In this document: one piece after another, positions 1 to 38,885 of the stretch
Layout: each line of letters opens with the position of its first letter
Position numbering within the stretch: the stretch's first letter is position 1
The notes under the pieces: generated by a model
The model's input: only the letters and a program-made list of their open reading frames with translations
What the model was told of the DNA's origin: nothing
Databases searched by the model: none
Translations under genes and position numbers: made by a program
Assembly: GCA_017479925.1 (NCBI GenBank)
Contig: JAFVBP010000355.1
Span: forward strand, 1 to 38,885
Reading direction: 5' to 3'
From: Selenomonadaceae bacterium
GTDB lineage: Bacteria; Bacillota; Negativicutes; Selenomonadales; Selenomonadaceae
Length of the DNA: 38,885 nucleotides

Positions 1-959
1 AACATGATGTTGACGTGGCTGAACTCGAACAGCATATCGAAGACGCCGTTTTTGCCGACCCATTTGGGCAAGTCCGCGGGCTTGACGCTGTTGGCTTCGG
101 CGACGGTGAAAATGTCGTGCCCGTCGAAGACTTCACGCTTGAATTCGCGCAGGAAGTCCAAAATTCCGGGCGTGGCGGCGGTCATGTTGTGGACACTGCA
201 GGTGCCGTCGCTGTCGGGCGTGCCGTCGACGAATTCTTTCGGCTTCTTGATGTAAACAATCGCGTCAATGCGAAAACCGCCGACACCGCGGGCAATCCAA
301 AAGTTCGCCGCGTCGTAAAGAGCACGTCGCACGTCGGGATTTTCCCAATTCAAATCGGGCTGCTGAACCGCAAACGTGTGCAGGTAATATTGTTGACGCT
401 CTTCGCACCACTGCCACGCACTGCCGCCGAAAATCCCGCGCCAATTCGTGGGAGGCTTGTCGGGCTCGCCGTCGTGCCAAATGTACCAATCGGCCTTCGG
501 ATTGTCGCGGCTCGACTTCGACTCCAAAAACCACGGATGTTGATCCGACGAATGATTGTACACCAAATCCATGACGATTTTGATGTCGCGCTTGTTCGCC
601 TCGGCAACAAGTTCGTCAAAGTCGTCCATTGTGCCGAACAGCGGATTAATCGCGGTGTAATCGGCAATGTCGTAGCCGTTGTCGACCATTGGCGAAACGT
701 AAATCGGCGTCAACCAAATTGCGCCCGCGCCAAGATTTTTGATGTAATCGAGTTGCCGCGTGACGCCGCGAATGTCGCCGATACCGTCGCCGTTGGTGTC
801 GAGAAAACTTTTCGGGTAAATCTGATAGACGGGCTTTTTTTGCCACCACTTGAGCTTGTCGGCAGCTTCGACGGGCTTGCCTTCGACGAAACTAATCGGG
901 TCAACGAGCGCGACGGCAGTCAACGCCAGCGTGCCTTTGATGAAATTTCTTCGATTCAT
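1..959 (-). CDS. GH13 alpha-glucosidase-like enzyme with Tat signal (3' end outside window)
   Basis: The first 319 residues are visible and the gene continues past the window edge. The N-terminus MNRRNFIKG followed by a hydrophobic stretch is a twin-arginine (Tat) export signal. The mature part is a glycoside hydrolase family 13 barrel: KPVYQIYPKSF near residue 43, DLVYNHSSDQH near 131 (conserved region I), QPDLNWENPDV near 200, GFRIDAI near 228 with the expected nucleophile Asp232, and VAEAN near 286 with the expected acid/base Glu288. The QPDLNW motif fits the oligo-1,6-glucosidase / alpha-glucosidase / trehalulose-type subgroup rather than classic alpha-amylase. A GGAGG ribosome binding site lies about 6 bases before the ATG. 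Substrate is not readable from sequence; a folded, exported maltooligosaccharide or isomaltose hydrolase is the best inference. No sugar transporter is adjacent. Confidence 0.9.
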   Translation of the reverse strand, partial: MNRRNFIKGTLALTAVALVDPISFVEGKPVEAADKLKWWQKKPVYQIYPKSFLDTNGDGIGDIRGVTRQLDYIKNLGAGAIWLTPIYVSPMVDNGYDIADYTAINPLFGTMDDFDELVAEANKRDIKIVMDLVYNHSSDQHPWFLESKSSRDNPKADWYIWHDGEPDKPPTNWRGIFGGSAWQWCEERQQYYLHTFAVQQPDLNWENPDVRRALYDAANFWIARGVGGFRIDAIVYIKKPKEFVDGTPDSDGTCSVHNMTAATPGILDFLREFKREVFDGHDIFTVAEANSVKPADLPKWVGKNGVFDMLFEFSHVNIM

Positions 960-1007
960 GTCGTTACCTCCGTTAGTGATTAATTGGTCGTGTGCAACGG
1001 AAACACC

Positions 1008-1111
1008 GGCCGACATGGATGTCGGCCGCCTCCGCCCGTCGCATGATGCAGGATGCATCATAGCGGGCGCGGCTTTCTTTGCTACTTCCTTTCGCCGCCG
1101 AAAGAAAGTAG
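1008..1111 (-). repeat. three-hairpin palindromic repeat element, copy 1
   Basis: Three inverted repeats stand in a row: 1008-1027 (GGCCGACAT, loop GG, ATGTCGGCC), about 1042-1060 (GATGCA/TGCATC), and 1082-1111 (CTACTT...AAGTAG). Read on the minus strand it matches the element at 7236-7342 in order, connectors and spacing, including the shared linkers containing GCGCCCGC and GCGACGGGCG. It fills most of the 211-base gap between the GH13 gene and the DUF1850 gene. Confidence 0.75.
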
Positions 1112-1171
1112 ATTCAAACAAACCGAATTGAAGTTGACGCGTCCCAACGTTGCGAAGAAATTTTACCACAG

Positions 1172-1609
1172 TCAAAACGTCTTGACAACGATTTTCGTGC
1201 CCGTCGGAAATTTTTTGTACAGCTCAAACGTGCGCCCGTCGACGGTCAACGTGAAGCGCGTGCCTTTGCCCGTGCGAAATTCAAGTTCGGCGAAACGGCG
1301 ATCCATGTCGTCCATAACAAAATGCGTTCCTTCGCGACGAAACTTGCCGTCCGACGCGTCGAAAGGTAAGCCGACGCCTTGCGATTGATATTTCGTGCGA
1401 CGCAGGACGAATTCGCCGCCGCTGAAAAAAAGTTCCTCGACGACGGGCGTTTTTTGCACGGAGTGAACGAATTCGACGATCATCGGCAAATCTTCGCGGG
1501 CGTCGACGACGGCAACGGTTTCATGTTCGGTACCGACAAAAATTTTCGGCGTGCTCGTCAAGCAAAACAAAATCGCCGACATTGCGACGGCGAGTAAAAT
1601 TTTCTTCAT
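1172..1609 (-). CDS. DUF1850 family exported protein
   Basis: This 145-residue protein starts MKKILLAVAMSAILF, a Sec signal peptide, and carries the DUF1850 signature: EFVHSVQKTPVVEE, then GGEFVLRRTKYQSQGVGLPF and a C-terminal beta-rich part (FTLTVDGRTFELYKKF). The ATG at 1609 was chosen over an upstream in-frame start at 1636 because the signal peptide begins there and a GGAG lies about 10 bases before it. DUF1850 proteins are usually found beside TRAP-type (TAXI) transporters; none is present here, so the gene is an orphan. Molecular function is unknown; an extracytoplasmic location is supported by the signal peptide. It is divergent from the metal permease gene, with about 60 bases between the starts. 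Confidence 0.8.
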   Translation of the reverse strand: MKKILLAVAMSAILFCLTSTPKIFVGTEHETVAVVDAREDLPMIVEFVHSVQKTPVVEELFFSGGEFVLRRTKYQSQGVGLPFDASDGKFRREGTHFVMDDMDRRFAELEFRTGKGTRFTLTVDGRTFELYKKFPTGTKIVVKTF

Positions 1610-1630
1610 GGCGGTCAGACTCCTTCGGGC

Positions 1631-1658
1631 TTGCAAAGAATTTTCCAGGTGTTACAAT
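1631..1658 (+). promoter_or_regulatory. sigma-70-type promoter for the ZnuB-like gene
   Basis: TTGCAA at 1631-1636, a 16-base spacer and TACAAT at 1653-1658. Transcription would begin near 1665, almost at the GTG/ATG at 1666-1671, so the message may be leaderless or translation may start at the ATG at 1693. Confidence 0.5.
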
Positions 1659-1668
1659 CTGCGCGGTG

Positions 1669-2471
1669 ATGACATTGTTTGAATACGAATTCATGCGCAA
1701 CGCTTTGGTCGCCGTGCTTTTGGTGACGCCGCTTTTCGGTTTGCTGTCGACGATGGTCGTGTCGAATCGCATGGCGTTTTTTCGGACTCGTTGGGGCACG
1801 GCGCGTTCACGGGCATTGCAATCGGCGCGTTGCTCGGCGTCGGCTCGGAGATTGTCGGGTTGCTCGGCTTTTCGATAATCTTCGCGCTTTTGATAACGTA
1901 CATAAAAAACAAGTCTCACGCGGGCGCGGACACGGTTATCGGCGTGTTCAGCTCAACGGCAATCGCGCTCGGCTTGATGTTGATGTCGGCGGGCGGGCAG
2001 TTTAACAAGTTTTCGCGATTTTTAATCGGTGACCTGCTGTCAATCACGCACGACGATTTAATTTCGTTGACGGCGGTATTCGCGCTTGTGGTGACGGCTT
2101 GGGCGATTTTGTTCAATCGACTGTTGATTTTGTCGGTGAATCAGACGCTTGCCCGAAGTCGCGGGATACGCACGCGGCGCGTCGAATCGGCTTTCGCGGT
2201 ACTTTTGGCGTTGGTCGTCGCGCTCAGCATCCAGTGGGTCGGAATTTTGATTATCAACGCGCTGTTGGTTTTGCCTGCGGCGGCGGCTCGAAATGTCACA
2301 AATTCCGTCAAAAGCTATCATGCGTTGAGCGTGTTAATCGCGGTGACTTCGGGACTTGTCGGCTTGTTTTTGGCGTACGAGATCAATTCGGCAGCAGGCG
2401 CGACGATTGTTGTTTGCGCGGCAATCGTCTACTTCGTGACGCTGGTTTTAAAACCGCGATTTGTCAAGTGA
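1669..2471 (+). pseudogene. ZnuB/MntB-type metal ABC transporter permease, frameshifted
   Basis: The N-terminal 38 residues (MTLFEYEFMRNALVAV...VVSNRMAFF) are in one frame and the remaining 230 or so, from SDSLGHGAFTGIAIG to LVLKPRFVK, are in another. Together they make an uninterrupted ABC-3 family permease of normal length (about 267 residues) with about 7-8 membrane segments and the family's MAFFSDSLGHG loop exactly at the join. The break is a run of six T at 1777-1782; seven would restore the frame, as would one -1 slip on the run. The unshifted frame ends at 1878. This family imports Zn or Mn with a TroA/ZnuA lipoprotein and an ATPase; neither is adjacent, though a ZnuA-like gene is at 30195-31085. 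It may be a true frameshift, a slippage-expressed gene or a homopolymer error. Confidence 0.8.
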
Positions 2472-2650
2472 TTTTCGGCTTGTCGTCAACGTCGGAGTGT
2501 CGAACGGCTTGCCCAATTGGATGCAACGGTCGCTTTAAAAGCGACGGAACAACTTGTTGGTGACGCGCTGTCCAAAATTGGATGCAACGTCACGTTGCCG
2601 GCGGTCGTCTACTTCGTGACGCTGATTTTAAAGCCGAAATTCGTCAAGTA
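2421..2650 (+). repeat. duplicated 3' gene end flanking an inserted repeat
   Basis: The last 50 bases of the permease gene (2421-2470) recur at 2601-2650 with 42 of 50 identical. The second copy would encode the same C-terminus with conservative changes (VLKPRFVK versus ILKPKFVK) and its own stop. The DNA between (2472-2600) holds the hairpin GTCGCTTTAAAAGCGAC at 2529-2545 followed by GGAACAAC, and a short direct repeat AATTGGATGCAACG near 2515 and 2576. Confidence 0.8.
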
Positions 2651-2660
2651 GGTGTGATTC

Positions 2661-3554
2661 ATGAGCAGAGCTTTGGCATTAATCGTCGTCGGATTGGCGG
2701 GCGTCTTTTGGGCATCGTCGGGCGTCGCGGTACAAGATTTCTTCGCGCATTCGTCAAAGTCGGCAATGGAGCTGACGAATATTCGCATGTGCACGGCGGG
2801 CGCGATTTTAATTTTGTTGTCGGCGCGGCGGAAAAGTTTTCGGCTGTCGCTCGGTATGCTCAACCGTCACCCGCGTTTGTGGCTTGACGTGGTGATTTAC
2901 GGCATAATCGGCGTGATGTTCATGCAGTTCACGTATTTTCAAGCGATATCAATCGGCGGTGCGGCGGCAACGACGGTGATAACTTACGCGTGCCCCGCAA
3001 TGGTCGTGCTGTGGGAGTCGCTGTGGCATCGACGTTTCCCGAAACGCGGCGAAGTCGTTGCAGTAATTTTGGCAATGAGCGGCGTGTTTTTGTTGGTGAC
3101 GGGCGGCAATCCGACGAAAATTTTGGTACCGCTCGGCTGCGTCGTGTGGTCTTTGGCAAGCGGTGCGGCGTTCGCATTCAGCGCGATTTTCCCGAAACAT
3201 TTGTTCGCAAAAAAAATTGACCCGTACTTTTTGACGGGCGTCGGGATGTTCGTCGGCGGATTGTCAACCTTCGCGCTTATCGACGAACGAAATTGGTTGC
3301 CGTTTTTGTCGGCGGATGTTTTATTCGACGTATGCTGGATAATTTTTTTCGGGACGGTGTGCGCGTTCCTGTCGTTCAACGCGGGATTGAAATTCCTGAC
3401 GCCTGAAGAAGCGTCAATCACCGCGACGACGGAGCCGGCCGCCTCGGTCGTGATAAGTTGGCTGGTTTTCGGGACGGCCTTCGGGCTCGTCGAGTCGTTC
3501 GGAATAATTTTGGTTTTGCTGGCGATAATCGCGCCTTCGATAATCAAAAAATAA
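2661..3554 (+). CDS. EamA/DMT-family permease
   Basis: This 297-residue protein has ten hydrophobic segments arranged as two EamA repeats. The first begins ALALIVVGLAGVFWASSGVAV and ends near LLVTGGNP; the second runs from GCVVWSLASGAAFAFSAI to the end (GIILVLLAIIAPSIIKK), with the typical LTPEEASITATTEPAASVVISW helix pair near residues 240-265. Members of this drug/metabolite transporter superfamily usually export amino acids or related metabolites across the inner membrane; the substrate cannot be read here. The ATG at 2661 follows AGGTGTGATTC. The gene starts 10 bases after the duplicated 3' end of the permease and converges on cbiG with only 10 bases between the stops. Confidence 0.88.
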   Translation: MSRALALIVVGLAGVFWASSGVAVQDFFAHSSKSAMELTNIRMCTAGAILILLSARRKSFRLSLGMLNRHPRLWLDVVIYGIIGVMFMQFTYFQAISIGGAAATTVITYACPAMVVLWESLWHRRFPKRGEVVAVILAMSGVFLLVTGGNPTKILVPLGCVVWSLASGAAFAFSAIFPKHLFAKKIDPYFLTGVGMFVGGLSTFALIDERNWLPFLSADVLFDVCWIIFFGTVCAFLSFNAGLKFLTPEEASITATTEPAASVVISWLVFGTAFGLVESFGIILVLLAIIAPSIIKK

Positions 3555-3564
3555 TTTCGTCGTG

Positions 3565-4494
3565 TCACGCGGGATTGTCGAGCTTGTTGGTTGCAAGGTC
3601 AAGTTGCCGTTGCCACAACAGGGCGACGGTCACGCCTTTGAACGGAGTTTTCGGCAAGGCAAAACGCGCTTCGTCCACGCAACAAAGTGCCGCCGCTTCG
3701 CACACGTTGCCGACGCCGACCGTTCGCTTGACAAATTTGGATTCGTCGAGGTTGTACTCGTCGATTTTTTTTTGGAGTTCCGTAGCGGAGAAAAATTTTA
3801 CTTCAAGTCCCATGACTTCCGCGAGCGACATGAGACCCGCCTCGTCTTTTTTGGCGTCCGCGCTGGCAAGCAGTTTGACGCGTTCAATTGGTTGGTGAAT
3901 CATTGCGCAAGCCCGTTGCAGTGCCGCGAAGATTTTTAGCGACGAAGTGCCGCGTTTGCAACCGATGCCCGCGATTAAATTTTGCGGAATCAAATTAAGT
4001 CGCACGTCGCCCGCCGTCACGAAAACTTCTTCGCCGCGCAGGATAGCCGAATTTATGGCTTTAATCGCTTCTTTCGGTTCGGGAACAAGTCCGAGCCGCG
4101 AAGAAATGGCGTCGACGGAAAATTTTCCCGCGACGTCCGTTGCCGTTGTTATGACGGGATTTGCTTCAATCGCCTTGGCAATTTCAAGCGTCAATTCGTT
4201 CGCCCGCCCGACGTGCCCGCTCAACAGGCTGATGACATTTCGACCGCTTTCGTCGATAACCAAAATCGCGGGGTCGCTGAGTTTGCTGACCAAATGCGGC
4301 GCAATCATTCGCACGACGATACCCGTCGCGCAGATAAAAATAAGTCCGTCAAACTTGCCGAACAGTTCGCCGACCAAATCGGCAAGTTTGGTGAAATGTT
4401 TGCCCTTGGCGAAAGGCTGCCCGCCGACTTTCGAGGCAATTTTTTCGGCAAGGCGGGCACCGTTTGTTGTCAATGAAATTATCGCTGTTCTCAA
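3565..4494 (-). CDS. cbiG: cobalt-precorrin-5A hydrolase (cobalamin biosynthesis)
   Basis: This 309-residue protein has the CbiG N-terminal region (FDGLIFICATGIVVRMIAPHL near 48-68, SDPAILVIDESGRNVISLLSGHVG near 72-95 and ITTATDVAGKFSVD near 115-128) and the C-terminal region (LIAGIGCKRGTSS near 175). CbiG opens the delta-lactone of cobalt-precorrin-5A and releases acetaldehyde in the anaerobic corrin pathway. The start is a TTG one base after the cbiF stop, which indicates translational coupling; AGGCGAG lies upstream. It follows cbiF in the usual order, but no other cob/cbi gene is in the window. Confidence 0.92.
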   Translation of the reverse strand: MRTAIISLTTNGARLAEKIASKVGGQPFAKGKHFTKLADLVGELFGKFDGLIFICATGIVVRMIAPHLVSKLSDPAILVIDESGRNVISLLSGHVGRANELTLEIAKAIEANPVITTATDVAGKFSVDAISSRLGLVPEPKEAIKAINSAILRGEEVFVTAGDVRLNLIPQNLIAGIGCKRGTSSLKIFAALQRACAMIHQPIERVKLLASADAKKDEAGLMSLAEVMGLEVKFFSATELQKKIDEYNLDESKFVKRTVGVGNVCEAAALCCVDEARFALPKTPFKGVTVALLWQRQLDLATNKLDNPA

Positions 4495-4495
4495 T

Positions 4496-5263
4496 TTAAG
4501 ATCTCGCCTGCCTGAACATGTGACCGAATTTCGGTGAATATAATTTTGACGGCTGATAGTTGCCCGTTTTGGCGTCCAAACAATGACCGATGATAATCAA
4601 AGCCGTGCGGTCGATGTTTGCCTCTCTGACCTGTTCGACGATGTTGTCGAGGCGTCCGCGCAGAATTTTTTCTTCGCCCGGCCACGAAGCTTTGTAAACC
4701 ACGGCGATTGGCGTCGACGATTTGAAACCCGCCGACATTAAATCGCGTTTCACCTCGGCGATTAAGTTGACCGACAGGAAGATACACATTGTCGTTTGAT
4801 GTTGGGCAAGTTTTTTTAACGTTTCGGTATCGGGTACGGGCGTCCTGCCGCCGCGCCGCGTGATTATGACGGTTTGCGTCACGCCGGGCAAGGTGTATTC
4901 CTGCTTGAGTGACGCCGCCGCCGCCAAAAACGAACTTACGCCGGGCGTTATGTCGAATTCGATGCCGCGGGCTTCGAGCGCGTCCATTTGCTCCTGAATT
5001 GCGCCGTAAATCGACGGGTCGCCCGTGTGAAGTCGCACGGTCGTTTTGCCCGCCCGTTCGGCAAGCGTTATGACGTGCAAAACTTCTTCGAGCATCATCT
5101 GCGCGGAGTTGTAAATTTCGGCTTCGTGCTTGCAGAATTTCAAAATCTGTTCGTTGATGAGCGAACCGGCGTAAATGACAACGTCCGCTTCGCTAAGCAA
5201 TCTGTGACCTTTGAGCGTGATTAATTCGGGGTCGCCCGGCCCCGCTCCGACTATGTGAACCAT
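4496..5263 (-). CDS. cbiF: precorrin-4 / cobalt-precorrin-4 C11-methyltransferase
   Basis: This 255-residue SAM-dependent tetrapyrrole methylase starts MVHIVGAGPGDPELITLKG, the glycine-rich SAM-binding start of the family. It has RLHTGDPSIYGAIQEQM near residue 78, DITPGVSSFLAAAASL near 105 and the C-terminal VYKASWPGEEKILRG typical of CbiF/CobM. It methylates C11 of the corrin ring immediately before the CbiG/CbiD steps. The ATG at 5263 is chosen because GAGGTG lies 8 bases upstream; a longer in-frame extension has no homology to the family. It is the first gene of a two-gene operon with cbiG. No cobalamin riboswitch is recognisable in the 187 bases shared with the divergent flagellin gene. 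Confidence 0.93.
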   Translation of the reverse strand: MVHIVGAGPGDPELITLKGHRLLSEADVVIYAGSLINEQILKFCKHEAEIYNSAQMMLEEVLHVITLAERAGKTTVRLHTGDPSIYGAIQEQMDALEARGIEFDITPGVSSFLAAAASLKQEYTLPGVTQTVIITRRGGRTPVPDTETLKKLAQHQTTMCIFLSVNLIAEVKRDLMSAGFKSSTPIAVVYKASWPGEEKILRGRLDNIVEQVREANIDRTALIIIGHCLDAKTGNYQPSKLYSPKFGHMFRQARS

Positions 5264-5367
5264 ACAATTATCACCTCGCAAAAATTTTATGCGACGCAAT
5301 TTTATCACGCGCCGAATTTTCGCGCAATTATCAAAGCCTGTTGCGAAAAAAATTTTGTCGCGGCGGC

Positions 5368-5396
5368 TTGTATCGTGAAAATCGCTGTGTTATTAT
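5368..5396 (+). promoter_or_regulatory. promoter of the flagellin-like gene
   Basis: TTGTAT at 5368-5373, a 17-base spacer and TATTAT at 5391-5396, about 55 bases before the start codon. This fits the main sigma factor; no convincing sigma-28 flagellar promoter (TAAA ... CCGATAT) is seen. Confidence 0.5.
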
Positions 5397-5450
5397 TTTC
5401 CCGTCAACACAAGTGGATCATTTGTCACGGAAGAGAAAGGGTGACTTATC

Positions 5451-6326
5451 ATGGCAATGACACTCGGCGGGGTAAATCCCGGTTTAAGTCAACTCAACCG
5501 CAACAGCTTGGCGACGCAGAAAACTTCGCAGATTTTGGCGACAGGCTCCAATCGTCCCAGCGCGGCTTACGGTGCGTCCGAATACGCGATTGCCGCACGG
5601 CTCACAAGCAACATTCGCGGCACAACTCAATCAATCCAAAACACGCAAAATATCAGCTCAATGTTCAAGATTGCCGCAGGCGCGACGAACAATACGATCC
5701 AAGCACTTTCGTCAATCAAGGAAAATCTCATCAACGCCGCCAACGACACCAACGGTTCGGTTGACCGTCAAGCCTTGCAGAAAAACATCGACAACACCGT
5801 TCGCCAAATCAACCTGAACGCGCAGACCGAATACAACGGCAAACGTTTGCTTGACGGCACGGCGGAGGACGTGACGCTTGCGGGCATCGACGGCTACGAA
5901 AATTATCATTTGGGCGACTTGCGCTCCGAAGCTTTGGGATTGACGGATTCCGACGGCAATGTTACAATCAACGCCAATGACCCTGAAGCGTCGCTGGCGA
6001 TTGTCGACCAAGCGATAACTACCGCGCAGAATTCGTTGGATTCGACGCAGTTCATGCAGGATTACGTTACCGAAGGCGTTTCGCTCAACGAGGCACTTGA
6101 CCAGGCGACGACGCAAGGCGCGCAACTTCAGCGCATGGAATTCCAAGAAGCCAATTACACGACTATGGAAGAAAACCAACTGTCCGCGCTGTCGAACATG
6201 GACGACGCCGACATGGCAAAGCAAATCACCAATCTTCGCAACCAGCAGACGTTGGAACAAACGGCACTGTTCGCAACCAGAATGTTCAATCAAAACCGCG
6301 CCAACATCCTGAGCTTGTTGCAGTAA
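5451..6326 (+). CDS. short flagellin-like protein
   Basis: This 291-residue protein has flagellin N- and C-terminal domains. The N-terminal part (to about 140) includes LNRNSLATQKTSQILATGS, RLTSNIRG and IQALSSIKENLINAANDT, and the conserved QTEYNGKRLLDGT lies near 124-137. The C-terminal helix ends QTLEQTALFATRMFNQNRANILSLLQ. The variable outer domains are almost absent. Flagellins assemble into the helical filament after export by the flagellar secretion system. The N-terminus MAMTLGGVNPGLSQLN differs from the usual MxVNTNxxA start, so it could be a minor filament protein or a flagellin paralogue. The ribosome binding site is AAGGGTGA, 7 bases before the ATG. No other flagellar gene is in the window. 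Confidence 0.85.
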   Translation: MAMTLGGVNPGLSQLNRNSLATQKTSQILATGSNRPSAAYGASEYAIAARLTSNIRGTTQSIQNTQNISSMFKIAAGATNNTIQALSSIKENLINAANDTNGSVDRQALQKNIDNTVRQINLNAQTEYNGKRLLDGTAEDVTLAGIDGYENYHLGDLRSEALGLTDSDGNVTINANDPEASLAIVDQAITTAQNSLDSTQFMQDYVTEGVSLNEALDQATTQGAQLQRMEFQEANYTTMEENQLSALSNMDDADMAKQITNLRNQQTLEQTALFATRMFNQNRANILSLLQ

Positions 6327-6628
6327 ATTTTCCGACGGCGACTGAACAACCAAGTTCGCGGCAATAACGTTTGAACGTCGACAACTTTTGAACGTCGATA
6401 ACGTCGCGGATAACTCCGGTTGTTCCGTCGCTTCTAAAGCGACCGTCGCGTCAGTTGTTTGTGCACTTTTTAAAAGTGCCGCGGCGACAAAGTTTCGGTT
6501 GTCGACAACGTCAATTGTTTCGACTGCGGCAATACCGTCGGAACAGCAGTAACATCGCGGATAACTCCAATTGTTCCGTCGCTTTTAAAGCGACCGTCGC
6601 GTCAGTTGTTCCCCCGCTTTTAAAGCGG
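6327..6628. repeat. repeat-rich intergenic DNA between flagellin and tRNA-Gly
   Basis: No gene is seen in these 302 bases. A 62-base unit at 6399-6460 recurs at 6550-6611 with 58 of 62 bases identical. Each unit holds the hairpin GTCGCTT..AAAGCGAC (6427-6443 and 6578-6594) preceded by TTGTTCC. Two more hairpins of the same design but different stem bases follow: GCACTTTTTAAAAGTGC (6463-6479) and CCCGCTTTTAAAGCGGG (6613-6629). The last one shares its final base with the first base of the tRNA. No clear flagellin terminator is visible. Confidence 0.75.
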
Positions 6629-6702
6629 GCGGGCATAGTTCATCGGTAGAACGCGAGCTTCCCAAGCTTGAGAGGTGGGTTCGATTCCCATTGCCCGCTC
6701 CA
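6629..6702 (+). tRNA. tRNA-Gly (anticodon CCC)
   Basis: A 74-base cloverleaf. Acceptor stem GCGGGCA pairs with TGCCCGC, the discriminator is T and CCA is encoded at 6700-6702. The anticodon arm is CGAGC-TTCCCAA-GCTTG (anticodon CCC), and the T arm is GTGGG-TTCGATT-CCCAT. It reads GGG glycine codons. A CGCTTTTAAAGCG repeat hairpin touches its 5' end, so its promoter must lie within or upstream of repeat DNA. Confidence 0.93.
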
Positions 6703-6710
6703 AATCGAAA

Positions 6711-6745
6711 TCACAAGAGGCACGTCACGGGCGTGTCTCTTTTGC
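6711..6745 (+). terminator. terminator after tRNA-Gly
   Basis: A hairpin with arms AAGAGGCACG and CGTGTCTCTT around a short loop, followed by TTT, starting 9 bases after the tRNA. Confidence 0.55.
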
Positions 6746-6753
6746 TTTGTGTA

Positions 6754-6781
6754 TTGCTTTTTTCGCAAGGCATGATATAAT
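6754..6781 (+). promoter_or_regulatory. promoter of the zinc-ribbon gene
   Basis: TTGCTT at 6754-6759, a 16-base spacer and a perfect TATAAT at 6776-6781, about 75 bases before the start codon. The untranslated leader contains TCGGTAGGAACTCC and a second GGTCGGC-like arm but no riboswitch I recognise. Confidence 0.6.
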
Positions 6782-6855
6782 CTGCGCGTGTCGGTAGGAA
6801 CTCCAAGTCCGTTGCCGACCGAAAGAATTTTTCGTTTGTAAGGAGATTTATCCAC

Positions 6856-7143
6856 ATGGCTTTCGAAGACAAAACCCTCGTGTGCAAAGACTGCGGAAAA
6901 GAATTCATCTTCAGCGCGGGCGAACAGGAATTTTACGCGGAAAAAGGTTTCGAGAACGAACCCGTCCGTTGCCGCGACTGCCGCGACAAACGCAGACGCA
7001 ACCGCGACGGCGAACACCGCCAAATGTTTACCGTGACGTGCGCCGAATGCGGCAAGGAAACCGAAGTCCCGTTCGAGCCGAAAAACGATCGCCCCGTGTA
7101 CTGCCGCGATTGTTTCAGCAAGCATCGCCCCGCCCGTGCGTAA
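6856..7143 (+). CDS. small double zinc-ribbon protein
   Basis: This 95-residue protein has four CxxC pairs: C10/C13, C39/C42, C62/C65 and C83/C86. They form two zinc ribbons, CKDCGKEF...PVRCRDCR and CAECGKET...PVYCRDCF. The linker is Arg-rich (RDKRRRNRDGEH), which suggests nucleic acid binding. Similar small CxxC proteins with the RPVYCRDC ending are common in Firmicutes and related bacteria and are annotated only as zinc-ribbon proteins. AAGGAG lies 10 bases before the ATG. The gene has its own promoter and terminator and is therefore a single-gene unit. Precise role unknown. Confidence 0.85.
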   Translation: MAFEDKTLVCKDCGKEFIFSAGEQEFYAEKGFENEPVRCRDCRDKRRRNRDGEHRQMFTVTCAECGKETEVPFEPKNDRPVYCRDCFSKHRPARA

Positions 7144-7188
7144 TTCTGATTCGGCGGTCTGCGAGTTCTATAAGCAGCACGAACACAC

Positions 7189-7220
7189 AAGCCCGATTAA
7201 TCGTCGGGCTTTATTTTTTT
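7189..7220 (+). terminator. terminator of the zinc-ribbon gene
   Basis: Perfect 8-bp stem AAGCCCGA / TCGGGCTT around the loop TTAATCG, followed by TATTTTTTT. Confidence 0.85.
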
Positions 7221-7235
7221 ATAGTTGCGCTGAAC

Positions 7236-7342
7236 GTTACTTTCTTTCCGCGTGGAAAGAAAGTAACCAAAGAAAGACGCGCCCGCGTTAATGCATCCTG
7301 CATTAATGCGACGGGCGATTGCGGCCGTCATCCATGACGGCC
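7236..7342 (+). repeat. three-hairpin palindromic repeat element, copy 2
   Basis: Three hairpins in a row: 7236-7267, a perfect 14-bp stem starting GTTACTTTC with loop GCGT; 7288-7306, TTAATGCA-TCC-TGCATTAA, enclosed by an outer stem GCCCGC/GCGACGGGC; and 7323-7342, GGCCGTCA-TCCA-TGACGGCC. It aligns along its whole length with the reverse complement of 1008-1111. Where stem bases differ, both arms differ in step (GACAT/ATGTC versus GTCAT/ATGAC). Confidence 0.8.
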
Positions 7343-7373
7343 TGAATTACGGCGTTGTCGATAGCACCATGCC

Positions 7374-7411
7374 AATTCCTAACTCCTAACTCCAAATTCA
7401 TAATTGCAGTT
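7374..7411 (+). repeat. heptanucleotide repeat array
   Basis: Consecutive 7-base units of the form (T/C)TCCNAA (TTCCTAA, CTCCTAA, CTCCAAA, TTCATAA) end in TTGCAGTT. The same design and end motif occur at 11386-11423 (inverted) and 20841-20878. Confidence 0.7.
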
Positions 7412-7462
7412 AAAGCCGCGACGTGTTAAACTGTGCAAAATATTTTCCGAGGAGGAATTCAC

Positions 7463-7924
7463 ATGAAAATTGCAATGGCCAACGACCACGCCGGCACCGC
7501 GCTCAAAAATCAGATCAAAGCGTATCTCGAATCGCAAGGGCACGAAGTCAAAGATTTCGGCACCTACGACGAGGAAGGTTGCGACCTGTCGGATTTCGTC
7601 TATCCCGCGGCTCTGTCGGTGGCGAAAGGCGAGTGCGAACGCGGCATTTTCGTCGACGGCGTCGGTTACGGCAGTGCGCTCATTGCCAACAAAATCTGCG
7701 GCATTTACGCGGCGGTTTGTCAAGACCCGTTCTGTGCGCAACTGTCCCGCGAACACACCGACTCGAACGTCCTTTGCATCGGCGGCAAAATTATCGGTTC
7801 CGCGATTGCCATGGAAATTGTCAAAACTTGGATGAAGACCGAGCCGCTCACCGCCGAAAAATATCGTCGCCGCGTCAAGAAAGTTTGCGACATCAACGAC
7901 AAACATTGCGTCCCCGTCAAATAA
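7463..7924 (+). CDS. RpiB/LacA/LacB-family sugar-phosphate isomerase with Asp at the usual Cys position
   Basis: This 153-residue protein matches RpiB along its length: MKIAMANDHAGTALKNQIK, GHEVKDFGTYD, DFVYPAALSVAKGE, then GVGYGSALIANK, REHTDSNVLCIGGKIIG and a basic C-terminus. RpiB interconverts ribose 5-phosphate and ribulose 5-phosphate, and relatives act on allose or galactose 6-phosphates. In E. coli RpiB the proton-transferring residue is a Cys just before GTGIG; here that residue is Asp65 (IFVDGVGYG). Some actinobacterial RpiB enzymes use an acidic residue from elsewhere, so activity is possible but the substrate may differ. The ATG at 7463 follows GAGGAGG with 7 bases. It is transcribed alone and ends at a strong terminator. 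Confidence 0.85.
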   Translation: MKIAMANDHAGTALKNQIKAYLESQGHEVKDFGTYDEEGCDLSDFVYPAALSVAKGECERGIFVDGVGYGSALIANKICGIYAAVCQDPFCAQLSREHTDSNVLCIGGKIIGSAIAMEIVKTWMKTEPLTAEKYRRRVKKVCDINDKHCVPVK

Positions 7925-7941
7925 AATCTGCGCAATTCGGA

Positions 7942-7989
7942 CAAAAAAATTTCCCCGTCACTCATTGCGAGCGGCGGGGATTTTTTTTC
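7942..7989. terminator. bidirectional terminator
   Basis: AAAAATTTCCCCG and CGGGGATTTTTTTT form a long stem around a 16-base loop. T-runs exist in both directions, so it can end both the rpiB-like gene (+) and the DUF2971 / membrane-protein pair (-). Confidence 0.85.
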
Positions 7990-7999
7990 GTGTGATGAT

Positions 8000-8368
8000 T
8001 TATCTGCGACGTTTGCGCAAAGCTTTGGGCTTGTCGAGAAGTTCGCTCAAGATGAATCCGTTGACGATTGTCGACGGTGTAAATTCAACGTCAATTTCGG
8101 GCGATTTGTCTTCGCGAACGAATTGCGTTTCGGCTCTCGACGGACGCGGCGGCGGATTTAACTGTCGAACTTCGGCGGGACGCGGCAACTCGACGACAAG
8201 CGGAATTTCTTCGCCGGGCGAATTCGGGTCGTTAGCCAATGTCGGTATGTCGAAATTCGGCTGCCCGTCACGATTTTGCGGCGGCGGCAAACGGCGTTTC
8301 TTGCGCGAGGCAAGTTGGTCGAAAATCGAAATCACGACGAACATCACGATTATAAATACAACGTCCAT
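8000..8368 (-). CDS. small membrane-anchored protein of unknown function
   Basis: A 122-residue protein with one N-terminal membrane segment (MDVVFIIVMFVVISIF), then a basic patch (SRKKRRLPPP), a Pro-rich, acidic linker and a compact C-terminal motif, EFTPSTIVNGFILSELLDKPKALRKRRR-like in charge pattern. The ATG at 8368 was chosen over an upstream in-frame start because GGAGGTG lies 6 bases before it. It starts 14 bases after the DUF2971 stop and shares its transcript and terminator. I do not recognise the family; a cytoplasmic tail tethered to the inner membrane is the simplest reading. Confidence 0.7.
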   Translation of the reverse strand: MDVVFIIVMFVVISIFDQLASRKKRRLPPPQNRDGQPNFDIPTLANDPNSPGEEIPLVVELPRPAEVRQLNPPPRPSRAETQFVREDKSPEIDVEFTPSTIVNGFILSELLDKPKALRKRRR

Positions 8369-8382
8369 GATTGGCACCTCCG

Positions 8383-9753
8383 TCACTTCGGGTTAATCAG
8401 CAAAAATTTTTCGCGGATGGAAATTGACTGCGTTTCGTCGTCGAATTCCGCTTGGAAGAATTCAAAATCGCTCACGGATTTTCGCAGGTGAATCAACCGT
8501 TGAATCAGCTCAAGTTTGTCGTCAAGCGACGTGCGCAAGCCGAAGACAATGCCCGTCAACTCGTGCGGGTCGTACTTCAATCGCCGCGAAAATTTTTCGC
8601 CGTAGCGATAAAACTTGTCGGGCAGAAAAATTCTGTACTCCTGCTCGTGACGCCACGCGGGCAACTTCCGATGAAATTTTTCGCGATAAGCGTTGTCGTA
8701 TTCGTTCGGCGCGTCTTGGTCGGCAAGCTTGCAACTTTTGACGCCGTCGGCACCCGTGAGCCAATCTTCCGCCCGCAGAAAAATCAAATGCTTCAACGCG
8801 TCGAAAAAATTCCGCTCGATAATCTGCGCGCCGTACTTTATCGGCTCGACCTCAAGCGGGCGTGCGGCGAAGTTGATAAACTCGCGCCCGTCAACGTGCT
8901 CCGTCTCGTAAACGAAACAAATGCCGCGGTGATTGTCCGCGTAATTGCCCCACATTGCCGAATCCGTCGGCGTGCGCGAAAAGCACACAACGTAGCCGTC
9001 GGGATACATCATGTCTTTGAGTTGCTCGACGTACATGCGCGGGAAAAAAATTTTCAACTGCAACAACTGCTGCTTGAGTTCACGGTTTGAATCGCGCAGA
9101 CTTCGCGGATTTAATTTCAACGACAACAAGCCCGACTCCATCACGTCGCAGTTCAAATTTTCGATCTCGTCGACAAAGCGGCGTCGCTCTTCGTCGGAAA
9201 AAGTTTTCAGCTGTGCGAACGAAAGTTCATACGCCACGTCAAAAAAATTCGCGTCGAAGTCGTCGGCAATCAGCTCCAGCGACTTGCATTTTTCAACGCA
9301 CAGGTGACAAGCCGCATCCGTCACCGCCCGCAAGACGAATTCGGTTTCCTTGCCGAAACATTTAATCTGCGCGTCGCCGTAAAATTCGACGAGCTGTCGA
9401 ACGTCGTCGCAACGCAGAAATTTTTCGCTCAAGTCGGCAAAAATTTTTTTCAGCGGCGAACGGTCGAAGTGTTGCAAGTTTATCAACACGACGCGATTTC
9501 GCAAGTTTTGCAAAAAATCTTCCCGCGAGCCGTCGACGTTTCGCGACATGAGCAGGTGCGTTTGCAAGGCGTAAAACAAACTGCAGACGAAATTTTTCAG
9601 CAAACCTTGCCACGCAGATCGGTCGCCTTGGAAAAAAATTTTCGCGTAACCTTCAATCGGGTCGTTCAATTCGGTGCGTTCGGCGAAGTAAAACGAGCCG
9701 TCTTCCAGTTCGTCAAGTGCGCTTTTAATCGGGCGGTACCTGTACAGTTTCAA
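8383..9753 (-). CDS. DUF2971 domain protein
   Basis: This protein of about 456 residues has the DUF2971 hallmarks: LYRYRPIKSALDELEDGSFYFAERTELNDPIEGY near the start and GYVVCFSRTPTDSAMWGNYADNHRGICFVYE near residue 275. A roughly 200-residue insertion between them is mostly helical. The TTG at 9753 is chosen because GCGAGGA lies 8 bases before it and the protein then begins at the domain (LKLYRYRP); a GTG at 9795 in the same frame has no usable site. DUF2971 genes are scattered and often sit in variable or defence-associated loci; biochemical function is not established. It is co-transcribed with the small membrane protein downstream. Confidence 0.78.
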   Translation of the reverse strand: MKLYRYRPIKSALDELEDGSFYFAERTELNDPIEGYAKIFFQGDRSAWQGLLKNFVCSLFYALQTHLLMSRNVDGSREDFLQNLRNRVVLINLQHFDRSPLKKIFADLSEKFLRCDDVRQLVEFYGDAQIKCFGKETEFVLRAVTDAACHLCVEKCKSLELIADDFDANFFDVAYELSFAQLKTFSDEERRRFVDEIENLNCDVMESGLLSLKLNPRSLRDSNRELKQQLLQLKIFFPRMYVEQLKDMMYPDGYVVCFSRTPTDSAMWGNYADNHRGICFVYETEHVDGREFINFAARPLEVEPIKYGAQIIERNFFDALKHLIFLRAEDWLTGADGVKSCKLADQDAPNEYDNAYREKFHRKLPAWRHEQEYRIFLPDKFYRYGEKFSRRLKYDPHELTGIVFGLRTSLDDKLELIQRLIHLRKSVSDFEFFQAEFDDETQSISIREKFLLINPK

Positions 9754-9829
9754 CGTCGTGTCCTCGCACAAATTTTTTCGTCGCCAGATTATCACCTCGA
9801 CGAAAGATTTTCAAGGCATAACTTCCGCA

Positions 9830-9858
9830 CAAAAAAAGCCGCCAAACGATTGACGGCT
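9830..9858 (-). terminator. terminator of floA
   Basis: On the minus strand AAGCCGTCA...GGCGGCTT is followed by seven T; it lies 20 bases after the floA stop. Confidence 0.8.
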
Positions 9859-9877
9859 TGCGAAACTTCGTGACGAA

Positions 9878-10867
9878 TTATTTCTGCGCGGAAGATTTCT
9901 TCGACTTGCCCGCCGAGCTGACGGACTTGCGCATTTCGGTATCCGCCTGCACGTTCATCATGTTGTAATAATCCATAACGCCGAGGTGACCGGCTTTGAA
10001 CGCTTCTGCCATTGCGTGCGGAACTTCGGCTTGCGCTTCGACGACTTTGGCTTCCATCTCCTGCGTGTAAGCCTTCATCTCCTGCTCTTTGGCGACGGCC
10101 ATTGCGCGACGTTCTTCGGCTTTGGCTTGAGCGATTCGCTTGTCGGCCTCCGCCTGGTCGGTTTGAAGTTGTGCGCCGATATTGCGTCCAACGTCAACAT
10201 CGGCAATGTCAATCGACAGAATTTCAAAGGCAGTGCCCGCGTCGAGACCTTTGCCGAGGACGGTTTTTGAAATTTCGTCCGGGCTTTCCAAAACGTCCGT
10301 GTGATTTTCGGAGCTGCCGACGGTGGTAACGATACCTTCGCCGACACGCGCAATAATTGTCGGTTCGCCCGCGCCGCCGACGAGTCGGTCAATGTTTGCG
10401 CGAACGGTAACGCGTGCTTTGATTTTGAGTTCAATGCCGTTTTTGGCGACGGCACTGACGACGGGCGTTTCAATGACTTTCGGGTTGACGCTCATTTGAA
10501 CGGCTTCGAGCACGTCACGACCCGCAAGGTCAATCGCCGCCGAACGTTCAAACGGCAGGACAATCTGCGCACGTTGTGAGGCAATCAGCGCGTCAACGAC
10601 TTTGTCGACGTTTCCGCCGGCAAGGTAATGCGCTTCGAGTTGGTTGACGTTGACATCGAGACCGGCTTTGTTCGCCTTGATGAGCGGCATGACGATTTTC
10701 GCGGGCGGCACGCGACGCATACGCATACCGATAAGCGTGAAAATGCCGACGTGCACGTCCGCCGCAAGAGCCGAAATCCACAGCCCGATCGGCACGAAAT
10801 GCAAAAAGACCGCCGCGACGACAACCACAAGGAGAAACAGGAATCCCGAACCGATTAAAGCATCCAT
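9878..10867 (-). CDS. floA: flotillin-like protein FloA
   Basis: This 329-residue protein begins with a membrane hairpin ([25 protein letters not shown], residues 8-33) and contains the FloA/YqfA core: [26 protein letters not shown] near 45-70, [36 protein letters not shown] near 99-134 and [21 protein letters not shown] near 177. A long charged coiled coil rich in [18 protein letters not shown] follows (about 238-290). FloA scaffolds functional membrane microdomains. AGGGGGTC precedes the ATG. It follows the NfeD-type gene, the standard partner arrangement (yqeZ-yqfA in Bacillus). Length matches the family. Confidence 0.95.
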
Positions 10868-10887
10868 GAGTTAAGACCCCCTTTTGT

Positions 10888-10910
10888 CAGTTTGGAGTTT
10901 GGAGTTAAAC
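10888..10910 (-). repeat. short heptanucleotide array at the nfeD stop
   Basis: On the minus strand TTTAACTCCAAACTCCAAAC repeats the unit CTCCAAA directly after the nfeD stop codon. TTAACTC occurs on both sides (10904-10910 and 10865-10872), compatible with a small target duplication but too short to be sure. Confidence 0.45.
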
Positions 10911-11285
10911 TTGCCGAACGAGTACACGGGAGCCGTCCACGTTGATGACTTTGACAATGTCGCCCTGCTTGACGAAACTGCCTTCGGTCACCACGTCGAC
11001 GGGTTCGCCTTCGACGGTAATCGTCCCGGCCGGCCGCAAATCCGTAGCGCAAACGCCAATCGCGCCGAGGAATCTGCTTTTGTCGGTGACGCTTGTGTAA
11101 CCGTCGCGATTTTTTTGTCGCTCGTCCAAGACAAGTTCGTCAAGCATACCCGCGTTCTTTTTGGAACCGTTTTTGCTCAGGTACAGCACGACGAAAATTC
11201 CCAGCAACGCGATGCACGTCATTGCGCAGTACGTCAGCAACACAATCGCGGAGCTTGTACCCGAAAAAATTTGAACTTCCGACAT
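10905..11285 (-). CDS. short NfeD-family membrane protein
   Basis: This 126-residue protein has one membrane segment (SAIVLLTYCAMTCIALLGIFVVLYL, about 10-34) and a C-terminal OB-fold NfeD domain: FLGAIGVCATDLRPAGTITVEGEPVDVVTEGSFVKQGDIVKVINVDGSRVLVR-type strands from about 70 to the end. It is the short NfeD form without the serine protease domain. Such proteins pair with flotillins or stomatins in the membrane. The start at 11285 is supported by GAGGTGAGGACA just before it. It is upstream of floA, separated by a small heptad repeat, and is probably co-transcribed. Confidence 0.88.
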   Translation of the reverse strand: MSEVQIFSGTSSAIVLLTYCAMTCIALLGIFVVLYLSKNGSKKNAGMLDELVLDERQKNRDGYTSVTDKSRFLGAIGVCATDLRPAGTITVEGEPVDVVTEGSFVKQGDIVKVINVDGSRVLVRQV

Positions 11286-11349
11286 TGTCCTCACCTCTTC
11301 GCGAAAAATTTGTGGATTAATTCTGCGCCGCGCCTGCAAAATCCTTTCG

Positions 11350-11483
11350 TTATTCAGGGATGATGATTTGTTCGCCGACGGCAACAACTGCAATGCGAAA
11401 TGCGTAATTCGTAATGCGTAATGTCGACGCGCCGACGATTGAGCCGCTCATTCAGGGATGATGATTTGTTCGCCGACGGCAAC
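11350..11483 (-). repeat. 36-bp duplicated gene end flanking a heptad array
   Basis: The final 36 bases of the adjacent glycosyltransferase gene (11448-11483, ending in its stop TGA) recur at 11350-11385 with one mismatch, which changes TGA to TAA. Between them (11386-11447, 62 bases) lies a heptad array: on the minus strand TTACGCA, TTACGAA, TTACGCA, TTTCGCA, then TTGCAGTT. Confidence 0.85.
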
Positions 11484-13133
11484 TTGTTTGCGTGCCGCCG
11501 AACGTTTTTGAGCAATTCGCGCCCGAAATTGAGCTATCTCGTCTTTGAACTGCGGAATAAACTTTTCGACGCGGGCTTGAGCTTCGGCAGTCAATTCAGG
11601 CAAACGCGCCAAAAGTTCACGATACCAATCAAGCCGCTCCTCGTAATGTTGGCTCATCAAACGTTCGTAGCGCACATAGGAATACGCGGACTCGGCAACT
11701 TCGCGGCGCATGTTTCGATTTTTAATCAGCGTGTTCAACTTGTTGGCGAATTCGCGCCCGTCGCGGTAAATGAAACCCGTAATGCCTTCCTCGATGACAT
11801 CTGCGTAAACGGTCGGCGACGCAAGCACGACACAACCGTTGGCGGCGCATTCGATAAATTTCAAGTCGGATTTCGCACGGTTAAACTCGTTGTCGCGCAA
11901 CGGCAAAAGCGCAATGTCCGAACTGCGAATCGCTGCTTCGTAAGTGTCATACGAAACGAATTGCCCTTCGTATTGTCGCAGGTCGCCGACGAAACTTTTA
12001 TTCTGCGAGTCAATGGCGTCAAACAAATTCTTCCGCGCCAAAATCTTGAACGCGAGCTTGTCGCCGTACTGTTTGGCGAATTTGTTGAGTATCGGCACCA
12101 GCTCCAAAAAATCTCCGTCACGGTTGAGCGCACCGAAAAAAATCGTGACGGGTTTGCGTTGACGAAATTCCTCGTTGAAATTTCGCGGCAGCGGCAATCT
12201 GCGCAGGTGATTGGCGAAAACCGTCACGTGCGGATTGAACTGCCGCAAAAAATCCGCCAGATACGGCGTCGACGTTTGTATCGCGTGCACTGCGCGGAAG
12301 TTAATCCACGCCGTGCGCTTGTAATCGTCTTCCCAAAGTATCGGGTGGTCGTCCATTTCCGAAATGAACAGAATTTCTTTTTCGCGCAGGACATTGAAAA
12401 AATCCAGCCCGACGGCGAACGACGGGAAACTCATGCGCTGATTGATGAAAATTCGCTCCTCGAACTGATCTTTGTCGAAAAGTTTGTACGGCTTGCCGAC
12501 GGGACTCGACACGATAAAAACGTTCGGATCCGTCATGAAAAACGCGTTGGGCATGTGCACGCGAACGGGGGCGCAAACCGTCGATTCGCCGACCAAAGTT
12601 TGAATCAGCGTTTTTTTCGGCGGGCGACTTTTGCACGCGGTGAAAATGTAAACGAAAACCGCCAGCTCCGTTTTGGCAAGTTCGGCAAGTTGACGTTTGA
12701 CTTGCGTGCCGCGACCGGCATTGAGTGAACGCAGGACGTTTAAACCCGCCGCTTCGATTGCGTCTTTGAGTTCGTCGCGGGTCAGCGTGACTTTGAACTT
12801 CGGCGGTTTGCCTTCCAAAAGCGCGACGAGGTTATCCGCGTTGCCGATGTTGTCGAGCGTGAAAATCAACGTGCCGCGAGGTTTCAACCGTTCGGCGATT
12901 TTTTTCATCAGCGCGACAAGATTTTTTTGCGTGAGCGTGCCGATTAGTGGGCTTTGAATCAAAATCGCGTCGAACGAACCTTTGACGCCGTCGACTTCCG
13001 CCGCGACGGTATATCGGCAATCGGGCTGAATCTCCAGAAATTTTTCGCGGGAAGTCTCGAAATCTTTCGGCGCGTCGCCCGTCAATTCCAAAACTGCCTT
13101 CGACCGCGCAGGGATAAAAGTTTCAAAAGTCAT
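11448..13133 (-). CDS. methyltransferase-like / glycosyltransferase fusion protein
   Basis: This 561-residue protein has two parts. Residues 1 to about 155 resemble a class I SAM methyltransferase core (LKPRGTLIFTLDNIG near 88 and an N-terminal LELTGDAPKDFE region), but the glycine-rich SAM loop is not obvious, so it may be degenerate. Residues about 190-500 look like a GT-B glycosyltransferase: ILFISEMDDHPILW near 265, PVTIFFGALNRDGDFLEL near 330 and the C-terminal donor-site motif GCVVLASPTVYADVIEEGITGFIY near 440. The tail is helical and charged. GAGGAAACGGCG precedes the ATG. It starts 10 bases after the upstream glycosyltransferase and closes the type I secretion operon. Likely role: modifying the exported protein or a surface glycan (inference). 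Confidence 0.75.
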   Translation of the reverse strand: MTFETFIPARSKAVLELTGDAPKDFETSREKFLEIQPDCRYTVAAEVDGVKGSFDAILIQSPLIGTLTQKNLVALMKKIAERLKPRGTLIFTLDNIGNADNLVALLEGKPPKFKVTLTRDELKDAIEAAGLNVLRSLNAGRGTQVKRQLAELAKTELAVFVYIFTACKSRPPKKTLIQTLVGESTVCAPVRVHMPNAFFMTDPNVFIVSSPVGKPYKLFDKDQFEERIFINQRMSFPSFAVGLDFFNVLREKEILFISEMDDHPILWEDDYKRTAWINFRAVHAIQTSTPYLADFLRQFNPHVTVFANHLRRLPLPRNFNEEFRQRKPVTIFFGALNRDGDFLELVPILNKFAKQYGDKLAFKILARKNLFDAIDSQNKSFVGDLRQYEGQFVSYDTYEAAIRSSDIALLPLRDNEFNRAKSDLKFIECAANGCVVLASPTVYADVIEEGITGFIYRDGREFANKLNTLIKNRNMRREVAESAYSYVRYERLMSQHYEERLDWYRELLARLPELTAEAQARVEKFIPQFKDEIAQFRARIAQKRSAARKQVAVGEQIIIPE

Positions 13134-13143
13134 CGCCGTTTCC

Positions 13144-14379
13144 TCAACGAACCAAGCTGTACATCAAATCTTCCTGTGCCTTCATGCACTTCATAAGCTC
13201 GAAGCGTTCCTGAATCGTTTCGCGGGCGCGTTGACCGAGTTTAACGGCACGTTCGCGGTCGTCGAGTTGCTCTTCGATTTTGCGGGCAATGTGATACGGC
13301 GAACGGAATTCGGCAAGCAGACCGTTGACGCCGTCTTCCATGACTTCCTGCACGGGCGGAGTTTTTGAGCAAACCATCGGGCAGCCGAAACTCATCGCTT
13401 CCAGACAAGACCAGCTCAGCACGAACGGGCGCGTCAAGTAGACGTGGCAACTCGACGCACGCAAAATTTTCTGGTAATCGCCGCGGTTGCGCAGTCCGAC
13501 GAAATGCACGCGGTCGGTCGGGTAGCCGCCTTTTTTCTCTTCCTCTTTGAGGTAAGTCGTGTCTTTGAGTTGCGCGCCGTAACAAATTCGATCTTTGCCG
13601 ACAACGACGACATGAGTTTTCGGGCGACGGGCAAGCACGTGCCGAATCGCGTCCATGAAGTACGGGAAGCCGCGATAAATTTCAAAGCCGCGTGCGACGT
13701 ACGTGATAATTTCCGTGCCTTCGGGCAGGTTGAGTTTGATGTCGTCAAGCACAAGACCGGGACGTTTGCCGCTCGGATCGGGCGAACAAAAACCCGTGTC
13801 GATGCCTTCGTGGATAATGTGAAGTTTCGGCTTGTATTCGTCGGGGAATTGCGAATACTGCCATTTCGTCGGACAAACGCCCGCGTCGCAAAGTTCCAAA
13901 TTCATCAAGTGGTGAGCGTTGCGCGTGCGAATCGAAATGCGGTTGCCCATCTGCGGAATTTCGTCCGGCCACCAGTAACAATCGCTGTCCTCGACGAGAT
14001 AATACCACTCGAAGTAGCCCATAATCGGGACGTTCGGGTACATGTCCTTGCAGTAAAGCGTTGAGCCCCAGCCGGTGTGCCCGATAATCACGTCAGGCTG
14101 AACGTTTTTTTCTTTTTTGAGCCACTCCATTGCGCGCAGGACGGCTTGACCTTCGACGACGGCCTCGGCAGCGGGACGCAACGGTCCGCAAGTTTTAATC
14201 CACTCTTCGGCTTTGTCGTTCGGCTTCGGGTACAGGGCAAGCGTGACGCCTTTGAGTTGCGCGTTGATTGAATTCTCCTTCGACAGGAAATAAACTGTGT
14301 TTTCGCTGTTGCTCGCCAGATACGGCGCGATGTTCAGGTACTGCGCGGGAAACGACGGGTGCAGGATAAAAATGTTCAC
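13144..14379 (-). CDS. family 4 (GT-B) glycosyltransferase
   Basis: A 411-residue protein starting NIFILHPSFPAQYLNIAPYLA. The N-terminal Rossmann domain includes PDVIIGHTGWGSTLYCKDMYP near 95. The C-terminal domain has ITYVARGFEIYRGFPYFMDAI near 235, RVHFVGLRNRGDYQKILRASSCHVYLTRPF near 300 and the donor-binding motif SWSCLEAMSFGCPMVCSKTPPVQEVMEDGVNGLL near 335-368, with Glu in the family's E-x7-E position. The start is GTG with GGAG about 10 bases before it. It lies 42 bases after the second exporter gene and 10 before the fusion glycosyltransferase, so all belong to one operon. The acceptor is not predictable. Confidence 0.88.
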   Translation of the reverse strand: MNIFILHPSFPAQYLNIAPYLASNSENTVYFLSKENSINAQLKGVTLALYPKPNDKAEEWIKTCGPLRPAAEAVVEGQAVLRAMEWLKKEKNVQPDVIIGHTGWGSTLYCKDMYPNVPIMGYFEWYYLVEDSDCYWWPDEIPQMGNRISIRTRNAHHLMNLELCDAGVCPTKWQYSQFPDEYKPKLHIIHEGIDTGFCSPDPSGKRPGLVLDDIKLNLPEGTEIITYVARGFEIYRGFPYFMDAIRHVLARRPKTHVVVVGKDRICYGAQLKDTTYLKEEEKKGGYPTDRVHFVGLRNRGDYQKILRASSCHVYLTRPFVLSWSCLEAMSFGCPMVCSKTPPVQEVMEDGVNGLLAEFRSPYHIARKIEEQLDDRERAVKLGQRARETIQERFELMKCMKAQEDLMYSLVR

Positions 14380-14421
14380 GGTAAGTTCGCTCCTTTATGT
14401 CGGTGACAAAAAAATTTTCGA

Positions 14422-16719
14422 TTAACCTGCCTGTGCTTGGTGAAGTTTCGCGTAGACGCCGTTACGTTTCATCAATTCATCATGCGAACCGGCTTCGATA
14501 ATGCGACCTTTTTCGATAACGATAATCGCATCGCAATCGCGCACGGTCGACAGGCGGTGAGCAATCATCAACATTGTGCGCCCGCGTGAAATCGGCTCGA
14601 TATTGCTCATGATGATATTTTCGGATTCGTAGTCAAGCGCGGAAGTCGCCTCGTCGAAAATCAAAATTCGCGGGTTTGAAATCAGCGCACGGGCAATGGC
14701 AATTCGTTGACGTTGACCGCCGCTCAAAAGACTGCCGCGTTCGCCGACGAAAGTCTCGTAACCGTGCGGGAACTTGCTGACAAACTCGTCCGCGCCCGCC
14801 AATTTCGCCGCGTTGACAACGTCGTCATGCGTGGCGTTCGGGCAGGCAATGCGGATGTTTTCTTCGACGGTGCCGCTGAAAAGTTTGCTGTCCTGCAAAA
14901 CGACGCCGATTTGTCGACGGAGCCAAGCCGGCTCAACCTGCGCAATGTCGACGCCGTCAATCAAAATTCGTCCCGTATCGGGCAGATACAAACGTTGAAT
15001 CAATTTGGTAAGCGTCGACTTGCCGCTGCCTGAACGTCCGACGATACCAACTTTCATGCCCGCGGGAATGCGGATGTTGACGTTGTCGAGAACTTTGCCG
15101 CCTTCGGGCGTGTAGCTGAACGCAAGTTTCTCAAGCGCAATGTCACCGCGAAGACTCGGCAATGTCGTACGCGACGGATTGAACGCAGGCTCGGTTTCTT
15201 CGTCCATGATGTCCGCCAAACGCTCCATCGACACGCGAATTTGTTGGAAGTATTGCCACTGGTTGATAAGTCGCATAATCGGCGCGATTAACTGACCCGC
15301 AATCATCTGGAATGCAATCAATTCGCCGACGGTAATTTCGCCTTCCATGACGTTGTACGCGCCGACCCAAAGAATCGCAAGGTTAAACATGCTGAACAGA
15401 AACGTACCGATTGAGTTCGCGATATTCGCCAGGTTGACAACGTCGAACGATGCCTTGACGAAACGCGCAAGTTGTTCTTCGTAGCGGCGCGTGAAACTGT
15501 TTTCAATCGTCGACGATTTGACGGTGTGAATGCCCGTTATCGCCTCAATCAAAAACGAGCGGTTTTCCGACCCGATTAAAAATTTGTCGTTGATCATGCG
15601 CTTGAAAATCGGCGCGACGACCAAATTCAAAATCACGAACAGCGGAATCATGACGAGCACGACGATACTCAACATGCGGCTGTACAAAAACATGACGATG
15701 AAGTACACAATCGCAAAGATGATGTCCAAAATTATCGTCAAGCTTGAACCCGTCATGAACGAGCGCAAGGTTTGCAACTCGCCCAAACGCGAAACAACGT
15801 CGCCGACCTGCCACTTTTGGAAGTAGCTGACGGGCAACGCGGTTATGTTTTTGAACAGACGCGAAGACAACGCCACGTCCATTTTGCTGGCGATATTGGT
15901 GAACAGGTAGGCGCGCAGACATTGCATCCAATTTTGAAAGACCGTGCAAATCAACATGCCCAAAACCAAAACGTCAAGCGCGTCCGCCGCACGGTGAACC
16001 AAAACTTTATCGATGATGTTCTGCGTGAAAATCGGTGACGCCAAGCCCAAAAGTTGCAACAACAGCGACAAAAACAGCACGTTGCGCAGGAACGGCATGT
16101 ACTTTTCGACGACGGGCACGAACCAACGAAAGCCGAATTTCTGTTGCTTTTTGTCGAGTTCATAACGACGCGTGAACAAAATCGCGTCGCCCGTCCAGTC
16201 CATCAAAAGTTTGTAGCGGTCAACTTTGGCGGGCTGCTGGCTGAACACGGGATCCATGACGTAAATGTCGCCGTCGCGAATCGTCGTAATGACGACACTG
16301 CGTCCCGAATGCAACCTAATCAGCACGGGGTAGACGAGCTTGTCCAAGTCGGCTTCGGTCAAACCTTCGTACTTGCGCGCTTTGAGTTTCAAATCTTTAG
16401 CCGCACGAACCAAAGTCGTGAAGTCGACGCTGCCTTCCGTAAGGACGTAAGCGCGTTCAAGCTGACGATAATCGGCGGGAATGTTGTAATATTTCGCAAT
16501 GGCGATAAGGCAGGCGATACCCGTGTCAATGCCGTTGACGATGCCGCCGTCTTCGGGCGGTTTGACTTCCGTATCGAGTTGACCGGGTTTCGCTTGGTCG
16601 GCAGGAACTTTTTTCGGCGTGATTTTGCCGAGAGCTTGACCGCTTGATTTCTGCGGCGATTGACCTTGAGACGGCACCAAACTTTTGTCGTCGGGAGTTC
16701 GATTGTTGTTATCCGCCAT
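14422..16719 (-). CDS. type I secretion ABC exporter with degenerate C39-like domain (second copy)
   Basis: This 765-residue HlyB-type half-transporter has a Pro/Gln-rich N-terminal extension (to about 60) and then a C39-peptidase-like domain in which the catalytic Cys is replaced (GIDTGIACLIAIAKYYNI), so it should bind rather than cut its substrate. Six membrane helices follow (about 205-490). The ATPase has Walker A GRSGSGKST near 560, LSGGQRQR near 665, Walker B ILIFDEATSALD near 687 and the switch AHRLS. It exports an unfolded protein through the inner membrane together with HlyD and an outer-membrane TolC-type channel. GGGAG precedes the ATG. It is homologous to, but clearly different from, the exporter at 18183-20321. 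No substrate or TolC gene is in view. Confidence 0.92.
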   Translation of the reverse strand: MADNNNRTPDDKSLVPSQGQSPQKSSGQALGKITPKKVPADQAKPGQLDTEVKPPEDGGIVNGIDTGIACLIAIAKYYNIPADYRQLERAYVLTEGSVDFTTLVRAAKDLKLKARKYEGLTEADLDKLVYPVLIRLHSGRSVVITTIRDGDIYVMDPVFSQQPAKVDRYKLLMDWTGDAILFTRRYELDKKQQKFGFRWFVPVVEKYMPFLRNVLFLSLLLQLLGLASPIFTQNIIDKVLVHRAADALDVLVLGMLICTVFQNWMQCLRAYLFTNIASKMDVALSSRLFKNITALPVSYFQKWQVGDVVSRLGELQTLRSFMTGSSLTIILDIIFAIVYFIVMFLYSRMLSIVVLVMIPLFVILNLVVAPIFKRMINDKFLIGSENRSFLIEAITGIHTVKSSTIENSFTRRYEEQLARFVKASFDVVNLANIANSIGTFLFSMFNLAILWVGAYNVMEGEITVGELIAFQMIAGQLIAPIMRLINQWQYFQQIRVSMERLADIMDEETEPAFNPSRTTLPSLRGDIALEKLAFSYTPEGGKVLDNVNIRIPAGMKVGIVGRSGSGKSTLTKLIQRLYLPDTGRILIDGVDIAQVEPAWLRRQIGVVLQDSKLFSGTVEENIRIACPNATHDDVVNAAKLAGADEFVSKFPHGYETFVGERGSLLSGGQRQRIAIARALISNPRILIFDEATSALDYESENIIMSNIEPISRGRTMLMIAHRLSTVRDCDAIIVIEKGRIIEAGSHDELMKRNGVYAKLHQAQAG

Positions 16720-16722
16720 AAA

Positions 16723-16813
16723 TCACCGCTCCCATTCCATTTGAGCTTTGAGCTTTAAGGTTTTTAATTCCAAATTCCAAATTCCAAATTCCTAATTGCA
16801 TTTCACCGCTCCC
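16723..16813 (-). repeat. heptad array with 11-bp flanking duplication
   Basis: TCACCGCTCCC occurs at 16723-16733 and 16803-16813. The minus-strand sense of it (GGGAGCGGTGA) carries the HlyD stop codon in one copy and the ribosome binding site of the next gene in the other. Between them are 7-base units: TTTGAGC twice, then TTCCAAA three times, TTCCTAA and TTGCATT. The undisturbed junction would have had the HlyD stop overlapping the next gene's binding site. Confidence 0.8.
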
Positions 16814-18158
16814 TCAAGGCTTCGGACGTGTAGCGGCGGAACGGGTCGAGGAAAAAGTCAATGATGCGTTTTTCCTTGATTTTGATTTCCGCGCTGACGT
16901 TCATGCCGACTTCAATTTTCGCGGGCTTGCCGTAAACGCTGATGTCGTTGCTTGTCGGGTCAAGAATAAGTTTGAACTTCATGTTGCGCAACTGATCGCT
17001 GGGGTCGTTGACGGCGTCCGCGCTGATTTCCTGAACTTCAGCTTTGTACATGCCGAACTTTTGGAAGTTGAACGTTTCAACTTTGACTTCGGCCTCTTGA
17101 CCGACTTTGATAAAACCGATGTCCTTGTTGTCCGCGTAAACTTCAAACTCAAGCTTCGTGTCTTCGGGGACGATTTGCATGAGCGACTGCGCGTCCGTGA
17201 CGATACCGCCGAGCGTGTGCACGTTCAGATTGTAAACACGTCCCGAAATTGGCGCGTAAATAACCGACAGGCGCGAATCTTCTTCGGCTTTTTTGATGGC
17301 TTCGGTGACGGAATAATATTCTTTTTTCGCTTCGACGAGCGCAGTCATGATGTCTTTGTGATAAGCCGCGTCGACGTTTGCGAGGTTTTGTTGAGCTTCG
17401 GCGATTTCGGCGCGAATGCTGTTAATCGAGTCAAGTTCCGCCTGCGCGTTTTTGGCGTACTCAATCGTTTCGCGCTGTTGCTCCAAAAGTTGGAATTGCG
17501 AAATTGCGTTCTGTTCGCTCAAAGCTTCGAGACGGGCTTCTTTTTCCTGCGCGATAGCCAAAACTTCCGCGTATTTTTCGTAGGACGCCTGTGTCGCCTG
17601 AAGTTTGGCTATGCGTTGAGCGATAACGTCTTCGCGACTTTGGCGTTGCGTGCGATAATCATTTGTGCGGCTTTGATACAACGCCATTTCCGCCGCAAGG
17701 TCGTGCGCTTCCAAGTCGGGATCTTCTTCGGGCTGGAACGGTTGTTGCGTCAACTCCGCCGTCAAACGTTGAATGTCAAGCTTGGAGTAAGCGGCGCGTT
17801 TCTTCAAACTGTCGTAGTCCGCCGTTGTCGTCGTCGGGTCGAGCACGATAAGCGTGTCGCCTTCCTGAACAAGTTGACCTTCTTCGACGTTGATTTCTTT
17901 GATGATGCCCTTGTTTTTGACTTGAATTGTTTTAATTTGCCCCGAAGGGATGACTTTGCCCGCAGCTACGGCGACTTCGTTGATGTGCCCGACGAATGAC
18001 CAAACGAGCGCGACGACGAACAACGCCAAAATTGACCACATGACGAGTCTGCCCGTCGGCGACGGCGGCGTTTCCGTCACTTCGAGTATCGCCGGCAGGA
18101 ATTCGGTTTCTTTTTCGCGCTCTTCGCCGTGAACGAGCCATTTCCAAAATTTGCCCAT
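16803..18158 (-). CDS. HlyD-family type I secretion membrane fusion protein
   Basis: This 451-residue protein has a cytoplasmic N-terminus, one membrane helix (WSILALFVVALVWSFVGHI, about 40-58), a lipoyl-type half-motif (GKVIPSGQIKTIQVKNKGIIKEINVEEGQLVQEGDTLIVLDPT, about 68-110, in two parts around the hairpin), a long coiled-coil hairpin (about 125-290, YAEVLAIAQEKEARLEAL and following) and the C-terminal beta-barrel with VYNLNVHTLGGIVTDAQSLMQIVP. HlyD links the inner-membrane ABC exporter to the outer-membrane channel. The ATG at 18158 has GGAGG 9 bases upstream; a TTG at 18167 overlaps that site. It stands between two different ABC exporter genes and is the only adaptor in the operon. Confidence 0.93.
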   Translation of the reverse strand: MGKFWKWLVHGEEREKETEFLPAILEVTETPPSPTGRLVMWSILALFVVALVWSFVGHINEVAVAAGKVIPSGQIKTIQVKNKGIIKEINVEEGQLVQEGDTLIVLDPTTTTADYDSLKKRAAYSKLDIQRLTAELTQQPFQPEEDPDLEAHDLAAEMALYQSRTNDYRTQRQSREDVIAQRIAKLQATQASYEKYAEVLAIAQEKEARLEALSEQNAISQFQLLEQQRETIEYAKNAQAELDSINSIRAEIAEAQQNLANVDAAYHKDIMTALVEAKKEYYSVTEAIKKAEEDSRLSVIYAPISGRVYNLNVHTLGGIVTDAQSLMQIVPEDTKLEFEVYADNKDIGFIKVGQEAEVKVETFNFQKFGMYKAEVQEISADAVNDPSDQLRNMKFKLILDPTSNDISVYGKPAKIEVGMNVSAEIKIKEKRIIDFFLDPFRRYTSEALRER

Positions 18159-18182
18159 TGAATTCAACCTCCGTTCAGGGAA

Positions 18183-20321
18183 TTAACCTCTGCTTGACTG
18201 CTGGTCGTACAAATAACGATACAGTCCGCCGAGCAAAAGTAATTCTTCGTGCGTGCCGCTTTCGACGATTTCGCCTTTGTCGACGACGATAATTTTGTCG
18301 CAACGACGCACGGCACTCAACCTGTGCGCGATAATGAGCATCGTCCGTTGCGCGCCGATAGCTCCCATGTTGTTCAAAATGATTCGTTCGCTTTCGTAGT
18401 CGAGCGCGGAAGTTGCTTCGTCGAAAATCAAAATCGGCGGATTGGCAAGCAATGCACGGGCAATCGCCACGCGTTGACGTTGACCGCCCGAAAGACTGTC
18501 GCCGCGTTCGCCGACTTTCGTGTCGTAACCTTCCTTGAGTTCCAAAATAAAATCGTGAGCACCTGCCAATCTGGCGGCACGAATAATTTCGTCCATTGTC
18601 GCGGTCGGGCGGCTTATCGCAATGTTGTCGCGCACGCTGGAGTTGAACAGGTAATTTTCCTGCATGACGACGCCGATTTGTCCGCGCAACCACGAAAGAT
18701 TCGCTTCGCGAGTGTTGATTCCGCCGATAACGATTGAGCCTGCTTCGGGTATGTAAAGATTTTGCACCAAGTTGGTGAGCGTCGATTTGCCGCTGCCCGA
18801 ACGCCCGACGATACCGATTTTTTGACCGGGCAAAACTTTCAAGTTGATATTTTTCAACACAAGCGGCAGGTCGACGCGGTATCGAAATGAAACGTCCGTG
18901 AATTCAATCGCGCCGTCAATTCGGGGAGCACCGCGTTTGCCCATCTCCTGCACAATCGGTTCCATAGGCGTGTTCAAAATGTCGCCGATACGTTCAAGCG
19001 CAAGACCGACTTGCTGGACTTCCGGCCACATCGTCAAAAGTTTCGTCATCGGGCTTAAAGCTTGTCGCGAAATCATCTGGAACGCGATTAATTGACCGAG
19101 CGTAAATTGCCCGTCCATGACCATATGACCGCCGTACCAGAGAATGCCCATCGTTATGCCCGCTTGCACGACGCCGCTGAAACCGCTGATAACCAGACGG
19201 AATTTCGCGTTTTCAAATGTCGTGCGAACGTAACGCGCCAAAAGATTTTCCCAACGGTTGACGAACTGCGGCTCAACCGCCAACGCTTTAATCGTCTCAA
19301 TGTTGGTAATTGCTTCGACCATGAAGGCGTTGTTCATTGCGCCCGTGCGCCAAACTGCCTCGATTTTGCGCTTGATAATCGGCACCGCCCAAATGTTTTG
19401 CGCCATGTACAGCGGGACGGTTATCAGCGCGATTAACGTCAGCGGCACGGAATACCACAGCATGAACGCGACGAACACGATCGAAAAGAACACGTCCAGA
19501 ACCGTCATCAAGCCCGAACCCGTCAAAAAGCCGCGAATTTGACTCAATGCACCGACACGCATCAACGTATCGCCGACGCGTCGACGTTCGTAATACGGCA
19601 ACGGCAACGATATTAAATGTCGGAACAGCCGCGTACCCAAAATCGCGTCGAGCTTGTTTGTCGTGTGGTTGAGGACGTAAGTTTTCAGCGCGGTCAACAG
19701 TGCTTGCATGAAAAAAAACAGAATCATGCTGCAACCGATAACCGTCAGCGTCGAATAGCCCGCGTTGCCGATAACTTTGTCGATGATAACCTGCGTGATG
19801 AGCGGGAAGCCGATTCCCATCAACTGCAAGAAAAAAGAGGCCGCAAGCACTTCAAACAGCGGTTTTTTGTACCGTTTCAGCACGCGCAGGAACCAATCGA
19901 CGTTGTAGCGTTTCTTGAAATACGTCCAACTGAACGCCGCCGAAAAAATTAAAAGTTCGTTCGACCAACTTTCGAGGAACTCTTTAACCGGAATTGCCCG
20001 CGGTTTGTTTTCACGCGGATCAATCGCCAAAATGACTTCGTCGTTGGCAGAACCGAGCGCAATATAAGCCCCGTCGTTCATCTTCGCCACGGCGGGATAT
20101 TCGATTTCGCGCAATTCTTCGACGGTCGGGCGAATCAATGTACTGCTGATGTTGTATTTCTTCGCAATGGACTGCAATTTTTTCCAATCGACGCGGTCGT
20201 CGGTTTCGGGATTTTTGTCGTAGACGGATTGCAGGTCTTTGATGCCGAAGTGTTGCAAAACCTTTATGATTGAAATGACACCTGTGCGGTCTTTCGGCGG
20301 CGAGGACTTATTTTCAGGCAT
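18183..20321 (-). CDS. type I secretion ABC exporter with degenerate C39-like domain (first copy)
   Basis: This 712-residue exporter has an N-terminal C39-like domain (to about 125) with Thr where the catalytic Cys would be (RTGVISIIKVLQHFGI) and no catalytic His motif. Six membrane helices follow (about 150-440). The ATPase has GRSGSGKST near 507, LSGGQRQR near 610, ILIFDEATSALD near 630 and AHRLS. The domain layout is that of HlyB, LapB and RTX exporters, which bind an uncleaved C-terminal secretion signal. AGGGAG lies before the ATG. It is the first gene of the operon; HlyD begins 24 bases after its stop. All catalytic ATPase motifs are intact here and in the second exporter, so neither is obviously a dead partner. 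Confidence 0.93.
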   Translation of the reverse strand: MPENKSSPPKDRTGVISIIKVLQHFGIKDLQSVYDKNPETDDRVDWKKLQSIAKKYNISSTLIRPTVEELREIEYPAVAKMNDGAYIALGSANDEVILAIDPRENKPRAIPVKEFLESWSNELLIFSAAFSWTYFKKRYNVDWFLRVLKRYKKPLFEVLAASFFLQLMGIGFPLITQVIIDKVIGNAGYSTLTVIGCSMILFFFMQALLTALKTYVLNHTTNKLDAILGTRLFRHLISLPLPYYERRRVGDTLMRVGALSQIRGFLTGSGLMTVLDVFFSIVFVAFMLWYSVPLTLIALITVPLYMAQNIWAVPIIKRKIEAVWRTGAMNNAFMVEAITNIETIKALAVEPQFVNRWENLLARYVRTTFENAKFRLVISGFSGVVQAGITMGILWYGGHMVMDGQFTLGQLIAFQMISRQALSPMTKLLTMWPEVQQVGLALERIGDILNTPMEPIVQEMGKRGAPRIDGAIEFTDVSFRYRVDLPLVLKNINLKVLPGQKIGIVGRSGSGKSTLTNLVQNLYIPEAGSIVIGGINTREANLSWLRGQIGVVMQENYLFNSSVRDNIAISRPTATMDEIIRAARLAGAHDFILELKEGYDTKVGERGDSLSGGQRQRVAIARALLANPPILIFDEATSALDYESERIILNNMGAIGAQRTMLIIAHRLSAVRRCDKIIVVDKGEIVESGTHEELLLLGGLYRYLYDQQSSRG

Positions 20322-20404
20322 GTTGCATGCAAGTCTCCCTTCGTTAATCTGCGCGCATTATGTAGCAGTATTGTTAGACGCGCATTAAGAATTTTTCGTT
20401 TCAC

Positions 20405-20448
20405 GAAAAAAGCCGCCGTCAACCCGCAGGAAGACAGCGGCCTTTTTT
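20405..20448 (-). terminator. terminator of rpsU
   Basis: On the minus strand GCCGCTGTC and GACGGCGGC form the stem, followed by TTTTTT; an A-run on the other side makes it symmetric. It separates rpsU from the secretion operon. Confidence 0.85.
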
Positions 20449-20464
20449 ATTTGTCGACTGAGGA

Positions 20465-20644
20465 TTAACGATACTTCCGCTTGCGAGCCGCTTCGGATTT
20501 TTTCTTGCGGCGAACGCTGGGCTTCTCGTAATGTTCACGCTTGCGAACCTCTGCGAGCGTGCCCGCCTTTTGACAGGTACGCTTAAAGCGGCGGAGAGCA
20601 CTGTCTATGGATTCGTTTTTCCCAACTTTGACTTCATTGGCCAT
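20465..20644 (-). CDS. rpsU: ribosomal protein bS21
   Basis: A 59-residue basic protein beginning [20 protein letters not shown], with [20 protein letters not shown] and the Lys/Arg-rich end [15 protein letters not shown]. This is full-length S21 of the 30S subunit, which helps initiation by base pairing near the anti-Shine-Dalgarno region. GGAGGGAGGGA lies just before the ATG. It has its own promoter and terminator. Longer open frames across the same DNA are shadows. Confidence 0.96.
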
Positions 20645-21065
20645 TCAATATCCCTCCCTCCGCGTTGTCGTTGAATTCGGTTGCCCGCGTATTGTAACAT
20701 GCAAGTTTGAGCGCGTCAACGGGAATTTTTTTGTCGTTGCGCACGACGGGCGTTTGAATGTTACTTTCTTTCCGCGTGGAAAGACCCGCTTTAAAAGCGG
20801 GGGAACAATTTGACAAGCCGTCTCGTTGCTGAAATGTTTTCATTACGCATTACGCATTTCGCATTTCGCATTGCAGTTGAAAGACGCGCCTACGCGGCGG
20901 GCGGATACCCGTTCGTCGCCGAAATGTCATCGCTGCGGTCAACCGCTTGTGCCCGTGTATTTCGCATCACGCGAAATGGCACGGGCGCGACCGACATCCC
21001 TGTCGACCGAAATTACCGTCGCGGTTGTCATTTCGCATTAAGCATTAAGCATTGCGCATTGATTT
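20645..21065. repeat. 421-base repeat mosaic between rpsU and hpf
   Basis: Apart from the rpsU promoter no gene is seen. The stretch holds a partial copy of the three-hairpin element (first arm GTTACTTTCTTTCC near 20759-20772), which runs directly into the hairpin CCCGCTTTAAAAGCGGG (20785-20801) plus GGAACA. A heptad array follows (20841-20878: TTACGCA twice, TTTCGCA twice, TTGCAGTT). Next come remnants of the three-hairpin element's middle and last arms, about 20880-21010, with TTTCGC/GCGAAA replacing the middle stem and GACATCCCTGTC as the last. A second heptad array sits at 21029-21061 (TTTCGCA, TTAAGCA twice, TTGCGCA). Confidence 0.75.
20691..20719 (-). promoter_or_regulatory. rpsU promoter
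   Basis: On the minus strand TTGACG (20714-20719), a 17-base spacer and TACAAT (20691-20696), about 45 bases before the start codon. Confidence 0.7.
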
Positions 21066-21611
21066 TCAGCCGTCGAATTCCAAAAGACCGTAAGCACCTG
21101 CCGTGCGCTTGTAAACGACGCAGATTTGTTCGGTTTGCGCGTCGCGGAACACGAAAAAGTTGTGGTTGAGCAGGTTCATCTGCATGATTGCTTCTTGAAC
21201 GTCCATCGGTTTAACGACGAAATGTTTGGTTTTGACGATCGGGTATTCGGCTTCGTCTTCGCGTTCGACTTGAATTTTCGATTCGGCGAAGGCTTCCGAA
21301 CGAATGCCGCCGTTGCGGAAACGCCGTTCGAGTTTCGTTTTCTGCTTGTGAATTTGCCGCTCCAGTTTTTCGACGACCAAGTCAATCGAGGTGTACATGT
21401 CGGCGTTGGATTCTTGCCCGCGCAGGATAAGACCGCCGCGTACTTCGGCAGTGACTTCGACAATTTGGCGTTCGCGTTCGACGGACAGCAAAACCGAAAT
21501 TTCGTCGACGTTGTCAAAGTACTTGGTGATTTTGCCGACGCGCTTTTCGACGTACTCGCGCAGTGGCGGCGTGATTTCGATGTTTTTTCCTCGGATGTTG
21601 AATGTTGCCAT
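21066..21611 (-). CDS. hpf: ribosome hibernation promoting factor, long form
   Basis: This 181-residue protein has the N-terminal HPF/YfiA domain (MATFNIRGKNIEITPPLREYVEKRVGKITKYFDNVDEISVLLSVERERQIVEVTAEVRG by pattern, about 1-100) and the C-terminal dimerisation domain (IVKTKHFVVKPMDVQEAIMQMNLLNHNFFVFRDAQ, about 125-160), which makes it the long form that pairs 70S ribosomes into 100S dimers in stationary phase. GGAG lies about 12 bases before the ATG. It lies upstream of rpsU on the same strand with repeat DNA between them; a heptad array ends 5 bases after its stop. Confidence 0.95.
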   Translation of the reverse strand: MATFNIRGKNIEITPPLREYVEKRVGKITKYFDNVDEISVLLSVERERQIVEVTAEVRGGLILRGQESNADMYTSIDLVVEKLERQIHKQKTKLERRFRNGGIRSEAFAESKIQVEREDEAEYPIVKTKHFVVKPMDVQEAIMQMNLLNHNFFVFRDAQTEQICVVYKRTAGAYGLLEFDG

Positions 21612-21683
21612 GACTTCAACAGCTCCTTCCGCTCTTGTGTTTACGGCTATATTCGTCGCGGCGTGAATAATTCCTTTCAGCCG

Positions 21684-21714
21684 AAAAAAAATTGCCGCCC
21701 GTTTGACGGCAGTA
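21684..21714 (-). terminator. terminator of the CheX-like pair
   Basis: On the minus strand CTGCCGTC-AAAC-GGGCGGCA is followed by eight T, about 12 bases after the stop of the second CheX-like gene. Confidence 0.85.
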
Positions 21715-21725
21715 ACTTCGCTGAT

Positions 21726-22193
21726 TTAAACGTCGCGGTCAACCGAAAGGGCAATGTCGACGTGGTGACCGCCCAAGTCCATTTCGACGTTGAGATAATT
21801 TGAGTCGCTGATTTTAATCGTGAGGTCTTCGCCGATTGTCAGGTTCGGCGTGGAAATGTCGACTTCAATTCCCAGTTCGCTAAAGTTCGTGGCGGCGCGG
21901 GCGGTGAGCATGTTTGACATTTCGCAGATTGCGCTTTGGGCTATGGCGTCGAAGTCCGGCACGTGCATACCCATCATCATCGTCGAGGCGATAAAGCGGG
22001 CTGTTTCGTCCGACATGTTGTAAATTACATTGCCGTGCATGTGGCGGGTAAAGCCGACCATGACCGTGACGCCCTTGCTGATAACGTTTCTGTCTTGCAG
22101 ATAAACCCGAAGCCGCCGCGGGATTGGAAAGCCCATTTGCGGCATGACATCCATGAATGCATCGATTATCGGGTTGACCAATTTTGCATCCAC
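21726..22193 (-). CDS. CheX/CheC-like chemotaxis protein
   Basis: A 155-residue protein with the CheX fold pattern: KLVNPIIDAFMDVMPQMG at the start, VTVMVGFTRHMHGNVIYNMSDETARFIASTMM near 45-75, and SAICEMSNMLTARAATNFSEL near 93, which carries the E-x-x-N phosphatase motif of CheC/CheX. Such proteins dephosphorylate CheY-P in flagellar control. The start is GTG at 22193, fixed by GGAAGGAG 9 bases upstream inside the end of the previous gene; that gene's stop is only 4 bases before. Co-transcribed with its paralogue. Confidence 0.85.
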   Translation of the reverse strand: MDAKLVNPIIDAFMDVMPQMGFPIPRRLRVYLQDRNVISKGVTVMVGFTRHMHGNVIYNMSDETARFIASTMMMGMHVPDFDAIAQSAICEMSNMLTARAATNFSELGIEVDISTPNLTIGEDLTIKISDSNYLNVEMDLGGHHVDIALSVDRDV

Positions 22194-22197
22194 TATA

Positions 22198-22677
22198 TCA
22201 ATCTCCTTCCGCGAAACCAAGATTCATGCAAACTTCGCCGAAACTAAGCGTCGCCGTGATTTTGAAAGTGATAAGCTTGTGCGAAGCGATTTTTATTCCC
22301 GTGCCGCAAATTGTGCCGGGCGGCGTCAACGTCAAATGTTTGTCCGCGAAAGTTTCGTTCAACATGTCGGCTCCGCGTTTGACAAAAATGTTTGCCGCGT
22401 CTTCGGCTGCGTCTTCGGCCGCCTCGTCGGTTTGAATTTTCTGCGCGAAGGTTTTTAACGTCTCGTCGGACATGTAAACCACCGCTCGACCCGACGGCGT
22501 GCCCGTCAAACCGATTACAATCGCAATTCCGTCGACTTTGAGCGGTTTGCTCTCGTGAAAATCCAATTTCATCTCCGGCGGCGTGTCAAAAAGCTTTGCA
22601 AGTTCTTCGCGGAAGGCATCGACAAAAATTTCTGCGTAAGACTCGCGAAGCTCTGTTTCGCGACTGATTTTTTCCAC
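22198..22677 (-). CDS. CheX-like protein with altered phosphatase motif
   Basis: A 159-residue paralogue of the downstream protein: FREELAKLFDTPPEMKL, IAIVIGLTGTPSGRAVVYMSDETLKTFAQKI near 58-88, then EDAANIFVKRGADMLNE near 100. At the E-x-x-N site it has D-A-A-N, so phosphatase activity may be reduced or lost. The GTG at 22677 has GAGGG 7 bases upstream; an ATG at 22683 overlaps that site almost completely and is less likely. It is the first gene of a two-gene unit and could be a binding or regulatory partner of the other CheX. Confidence 0.75.
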   Translation of the reverse strand: MEKISRETELRESYAEIFVDAFREELAKLFDTPPEMKLDFHESKPLKVDGIAIVIGLTGTPSGRAVVYMSDETLKTFAQKIQTDEAAEDAAEDAANIFVKRGADMLNETFADKHLTLTPPGTICGTGIKIASHKLITFKITATLSFGEVCMNLGFAEGD

Positions 22678-22717
22678 AAGCATTCCCTCACTTATCGTCA
22701 AAAACTTTTGTGGCTCG

Positions 22718-22723
22718 ATTATA
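22718..22723 (-). promoter_or_regulatory. -10 box for the CheX-like operon
   Basis: A perfect TATAAT on the minus strand about 40 bases before the start. No good -35 hexamer is seen at the right distance. Confidence 0.45.
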
Positions 22724-22857
22724 ATGCGTTTGCATGAAATTTCTATGCAGTCAAACGAATTACCTGCCGAAAATTTAAATTTTTTGCCCGCAACGCCCGT
22801 TTGCCAAAAAAAATCCGCTGTGTTAAGCTTTCAAAACAATTTTGGAGGTGATTTATC

Positions 22858-24429
22858 TTGTTGAAACGATTTTTTGCCGCGCTCGTCGCCATTTTTTTCG
22901 TTTCGGCGACCGCAAACGCTCAAAAAATACTTTTCGTGCCGCACGACAATCGACCCGTGTCATTTCAACAGCCCGCAGAGGTAATTCGGCAGCTCGGATA
23001 CGAAATTTTGTCGCCGCCGACCGAAATTTTGACGAAACCCGACGATCTTTGGCTCTGGTTGAACGAAAATGCCAAATTTGTCGACGCAGCCGTCGTTTCA
23101 TCGGACGCTTTGCTTTACGGAGGCCTGATTCCGTCGCGTTCGCACGAAATTTCCGCCGAAAAGCTCTTAAATCGCGTCGAAAACTTCAAAATCCTTCGCG
23201 AAAACAATTCCACGCTCAAAATTTACGTTTTCGGCTCGTTAATGCGCACTCCACGCGTCGGAACGCCCGGTGACATCGAAGAACCCGCTTATTACGGCGA
23301 ATTCGGCGCGAAAATCTTCGATTATACCCGCTTGCTCGACAAAAATGAGACGTTTTCCAAGCTAAATCGACGCGAAAAACGTATTTTGAACGATTTAGAG
23401 CGCGAAATTCCCGCTGAAATTCGTTCAGATTGGTTTTCGCGCCGCGAAAAGAATATTTCCGCCACAAAACGCCTGATTGACTTCGCAAACGACGGAATTA
23501 TCGACTTTTTCGTCATCGGACGCGACGATAACGCCCCGTTGAGCCAAACTCACCGCGAAAATCGCGATTTACTCGCTTATATGGCCAAAATCGGCGTCGA
23601 AAAGACCAAAGCGCAATCGCACGCGGGCATTGACGAATTCGCAATGTTGCTTTTGACCCGCGCAGTCAACGATTTGAGCGGAAATTTACCTTTCGTCAAC
23701 GTAAAATTCAATCGCGGCAAAGGTTTCGACACAATTCCGCATTATTCCGACGAAAAACTCGGCGATTCCGTCCGCGATGAGATAATTATTGCCGGCGGAA
23801 TGTTCGTTCCGAACGAAAAACGCGCAGATTTCGTGCTTTTCGTCAATACCGACCCGAAAGGACAAACTTTTGAGCTTCACAACAGTTTTCCGTCGCAAAT
23901 TTTGACCAAACGGCAGGAAAAATACTTCAAACGCAACGCAAAAACCTTTTCTGAGCGTGTTGAAGACGCAATTAATCAAAATTTGCCCGTCGGAGTCGCC
24001 GATGTCGTCTTCGCGAACGGTTCCGACAACTTTTTGATGCAAAATCTTCGCGAAAAAGGCTTGCTTTTCAAGTTGCAGGCCTACGGAGGCTGGAATACTG
24101 CCACAAATACCACCGGTTTTGCGCTCGGAACGGGCATTTTGGCAAAAAAAATGAGCCGTCAATCGATTGACAGGCTTCTTGCACGCCGTTTTTTGGACGA
24201 TTGGGGCTATCAAGCCAACGTTCGCACGCAAATTGCCGCTCAACTCGCCAAAAATCCCGACGGTTTGTCGATTTATTTGCATTTAGGTGACCGCGAAGCC
24301 GAAATTTCGTCGCTCGAAACCAAATTATTGCGCGAATTCGCCGCGAAAAACCTTCCGCAGTGGCAAAATTTCACCGTAACCAACCCGTGGCACCGAATGT
24401 TCGAGTGTCAAATCAATTTTTTGCCGTAA
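22858..24429 (+). CDS. DUF4127 family exported protein
   Basis: A 523-residue protein with a signal peptide (LKRFFAALVAIFFVSATANA) and the DUF4127 layout: ILFVPHDNRPVSFQQPAEVIRQLGYE near 25, VVSSDALLYGGLIPSRSHE near 80, GRDDNAPLSQTHRENRDL near 222, HAGIDEFAMLLLTRAVND near 253 and AYGGWNTATNTTGFALGTGI near 405. Function is unknown; the Asp/His clusters suggest a hydrolase-like active site (inference). The start is the TTG at 22858, set by GGAGGTG 7 bases upstream; a second TTG follows immediately. The last 22 bases overlap the 3' end of hypF on the other strand. Confidence 0.88.
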   Translation: MLKRFFAALVAIFFVSATANAQKILFVPHDNRPVSFQQPAEVIRQLGYEILSPPTEILTKPDDLWLWLNENAKFVDAAVVSSDALLYGGLIPSRSHEISAEKLLNRVENFKILRENNSTLKIYVFGSLMRTPRVGTPGDIEEPAYYGEFGAKIFDYTRLLDKNETFSKLNRREKRILNDLEREIPAEIRSDWFSRREKNISATKRLIDFANDGIIDFFVIGRDDNAPLSQTHRENRDLLAYMAKIGVEKTKAQSHAGIDEFAMLLLTRAVNDLSGNLPFVNVKFNRGKGFDTIPHYSDEKLGDSVRDEIIIAGGMFVPNEKRADFVLFVNTDPKGQTFELHNSFPSQILTKRQEKYFKRNAKTFSERVEDAINQNLPVGVADVVFANGSDNFLMQNLREKGLLFKLQAYGGWNTATNTTGFALGTGILAKKMSRQSIDRLLARRFLDDWGYQANVRTQIAAQLAKNPDGLSIYLHLGDREAEISSLETKLLREFAAKNLPQWQNFTVTNPWHRMFECQINFLP

Positions 24430-26645
24430 TTCATCGCGAAAAAGGCTTGTCCGACGCAAATTCCGCCGTCATTGGCAGGAATTTGTTCGTGACGCAAGAT
24501 TTTTAGCCCGCGAAGCCGTAATTTTGCGCTCACAAGCGAATTCAATAACGAATTTTGAAAAACTCCGCCGCTCAACGCGACGGTTTTTATTTTTGTCCGC
24601 AAATTTATCGCCGAACACGTTTCAGCGACGATTTCTGACAATCCGACGTGAAAAAATCGTGCCAAGTCGCAAATATTTTCGTTTTGAAGCCGTCGAGACA
24701 CGATTTCGGCGAATAAATCGGCCGTCGAAGCGCATTTTACGTCGAAATTTTTGTTTGATCGCTCCGCAAACGCTTGCAAACGCATTGCCGCCTCGCCTTC
24801 ATACGTCGAAACGCGGCAAATTCCCAAAATCGCGGCCACTGCGTCGAATAATCTGCCCGCCGAAGTCGATTTTACGCAGTTCAAACCGCTTTCAAGCAAA
24901 AATTTCTGCGCTTGAAGCTCAAAATCGGTCGCCAAATGCAATTCGCGGGCAATTTCGGCGTCGTTAAGCATAGAAAACGCAATTCGCCAGCCTTCACGAA
25001 CTGATTTTTCGCCTCCAGCCTGCAAAAAACTCGAAATATGAGCGATTCGCTCGTATTTTTGCGTGTCGCAAGCAAAAAATTCGCCGCCCCACACGGTTTT
25101 ATCGTCGCCGAAGCCCGTTCCGTCGAAAGAAACGCCGATAACTTCGCCAAAATGATTATTTTCCGCCATACAACTCAAAATGTGCGCGTAATGGTGTTGA
25201 ATTTTCAAATTCGGGACGTTCAACGCGTCAGAAATCGTTTTTGCAAGCGTCGACGTGTGATATTTCGGATTTTTGTCGCTCACAACGACTTCAGGAGCAA
25301 TTTCAAGCAAATTTTTCATGCGATCAATCGAATTTTCGAGTATTTCGGCGGTTTTTAAGTCTCCAACGTCGCCGATGTAGGGCGAAACGTAAATTAAATC
25401 GTTTTTCGCGAGGCAAAAAGTGTTTTTAAGCTCTCCGCCGACCGCCAAAACGGATTTTTCGGCCTTCAAGTCGACAAAAATCGGCAACGGAGCGTATCCG
25501 CGACTTCTGCGAACGATTGACGGGCGATTTTCGACGAAATCAACGACAGAATCGTCCGCACGAATCAAAATCTTGCGATTATGCGTCAAAATCGCGTCGA
25601 AAAGCCCGCCGAAGTCACCAAAATCGTCCTCAATCGCGATTGGAGCCCCTGAAACGTTGCAACTCGTCATAATCAGCGCGTCGGGGAACAAAATTTCGTC
25701 GGGAAAGTCGAAAATCAGCATGTGAATCGGCGTGTAAGGCAACATTGCACCGATTTTGTTAATTTCGGGCGCGACATTCGACGAAATTTGACCGTCTGGA
25801 CGCTTTTCGAGCAAAATAATCGGCTTTTGCGGGCTGTCGAGGTAAATTTTTTGCGTTTCGGACAGAAAACACTCGCGTTTGACGGCTTTAACGTCGCGAA
25901 ACATGACTGCAAACGGCTTTGACGGGCGATTTTTGCTTTCGCGAAGGCGTTTTACGGCCGAAAAGTTCTTCGCGTCGCACGAAATGTGAAATCCGCCGAT
26001 ACCTTTAATCGCAACGACGCCTCCACGCGCCAAAATTTCACGCACATGACGAATTGCGGCGTGTCCGCGCAAATTTTCGGCGTTCAAAATGAAAATTTCG
26101 GGTCCGCAAGCGTTGCAACATATCGGTTGAGCGTCAAAACGCCGCGAATCGGGCGAAAAATACTCTTCAGCGCAATTTTTGCACATCGGAAAGCGTTTCA
26201 TCGACGTTCTTTCGCGATCGTAAGGCAAATTTTCCAAAATCGTGAGCCGCGGGCCGCAATTCGTGCAATTTATGAACGGATGCAGGTATCTGCGGTCATT
26301 TTTGTCGAAAAGTTCGCGTTTACAGGCGTCGCAAGTCGAAATATCGGGCGAAATGAACGCGTCGCCGACTTCGCGGGCACTTTCGACGATTTTAAAGCCG
26401 AAAAACTCTTCGTCAGGCAAAATTTTCACGTCGATTTTCAAAATTGCGGCACGTGCGGGCGATTTTCGGCGTAAATCAGTCAAAAAATTGCTTAAATCGG
26501 CCTCGGAACCTTGCGCGAATATCTCAACGAACGAACCTTTATTCGCAACGGTGCCCGAAATGTGATTTTCGACGGCAATTCGGCTTACAAACGGTCGAAA
26601 ACCGACGCCTTGGACAATTCCGAAGACTTTTATCACGTTTAACAA
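24408..26645 (-). CDS. hypF: carbamoyltransferase HypF (NiFe hydrogenase maturation)
   Basis: A 745-residue, full-length HypF. The domains in order are: acylphosphatase (GIVQGVGFRPFVSRIA near 9-24); a double zinc finger (CDACKRELF near 105, CTNCGPRLTI near 130, CKNCAEEYF near 155, CCNACGPEIF near 180); a YrdC-like domain (GGVVAIKGIGGFHISCDA near 212); and a Kae1-like domain (KIQHHYAHILSCMAENN near 475, GVSFDGTGFGDDKTVWGGEFF near 495, TVALSGGVFQNSLL near 695). It makes thiocarbamate on HypE for the cyanide ligands of NiFe hydrogenase. The TTG start at 26645 has GGAGG 10 bases upstream. No other hyp or hydrogenase gene is in the window. The 3' end overlaps DUF4127 by 22 bases. Confidence 0.96.
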   Translation of the reverse strand: MLNVIKVFGIVQGVGFRPFVSRIAVENHISGTVANKGSFVEIFAQGSEADLSNFLTDLRRKSPARAAILKIDVKILPDEEFFGFKIVESAREVGDAFISPDISTCDACKRELFDKNDRRYLHPFINCTNCGPRLTILENLPYDRERTSMKRFPMCKNCAEEYFSPDSRRFDAQPICCNACGPEIFILNAENLRGHAAIRHVREILARGGVVAIKGIGGFHISCDAKNFSAVKRLRESKNRPSKPFAVMFRDVKAVKRECFLSETQKIYLDSPQKPIILLEKRPDGQISSNVAPEINKIGAMLPYTPIHMLIFDFPDEILFPDALIMTSCNVSGAPIAIEDDFGDFGGLFDAILTHNRKILIRADDSVVDFVENRPSIVRRSRGYAPLPIFVDLKAEKSVLAVGGELKNTFCLAKNDLIYVSPYIGDVGDLKTAEILENSIDRMKNLLEIAPEVVVSDKNPKYHTSTLAKTISDALNVPNLKIQHHYAHILSCMAENNHFGEVIGVSFDGTGFGDDKTVWGGEFFACDTQKYERIAHISSFLQAGGEKSVREGWRIAFSMLNDAEIARELHLATDFELQAQKFLLESGLNCVKSTSAGRLFDAVAAILGICRVSTYEGEAAMRLQAFAERSNKNFDVKCASTADLFAEIVSRRLQNENICDLARFFHVGLSEIVAETCSAINLRTKIKTVALSGGVFQNSLLNSLVSAKLRLRGLKILRHEQIPANDGGICVGQAFFAMNYGKKLI

Positions 26646-26681
26646 GGTGTTTTCGCCTCCAAAAGTAAAAAATCCCGCCGA

Positions 26682-26698
26682 CCCGCTTTAAAAGCGGG
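26682..26698. repeat. CGCTTTAAAAGCG hairpin element
   Basis: CCCGCTTTAAAAGCGGG followed by GGAACAG, in the gap between gltX and hypF. It is the same element as at 20785-20801 and, with a different stem, at 2529-2545 and 6427-6629. Confidence 0.7.
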
Positions 26699-26759
26699 GG
26701 AACAGTTGGTTTTGCCGCCCGAAAACTTTAATTTGTTCGCAAAAATTCGTCGCGGCAAC

Positions 26760-26788
26760 AAAAATCCCGCCGATTTTATTCGACGGGA
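26760..26788 (-). terminator. terminator of gltX
   Basis: Minus strand TCCCGTCGA-ATAAAA-TCGGCGGGA followed by TTTTTG, ten bases after the gltX stop. Confidence 0.85.
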
Positions 26789-26797
26789 CGTGAAATT

Positions 26798-28243
26798 TCA
26801 GTTGCGCAGGCTGTTTAATGCGGAATTTAGTCGTTCGAGCGACGTTTTTTTGCCGAGCAGGTACAAAATTTCGGTTACGCCGCCCGGAGTGACCTTTTGC
26901 ATGGCCAAAGCGACGCGCAACGGCCACATAATCGTACCGATTTTCGCTCCGGAACGTTCGATTAAGCCCGAAATCGCGTTATTCAGCGTGTTGAACGACC
27001 AATCATCGACATTTTCGAGCATTTCGACGGCCGAAACGATAATTTCAACGGATTTTTCGGGCGAAATCTTGTTTCGTTTGTTCGTGAACAGCTCAATATC
27101 AAACGGCGGGCGATTTTTCAGGAATTTTATCATGTCGGGGATGTCTGAAAGCTTCGCGACGCGTGTTTTGAGCAAATTTGCGAGGAAAATCCTGCGTTCG
27201 GCGTCAAAATCGGTCAAAAATTCGTTCGCAACGTCCGAAAAAGCTTCGTCGGACATTTTTTTGAAGTATTCGCCGTTCATCCAGTCCAATTTTGCGTAAT
27301 CGAAGACTGCGGGAGACTTGCTGAGGCCGTCGAGCGAGAAATTTTGAATCAATTCGTCCATGGTGAAGAGTTCTTGGCACGAATTTTTCGGATTCCAGCC
27401 CAAAAGTGCGACGTAATTGGTAATTGCTTCGGGCAAATAGCCGATTTTGATTAAATCATCGAAACTTGTCGCCCCGTGACGCTTGCTGAGCTTGGAAATT
27501 GTGCCGTCGACGGGCGATTTTCCCATAACAGGCGCGAGATGAATGAAAATCGGCAGTTCCCAACCGAAAAATTGATACAACAGCACGTGTTTTGGCGTCG
27601 AAGTGATAAATTCCGTGCCGCGAATGATGTGCGAAACTTCCATCAGGTGATCATCGACGACATTTGCGAAGTTATACGTCGGCATTCCGTCGCTTTTGAG
27701 CAAAATTTGGTCTTCGAGTTCGGAATTTGCGATTGTAATGTTGCCGTGAAGCACGTCGAAGAAGGTTGTTTCGCCCGAAAGCGGCATTTTTTGGCGGATA
27801 ACGTAAGATTTGCCTTCCGAAATGTTTTTTTCGACCTCAGCGGGTGATAAATCGCGGCAATGACGGTTGTAACCGCCGAAATTTTTATCGTCGGCGTGAT
27901 TTTTGTCGTCTGAAGTGCAAAAACAGCGGTAAGCGTATCCGTCGGCAACGAGCTGTTCGGCGAATTTTTTATATATGTCCATGCGTTCACTTTGAACGTA
28001 GGGCGCGAACTTTCCGCCGTGATTTGGACCTTCATCGGGCACAATTTTGGCCGCCGCGAGCGTTTTTTCGATAAAATCGACGGCATCGGGCACAAAACGA
28101 GCGCGATCAGTGTCTTCAATGCGCAAAATAAAATCGCCGCCCTGCGATTTTGCGAACAGGTAGGCGTAAAGAGCCGTCCGAAGGTTGCCGATGTGCATGT
28201 AACCGGTCGGACTGGGCGCAAAACGTGTGCGAATCTTGTTCAA
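26798..28243 (-). CDS. gltX: glutamyl-tRNA synthetase
   Basis: A 481-residue class I synthetase. RFAPSPTGYMHIGNLRTALY (7-26) contains the HIGH-type motif, RIEDTDRAR is near 42 and SKLSKRHG near 252 is the KMSKS-type loop. The C-terminal anticodon-binding helices end LGKKTSLERLNSALNSLRN. Length is normal for a bacterial GluRS. In Firmicutes the enzyme is often non-discriminating and also charges tRNA-Gln, which GatCAB then amidates (family knowledge, not visible here). The TTG start at 28243 has GGAG 8 bases upstream; an overlapping ATG is in another frame and stops at once. It lies 25 bases after dhaL and is probably its operon partner. Confidence 0.96.
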   Translation of the reverse strand: MNKIRTRFAPSPTGYMHIGNLRTALYAYLFAKSQGGDFILRIEDTDRARFVPDAVDFIEKTLAAAKIVPDEGPNHGGKFAPYVQSERMDIYKKFAEQLVADGYAYRCFCTSDDKNHADDKNFGGYNRHCRDLSPAEVEKNISEGKSYVIRQKMPLSGETTFFDVLHGNITIANSELEDQILLKSDGMPTYNFANVVDDHLMEVSHIIRGTEFITSTPKHVLLYQFFGWELPIFIHLAPVMGKSPVDGTISKLSKRHGATSFDDLIKIGYLPEAITNYVALLGWNPKNSCQELFTMDELIQNFSLDGLSKSPAVFDYAKLDWMNGEYFKKMSDEAFSDVANEFLTDFDAERRIFLANLLKTRVAKLSDIPDMIKFLKNRPPFDIELFTNKRNKISPEKSVEIIVSAVEMLENVDDWSFNTLNNAISGLIERSGAKIGTIMWPLRVALAMQKVTPGGVTEILYLLGKKTSLERLNSALNSLRN

Positions 28244-28268
28244 GTCATCATCTCCAGCAATTTTTTTG

Positions 28269-28898
28269 TTAAAAACGGCGCGAATCTTTCCAAAAACCGC
28301 ACAGAGCGCGGAAAATTATCAACGCAGAGGCGGCACCGGGGTCTTCAAAGCCGATTGAATCTTTTCCGAAGGCGGCAGCGCGACCTTTTTTGGCGATTAA
28401 CGACTTTGTAAGCTCCAAACCGTCGCGTGCGGCGTCTCTGGCCTCTGTTAAAAGCGTTTCAAACGACTTTCCGACGCAATTTTCGGCTTTAAACGTGTCG
28501 CGAATGGGAATTAACACGTCGAGAAGCGTTTTATCGCCCAATTTTGCTTGTCCGCGCCGCTGAATTTCGTTTACGGCCGCCGAAAAGACATTTTCGAGCG
28601 TTTTGGCGTTCAAAACAGCGTTTTCGTCGAGAATTTCTGCCGCCGCAAGCAATCCTGCGCCGTAAAGTGAGCCTGCAGAGCCGCCGACGTTCATTATAAC
28701 CGCGTTTCCGACGGCTTGCAAAACATTTTTGGCGTTTTCGTCGCCGTTTAACTCGTTTAAAGCGTCTGAAGCGGCCGTAGCACCGCGAACCATGTTCAAA
28801 CCGTGGTCACCGTCGCCGATTTTGGCGTCCAAGTCGTTCAAAAAGTCTTTTTCGCTCAAAATCGCCTTGATAACGGCCGTTGCCGCGTCGCGTGTCAT
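28269..28898 (-). CDS. DhaL-type dihydroxyacetone kinase subunit
   Basis: A 209-residue protein with the DhaL/Dak2 nucleotide-binding motifs: LNDLDAKIGDGDHGLNMVRG near 21-40 with the Mg-binding Asp residues, NVGGSAGSLYGAGLLAA near 70 and KGRAAAFGKDSIGFEDPGAAS near 170-190. In PEP-dependent DHA kinases DhaL holds ADP and works with DhaK and DhaM; neither is present here. It may be a stand-alone DhaL paralogue or be supplied in trans. GGAGG lies 7 bases before the ATG. It precedes gltX on the same transcript and is divergent from the LysR gene. Confidence 0.88.
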   Translation of the reverse strand: MTRDAATAVIKAILSEKDFLNDLDAKIGDGDHGLNMVRGATAASDALNELNGDENAKNVLQAVGNAVIMNVGGSAGSLYGAGLLAAAEILDENAVLNAKTLENVFSAAVNEIQRRGQAKLGDKTLLDVLIPIRDTFKAENCVGKSFETLLTEARDAARDGLELTKSLIAKKGRAAAFGKDSIGFEDPGAASALIIFRALCGFWKDSRRF

Positions 28899-28961
28899 GA
28901 AAATTCCTCCTTCGCGAAATAAATTGACATGCGAACTATATCATATCGCGTTGAACTGTGC

Positions 28962-28967
28962 TATAAT
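28962..28967 (+). promoter_or_regulatory. -10 box of the LysR-family gene
   Basis: A perfect TATAAT about 42 bases before the start codon, in the short region shared with divergent dhaL. No strong -35 is seen, as expected for an activator-dependent or autoregulated promoter. Confidence 0.5.
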
Positions 28968-29008
28968 CTGTGCAACTTTTGCGTTACGAAAAATTTTACG
29001 GAGATGAC

Positions 29009-29914
29009 TTGACGAAAATGGAACACGGCATCGGAATTAAAGACATGCGGGCGTTTTTTGCGATTGTCGAGGAGGGCAACATCAGCCACGCCGCGCAACG
29101 TTTGGGCATGGCTCAACCCGCGTTAAGTCGACAGATGAAACACCTTGAAGAAAACCTGCACGTGAAGCTTTTTGAGCGCGGATCGCGACGAATTCGGCTT
29201 ACGGAGGCCGGTCAAGTGCTTTATAACCGCGTTGAAACGATTTTGGGCATGGTTGACGGCACTGTTCGCGAGATTTCGGAGATTGGAAACGGCTCAAAAG
29301 GCGTGATTCGCATCGGAACAATCACAACATCGGGCGCAATGATACTTCCCGACCTGATTGCACGCTATCATTCGGAGTTTCCCGACGTGACTTTTGAGAT
29401 TTGGGAGGCCGAAGGCGCACGAATTCTTGAACTTTTGGACAGTCGAATCATTGAAATTGCAATTACGCGCACGCAAGTGGACAATTTGGCGTATCAAATG
29501 CTTGTTTTGCCGAACGAACCGCTTGTTATGGTCATGAATTCGCGAAATATCTGCGGGAAATCGCCCGAAACGATTCGTTTGTCGGAGTTGAAAGGCGAAC
29601 CGTTGATAGTTCCGCTGCGTTGGAAGTCAAATTTGGTCGCCGAGTGCAAAAAACTTGACTTTGAGCCGAAAATTATCTGCGTTTCGGACAGCATCGTCCA
29701 AGATTTGTTGATGGTCAAGATGAATTTGGGTCTTGCAATGATACCCGTGTCGAGCAAACGGCTGTTGACTGACGGAGATTTGATTTACAAGCGCATTGTC
29801 GAACCCGAAATGACGACGCACACGGTCGTTGCGTGGCTGAAAAATCAAACGCTGTCGACTTCGTGTAAAAATTTCCTGGACATGTTCAGAAAACTTTTCG
29901 TCAAAGACGCATGA
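29009..29914 (+). CDS. LysR-family transcriptional regulator
   Basis: About 301 residues. The N-terminal winged helix is classic LysR: MRAFFAIVEEGNISHAAQRLGMAQPALSRQMKHLEENLHVKLFERGSRRIRLTEAGQVLY by pattern, roughly residues 14-72. A linker helix and a periplasmic-binding-like effector domain follow (VIRIGTITTSGAMILPDLIARYHSEFP near 110). The TTG at 29009 has GGAG 5 bases before it; an ATG at 29018 is the alternative (298 residues). LysR proteins often regulate the divergent neighbour, here dhaL-gltX, as well as themselves. The effector is unknown. Confidence 0.9.
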   Translation: MTKMEHGIGIKDMRAFFAIVEEGNISHAAQRLGMAQPALSRQMKHLEENLHVKLFERGSRRIRLTEAGQVLYNRVETILGMVDGTVREISEIGNGSKGVIRIGTITTSGAMILPDLIARYHSEFPDVTFEIWEAEGARILELLDSRIIEIAITRTQVDNLAYQMLVLPNEPLVMVMNSRNICGKSPETIRLSELKGEPLIVPLRWKSNLVAECKKLDFEPKIICVSDSIVQDLLMVKMNLGLAMIPVSSKRLLTDGDLIYKRIVEPEMTTHTVVAWLKNQTLSTSCKNFLDMFRKLFVKDA

Positions 29915-29937
29915 CGATTAATTTTCTCGTGAAAAAA

Positions 29938-29971
29938 ATCCTCGTCGCTTGTGGCGAGGATAATTTTTTTT
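29938..29971 (+). terminator. terminator of the LysR-family gene
   Basis: ATCCTCGTC-GCTTGT-GGCGAGGAT followed by AATTTTTTTT. The preceding A-run makes it usable in both directions. Confidence 0.88.
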
Positions 29972-29990
29972 GCGATAACGTCACGGCTTC

Positions 29991-30024
29991 AAATTACGCA
30001 TTACGCATTATTAATTATGCATTG
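29991..30024 (+). repeat. heptanucleotide repeat array
   Basis: TTACGCA, TTACGCA, TTATTAA, TTATGCA, TTGG: the 7-base TTNNNNA pattern, between the LysR terminator and the tRNA-Pro terminator. Confidence 0.65.
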
Positions 30025-30025
30025 G

Positions 30026-30054
30026 AAAAAGCCCCCGCGATTAACGGAGGCTTT
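30026..30054 (-). terminator. terminator after tRNA-Pro
   Basis: Minus strand AAAGCCTCCG-TTAATCG-CGGGGGCTTT followed by TT: a 10-bp stem. It is the only terminator downstream of the whole eptA-to-tRNA gene string. Confidence 0.85.
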
Positions 30055-30068
30055 GGGGATTTCGTCAT

Positions 30069-30145
30069 TGGTCGGAACGACGAGACTTGAACTCACGACC
30101 TCTTCCACCCCAAGGAAGCGCTCTACCAAACTGAGCTACGTCCCG
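30069..30145 (-). tRNA. tRNA-Pro (anticodon GGG)
   Basis: A 77-base cloverleaf. Acceptor CGGGACG pairs with CGTTCCG (one G-T pair), the discriminator is A and CCA is encoded. The D arm GCTC...GAGC is present. The anticodon arm is CTTCC-TTGGGGT-GGAAG, giving GGG, and the T arm contains GTTCAAGTC. It lies 49 bases after the ZnuA-like gene on the same strand, so it may be processed from that transcript. Confidence 0.95.
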
Positions 30146-30194
30146 AACACCTGCGAAGTCTACCACAGCGTAAAAATTTTTGCAAGAATTTTTT

Positions 30195-31085
30195 TCACTG
30201 CAACGCTTTGGACAGCGTCAACAGGTTTTCGAGCATTTTGTCGACGTAATCGAACAGGTTTTCGGGTTTCGCCTCGCCCGTGACGATTGGGTCGAGCGTG
30301 AAAATCTGCGCGCCGGTTTCGCGAGCGATTGTTTCTGCGGCTTTGGGCGAATACTGCGGTTCCGTGAAGATGACTTTCACGGGCAACGCGTTGATTTTGT
30401 CGATTGTTTCCGTCAATTCCTGCGGTGTCGGCTCCGTGCCCGGTTCGCGTTCGATGACTGCCGCAATGCTGAGCTTGAACTCCGCCGCAAGATACGGAAA
30501 CGCTTCGTGAAACGTCACAATGTCTTTGTTCGGCAGCATGTCAAGCGACATGTGCATTTCGTCGCGAAGTTGCGTCAATTCGCCGCAGTACTCAAGCGCA
30601 CGCATTCGGTAATCGTCCTTGTGTTCGGGGTCGAATTCGCACAGTTTCGACGTAATGTTTTTGACCTGCTGAATCGAGTAAGTGACGCTCAGCCACACGT
30701 GCGGATTCGGGACGCCGTTTTCGACAATCGGAACAATTTCGGGCGAATCGCTTGCGTTGATGATTTTCAAGTCGGGTCGCGCCTCGGTGACCTTGTCGAG
30801 AAAACTTTCCATGCCCAAGCCGTTGACGATAAAAATGTCGGCGGTTTCCAACGTCTTCATGTCTTCGGGCGTCAACTGGTAATCGTGCAGGCAACCCGTT
30901 TGCGGCGGCGTCAGGTTGACGACTTCGACGCCTTTGACGCCGCGGGTAATGTTAATCGCGTCAAGATACATTGGGTAAAACGACGTGACGATTTTCAACG
31001 TGCCGTCGTCTTTTTTTGTCGTGGAGCCGCAACCCGTCACAATGCACGTCAACAGAATCAACGCGAGGCAAAAAATTTTTTTCAT
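30195..31085 (-). CDS. ZnuA/TroA-type metal-binding lipoprotein
   Basis: A 296-residue protein with a lipoprotein signal (MKKIFCLALILLTCIVTGCG, lipobox VTGC with Cys19) and cluster A-I solute-binding features: LKIVTSFYPMYLDAINI near 30, GCLHDYQLTPEDMKTLETADIFIVNGLGMESF near 63-95 with the first His ligand, NPHVWLSVTYS near 127 with the second, VTFHEAFPYLAAEF near 188 with the third, and an acidic EPQYSPKAAETIARE near 237. It would deliver Zn or Mn to an ABC importer. The ATG at 31085 uses GGAG inside the end of the aminotransferase gene, 5 bases apart. The matching permease type is the frameshifted gene at 1669-2471, far away. Confidence 0.92.
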   Translation of the reverse strand: MKKIFCLALILLTCIVTGCGSTTKKDDGTLKIVTSFYPMYLDAINITRGVKGVEVVNLTPPQTGCLHDYQLTPEDMKTLETADIFIVNGLGMESFLDKVTEARPDLKIINASDSPEIVPIVENGVPNPHVWLSVTYSIQQVKNITSKLCEFDPEHKDDYRMRALEYCGELTQLRDEMHMSLDMLPNKDIVTFHEAFPYLAAEFKLSIAAVIEREPGTEPTPQELTETIDKINALPVKVIFTEPQYSPKAAETIARETGAQIFTLDPIVTGEAKPENLFDYVDKMLENLLTLSKALQ

Positions 31086-31089
31086 GCGA

Positions 31090-32262
31090 TTAACTCCGAT
31101 ACTCGTCGGCAAGTTTTTTGAACAGCGGCAGTGAACGTTCGATCGTCGAAGTTTTGATGCAGTAAGCGGCACGGAAATAGCCGGGAGCACCGAAATCCGC
31201 GCCGGGCACCAACAGTAAATCGAATTTTTTGGCACGTTCGCAGAAGGCGTAATCGTCCGCCTCCAACGCTTTGGGGAACAGGTAGAACGCGCCTTGAGGT
31301 TTGACGCACTCGAAGCCCGCCGCAATCAAGCCGTCGTACAAAAGTTTGCCGTTGCGCTCGTAAGGCGTGATGTCGACGGATTTGCCCGCGCATTTTGCAA
31401 CGACCAACTGCCACAGACTCGGCGCGTTTACGTGTGTCAAAACTCGTGCGGCACCCGCGACGGCACCGAAAATTTTATCGAAGTCCGAAACTTTGTCGGG
31501 CACGACGATATAACCGATGCGTTCGCCCGGCAACGAAAAACTTTTGCTGAACGAATAACAAACCAGTGTGTTCGCGTAAAAATCGGGCACCCAGGGAACT
31601 TCGACGCCGTAAGCAAGTTCGCGATACGGCTCGTCGCAAATCAAAAAGATGTCGCGACCCTGCGCGTTGAGAATTTCGGCAAGTTTGGCGATTGTCTCAC
31701 GCGAATAAACCGCGCCGCTCGGATTGTTCGGCGAATTGATGATGACCGCCTTCGTCTTCGGCGACAAAAGTTTTTGAAAATCGTCGAAGTCAATCTGCCA
31801 ATCTTCGGGACGCGGCTTGACGACCTTCAGCTCGGCACCGACCGACTCGACGAAAACTTTGTATTCGGGGAAATACGGCGCGAACGTGATAAACTCGTCG
31901 CCGACTTCAGCCAACGCCTTGAAGCAAATCGTAATCGCGGCGGCGGCTCCGCTCGTGACGAAAATATTTTTGCCCGCGAACTTTTGACCGAATCGGGCGT
32001 TGATGCTTTGCGCAATCGTTTCGCGAACATGCGGGTTGCCGGGCGCGACCGTGTAGCCGTGAACCGCCGACGGCTCGCAATTCTGCAGGATGTCAATCGC
32101 CGCGTCGCGAACGAATTCGGGCGTCGGGACATTCGGGTTGCCCAAGCTGAAATCGAAAATGTTTTCTTCGCCGACCTCGGCGGCACGTTTGCGACCGAAT
32201 TCAAAAATCGTGCGAATCGTGGACTTCTTCGTACCAAGCTCGTACATTTTGGCGGAAACCAT
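31090..32262 (-). CDS. PLP-dependent class I/II aminotransferase
   Basis: A 390-residue fold-type I aminotransferase. Key regions are FDFSLGNPNVPTPEFV near 38, FVTSGAAAAITICFKAL near 100, IINSPNNPSGAVYS near 172, ICDEPYRELAYG near 203 (PLP-binding Asp) and CYSFSKSFSLPGERIGY near 230 with the Schiff-base Lys. The Arg that binds the substrate carboxylate is in APGYFRAAYCI near 365. It is probably an aspartate- or alanine-type enzyme; the substrate is not certain. AAGGAG lies 7 bases before the ATG and is formed by the last codons of the upstream glycosyltransferase, exactly as at the other junctions of this cluster. Confidence 0.9.
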   Translation of the reverse strand: MVSAKMYELGTKKSTIRTIFEFGRKRAAEVGEENIFDFSLGNPNVPTPEFVRDAAIDILQNCEPSAVHGYTVAPGNPHVRETIAQSINARFGQKFAGKNIFVTSGAAAAITICFKALAEVGDEFITFAPYFPEYKVFVESVGAELKVVKPRPEDWQIDFDDFQKLLSPKTKAVIINSPNNPSGAVYSRETIAKLAEILNAQGRDIFLICDEPYRELAYGVEVPWVPDFYANTLVCYSFSKSFSLPGERIGYIVVPDKVSDFDKIFGAVAGAARVLTHVNAPSLWQLVVAKCAGKSVDITPYERNGKLLYDGLIAAGFECVKPQGAFYLFPKALEADDYAFCERAKKFDLLLVPGADFGAPGYFRAAYCIKTSTIERSLPLFKKLADEYRS

Positions 32263-32266
32263 AAAA

Positions 32267-33334
32267 TCACTCCTTGCTTTTGAGTTGCCGAATTTCGTTT
32301 TCCAGCGCGGCAATTCGCTGATACAGCAGATTTATTTTGAAGCGATAAACGCTTGCCTTGCCAAGAATTGTTGCCGTCAATGCGGGCGAAAAATCTTCCG
32401 CCGCAAGCTCTCGCCGAAAAATTTCGTCGAACACGTGAAACGGAAATTGCCCGTAAGCTTTCATGAAATACCAAATGCACTCGTTGACGCAAAGATCCAG
32501 CGCGGCGTATTTAATTTCGGGCTGCTGTTGAAAAAACGGACGTGCGCTCAAAAATTTTTCCATGTACTCGAAGCCCGTGCGCAGTGCCCGCAAATGTTTT
32601 TTCAAGTAATCGGTCAAAGTATCGCTCTTGTGCGACAGCGAATCGCCGATAAGACGGTAGCGGTTGACGACATACGGCACGCGAACAATTCTTTCCGCCG
32701 TGAAAACCAGGCAACAGGTAAACAGCATGTCCTGAATCAAATTTTCGGTGAAGTGCAAATCGTTTCTTATCACGCAGTCGCGGCGAATCAGTTTCGATCA
32801 GATGTTCCAAAGAAATCGTTTCTGCGTGCAATCGACGACTCTTTTTGCAACGTCGAATTCAATCAAAGTCGGCTTGTCGACGAAACCGCCGCGTTGATAG
32901 CTGTACGGTTGAATTTTCGCCAAGACTTCAGCGTCGTTGAAAAATTGCGTCGGAACCTGATAATACTTTTCGCAGGCGACAACGTCCGCGTCAAAATCTT
33001 TCGCCGTCGTGTAAAGTTTCTCGATCGCATCGGGAGTGATTGCGTCGTCGTTGTCCAAAATCAACAGATATTCGCCGCGTGAAAATCGCACGCCCATGTT
33101 GCCCGGCAAACCGGGACTGCCCGAATTTGCAAGCGTCCTTTCAAGACGAAGCCGCCCGTCGAATTTCGGCATGTAACTTTCGACGACTTGAGCACTTGAA
33201 TCGGTCGAACAGTCGTCGACAACGATAACTTCAAAATCCTGAAACGTCTGCGCCAAAATGCTGTCGAGACATTCGCCGATGTATTTTTCCGCGTTGTACA
33301 GCGGGATAATCACCGATACGGCGGGCATTTGCAT
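32267..33334 (-). pseudogene. GT2 glycosyltransferase A, interrupted by in-frame TGA
   Basis: The frame starts MQMPAVSVIIPLYNAEKYIGECLDSILAQTF, the GT2 nucleotide-sugar start, with ILDNDDAITPDAIEKL near 98 as the DxD region. It runs to codon 178, meets TGA at 32798-32800, and continues in the same frame to a normal end (ALENEIRQLKSKE). The reading is FLWNI-stop-SKLIRRD; the paralogue at 34451-35563 has LPWNFWLQFVRRN, so the TGA stands where Trp is expected (TGG to TGA). Full length would be 355 residues. It is the last of four tandem copies, and its final codons form the ribosome binding site of the aminotransferase. Either a nonsense-inactivated cassette or a readthrough gene. Confidence 0.85.
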
Positions 33335-33338
33335 AAAA

Positions 33339-34445
33339 TCACTCCTCGCGTTTGAGTCGCCGAATTTCGTCTTCAAGTTCGGCAATGCGGCTTTGAGTTT
33401 GCTTGACAATTTGGTTGAGTTGAAAATTTTGTTGTTGCGTCAGAAACAGCTGTTTTTGCAGTGTGTTGGCAAGGCTGAACAGGTACGCGTTCAGATAACG
33501 TGATTTTTCGTCGCGCCGTGGAAACTGCCGATCGAAAATCGAATAAACTTCCTGCGGTTTTAACGCGGTACAAGCGGGAAATATCGTTTTGAAACAATAA
33601 TTCGCGACGTGTTCAATCCAAGCGTAACCGAAATGCGGATTTTGCTCGAAGAACTCGTATTTGTCCGCGACGGCACAGAAAAATTCTTCACCGTCAATCA
33701 GCGGCGTCATGTGATATTTTATCAGTTCGGCGGCGGATTTCTTTTTGCGCGTCAAAGAATTCGGATTGTCGCGGTTCACGTAAACGACATTCGGAGCAGA
33801 CAGAATTTTTTTCGCGGCGCACAAAACTTCCATCGTCCAAAAATCGTCTTCGCTGACTTTAATTTGCGGGAAAGCAATTTCTTCGGCGGTCAAAAAATTT
33901 CGCCGCAAAAACTTCAGCCACGGCATCACGCGCAAATTGCCGCTGAAAAAAAGTTTCATCCTTTCGGCAACATCCTCCGACAAGAAAATCGGCGCGGTCA
34001 AATTGTCGTTCCGCAAAAAATTCGTGAACTTCGTCGCCTCGCGTCCGTCGTCGCCTTTGAACCTCGTGAAACATTTGTGCATGTAAACAACATCTGCGTC
34101 AAACTTCGTCGCAAGCGCGTGCATTTCTTCAAGAGCCGTCGAAGTAATTAAGTCGTCGTTGTCCATGAAGTAAACGTATTCGCCGCACGAAAAATTCAGC
34201 CCGATATTTCGCGGAACGCCGGGGTTGCCGTGATTTTTTCGCGTCTTTACGAGATTGAGCCGCCCGTCAAATTTCGACGTGTAACTTTCGACAATAGCCG
34301 CACTTGAATCGGTCGAACAATCATCGACAACTACAACTTCAAAATCCGCAAACGTCTGCGCCAAAATGCTGTCGAGACATTCGCCGATATATTTTTCCGC
34401 GTTGTACAGCGGGATAATCACCGATACGGCAGGAATTTTTTGCAA
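33339..34445 (-). CDS. GT2 glycosyltransferase B (the intact copy)
   Basis: A 368-residue protein and the only uninterrupted member of the cluster. It has the GT-A fold start PAVSVIIPLYNAEKYIGECLDSIL, FEVVVVDDCSTDSSAAIVESY near 40, YVYFMDNDDLITSTALEEMHAL near 97 with the metal-binding DND, and an acceptor-side region PWLKFLRRNFLTAEEI near 175. The C-terminal tail is helical and charged (QQQNFQLNQIVKQTQSRIAELEDEIRRLK), a likely coiled coil shared by all four copies. The TTG at 34445 is preferred over a GTG at 34454 because AAGGAG is 8 bases before it and it aligns with the starts of the other copies. It adds a sugar to a surface glycan (inference). Confidence 0.9.
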   Translation of the reverse strand: MQKIPAVSVIIPLYNAEKYIGECLDSILAQTFADFEVVVVDDCSTDSSAAIVESYTSKFDGRLNLVKTRKNHGNPGVPRNIGLNFSCGEYVYFMDNDDLITSTALEEMHALATKFDADVVYMHKCFTRFKGDDGREATKFTNFLRNDNLTAPIFLSEDVAERMKLFFSGNLRVMPWLKFLRRNFLTAEEIAFPQIKVSEDDFWTMEVLCAAKKILSAPNVVYVNRDNPNSLTRKKKSAAELIKYHMTPLIDGEEFFCAVADKYEFFEQNPHFGYAWIEHVANYCFKTIFPACTALKPQEVYSIFDRQFPRRDEKSRYLNAYLFSLANTLQKQLFLTQQQNFQLNQIVKQTQSRIAELEDEIRRLKREE

Positions 34446-34450
34446 GTAAG

Positions 34451-35563
34451 TCACTCCTTGCTTTTGAGTCGATTGAGTTCGGCTTCAAGTTCGGCAATGC
34501 GGTTTTGAGTCTGCTTAACAATTTGATTGAGTTGAAAATTTTGTTGACGAACTTGCCCAAGTTGCAAGCGGTAAATGTTCAGTGCGTTGAAGATGAACGC
34601 CGCCAACGCCGTGTCGGAGCCGTCAAATTCTCTGCGTAAAATTTCGTCGAGTGCAAGCGCGGGAATTTTCGCGTAAAACGAATTCAGATTTTCCGCCAAG
34701 GTCGAAATCAGCATGTTAAAGAACATGTACTTCAAATTCGGGTGCGCGGCAAGAAAGTCGCGTTTACTCAAAAATTCGTCGAGGTGTCGAACGCCGAGCT
34801 TGATCGCCTTGACGTTGCGGTGAAAGCGTTGTTGCGCGTCCATCTTTTGGAACACGGCGGAGCCTTCGCGCTTGCGATAAAAGTAAACCACGTTCGGGAC
34901 GACAACATATTTTTCGGGCGCAACACAGCTCGCACATTGTAAAGAGCATGTCTTGAGCGGCGGCGTCGGGCAAGCGTATTTCATTTTCGATCAAAAAATT
35001 TCGGCGAACGAATTGCAACCAAAAATTCCAGGGCAATTTTTTCGCCGCGAACAGCTGAACGCGTTTCGCAATGTCCGTGCTCAAAATGGCGGGTTACTTC
35101 ACATTCAAACTTCGGTGCGTGAAGTGATATCGGCTTTAAGTTGACTGCGTTTTTGAGCGTCGTGCCAAATGTTATCAGGAACTTGATATAATTTTTCGCA
35201 GTGAACAACGTCCGCATTGAAACTTTCGGCAATTTTGTGGAGTTCCTCAAAAGCGGTCGGCGTTATCGCGTCGTCGCTGTCCAAAAAGAAAACATATTTG
35301 CCGCGTGAGAGTTCAAGACCTCTGTTGCGCGGAATACTGCCGCCGCCGTTCGATTTTTTCTTTAAAACGGAAATGCTGAGCCGCCCGCCGAATTTCGGCA
35401 TGTAACTTTCGACAACTTTAACGCTGTCGTCGGTCGAGCAATCGTCGACAACGATAACTTCAAAATTCGTGAACGTCTGCGCCAAAATGCTGTCGAGACA
35501 TTCGCCAACGTATTTTTCGACGTTGTATAGCGGGACAATCACGGATACGGCGGGCATTTGCAT
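34451..35563 (-). pseudogene. GT2 glycosyltransferase C, multiple frameshifts
   Basis: Three open pieces in different frames together give a complete paralogue. The first runs MQMPAVSVIVPLYNVEKY to ADITSRTEV (stop at 35105-35107). The second continues PAILSTDIAKRVQLF...RNFLIENEIRLPD to CELCCAR. The third goes from KYVVVPNVVYFYRKREGSA to the shared coiled-coil tail ending LNRLKSKE. The second break is one extra A in AAAAA near 34914 (four A would give CCARKYVVVPNV, as in copy D's CCAQRYLVVPNV). Around 35096-35107 at least two changes are needed, since all three frames are closed or wrong there. The start, ribosome binding site and both ends are preserved. Confidence 0.85.
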
Positions 35564-35567
35564 AAAA

Positions 35568-36756
35568 TCACTCCTTGCGTTTTAGTCGGTCAAGTTCTGC
35601 CTGCAGTTCGGTCAGGCGGCTTTGAGCTTGTGCGGCAAGTTGGTTGAGTCGGAAATTTTGTTGACGCGCCTGCCCAAGTTGCAAGCGGTAAACATTCAGC
35701 GCGTTGAAGATAAAGGCCGTCAACGCCGTGTCGCAATCGTCAATTTCTTTGCGTAAAAGTTCGTCGAGCGCGTGAGCGGGAATTTTTTCGTAAACCTTGT
35801 CGAGGCGACCGAGAATTGACGTCACGAACATTTGAAACAGCTGATATTTCAGATCTGCGCGACGGGCGAAAAGTTCTTGCCCGTTCAAAAATTCGTCAAG
35901 GCAAGTCATACCAATTTTCAACGTCAGCGTATACTTGTGAATCAATTTCGCGACATCAAAATTCTCGCGAATCGCCGAACCTTCGCGCAGGCGGTACAGA
36001 TAAAAAACGTTCGGGACGACCAGGTACCTTTGCGCACAACAGAATTCGCACATGGTAAACAGCAAGTCTTCGGCGTGAACGTTGGCAAATTTAATTTCGT
36101 TGTCGACGACAAAACGGCGGCGAACAAGTTGCAGGCAAACGCTCCACGTCAACCACCGCTTGACGAAATCGAGCATTCGTTGCTCAAGGTCGGCGGTCAA
36201 CAGCGTCGGCTCCGTGATGAAAATTTTATCCCGCGTCGGTCAACTGTAAGGCGTCAAAGTTTTGCGATATTCAGCGTCGTTATAAAATTCGTCGGGCAAC
36301 TGGTACCACTTTTCGCAGTGCACAACGTCCGCGTCGAAATTCTTTGCAAGCGTGTAAAGTTCCTCAAAAGCGGTCGGCGTTATCGTGTCGTCGGGGTCGA
36401 CGAAAGCCAGATATTCGCCGCAGGAAAATTCGATGCCCTTGTTGCGCGGCAAACCGGCACCGCCCGAATTTTTTTTCATGCGCGTGAGTTTGAGCCGCCC
36501 GTCAAATTTCGACATGTAACTTTCGACAACGGCGACGCTTGAATCGGTCGAACAGTCGTCGACGACAATGACCTCGAAGTCTTGCAACGTCTGCGCCAAA
36601 ATGCTGTCGAGACATTCACCAACGTATTTTTCGACGTTGTACAGCGGCACTATGACCGAAATTGTCGGAACGAAGCAACGGGGGGGGCATCATCTTTTGC
36701 GAAACCGTCGACGAACTTGCGTTTTCGCGTGACGGTTCAAATTTGCGTTTTGCCAA
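35568..36756 (-). pseudogene. GT2 glycosyltransferase D, poly-C phase switch (off) and in-frame TGA
   Basis: Translation should begin at the TTG at 36756 (AAGGAG 8 bases upstream) and reads MAKRKFEPSRENASSSTVSQKMM, an extension not found in the other copies, followed by a run of eight C (36680-36687 on the plus strand as G). With eight C the frame closes soon after; with seven it continues PPRCFVPTISVIVPLYNVEKY into the GT2 domain. A second lesion, TGA at 36240-36242, interrupts TPYS-stop-PTRDK in the same frame, after which the gene runs open to its normal end (LDRLKRKE). With C7 and a sense codon it would be 395 residues. It is the promoter-proximal copy, 30 bases after the phosphoethanolamine transferase. 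Confidence 0.85.
36680..36687 (-). repeat. homopolymer C8 tract in the 5' coding region
   Basis: Eight consecutive G on the plus strand (C on the coding strand) directly after ATG ATG, at codons 24-26 of glycosyltransferase D. It is by position and type a slipped-strand contingency tract. Confidence 0.75.
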
Positions 36757-36786
36757 AGAAATCACTCCTTTTGTAGTGACAAGTTT

Positions 36787-38667
36787 TTACGGCGCGGTGT
36801 CTTCTGTCAACTTGTGTTGACCCAACATCGTCGTCAAAGTTTCACGCGTGAACTTGTATTCGGGCGACGAAAAATCCTGCGCGGCGTCGTAGCGGTTTGA
36901 CTTCGCATTAATCAGCCCGCAGAACGTGTCGTAAAACATGTCGTTTGTAAAATATTCGTCGCGGCGACTTTCAAGCGTCGAAACTTTGTCGGGGAAAATT
37001 TTTTCGTATTCGGGCGACAGGTAGACGAACATCGGCACGCGCAACATCTCAAAGCGGAACACGTCGGGATTGTGCGAAATCTCCAGATCTTCGCCGTGGT
37101 CGGAAAAGTAAACCATTGCCCGCAAGTTCAAGTTCGCCCGTGCGTAATCGAAAATCTTCGACAGCACAAAGTCCGTGTACAGAATCGAATTCGCGTAACT
37201 CGGTGCCGCCAACATCATGCCCGTGCCGTCGCGGGTCGTCCACTTCTTGAAGCGGCGCGGGTAACGGCTGTTGTAGTAAATATGGCTGCCCATCAGGTGA
37301 AGCACGATAAAATTGTTTTCGTTCGGATTGACGCGGTCGAAGAACTTTAACAGAATTTCGTCCTCAAGTTCGCTGAAGTCGAAGGCGTCGTCCGTCCATT
37401 CGGACACGTCGGCGGTCTTTGCGACGAGCGTAATCGCGCTGTCGAATTCGCCGTAACGTCCCTGGTTGCTGAACCAGTAAGTTTTATAACCCGCCTTGCG
37501 CGCCGCGTCGACAATCGACACGGAGTCGAAAAATTCTTTGTCGTTGTACTGACTTTGTTCGGTCAAAGCGCGTTGCAACACGGGCACGGTTTGCGTCCAC
37601 GAGGCGTAGACATTTCGGAAGATAATAAACGTTCCGTCGGCGGGCGTCAAGTTAGGCACGTTGTCGGGCGTCGCTTTGTAATCGGGATTGATTTTCGCGT
37701 TTGACGGCAATTCGGCGACGGGCGAAATCTTTTCGAGCTTGCTGTCGAGCCAAGGCGTGTCGTCGAACGGGAACTGCGGATTGTACGCGTGCATGTAAGT
37801 TCGGCTTGCACTTTCGCCGATGACGAAAATCACCGTGCCCGTCGAGTGCGCCGCCAAAGTTTTCGACGCGTCAACTTTCATGTCGGCAAGTCGTGCTTCG
37901 CGACCTTCGCTGAAACGTTGATTCTGCGCGGCGTAATCGGCAACCGTCGCCCAAAGATTCGCCATTGACGTTTGCGGAGCGTAGTAAATCAACGCGGACA
38001 AACTCCCGATTAACGCAATCGCCGCCGCCGAAATTTTTTTGCCGTCGAGTTCAAGCCGTCGACCGAAATTCACGTGTGCTTTGAACGCGAATTTCAATAA
38101 AATCATCAACGTCAACGAAATCGCCGCCAAAACAGGCAAGCCGAGCATTGCGCGCAAAAATTCGCCTGCCTCGTGCCAATTCGTCATGTACAACGCCATC
38201 AGCGACGCGGGCGACAAACAATGCCACGTCATGCAGTAATAGACCAGTTCGACGAGCGGCACCGTCCAGCAGACGAAGTTCAACGTGCACATCAAAATTG
38301 CCGCGAACGAAAATTTTTTCGTTGACATGAGCAAAACTTCAGCCGCCGTCAGCGAAATGAAAATCGCCGTGCCGACCGCGAAGTCATAATAAATCAGCGA
38401 CATGAACCACTGTCGCTGATATGTCCACGTATACAAAAGCGGGAACATTGCGCACCACGCCAGCCCCGTCAGCAAATTCGGCAGGTGTCGGCGATTGAAA
38501 ATTTCCGTGCTTGAGGCGAATTGAATCATCCACAGCAGCGCGACCGTCGCGGGTATCGGCGGCAAAAAATACTGCGGCGCGGCAGGTTGCCCGATGTCGA
38601 TGTAAAACACTTCGCATAGGTAATAGTACAATCCCGCGCAGAGCAAAAACTTTTGATTGTCGGACAT
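36787..38667 (-). CDS. lipid A/LPS phosphoethanolamine transferase-like membrane sulfatase-fold protein
   Basis: A 626-residue protein with about five or six N-terminal membrane segments (to about 235), then a periplasmic alkaline-phosphatase-type domain. GTVIFVIGESASRTYMHAYNP near 280 holds the first metal-binding Glu. NVYASWTQTVPVLQRALTEQ near 350 matches the EptA/CptA nucleophile-Thr region. VLHLMGSHIYYNSRYP near 465 and VYFSDHGEDLEIS near 522 provide the remaining metal ligands. EptA-family enzymes move phosphoethanolamine from phosphatidylethanolamine to lipid A or LPS core, which implies an outer membrane. The ATG at 38667 is chosen; a GTG three codons earlier is possible. It is the first gene of the surface-glycan operon. 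Confidence 0.88.
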   Translation of the reverse strand: MSDNQKFLLCAGLYYYLCEVFYIDIGQPAAPQYFLPPIPATVALLWMIQFASSTEIFNRRHLPNLLTGLAWCAMFPLLYTWTYQRQWFMSLIYYDFAVGTAIFISLTAAEVLLMSTKKFSFAAILMCTLNFVCWTVPLVELVYYCMTWHCLSPASLMALYMTNWHEAGEFLRAMLGLPVLAAISLTLMILLKFAFKAHVNFGRRLELDGKKISAAAIALIGSLSALIYYAPQTSMANLWATVADYAAQNQRFSEGREARLADMKVDASKTLAAHSTGTVIFVIGESASRTYMHAYNPQFPFDDTPWLDSKLEKISPVAELPSNAKINPDYKATPDNVPNLTPADGTFIIFRNVYASWTQTVPVLQRALTEQSQYNDKEFFDSVSIVDAARKAGYKTYWFSNQGRYGEFDSAITLVAKTADVSEWTDDAFDFSELEDEILLKFFDRVNPNENNFIVLHLMGSHIYYNSRYPRRFKKWTTRDGTGMMLAAPSYANSILYTDFVLSKIFDYARANLNLRAMVYFSDHGEDLEISHNPDVFRFEMLRVPMFVYLSPEYEKIFPDKVSTLESRRDEYFTNDMFYDTFCGLINAKSNRYDAAQDFSSPEYKFTRETLTTMLGQHKLTEDTAP

Positions 38668-38697
38668 GGAGACCACTTTTCGGAAAAATTTTCGGCG

Positions 38698-38703
38698 ATT
38701 ATA
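38698..38703 (-). promoter_or_regulatory. -10 box of the surface-glycan operon
   Basis: TATAAT on the minus strand about 30 bases before the phosphoethanolamine transferase start; the -35 region is weak. Confidence 0.5.
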
Positions 38704-38751
38704 TCACACGCGACGAAACTTTTCAGCACGAACGCAATGGTGTTGATTTTT

Positions 38752-38885
38752 ATGACGAAAATTCATCCCGAAACGGGCGAGATTTTGTATCGCGATATTC
38801 GACCGTTTGAATTCACTTTTCGCGGCGAAAAAATTACCGTCGACATGACCGGCTGTTTCGGACTATGCGTTACGAATCATGAAGG
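38752..38885 (+). CDS. MqsA-family antitoxin-like protein (3' part outside window)
   Basis: The first 44 residues are visible: MTKIHPETGEILYRDIRPF, then FTFRGEKITVDMTG. The pattern ETGE-x-L-x-RD-x-RPF-x-x-x-(Y/F)-(K/R)-G-x-x-x-x-VD-(L/M) is that of the MqsA-type antitoxin or zinc-finger/HTH family. In these proteins a DNA-binding HTH follows and the partner toxin gene is adjacent, but both would be beyond the edge. An in-frame ATG at 38737 is an alternative start; no strong ribosome binding site distinguishes them. It is divergent from the surface-glycan operon. Confidence 0.6.
   Translation, partial: MTKIHPETGEILYRDIRPFEFTFRGEKITVDMTGCFGLCVTNHE

Follow-up and report, generated by a model that had tools for sequence, protein, structure and literature searches.

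The window analysed here, a stretch of 38,885 nucleotides from a Quinella-type rumen Selenomonadaceae genome (relatives are recorded as uncultured Selenomonadaceae, several as Quinella), carries a genuine, derived insertion at positions 11386-11447, accompanied by a duplication of the end of the gene behind which it lies. The inserted DNA brought in a member of a dispersed family of heptad arrays, and the event is recent. The best-supported reading, which we judge an even bet, is that the array was copied in behind the gene by a copying or repair event and not by a classical transposase; how the copying proceeded and where its template came from are inferred. The features of the locus are as follows:

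10905-11285, minus strand: next gene, encoding a small protein (MSEVQIF...); the spacer upstream of it took the insert
11350-11385, minus strand: second gene-end copy, now non-coding, ending ...CCTGAATAA
11386-11447, strand not applicable: 62-bp insert, missing from both closest relatives
11386-11391, plus strand: AACTGC, recurrent outer-end hexamer of heptad arrays
11392-11423, plus strand (the G-rich strand is plus): 32-bp heptad array AATGCGAAATGCGTAATTCGTAATGCGTAATG
11424-11447, strand not applicable: 24-bp non-heptad inner segment TCGACGCGCCGACGATTGAGCCGC
11448-11483, minus strand: gene-attached copy of the 36-bp gene end, ending ...CCTGAATGA
11448-13133, minus strand: putative glycosyltransferase-type gene, 561 aa (named by the first-pass annotation from its sequence)

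The two copies of the 36-bp direct repeat (TTATTCAGGGATGATGATTTGTTCGCCGACGGCAAC at 11350-11385 and TCATTCAGGGATGATGATTTGTTCGCCGACGGCAAC at 11448-11483, window strand) are identical at 35 of 36 bases, and the only mismatch falls in the stop codon, which on the gene strand reads TGA in the attached copy and TAA in the far one; the first-pass annotation had rightly described a gene end repeated together with its stop and with one mismatch. Within the repeat, an uninterrupted run of 34/34 bases (11352-11385 versus 11450-11483) recurs at a distance of 98 bp and scores 34, whereas none of the mismatched-flank controls reached 17, so this exact repeat is far beyond chance. As the TGA stop (11448-11450) sits in the gene-attached copy, the end of the protein is unchanged, and the 561-aa gene is intact, with the same terminus as in the closest relative. 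The insert had been called a heptad element of 62 bases; its length stands, but only 32 bp (11392-11423) are heptads, preceded by the six bases AACTGC and followed by 24 non-heptad bases. A genome-wide search returned no further match to the 36-bp segment elsewhere in this genome, and an Rfam search of the window yielded two tRNAs and nothing else.

The first part of the 24-bp segment is similar to a segment beside an array on another contig (C197). A derivation of these 24 bases from the neighbouring gene was considered and rejected, since no significant local source was found and 45% of random genome segments score as well. Likewise, the palindrome TGAGCGGCTCA at the gene-side junction was considered as a hairpin tip; its start lies 3 bases within the duplicated copy, and it failed a placement test that about 1% of random junctions pass.

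The orthologous spacer holds a single copy of the gene end and no array in both closest relatives, G021 (91% identical) and G016 (85%); therefore, the two-copy state in the window is derived, and the earlier proposal of an insertion was correct. In more distant relatives the spacer is mostly short and bare, and five of them (L165, L167, L169, L178 and L179) carry there heptad arrays of five different units, from which it follows that this spacer, from the stop to the ribosome-binding site, was hit several times independently. A local direct-repeat scan of two genomes, made independently of any known element, gave 121 loci with non-coding inserts, and for six of them, including the present one, the other genome has an exact empty site with a single copy; among the other located loci, one could be classed, as common to both genomes.

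Heptad arrays form a large dispersed family in this genome. Period 7 predominates among the short tandem repeats of a 600-kb sample, in which the arrays reach 18.5 per 100 kb, a density that is not the genome average because the sample was picked partly for array-bearing contigs. Array length is fixed at about 32 bp (31-33 bp in 78 of 111), the unit combines free and fixed positions as judged by position frequencies, and 97 of the 111 arrays lie outside genes called with a simple home-made caller. Units are species-specific, and several unit families coexist within one genome. For instance, the AATGCGT type was counted at 115 places in this genome, against 60 in G051 and 8 in G021, and 34 of 66 congeners lack it altogether; a different family has expanded in others, and the AAGGGAC type is highest in G047 (89 places). 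These counts include some overlapping registers. No run of three G occurs in any of the main units (AATGCGT, AATTAGG and AAATTCC). At the outer end of the arrays, two hexamers recur well beyond expectation, namely AACTGC (9 versus 0.7 expected) and AAAAGC (17 versus 1.0).

The arrays have one sharp end and one variable end. In oppositely oriented arrays no more than 60 bp apart, the G-rich strands point inward in 19 pairs and outward in 0 (three sequence sets), the inward pairs enclosing loops of 2-17 bp. In 39 single arrays with a located, array-free orthologous site in G021 (a set that includes a few that are not true arrays, e.g., C193:6796 and C74:16104, and some with an array remnant in G021, C14:5153 and C148:9137), the median distance to alignable, conserved sequence was 4 nt from the outer end and 46 nt from the inner end; in the 36 unequal cases, the outer end was the closer one in 30 and the inner in 6 (p = 7e-5). 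Furthermore, a whole 74-bp inverted-pair element was found at two unrelated loci of G021.

Flanking duplications are the exception at heptad arrays. A flanking repeat scoring at least 14 was present at 8 of 101 heptad elements, some of these repeats stemming from tandem units or other repeats (0.5 expected from the mismatched-flank control), and a second test found a score of at least 13 at 6 of 138 arrays (1.2 expected); thus, heptad arrays carry such a duplication only rarely (about 4-6%). Empty-site alignments, read by eye and sorted after inspection, showed a duplication of at least 10 bp at only 1 of the 12 heptad-only inserts whose empty site is compact, namely the locus described above, versus 4 of 4 inserts also holding a hairpin element (Fisher p = 0.003, the split being post hoc). 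Most heptad-only sites lost or replaced 0-20 bp, and the inserts that include a hairpin element duplicated 13-45 bp. Since most arrays stand without a flanking duplication, the first-pass annotation, which expected them to be generally duplication-flanked, is contradicted for heptad arrays by its own measure; its view that duplication lengths are too variable for a standard transposase agrees with the overall spread of lengths, from zero to more than 80 bp, in which no fixed short target duplication was found. A constant duplication length can be ruled out.

Long duplications are instead a property of hairpin-tipped elements, as had been suspected for hairpin elements with duplications of more than 10 bp. 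Among the inserts of 15-230 bp recovered by the direct-repeat scan, 46 of 106 start with a strong hairpin, versus 2.3% of random segments. The main family, S1, consists of a 17-nt tip (CCCGCTTTAAAAGCGGG) followed by GGAACARTTGG, and its tip occurs with the compensating arms CCCGC, GCCGC, GTCGC and GCCAC. Duplications scoring at least 13 flank 58 of its 102 copies (about 57%, 2.2 expected) and measure from 16 nt up to the 80-nt limit of the test, i.e., 16 to more than 80 bp; at a score of at least 15, the duplicated copy adjoins the tip exactly in 41 of 51. This exact abutment indicates that element and duplication arise together at S1 sites. A second family, S2 (GGATGCAACGTCACGTTGC), is flanked by duplications in 11 of 18 copies (about 61%, 0.3 expected). 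Whether the duplications always include a stop codon or a ribosome-binding site had also been raised as a question; among 45 S1 cases with an abutting copy, just 24 contain a stop or a start, 12 are purely intergenic and 9 are of other kinds.

Two further sites in the window had been grouped with the present one as comparable insertions:

2419-2469, plus strand: companion 1, first copy of a 51-nt gene-end repeat
2470-2598, strand not applicable: companion 1, insert of hairpin elements S2 (GCAACGTGACGTTGCATCC) and S1 (CGCTTTAAAAGCG), without heptads
2599-2649, plus strand: companion 1, second copy of the 51-nt repeat
16723-16813, strand not applicable: companion 2, two arrays of different heptad families, paired inward and flanked by 11-bp copies

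Both companion repeats exist, that of 51 nt (2419-2469 and 2599-2649) being 86% identical and that of 11 bp (TCACCGCTCCC at 16723-16733 and 16803-16813) containing a ribosome-binding site. However, the three sites are not of one kind, because the insert at 2421-2650 is a hairpin element with no heptads, and this site belongs with the hairpin elements. Elements of the S1/S2 type (CGCTTTAAAAGCG...GGAACARTTGG; GGATGCAACGTCACGTTGC) were seen at 2470-2598 and also near 20790, and a 61-bp direct repeat (6399-6459 and 6550-6610) surrounds a 90-bp insert that starts with the hairpin GTGCACTTTTTAAAAGTGC. In addition, this genome (C48:34410-36120) and many places in G021 hold a dispersed repeat that is about 110-130 bp long and contains three hairpins (GGCCGTCATGGATGACGGCC, GATACAGGATGTATC, GTTACTTTCTTT...AAAGAAAGTAAC), some copies sitting between direct repeats. 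A near-constant repeat spacing of 77-98 bp, considered at one stage, was not upheld in the unbiased direct-repeat scan.

In the copying or repair event that we consider evenly balanced for this locus, the 3' end of a DNA strand, situated at the gene terminus, would leave its own template and copy a heptad element from its defined outer end, i.e., AACTGC, then the heptads with the G-rich strand inward, then a variable stretch. The strand would then rejoin its own template 36 bp further back, upstream, which would place the gene end on both sides of the insert; rejoining in the forward direction would leave the site unduplicated or slightly shortened, the outcome seen at most heptad sites. The fill-in of a 36-nt staggered break followed by Ku-independent joining would be an equivalent variant, and the same data fit both. 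Template-switch and end-joining insertions with tandem duplication are characterized by variable duplications, small losses and local templated patches. The present sites share these traits, although the piece inserted here comes from a repeat family that is regular and has a defined end. Two inserts do include such patches, all in the same orientation as their source: that at C197 contains pieces of 36 nt and 14 nt from upstream in the neighbouring gene, and that at C247 a 54-nt piece of the neighbouring gene. The composite at C197 looks like the product of serial template switching, and variable breakpoints together with gene patches are expected from template switching or from Ku-independent repair of staggered breaks. 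Family searches of this genome that gave no hit for reverse transcriptase, Ku or Y1 transposase, detailed below, also favour this reading. No donor carrying both the array and the 24-bp segment was identified; other copies match at best the first 49-53 of the 69 bases searched, at 90-92%. The constant sharp end and the constant length are more specific than would be expected of plain template switching and point to an enzyme or a structure outside the known ones. A dedicated unknown factor is therefore kept as a possibility, given that these two properties remain unexplained. A wider reading, in which Quinella-type genomes harbour an undescribed class of small mobile repeats with one defined end (S1/S2 and heptads), copied in from that fixed end with long and variable duplications (S1/S2) or none (most heptads), and by neither a known transposase nor reverse transcription, is possible but remains doubtful.

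An alternative is that a transposase that went undetected or acts in trans moves the arrays in the manner of MITEs or REPs, the array pairs being hairpins moved as units. The whole inverted-pair element at two loci, the inward pairs with their loops of 2-17 bp, the lineage-specific bursts of array families and the S1 hairpin tips that adjoin the duplications exactly would all suit such an enzyme; the duplications, however, span none to more than 80 bp. In family searches, which novel enzymes can escape in a draft genome, the Y1 (RAYT/IS200) transposase PF01797 is absent from this genome and from G021, with a match in 7 of 66 congeners, and an IS110-type transposase gave one weak match in this genome; the IS91/Y2 search, in which the control was silent, counts neither for nor against. 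We consider movement by a transposase unlikely.

Alternatively, slippage may have duplicated the gene end in tandem, and a heptad array may have landed later on or close to the junction. The direct-repeat scan does contain tandem duplications that involve no known repeat, and the unit of array plus gene patches at C197 is itself tandemly repeated, both of which favour this order of events. Against it, the relatives show no intermediate state at this locus, with either the duplication or the array alone, and at S1 sites the duplications abut the tips exactly, as stated above; two separate steps are thus quite improbable. Simple slippage as the sole origin of the arrays was also considered and is disfavoured by the fixed 32-bp length and the precise empty sites. 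The repeated C197 unit, an array with two patches from the neighbouring gene, occupies C197:10793-11000.

Target-primed reverse transcription or a telomerase-like healing, in which 3' ends gain G-rich heptads and are then joined, would account for the polarity, the sharp outer end, the fixed array length and the variable duplications, and polarity, a sharp end and variable duplications are typical of LINE-type insertions. This route is very unlikely, since the reverse transcriptase domain RVT_1 (PF00078) had no match in this genome (98.8% complete), G021 or G016, a search that very divergent enzymes may escape, and since multiple unit families occur within one genome. The end-joining protein Ku (PF02735) was also absent from this genome and 15 congeners, and is found in other families of the class; Ku-dependent end joining is therefore rejected as well. 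An assembly artefact is highly improbable: the sequence comes from a single metagenome-assembled draft of 357 contigs with about 6% contamination, but the insert has the regular anatomy of its family, and its site is polymorphic like many others in two independent assemblies. Finally, a small integrating element that brings a gene-end copy with it, an idea of the first-pass annotation that would amount to integration of the att-site type, would explain an exact gene-end repeat around the insert, and its probability is negligible, since the 36 bp are already present at the empty site and were found nowhere else in the genome, and other array copies have unrelated flanks.

Among open-access publications, the nearest relatives of these repeats are the GGGAATC arrays of Xanthomonas. 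In Xanthomonas and Nostoc, heptamer arrays of the units GGGAATC and GGGGA(C/T)T show a preference for four units that has been linked to G-quadruplexes (PMC4692102); the arrays themselves were tied to G-quadruplexes or to polymerase slippage. As in the present arrays, they have 7-nt units with fixed and free positions, about four units, a mostly intergenic location and no known function, and many form convergent pairs, comparable to the 19 inward and 0 outward pairs seen here (PMC4692102). In contrast, the main units here have the same architecture but no G-tracts, and explaining their four-unit preference by G-quadruplexes is therefore impossible; moreover, insertion sites, polarity and empty sites are documented here. 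According to the part of the source available, the TAACTGA repeats of Beggiatoaceae and some Cyanobacteria are also dispersed intergenic heptamers, often beside starts, but differ in their copy number (2-6, up to 43) and in a unit common to distant taxa; evidence of insertion, which is given here, is not among the features reported in that part (PMC4679880).

Other small mobile repeats share some of these traits. The REP/RAYT palindromes are, like the elements described here, short, palindromic, dispersed and often paired, and CGTC-tagged REPs likewise have no known transposase; they differ in that no Y1 was found here, and in the long target duplications seen here, a topic that a word search of that source did not find (PMC3733652). 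Bacterial MITEs, too, are mobile repeats that are short and non-coding and lie between direct repeats, of 7-9 bp in one example (PMC10969869), compared with 16 to more than 80 bp for S1 and mostly none for heptads. Membership of MITEs, REPs or retroelements fails in each case at a tested defining feature.

Although noted in several groups of bacteria, heptamer arrays have no accepted origin; here they are recent insertions with fixed length and polarity and one sharp end. The long duplications of S1 and S2 would allow these elements to land on gene ends or starts without breaking the gene. If the reading of a novel class proved true, the heptamer arrays of other bacteria could come from the same kind of process. 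A search for the responsible factor by co-occurrence could draw on the more than 60 species of the genus. Two further observations concern individual arrays. Those at C247:10275 and C253:661, common to this genome and G021, have kept a length of 31 bp in both, and the orthologous copies differ solely at 3-4 positions that are also variable between units, which suggests constraint or conversion. At C126:6843-6874 in this genome, a heptad array lies in frame within an apparent lipoprotein signal peptide, and the signal peptide of the G021 ortholog is shorter and array-free.
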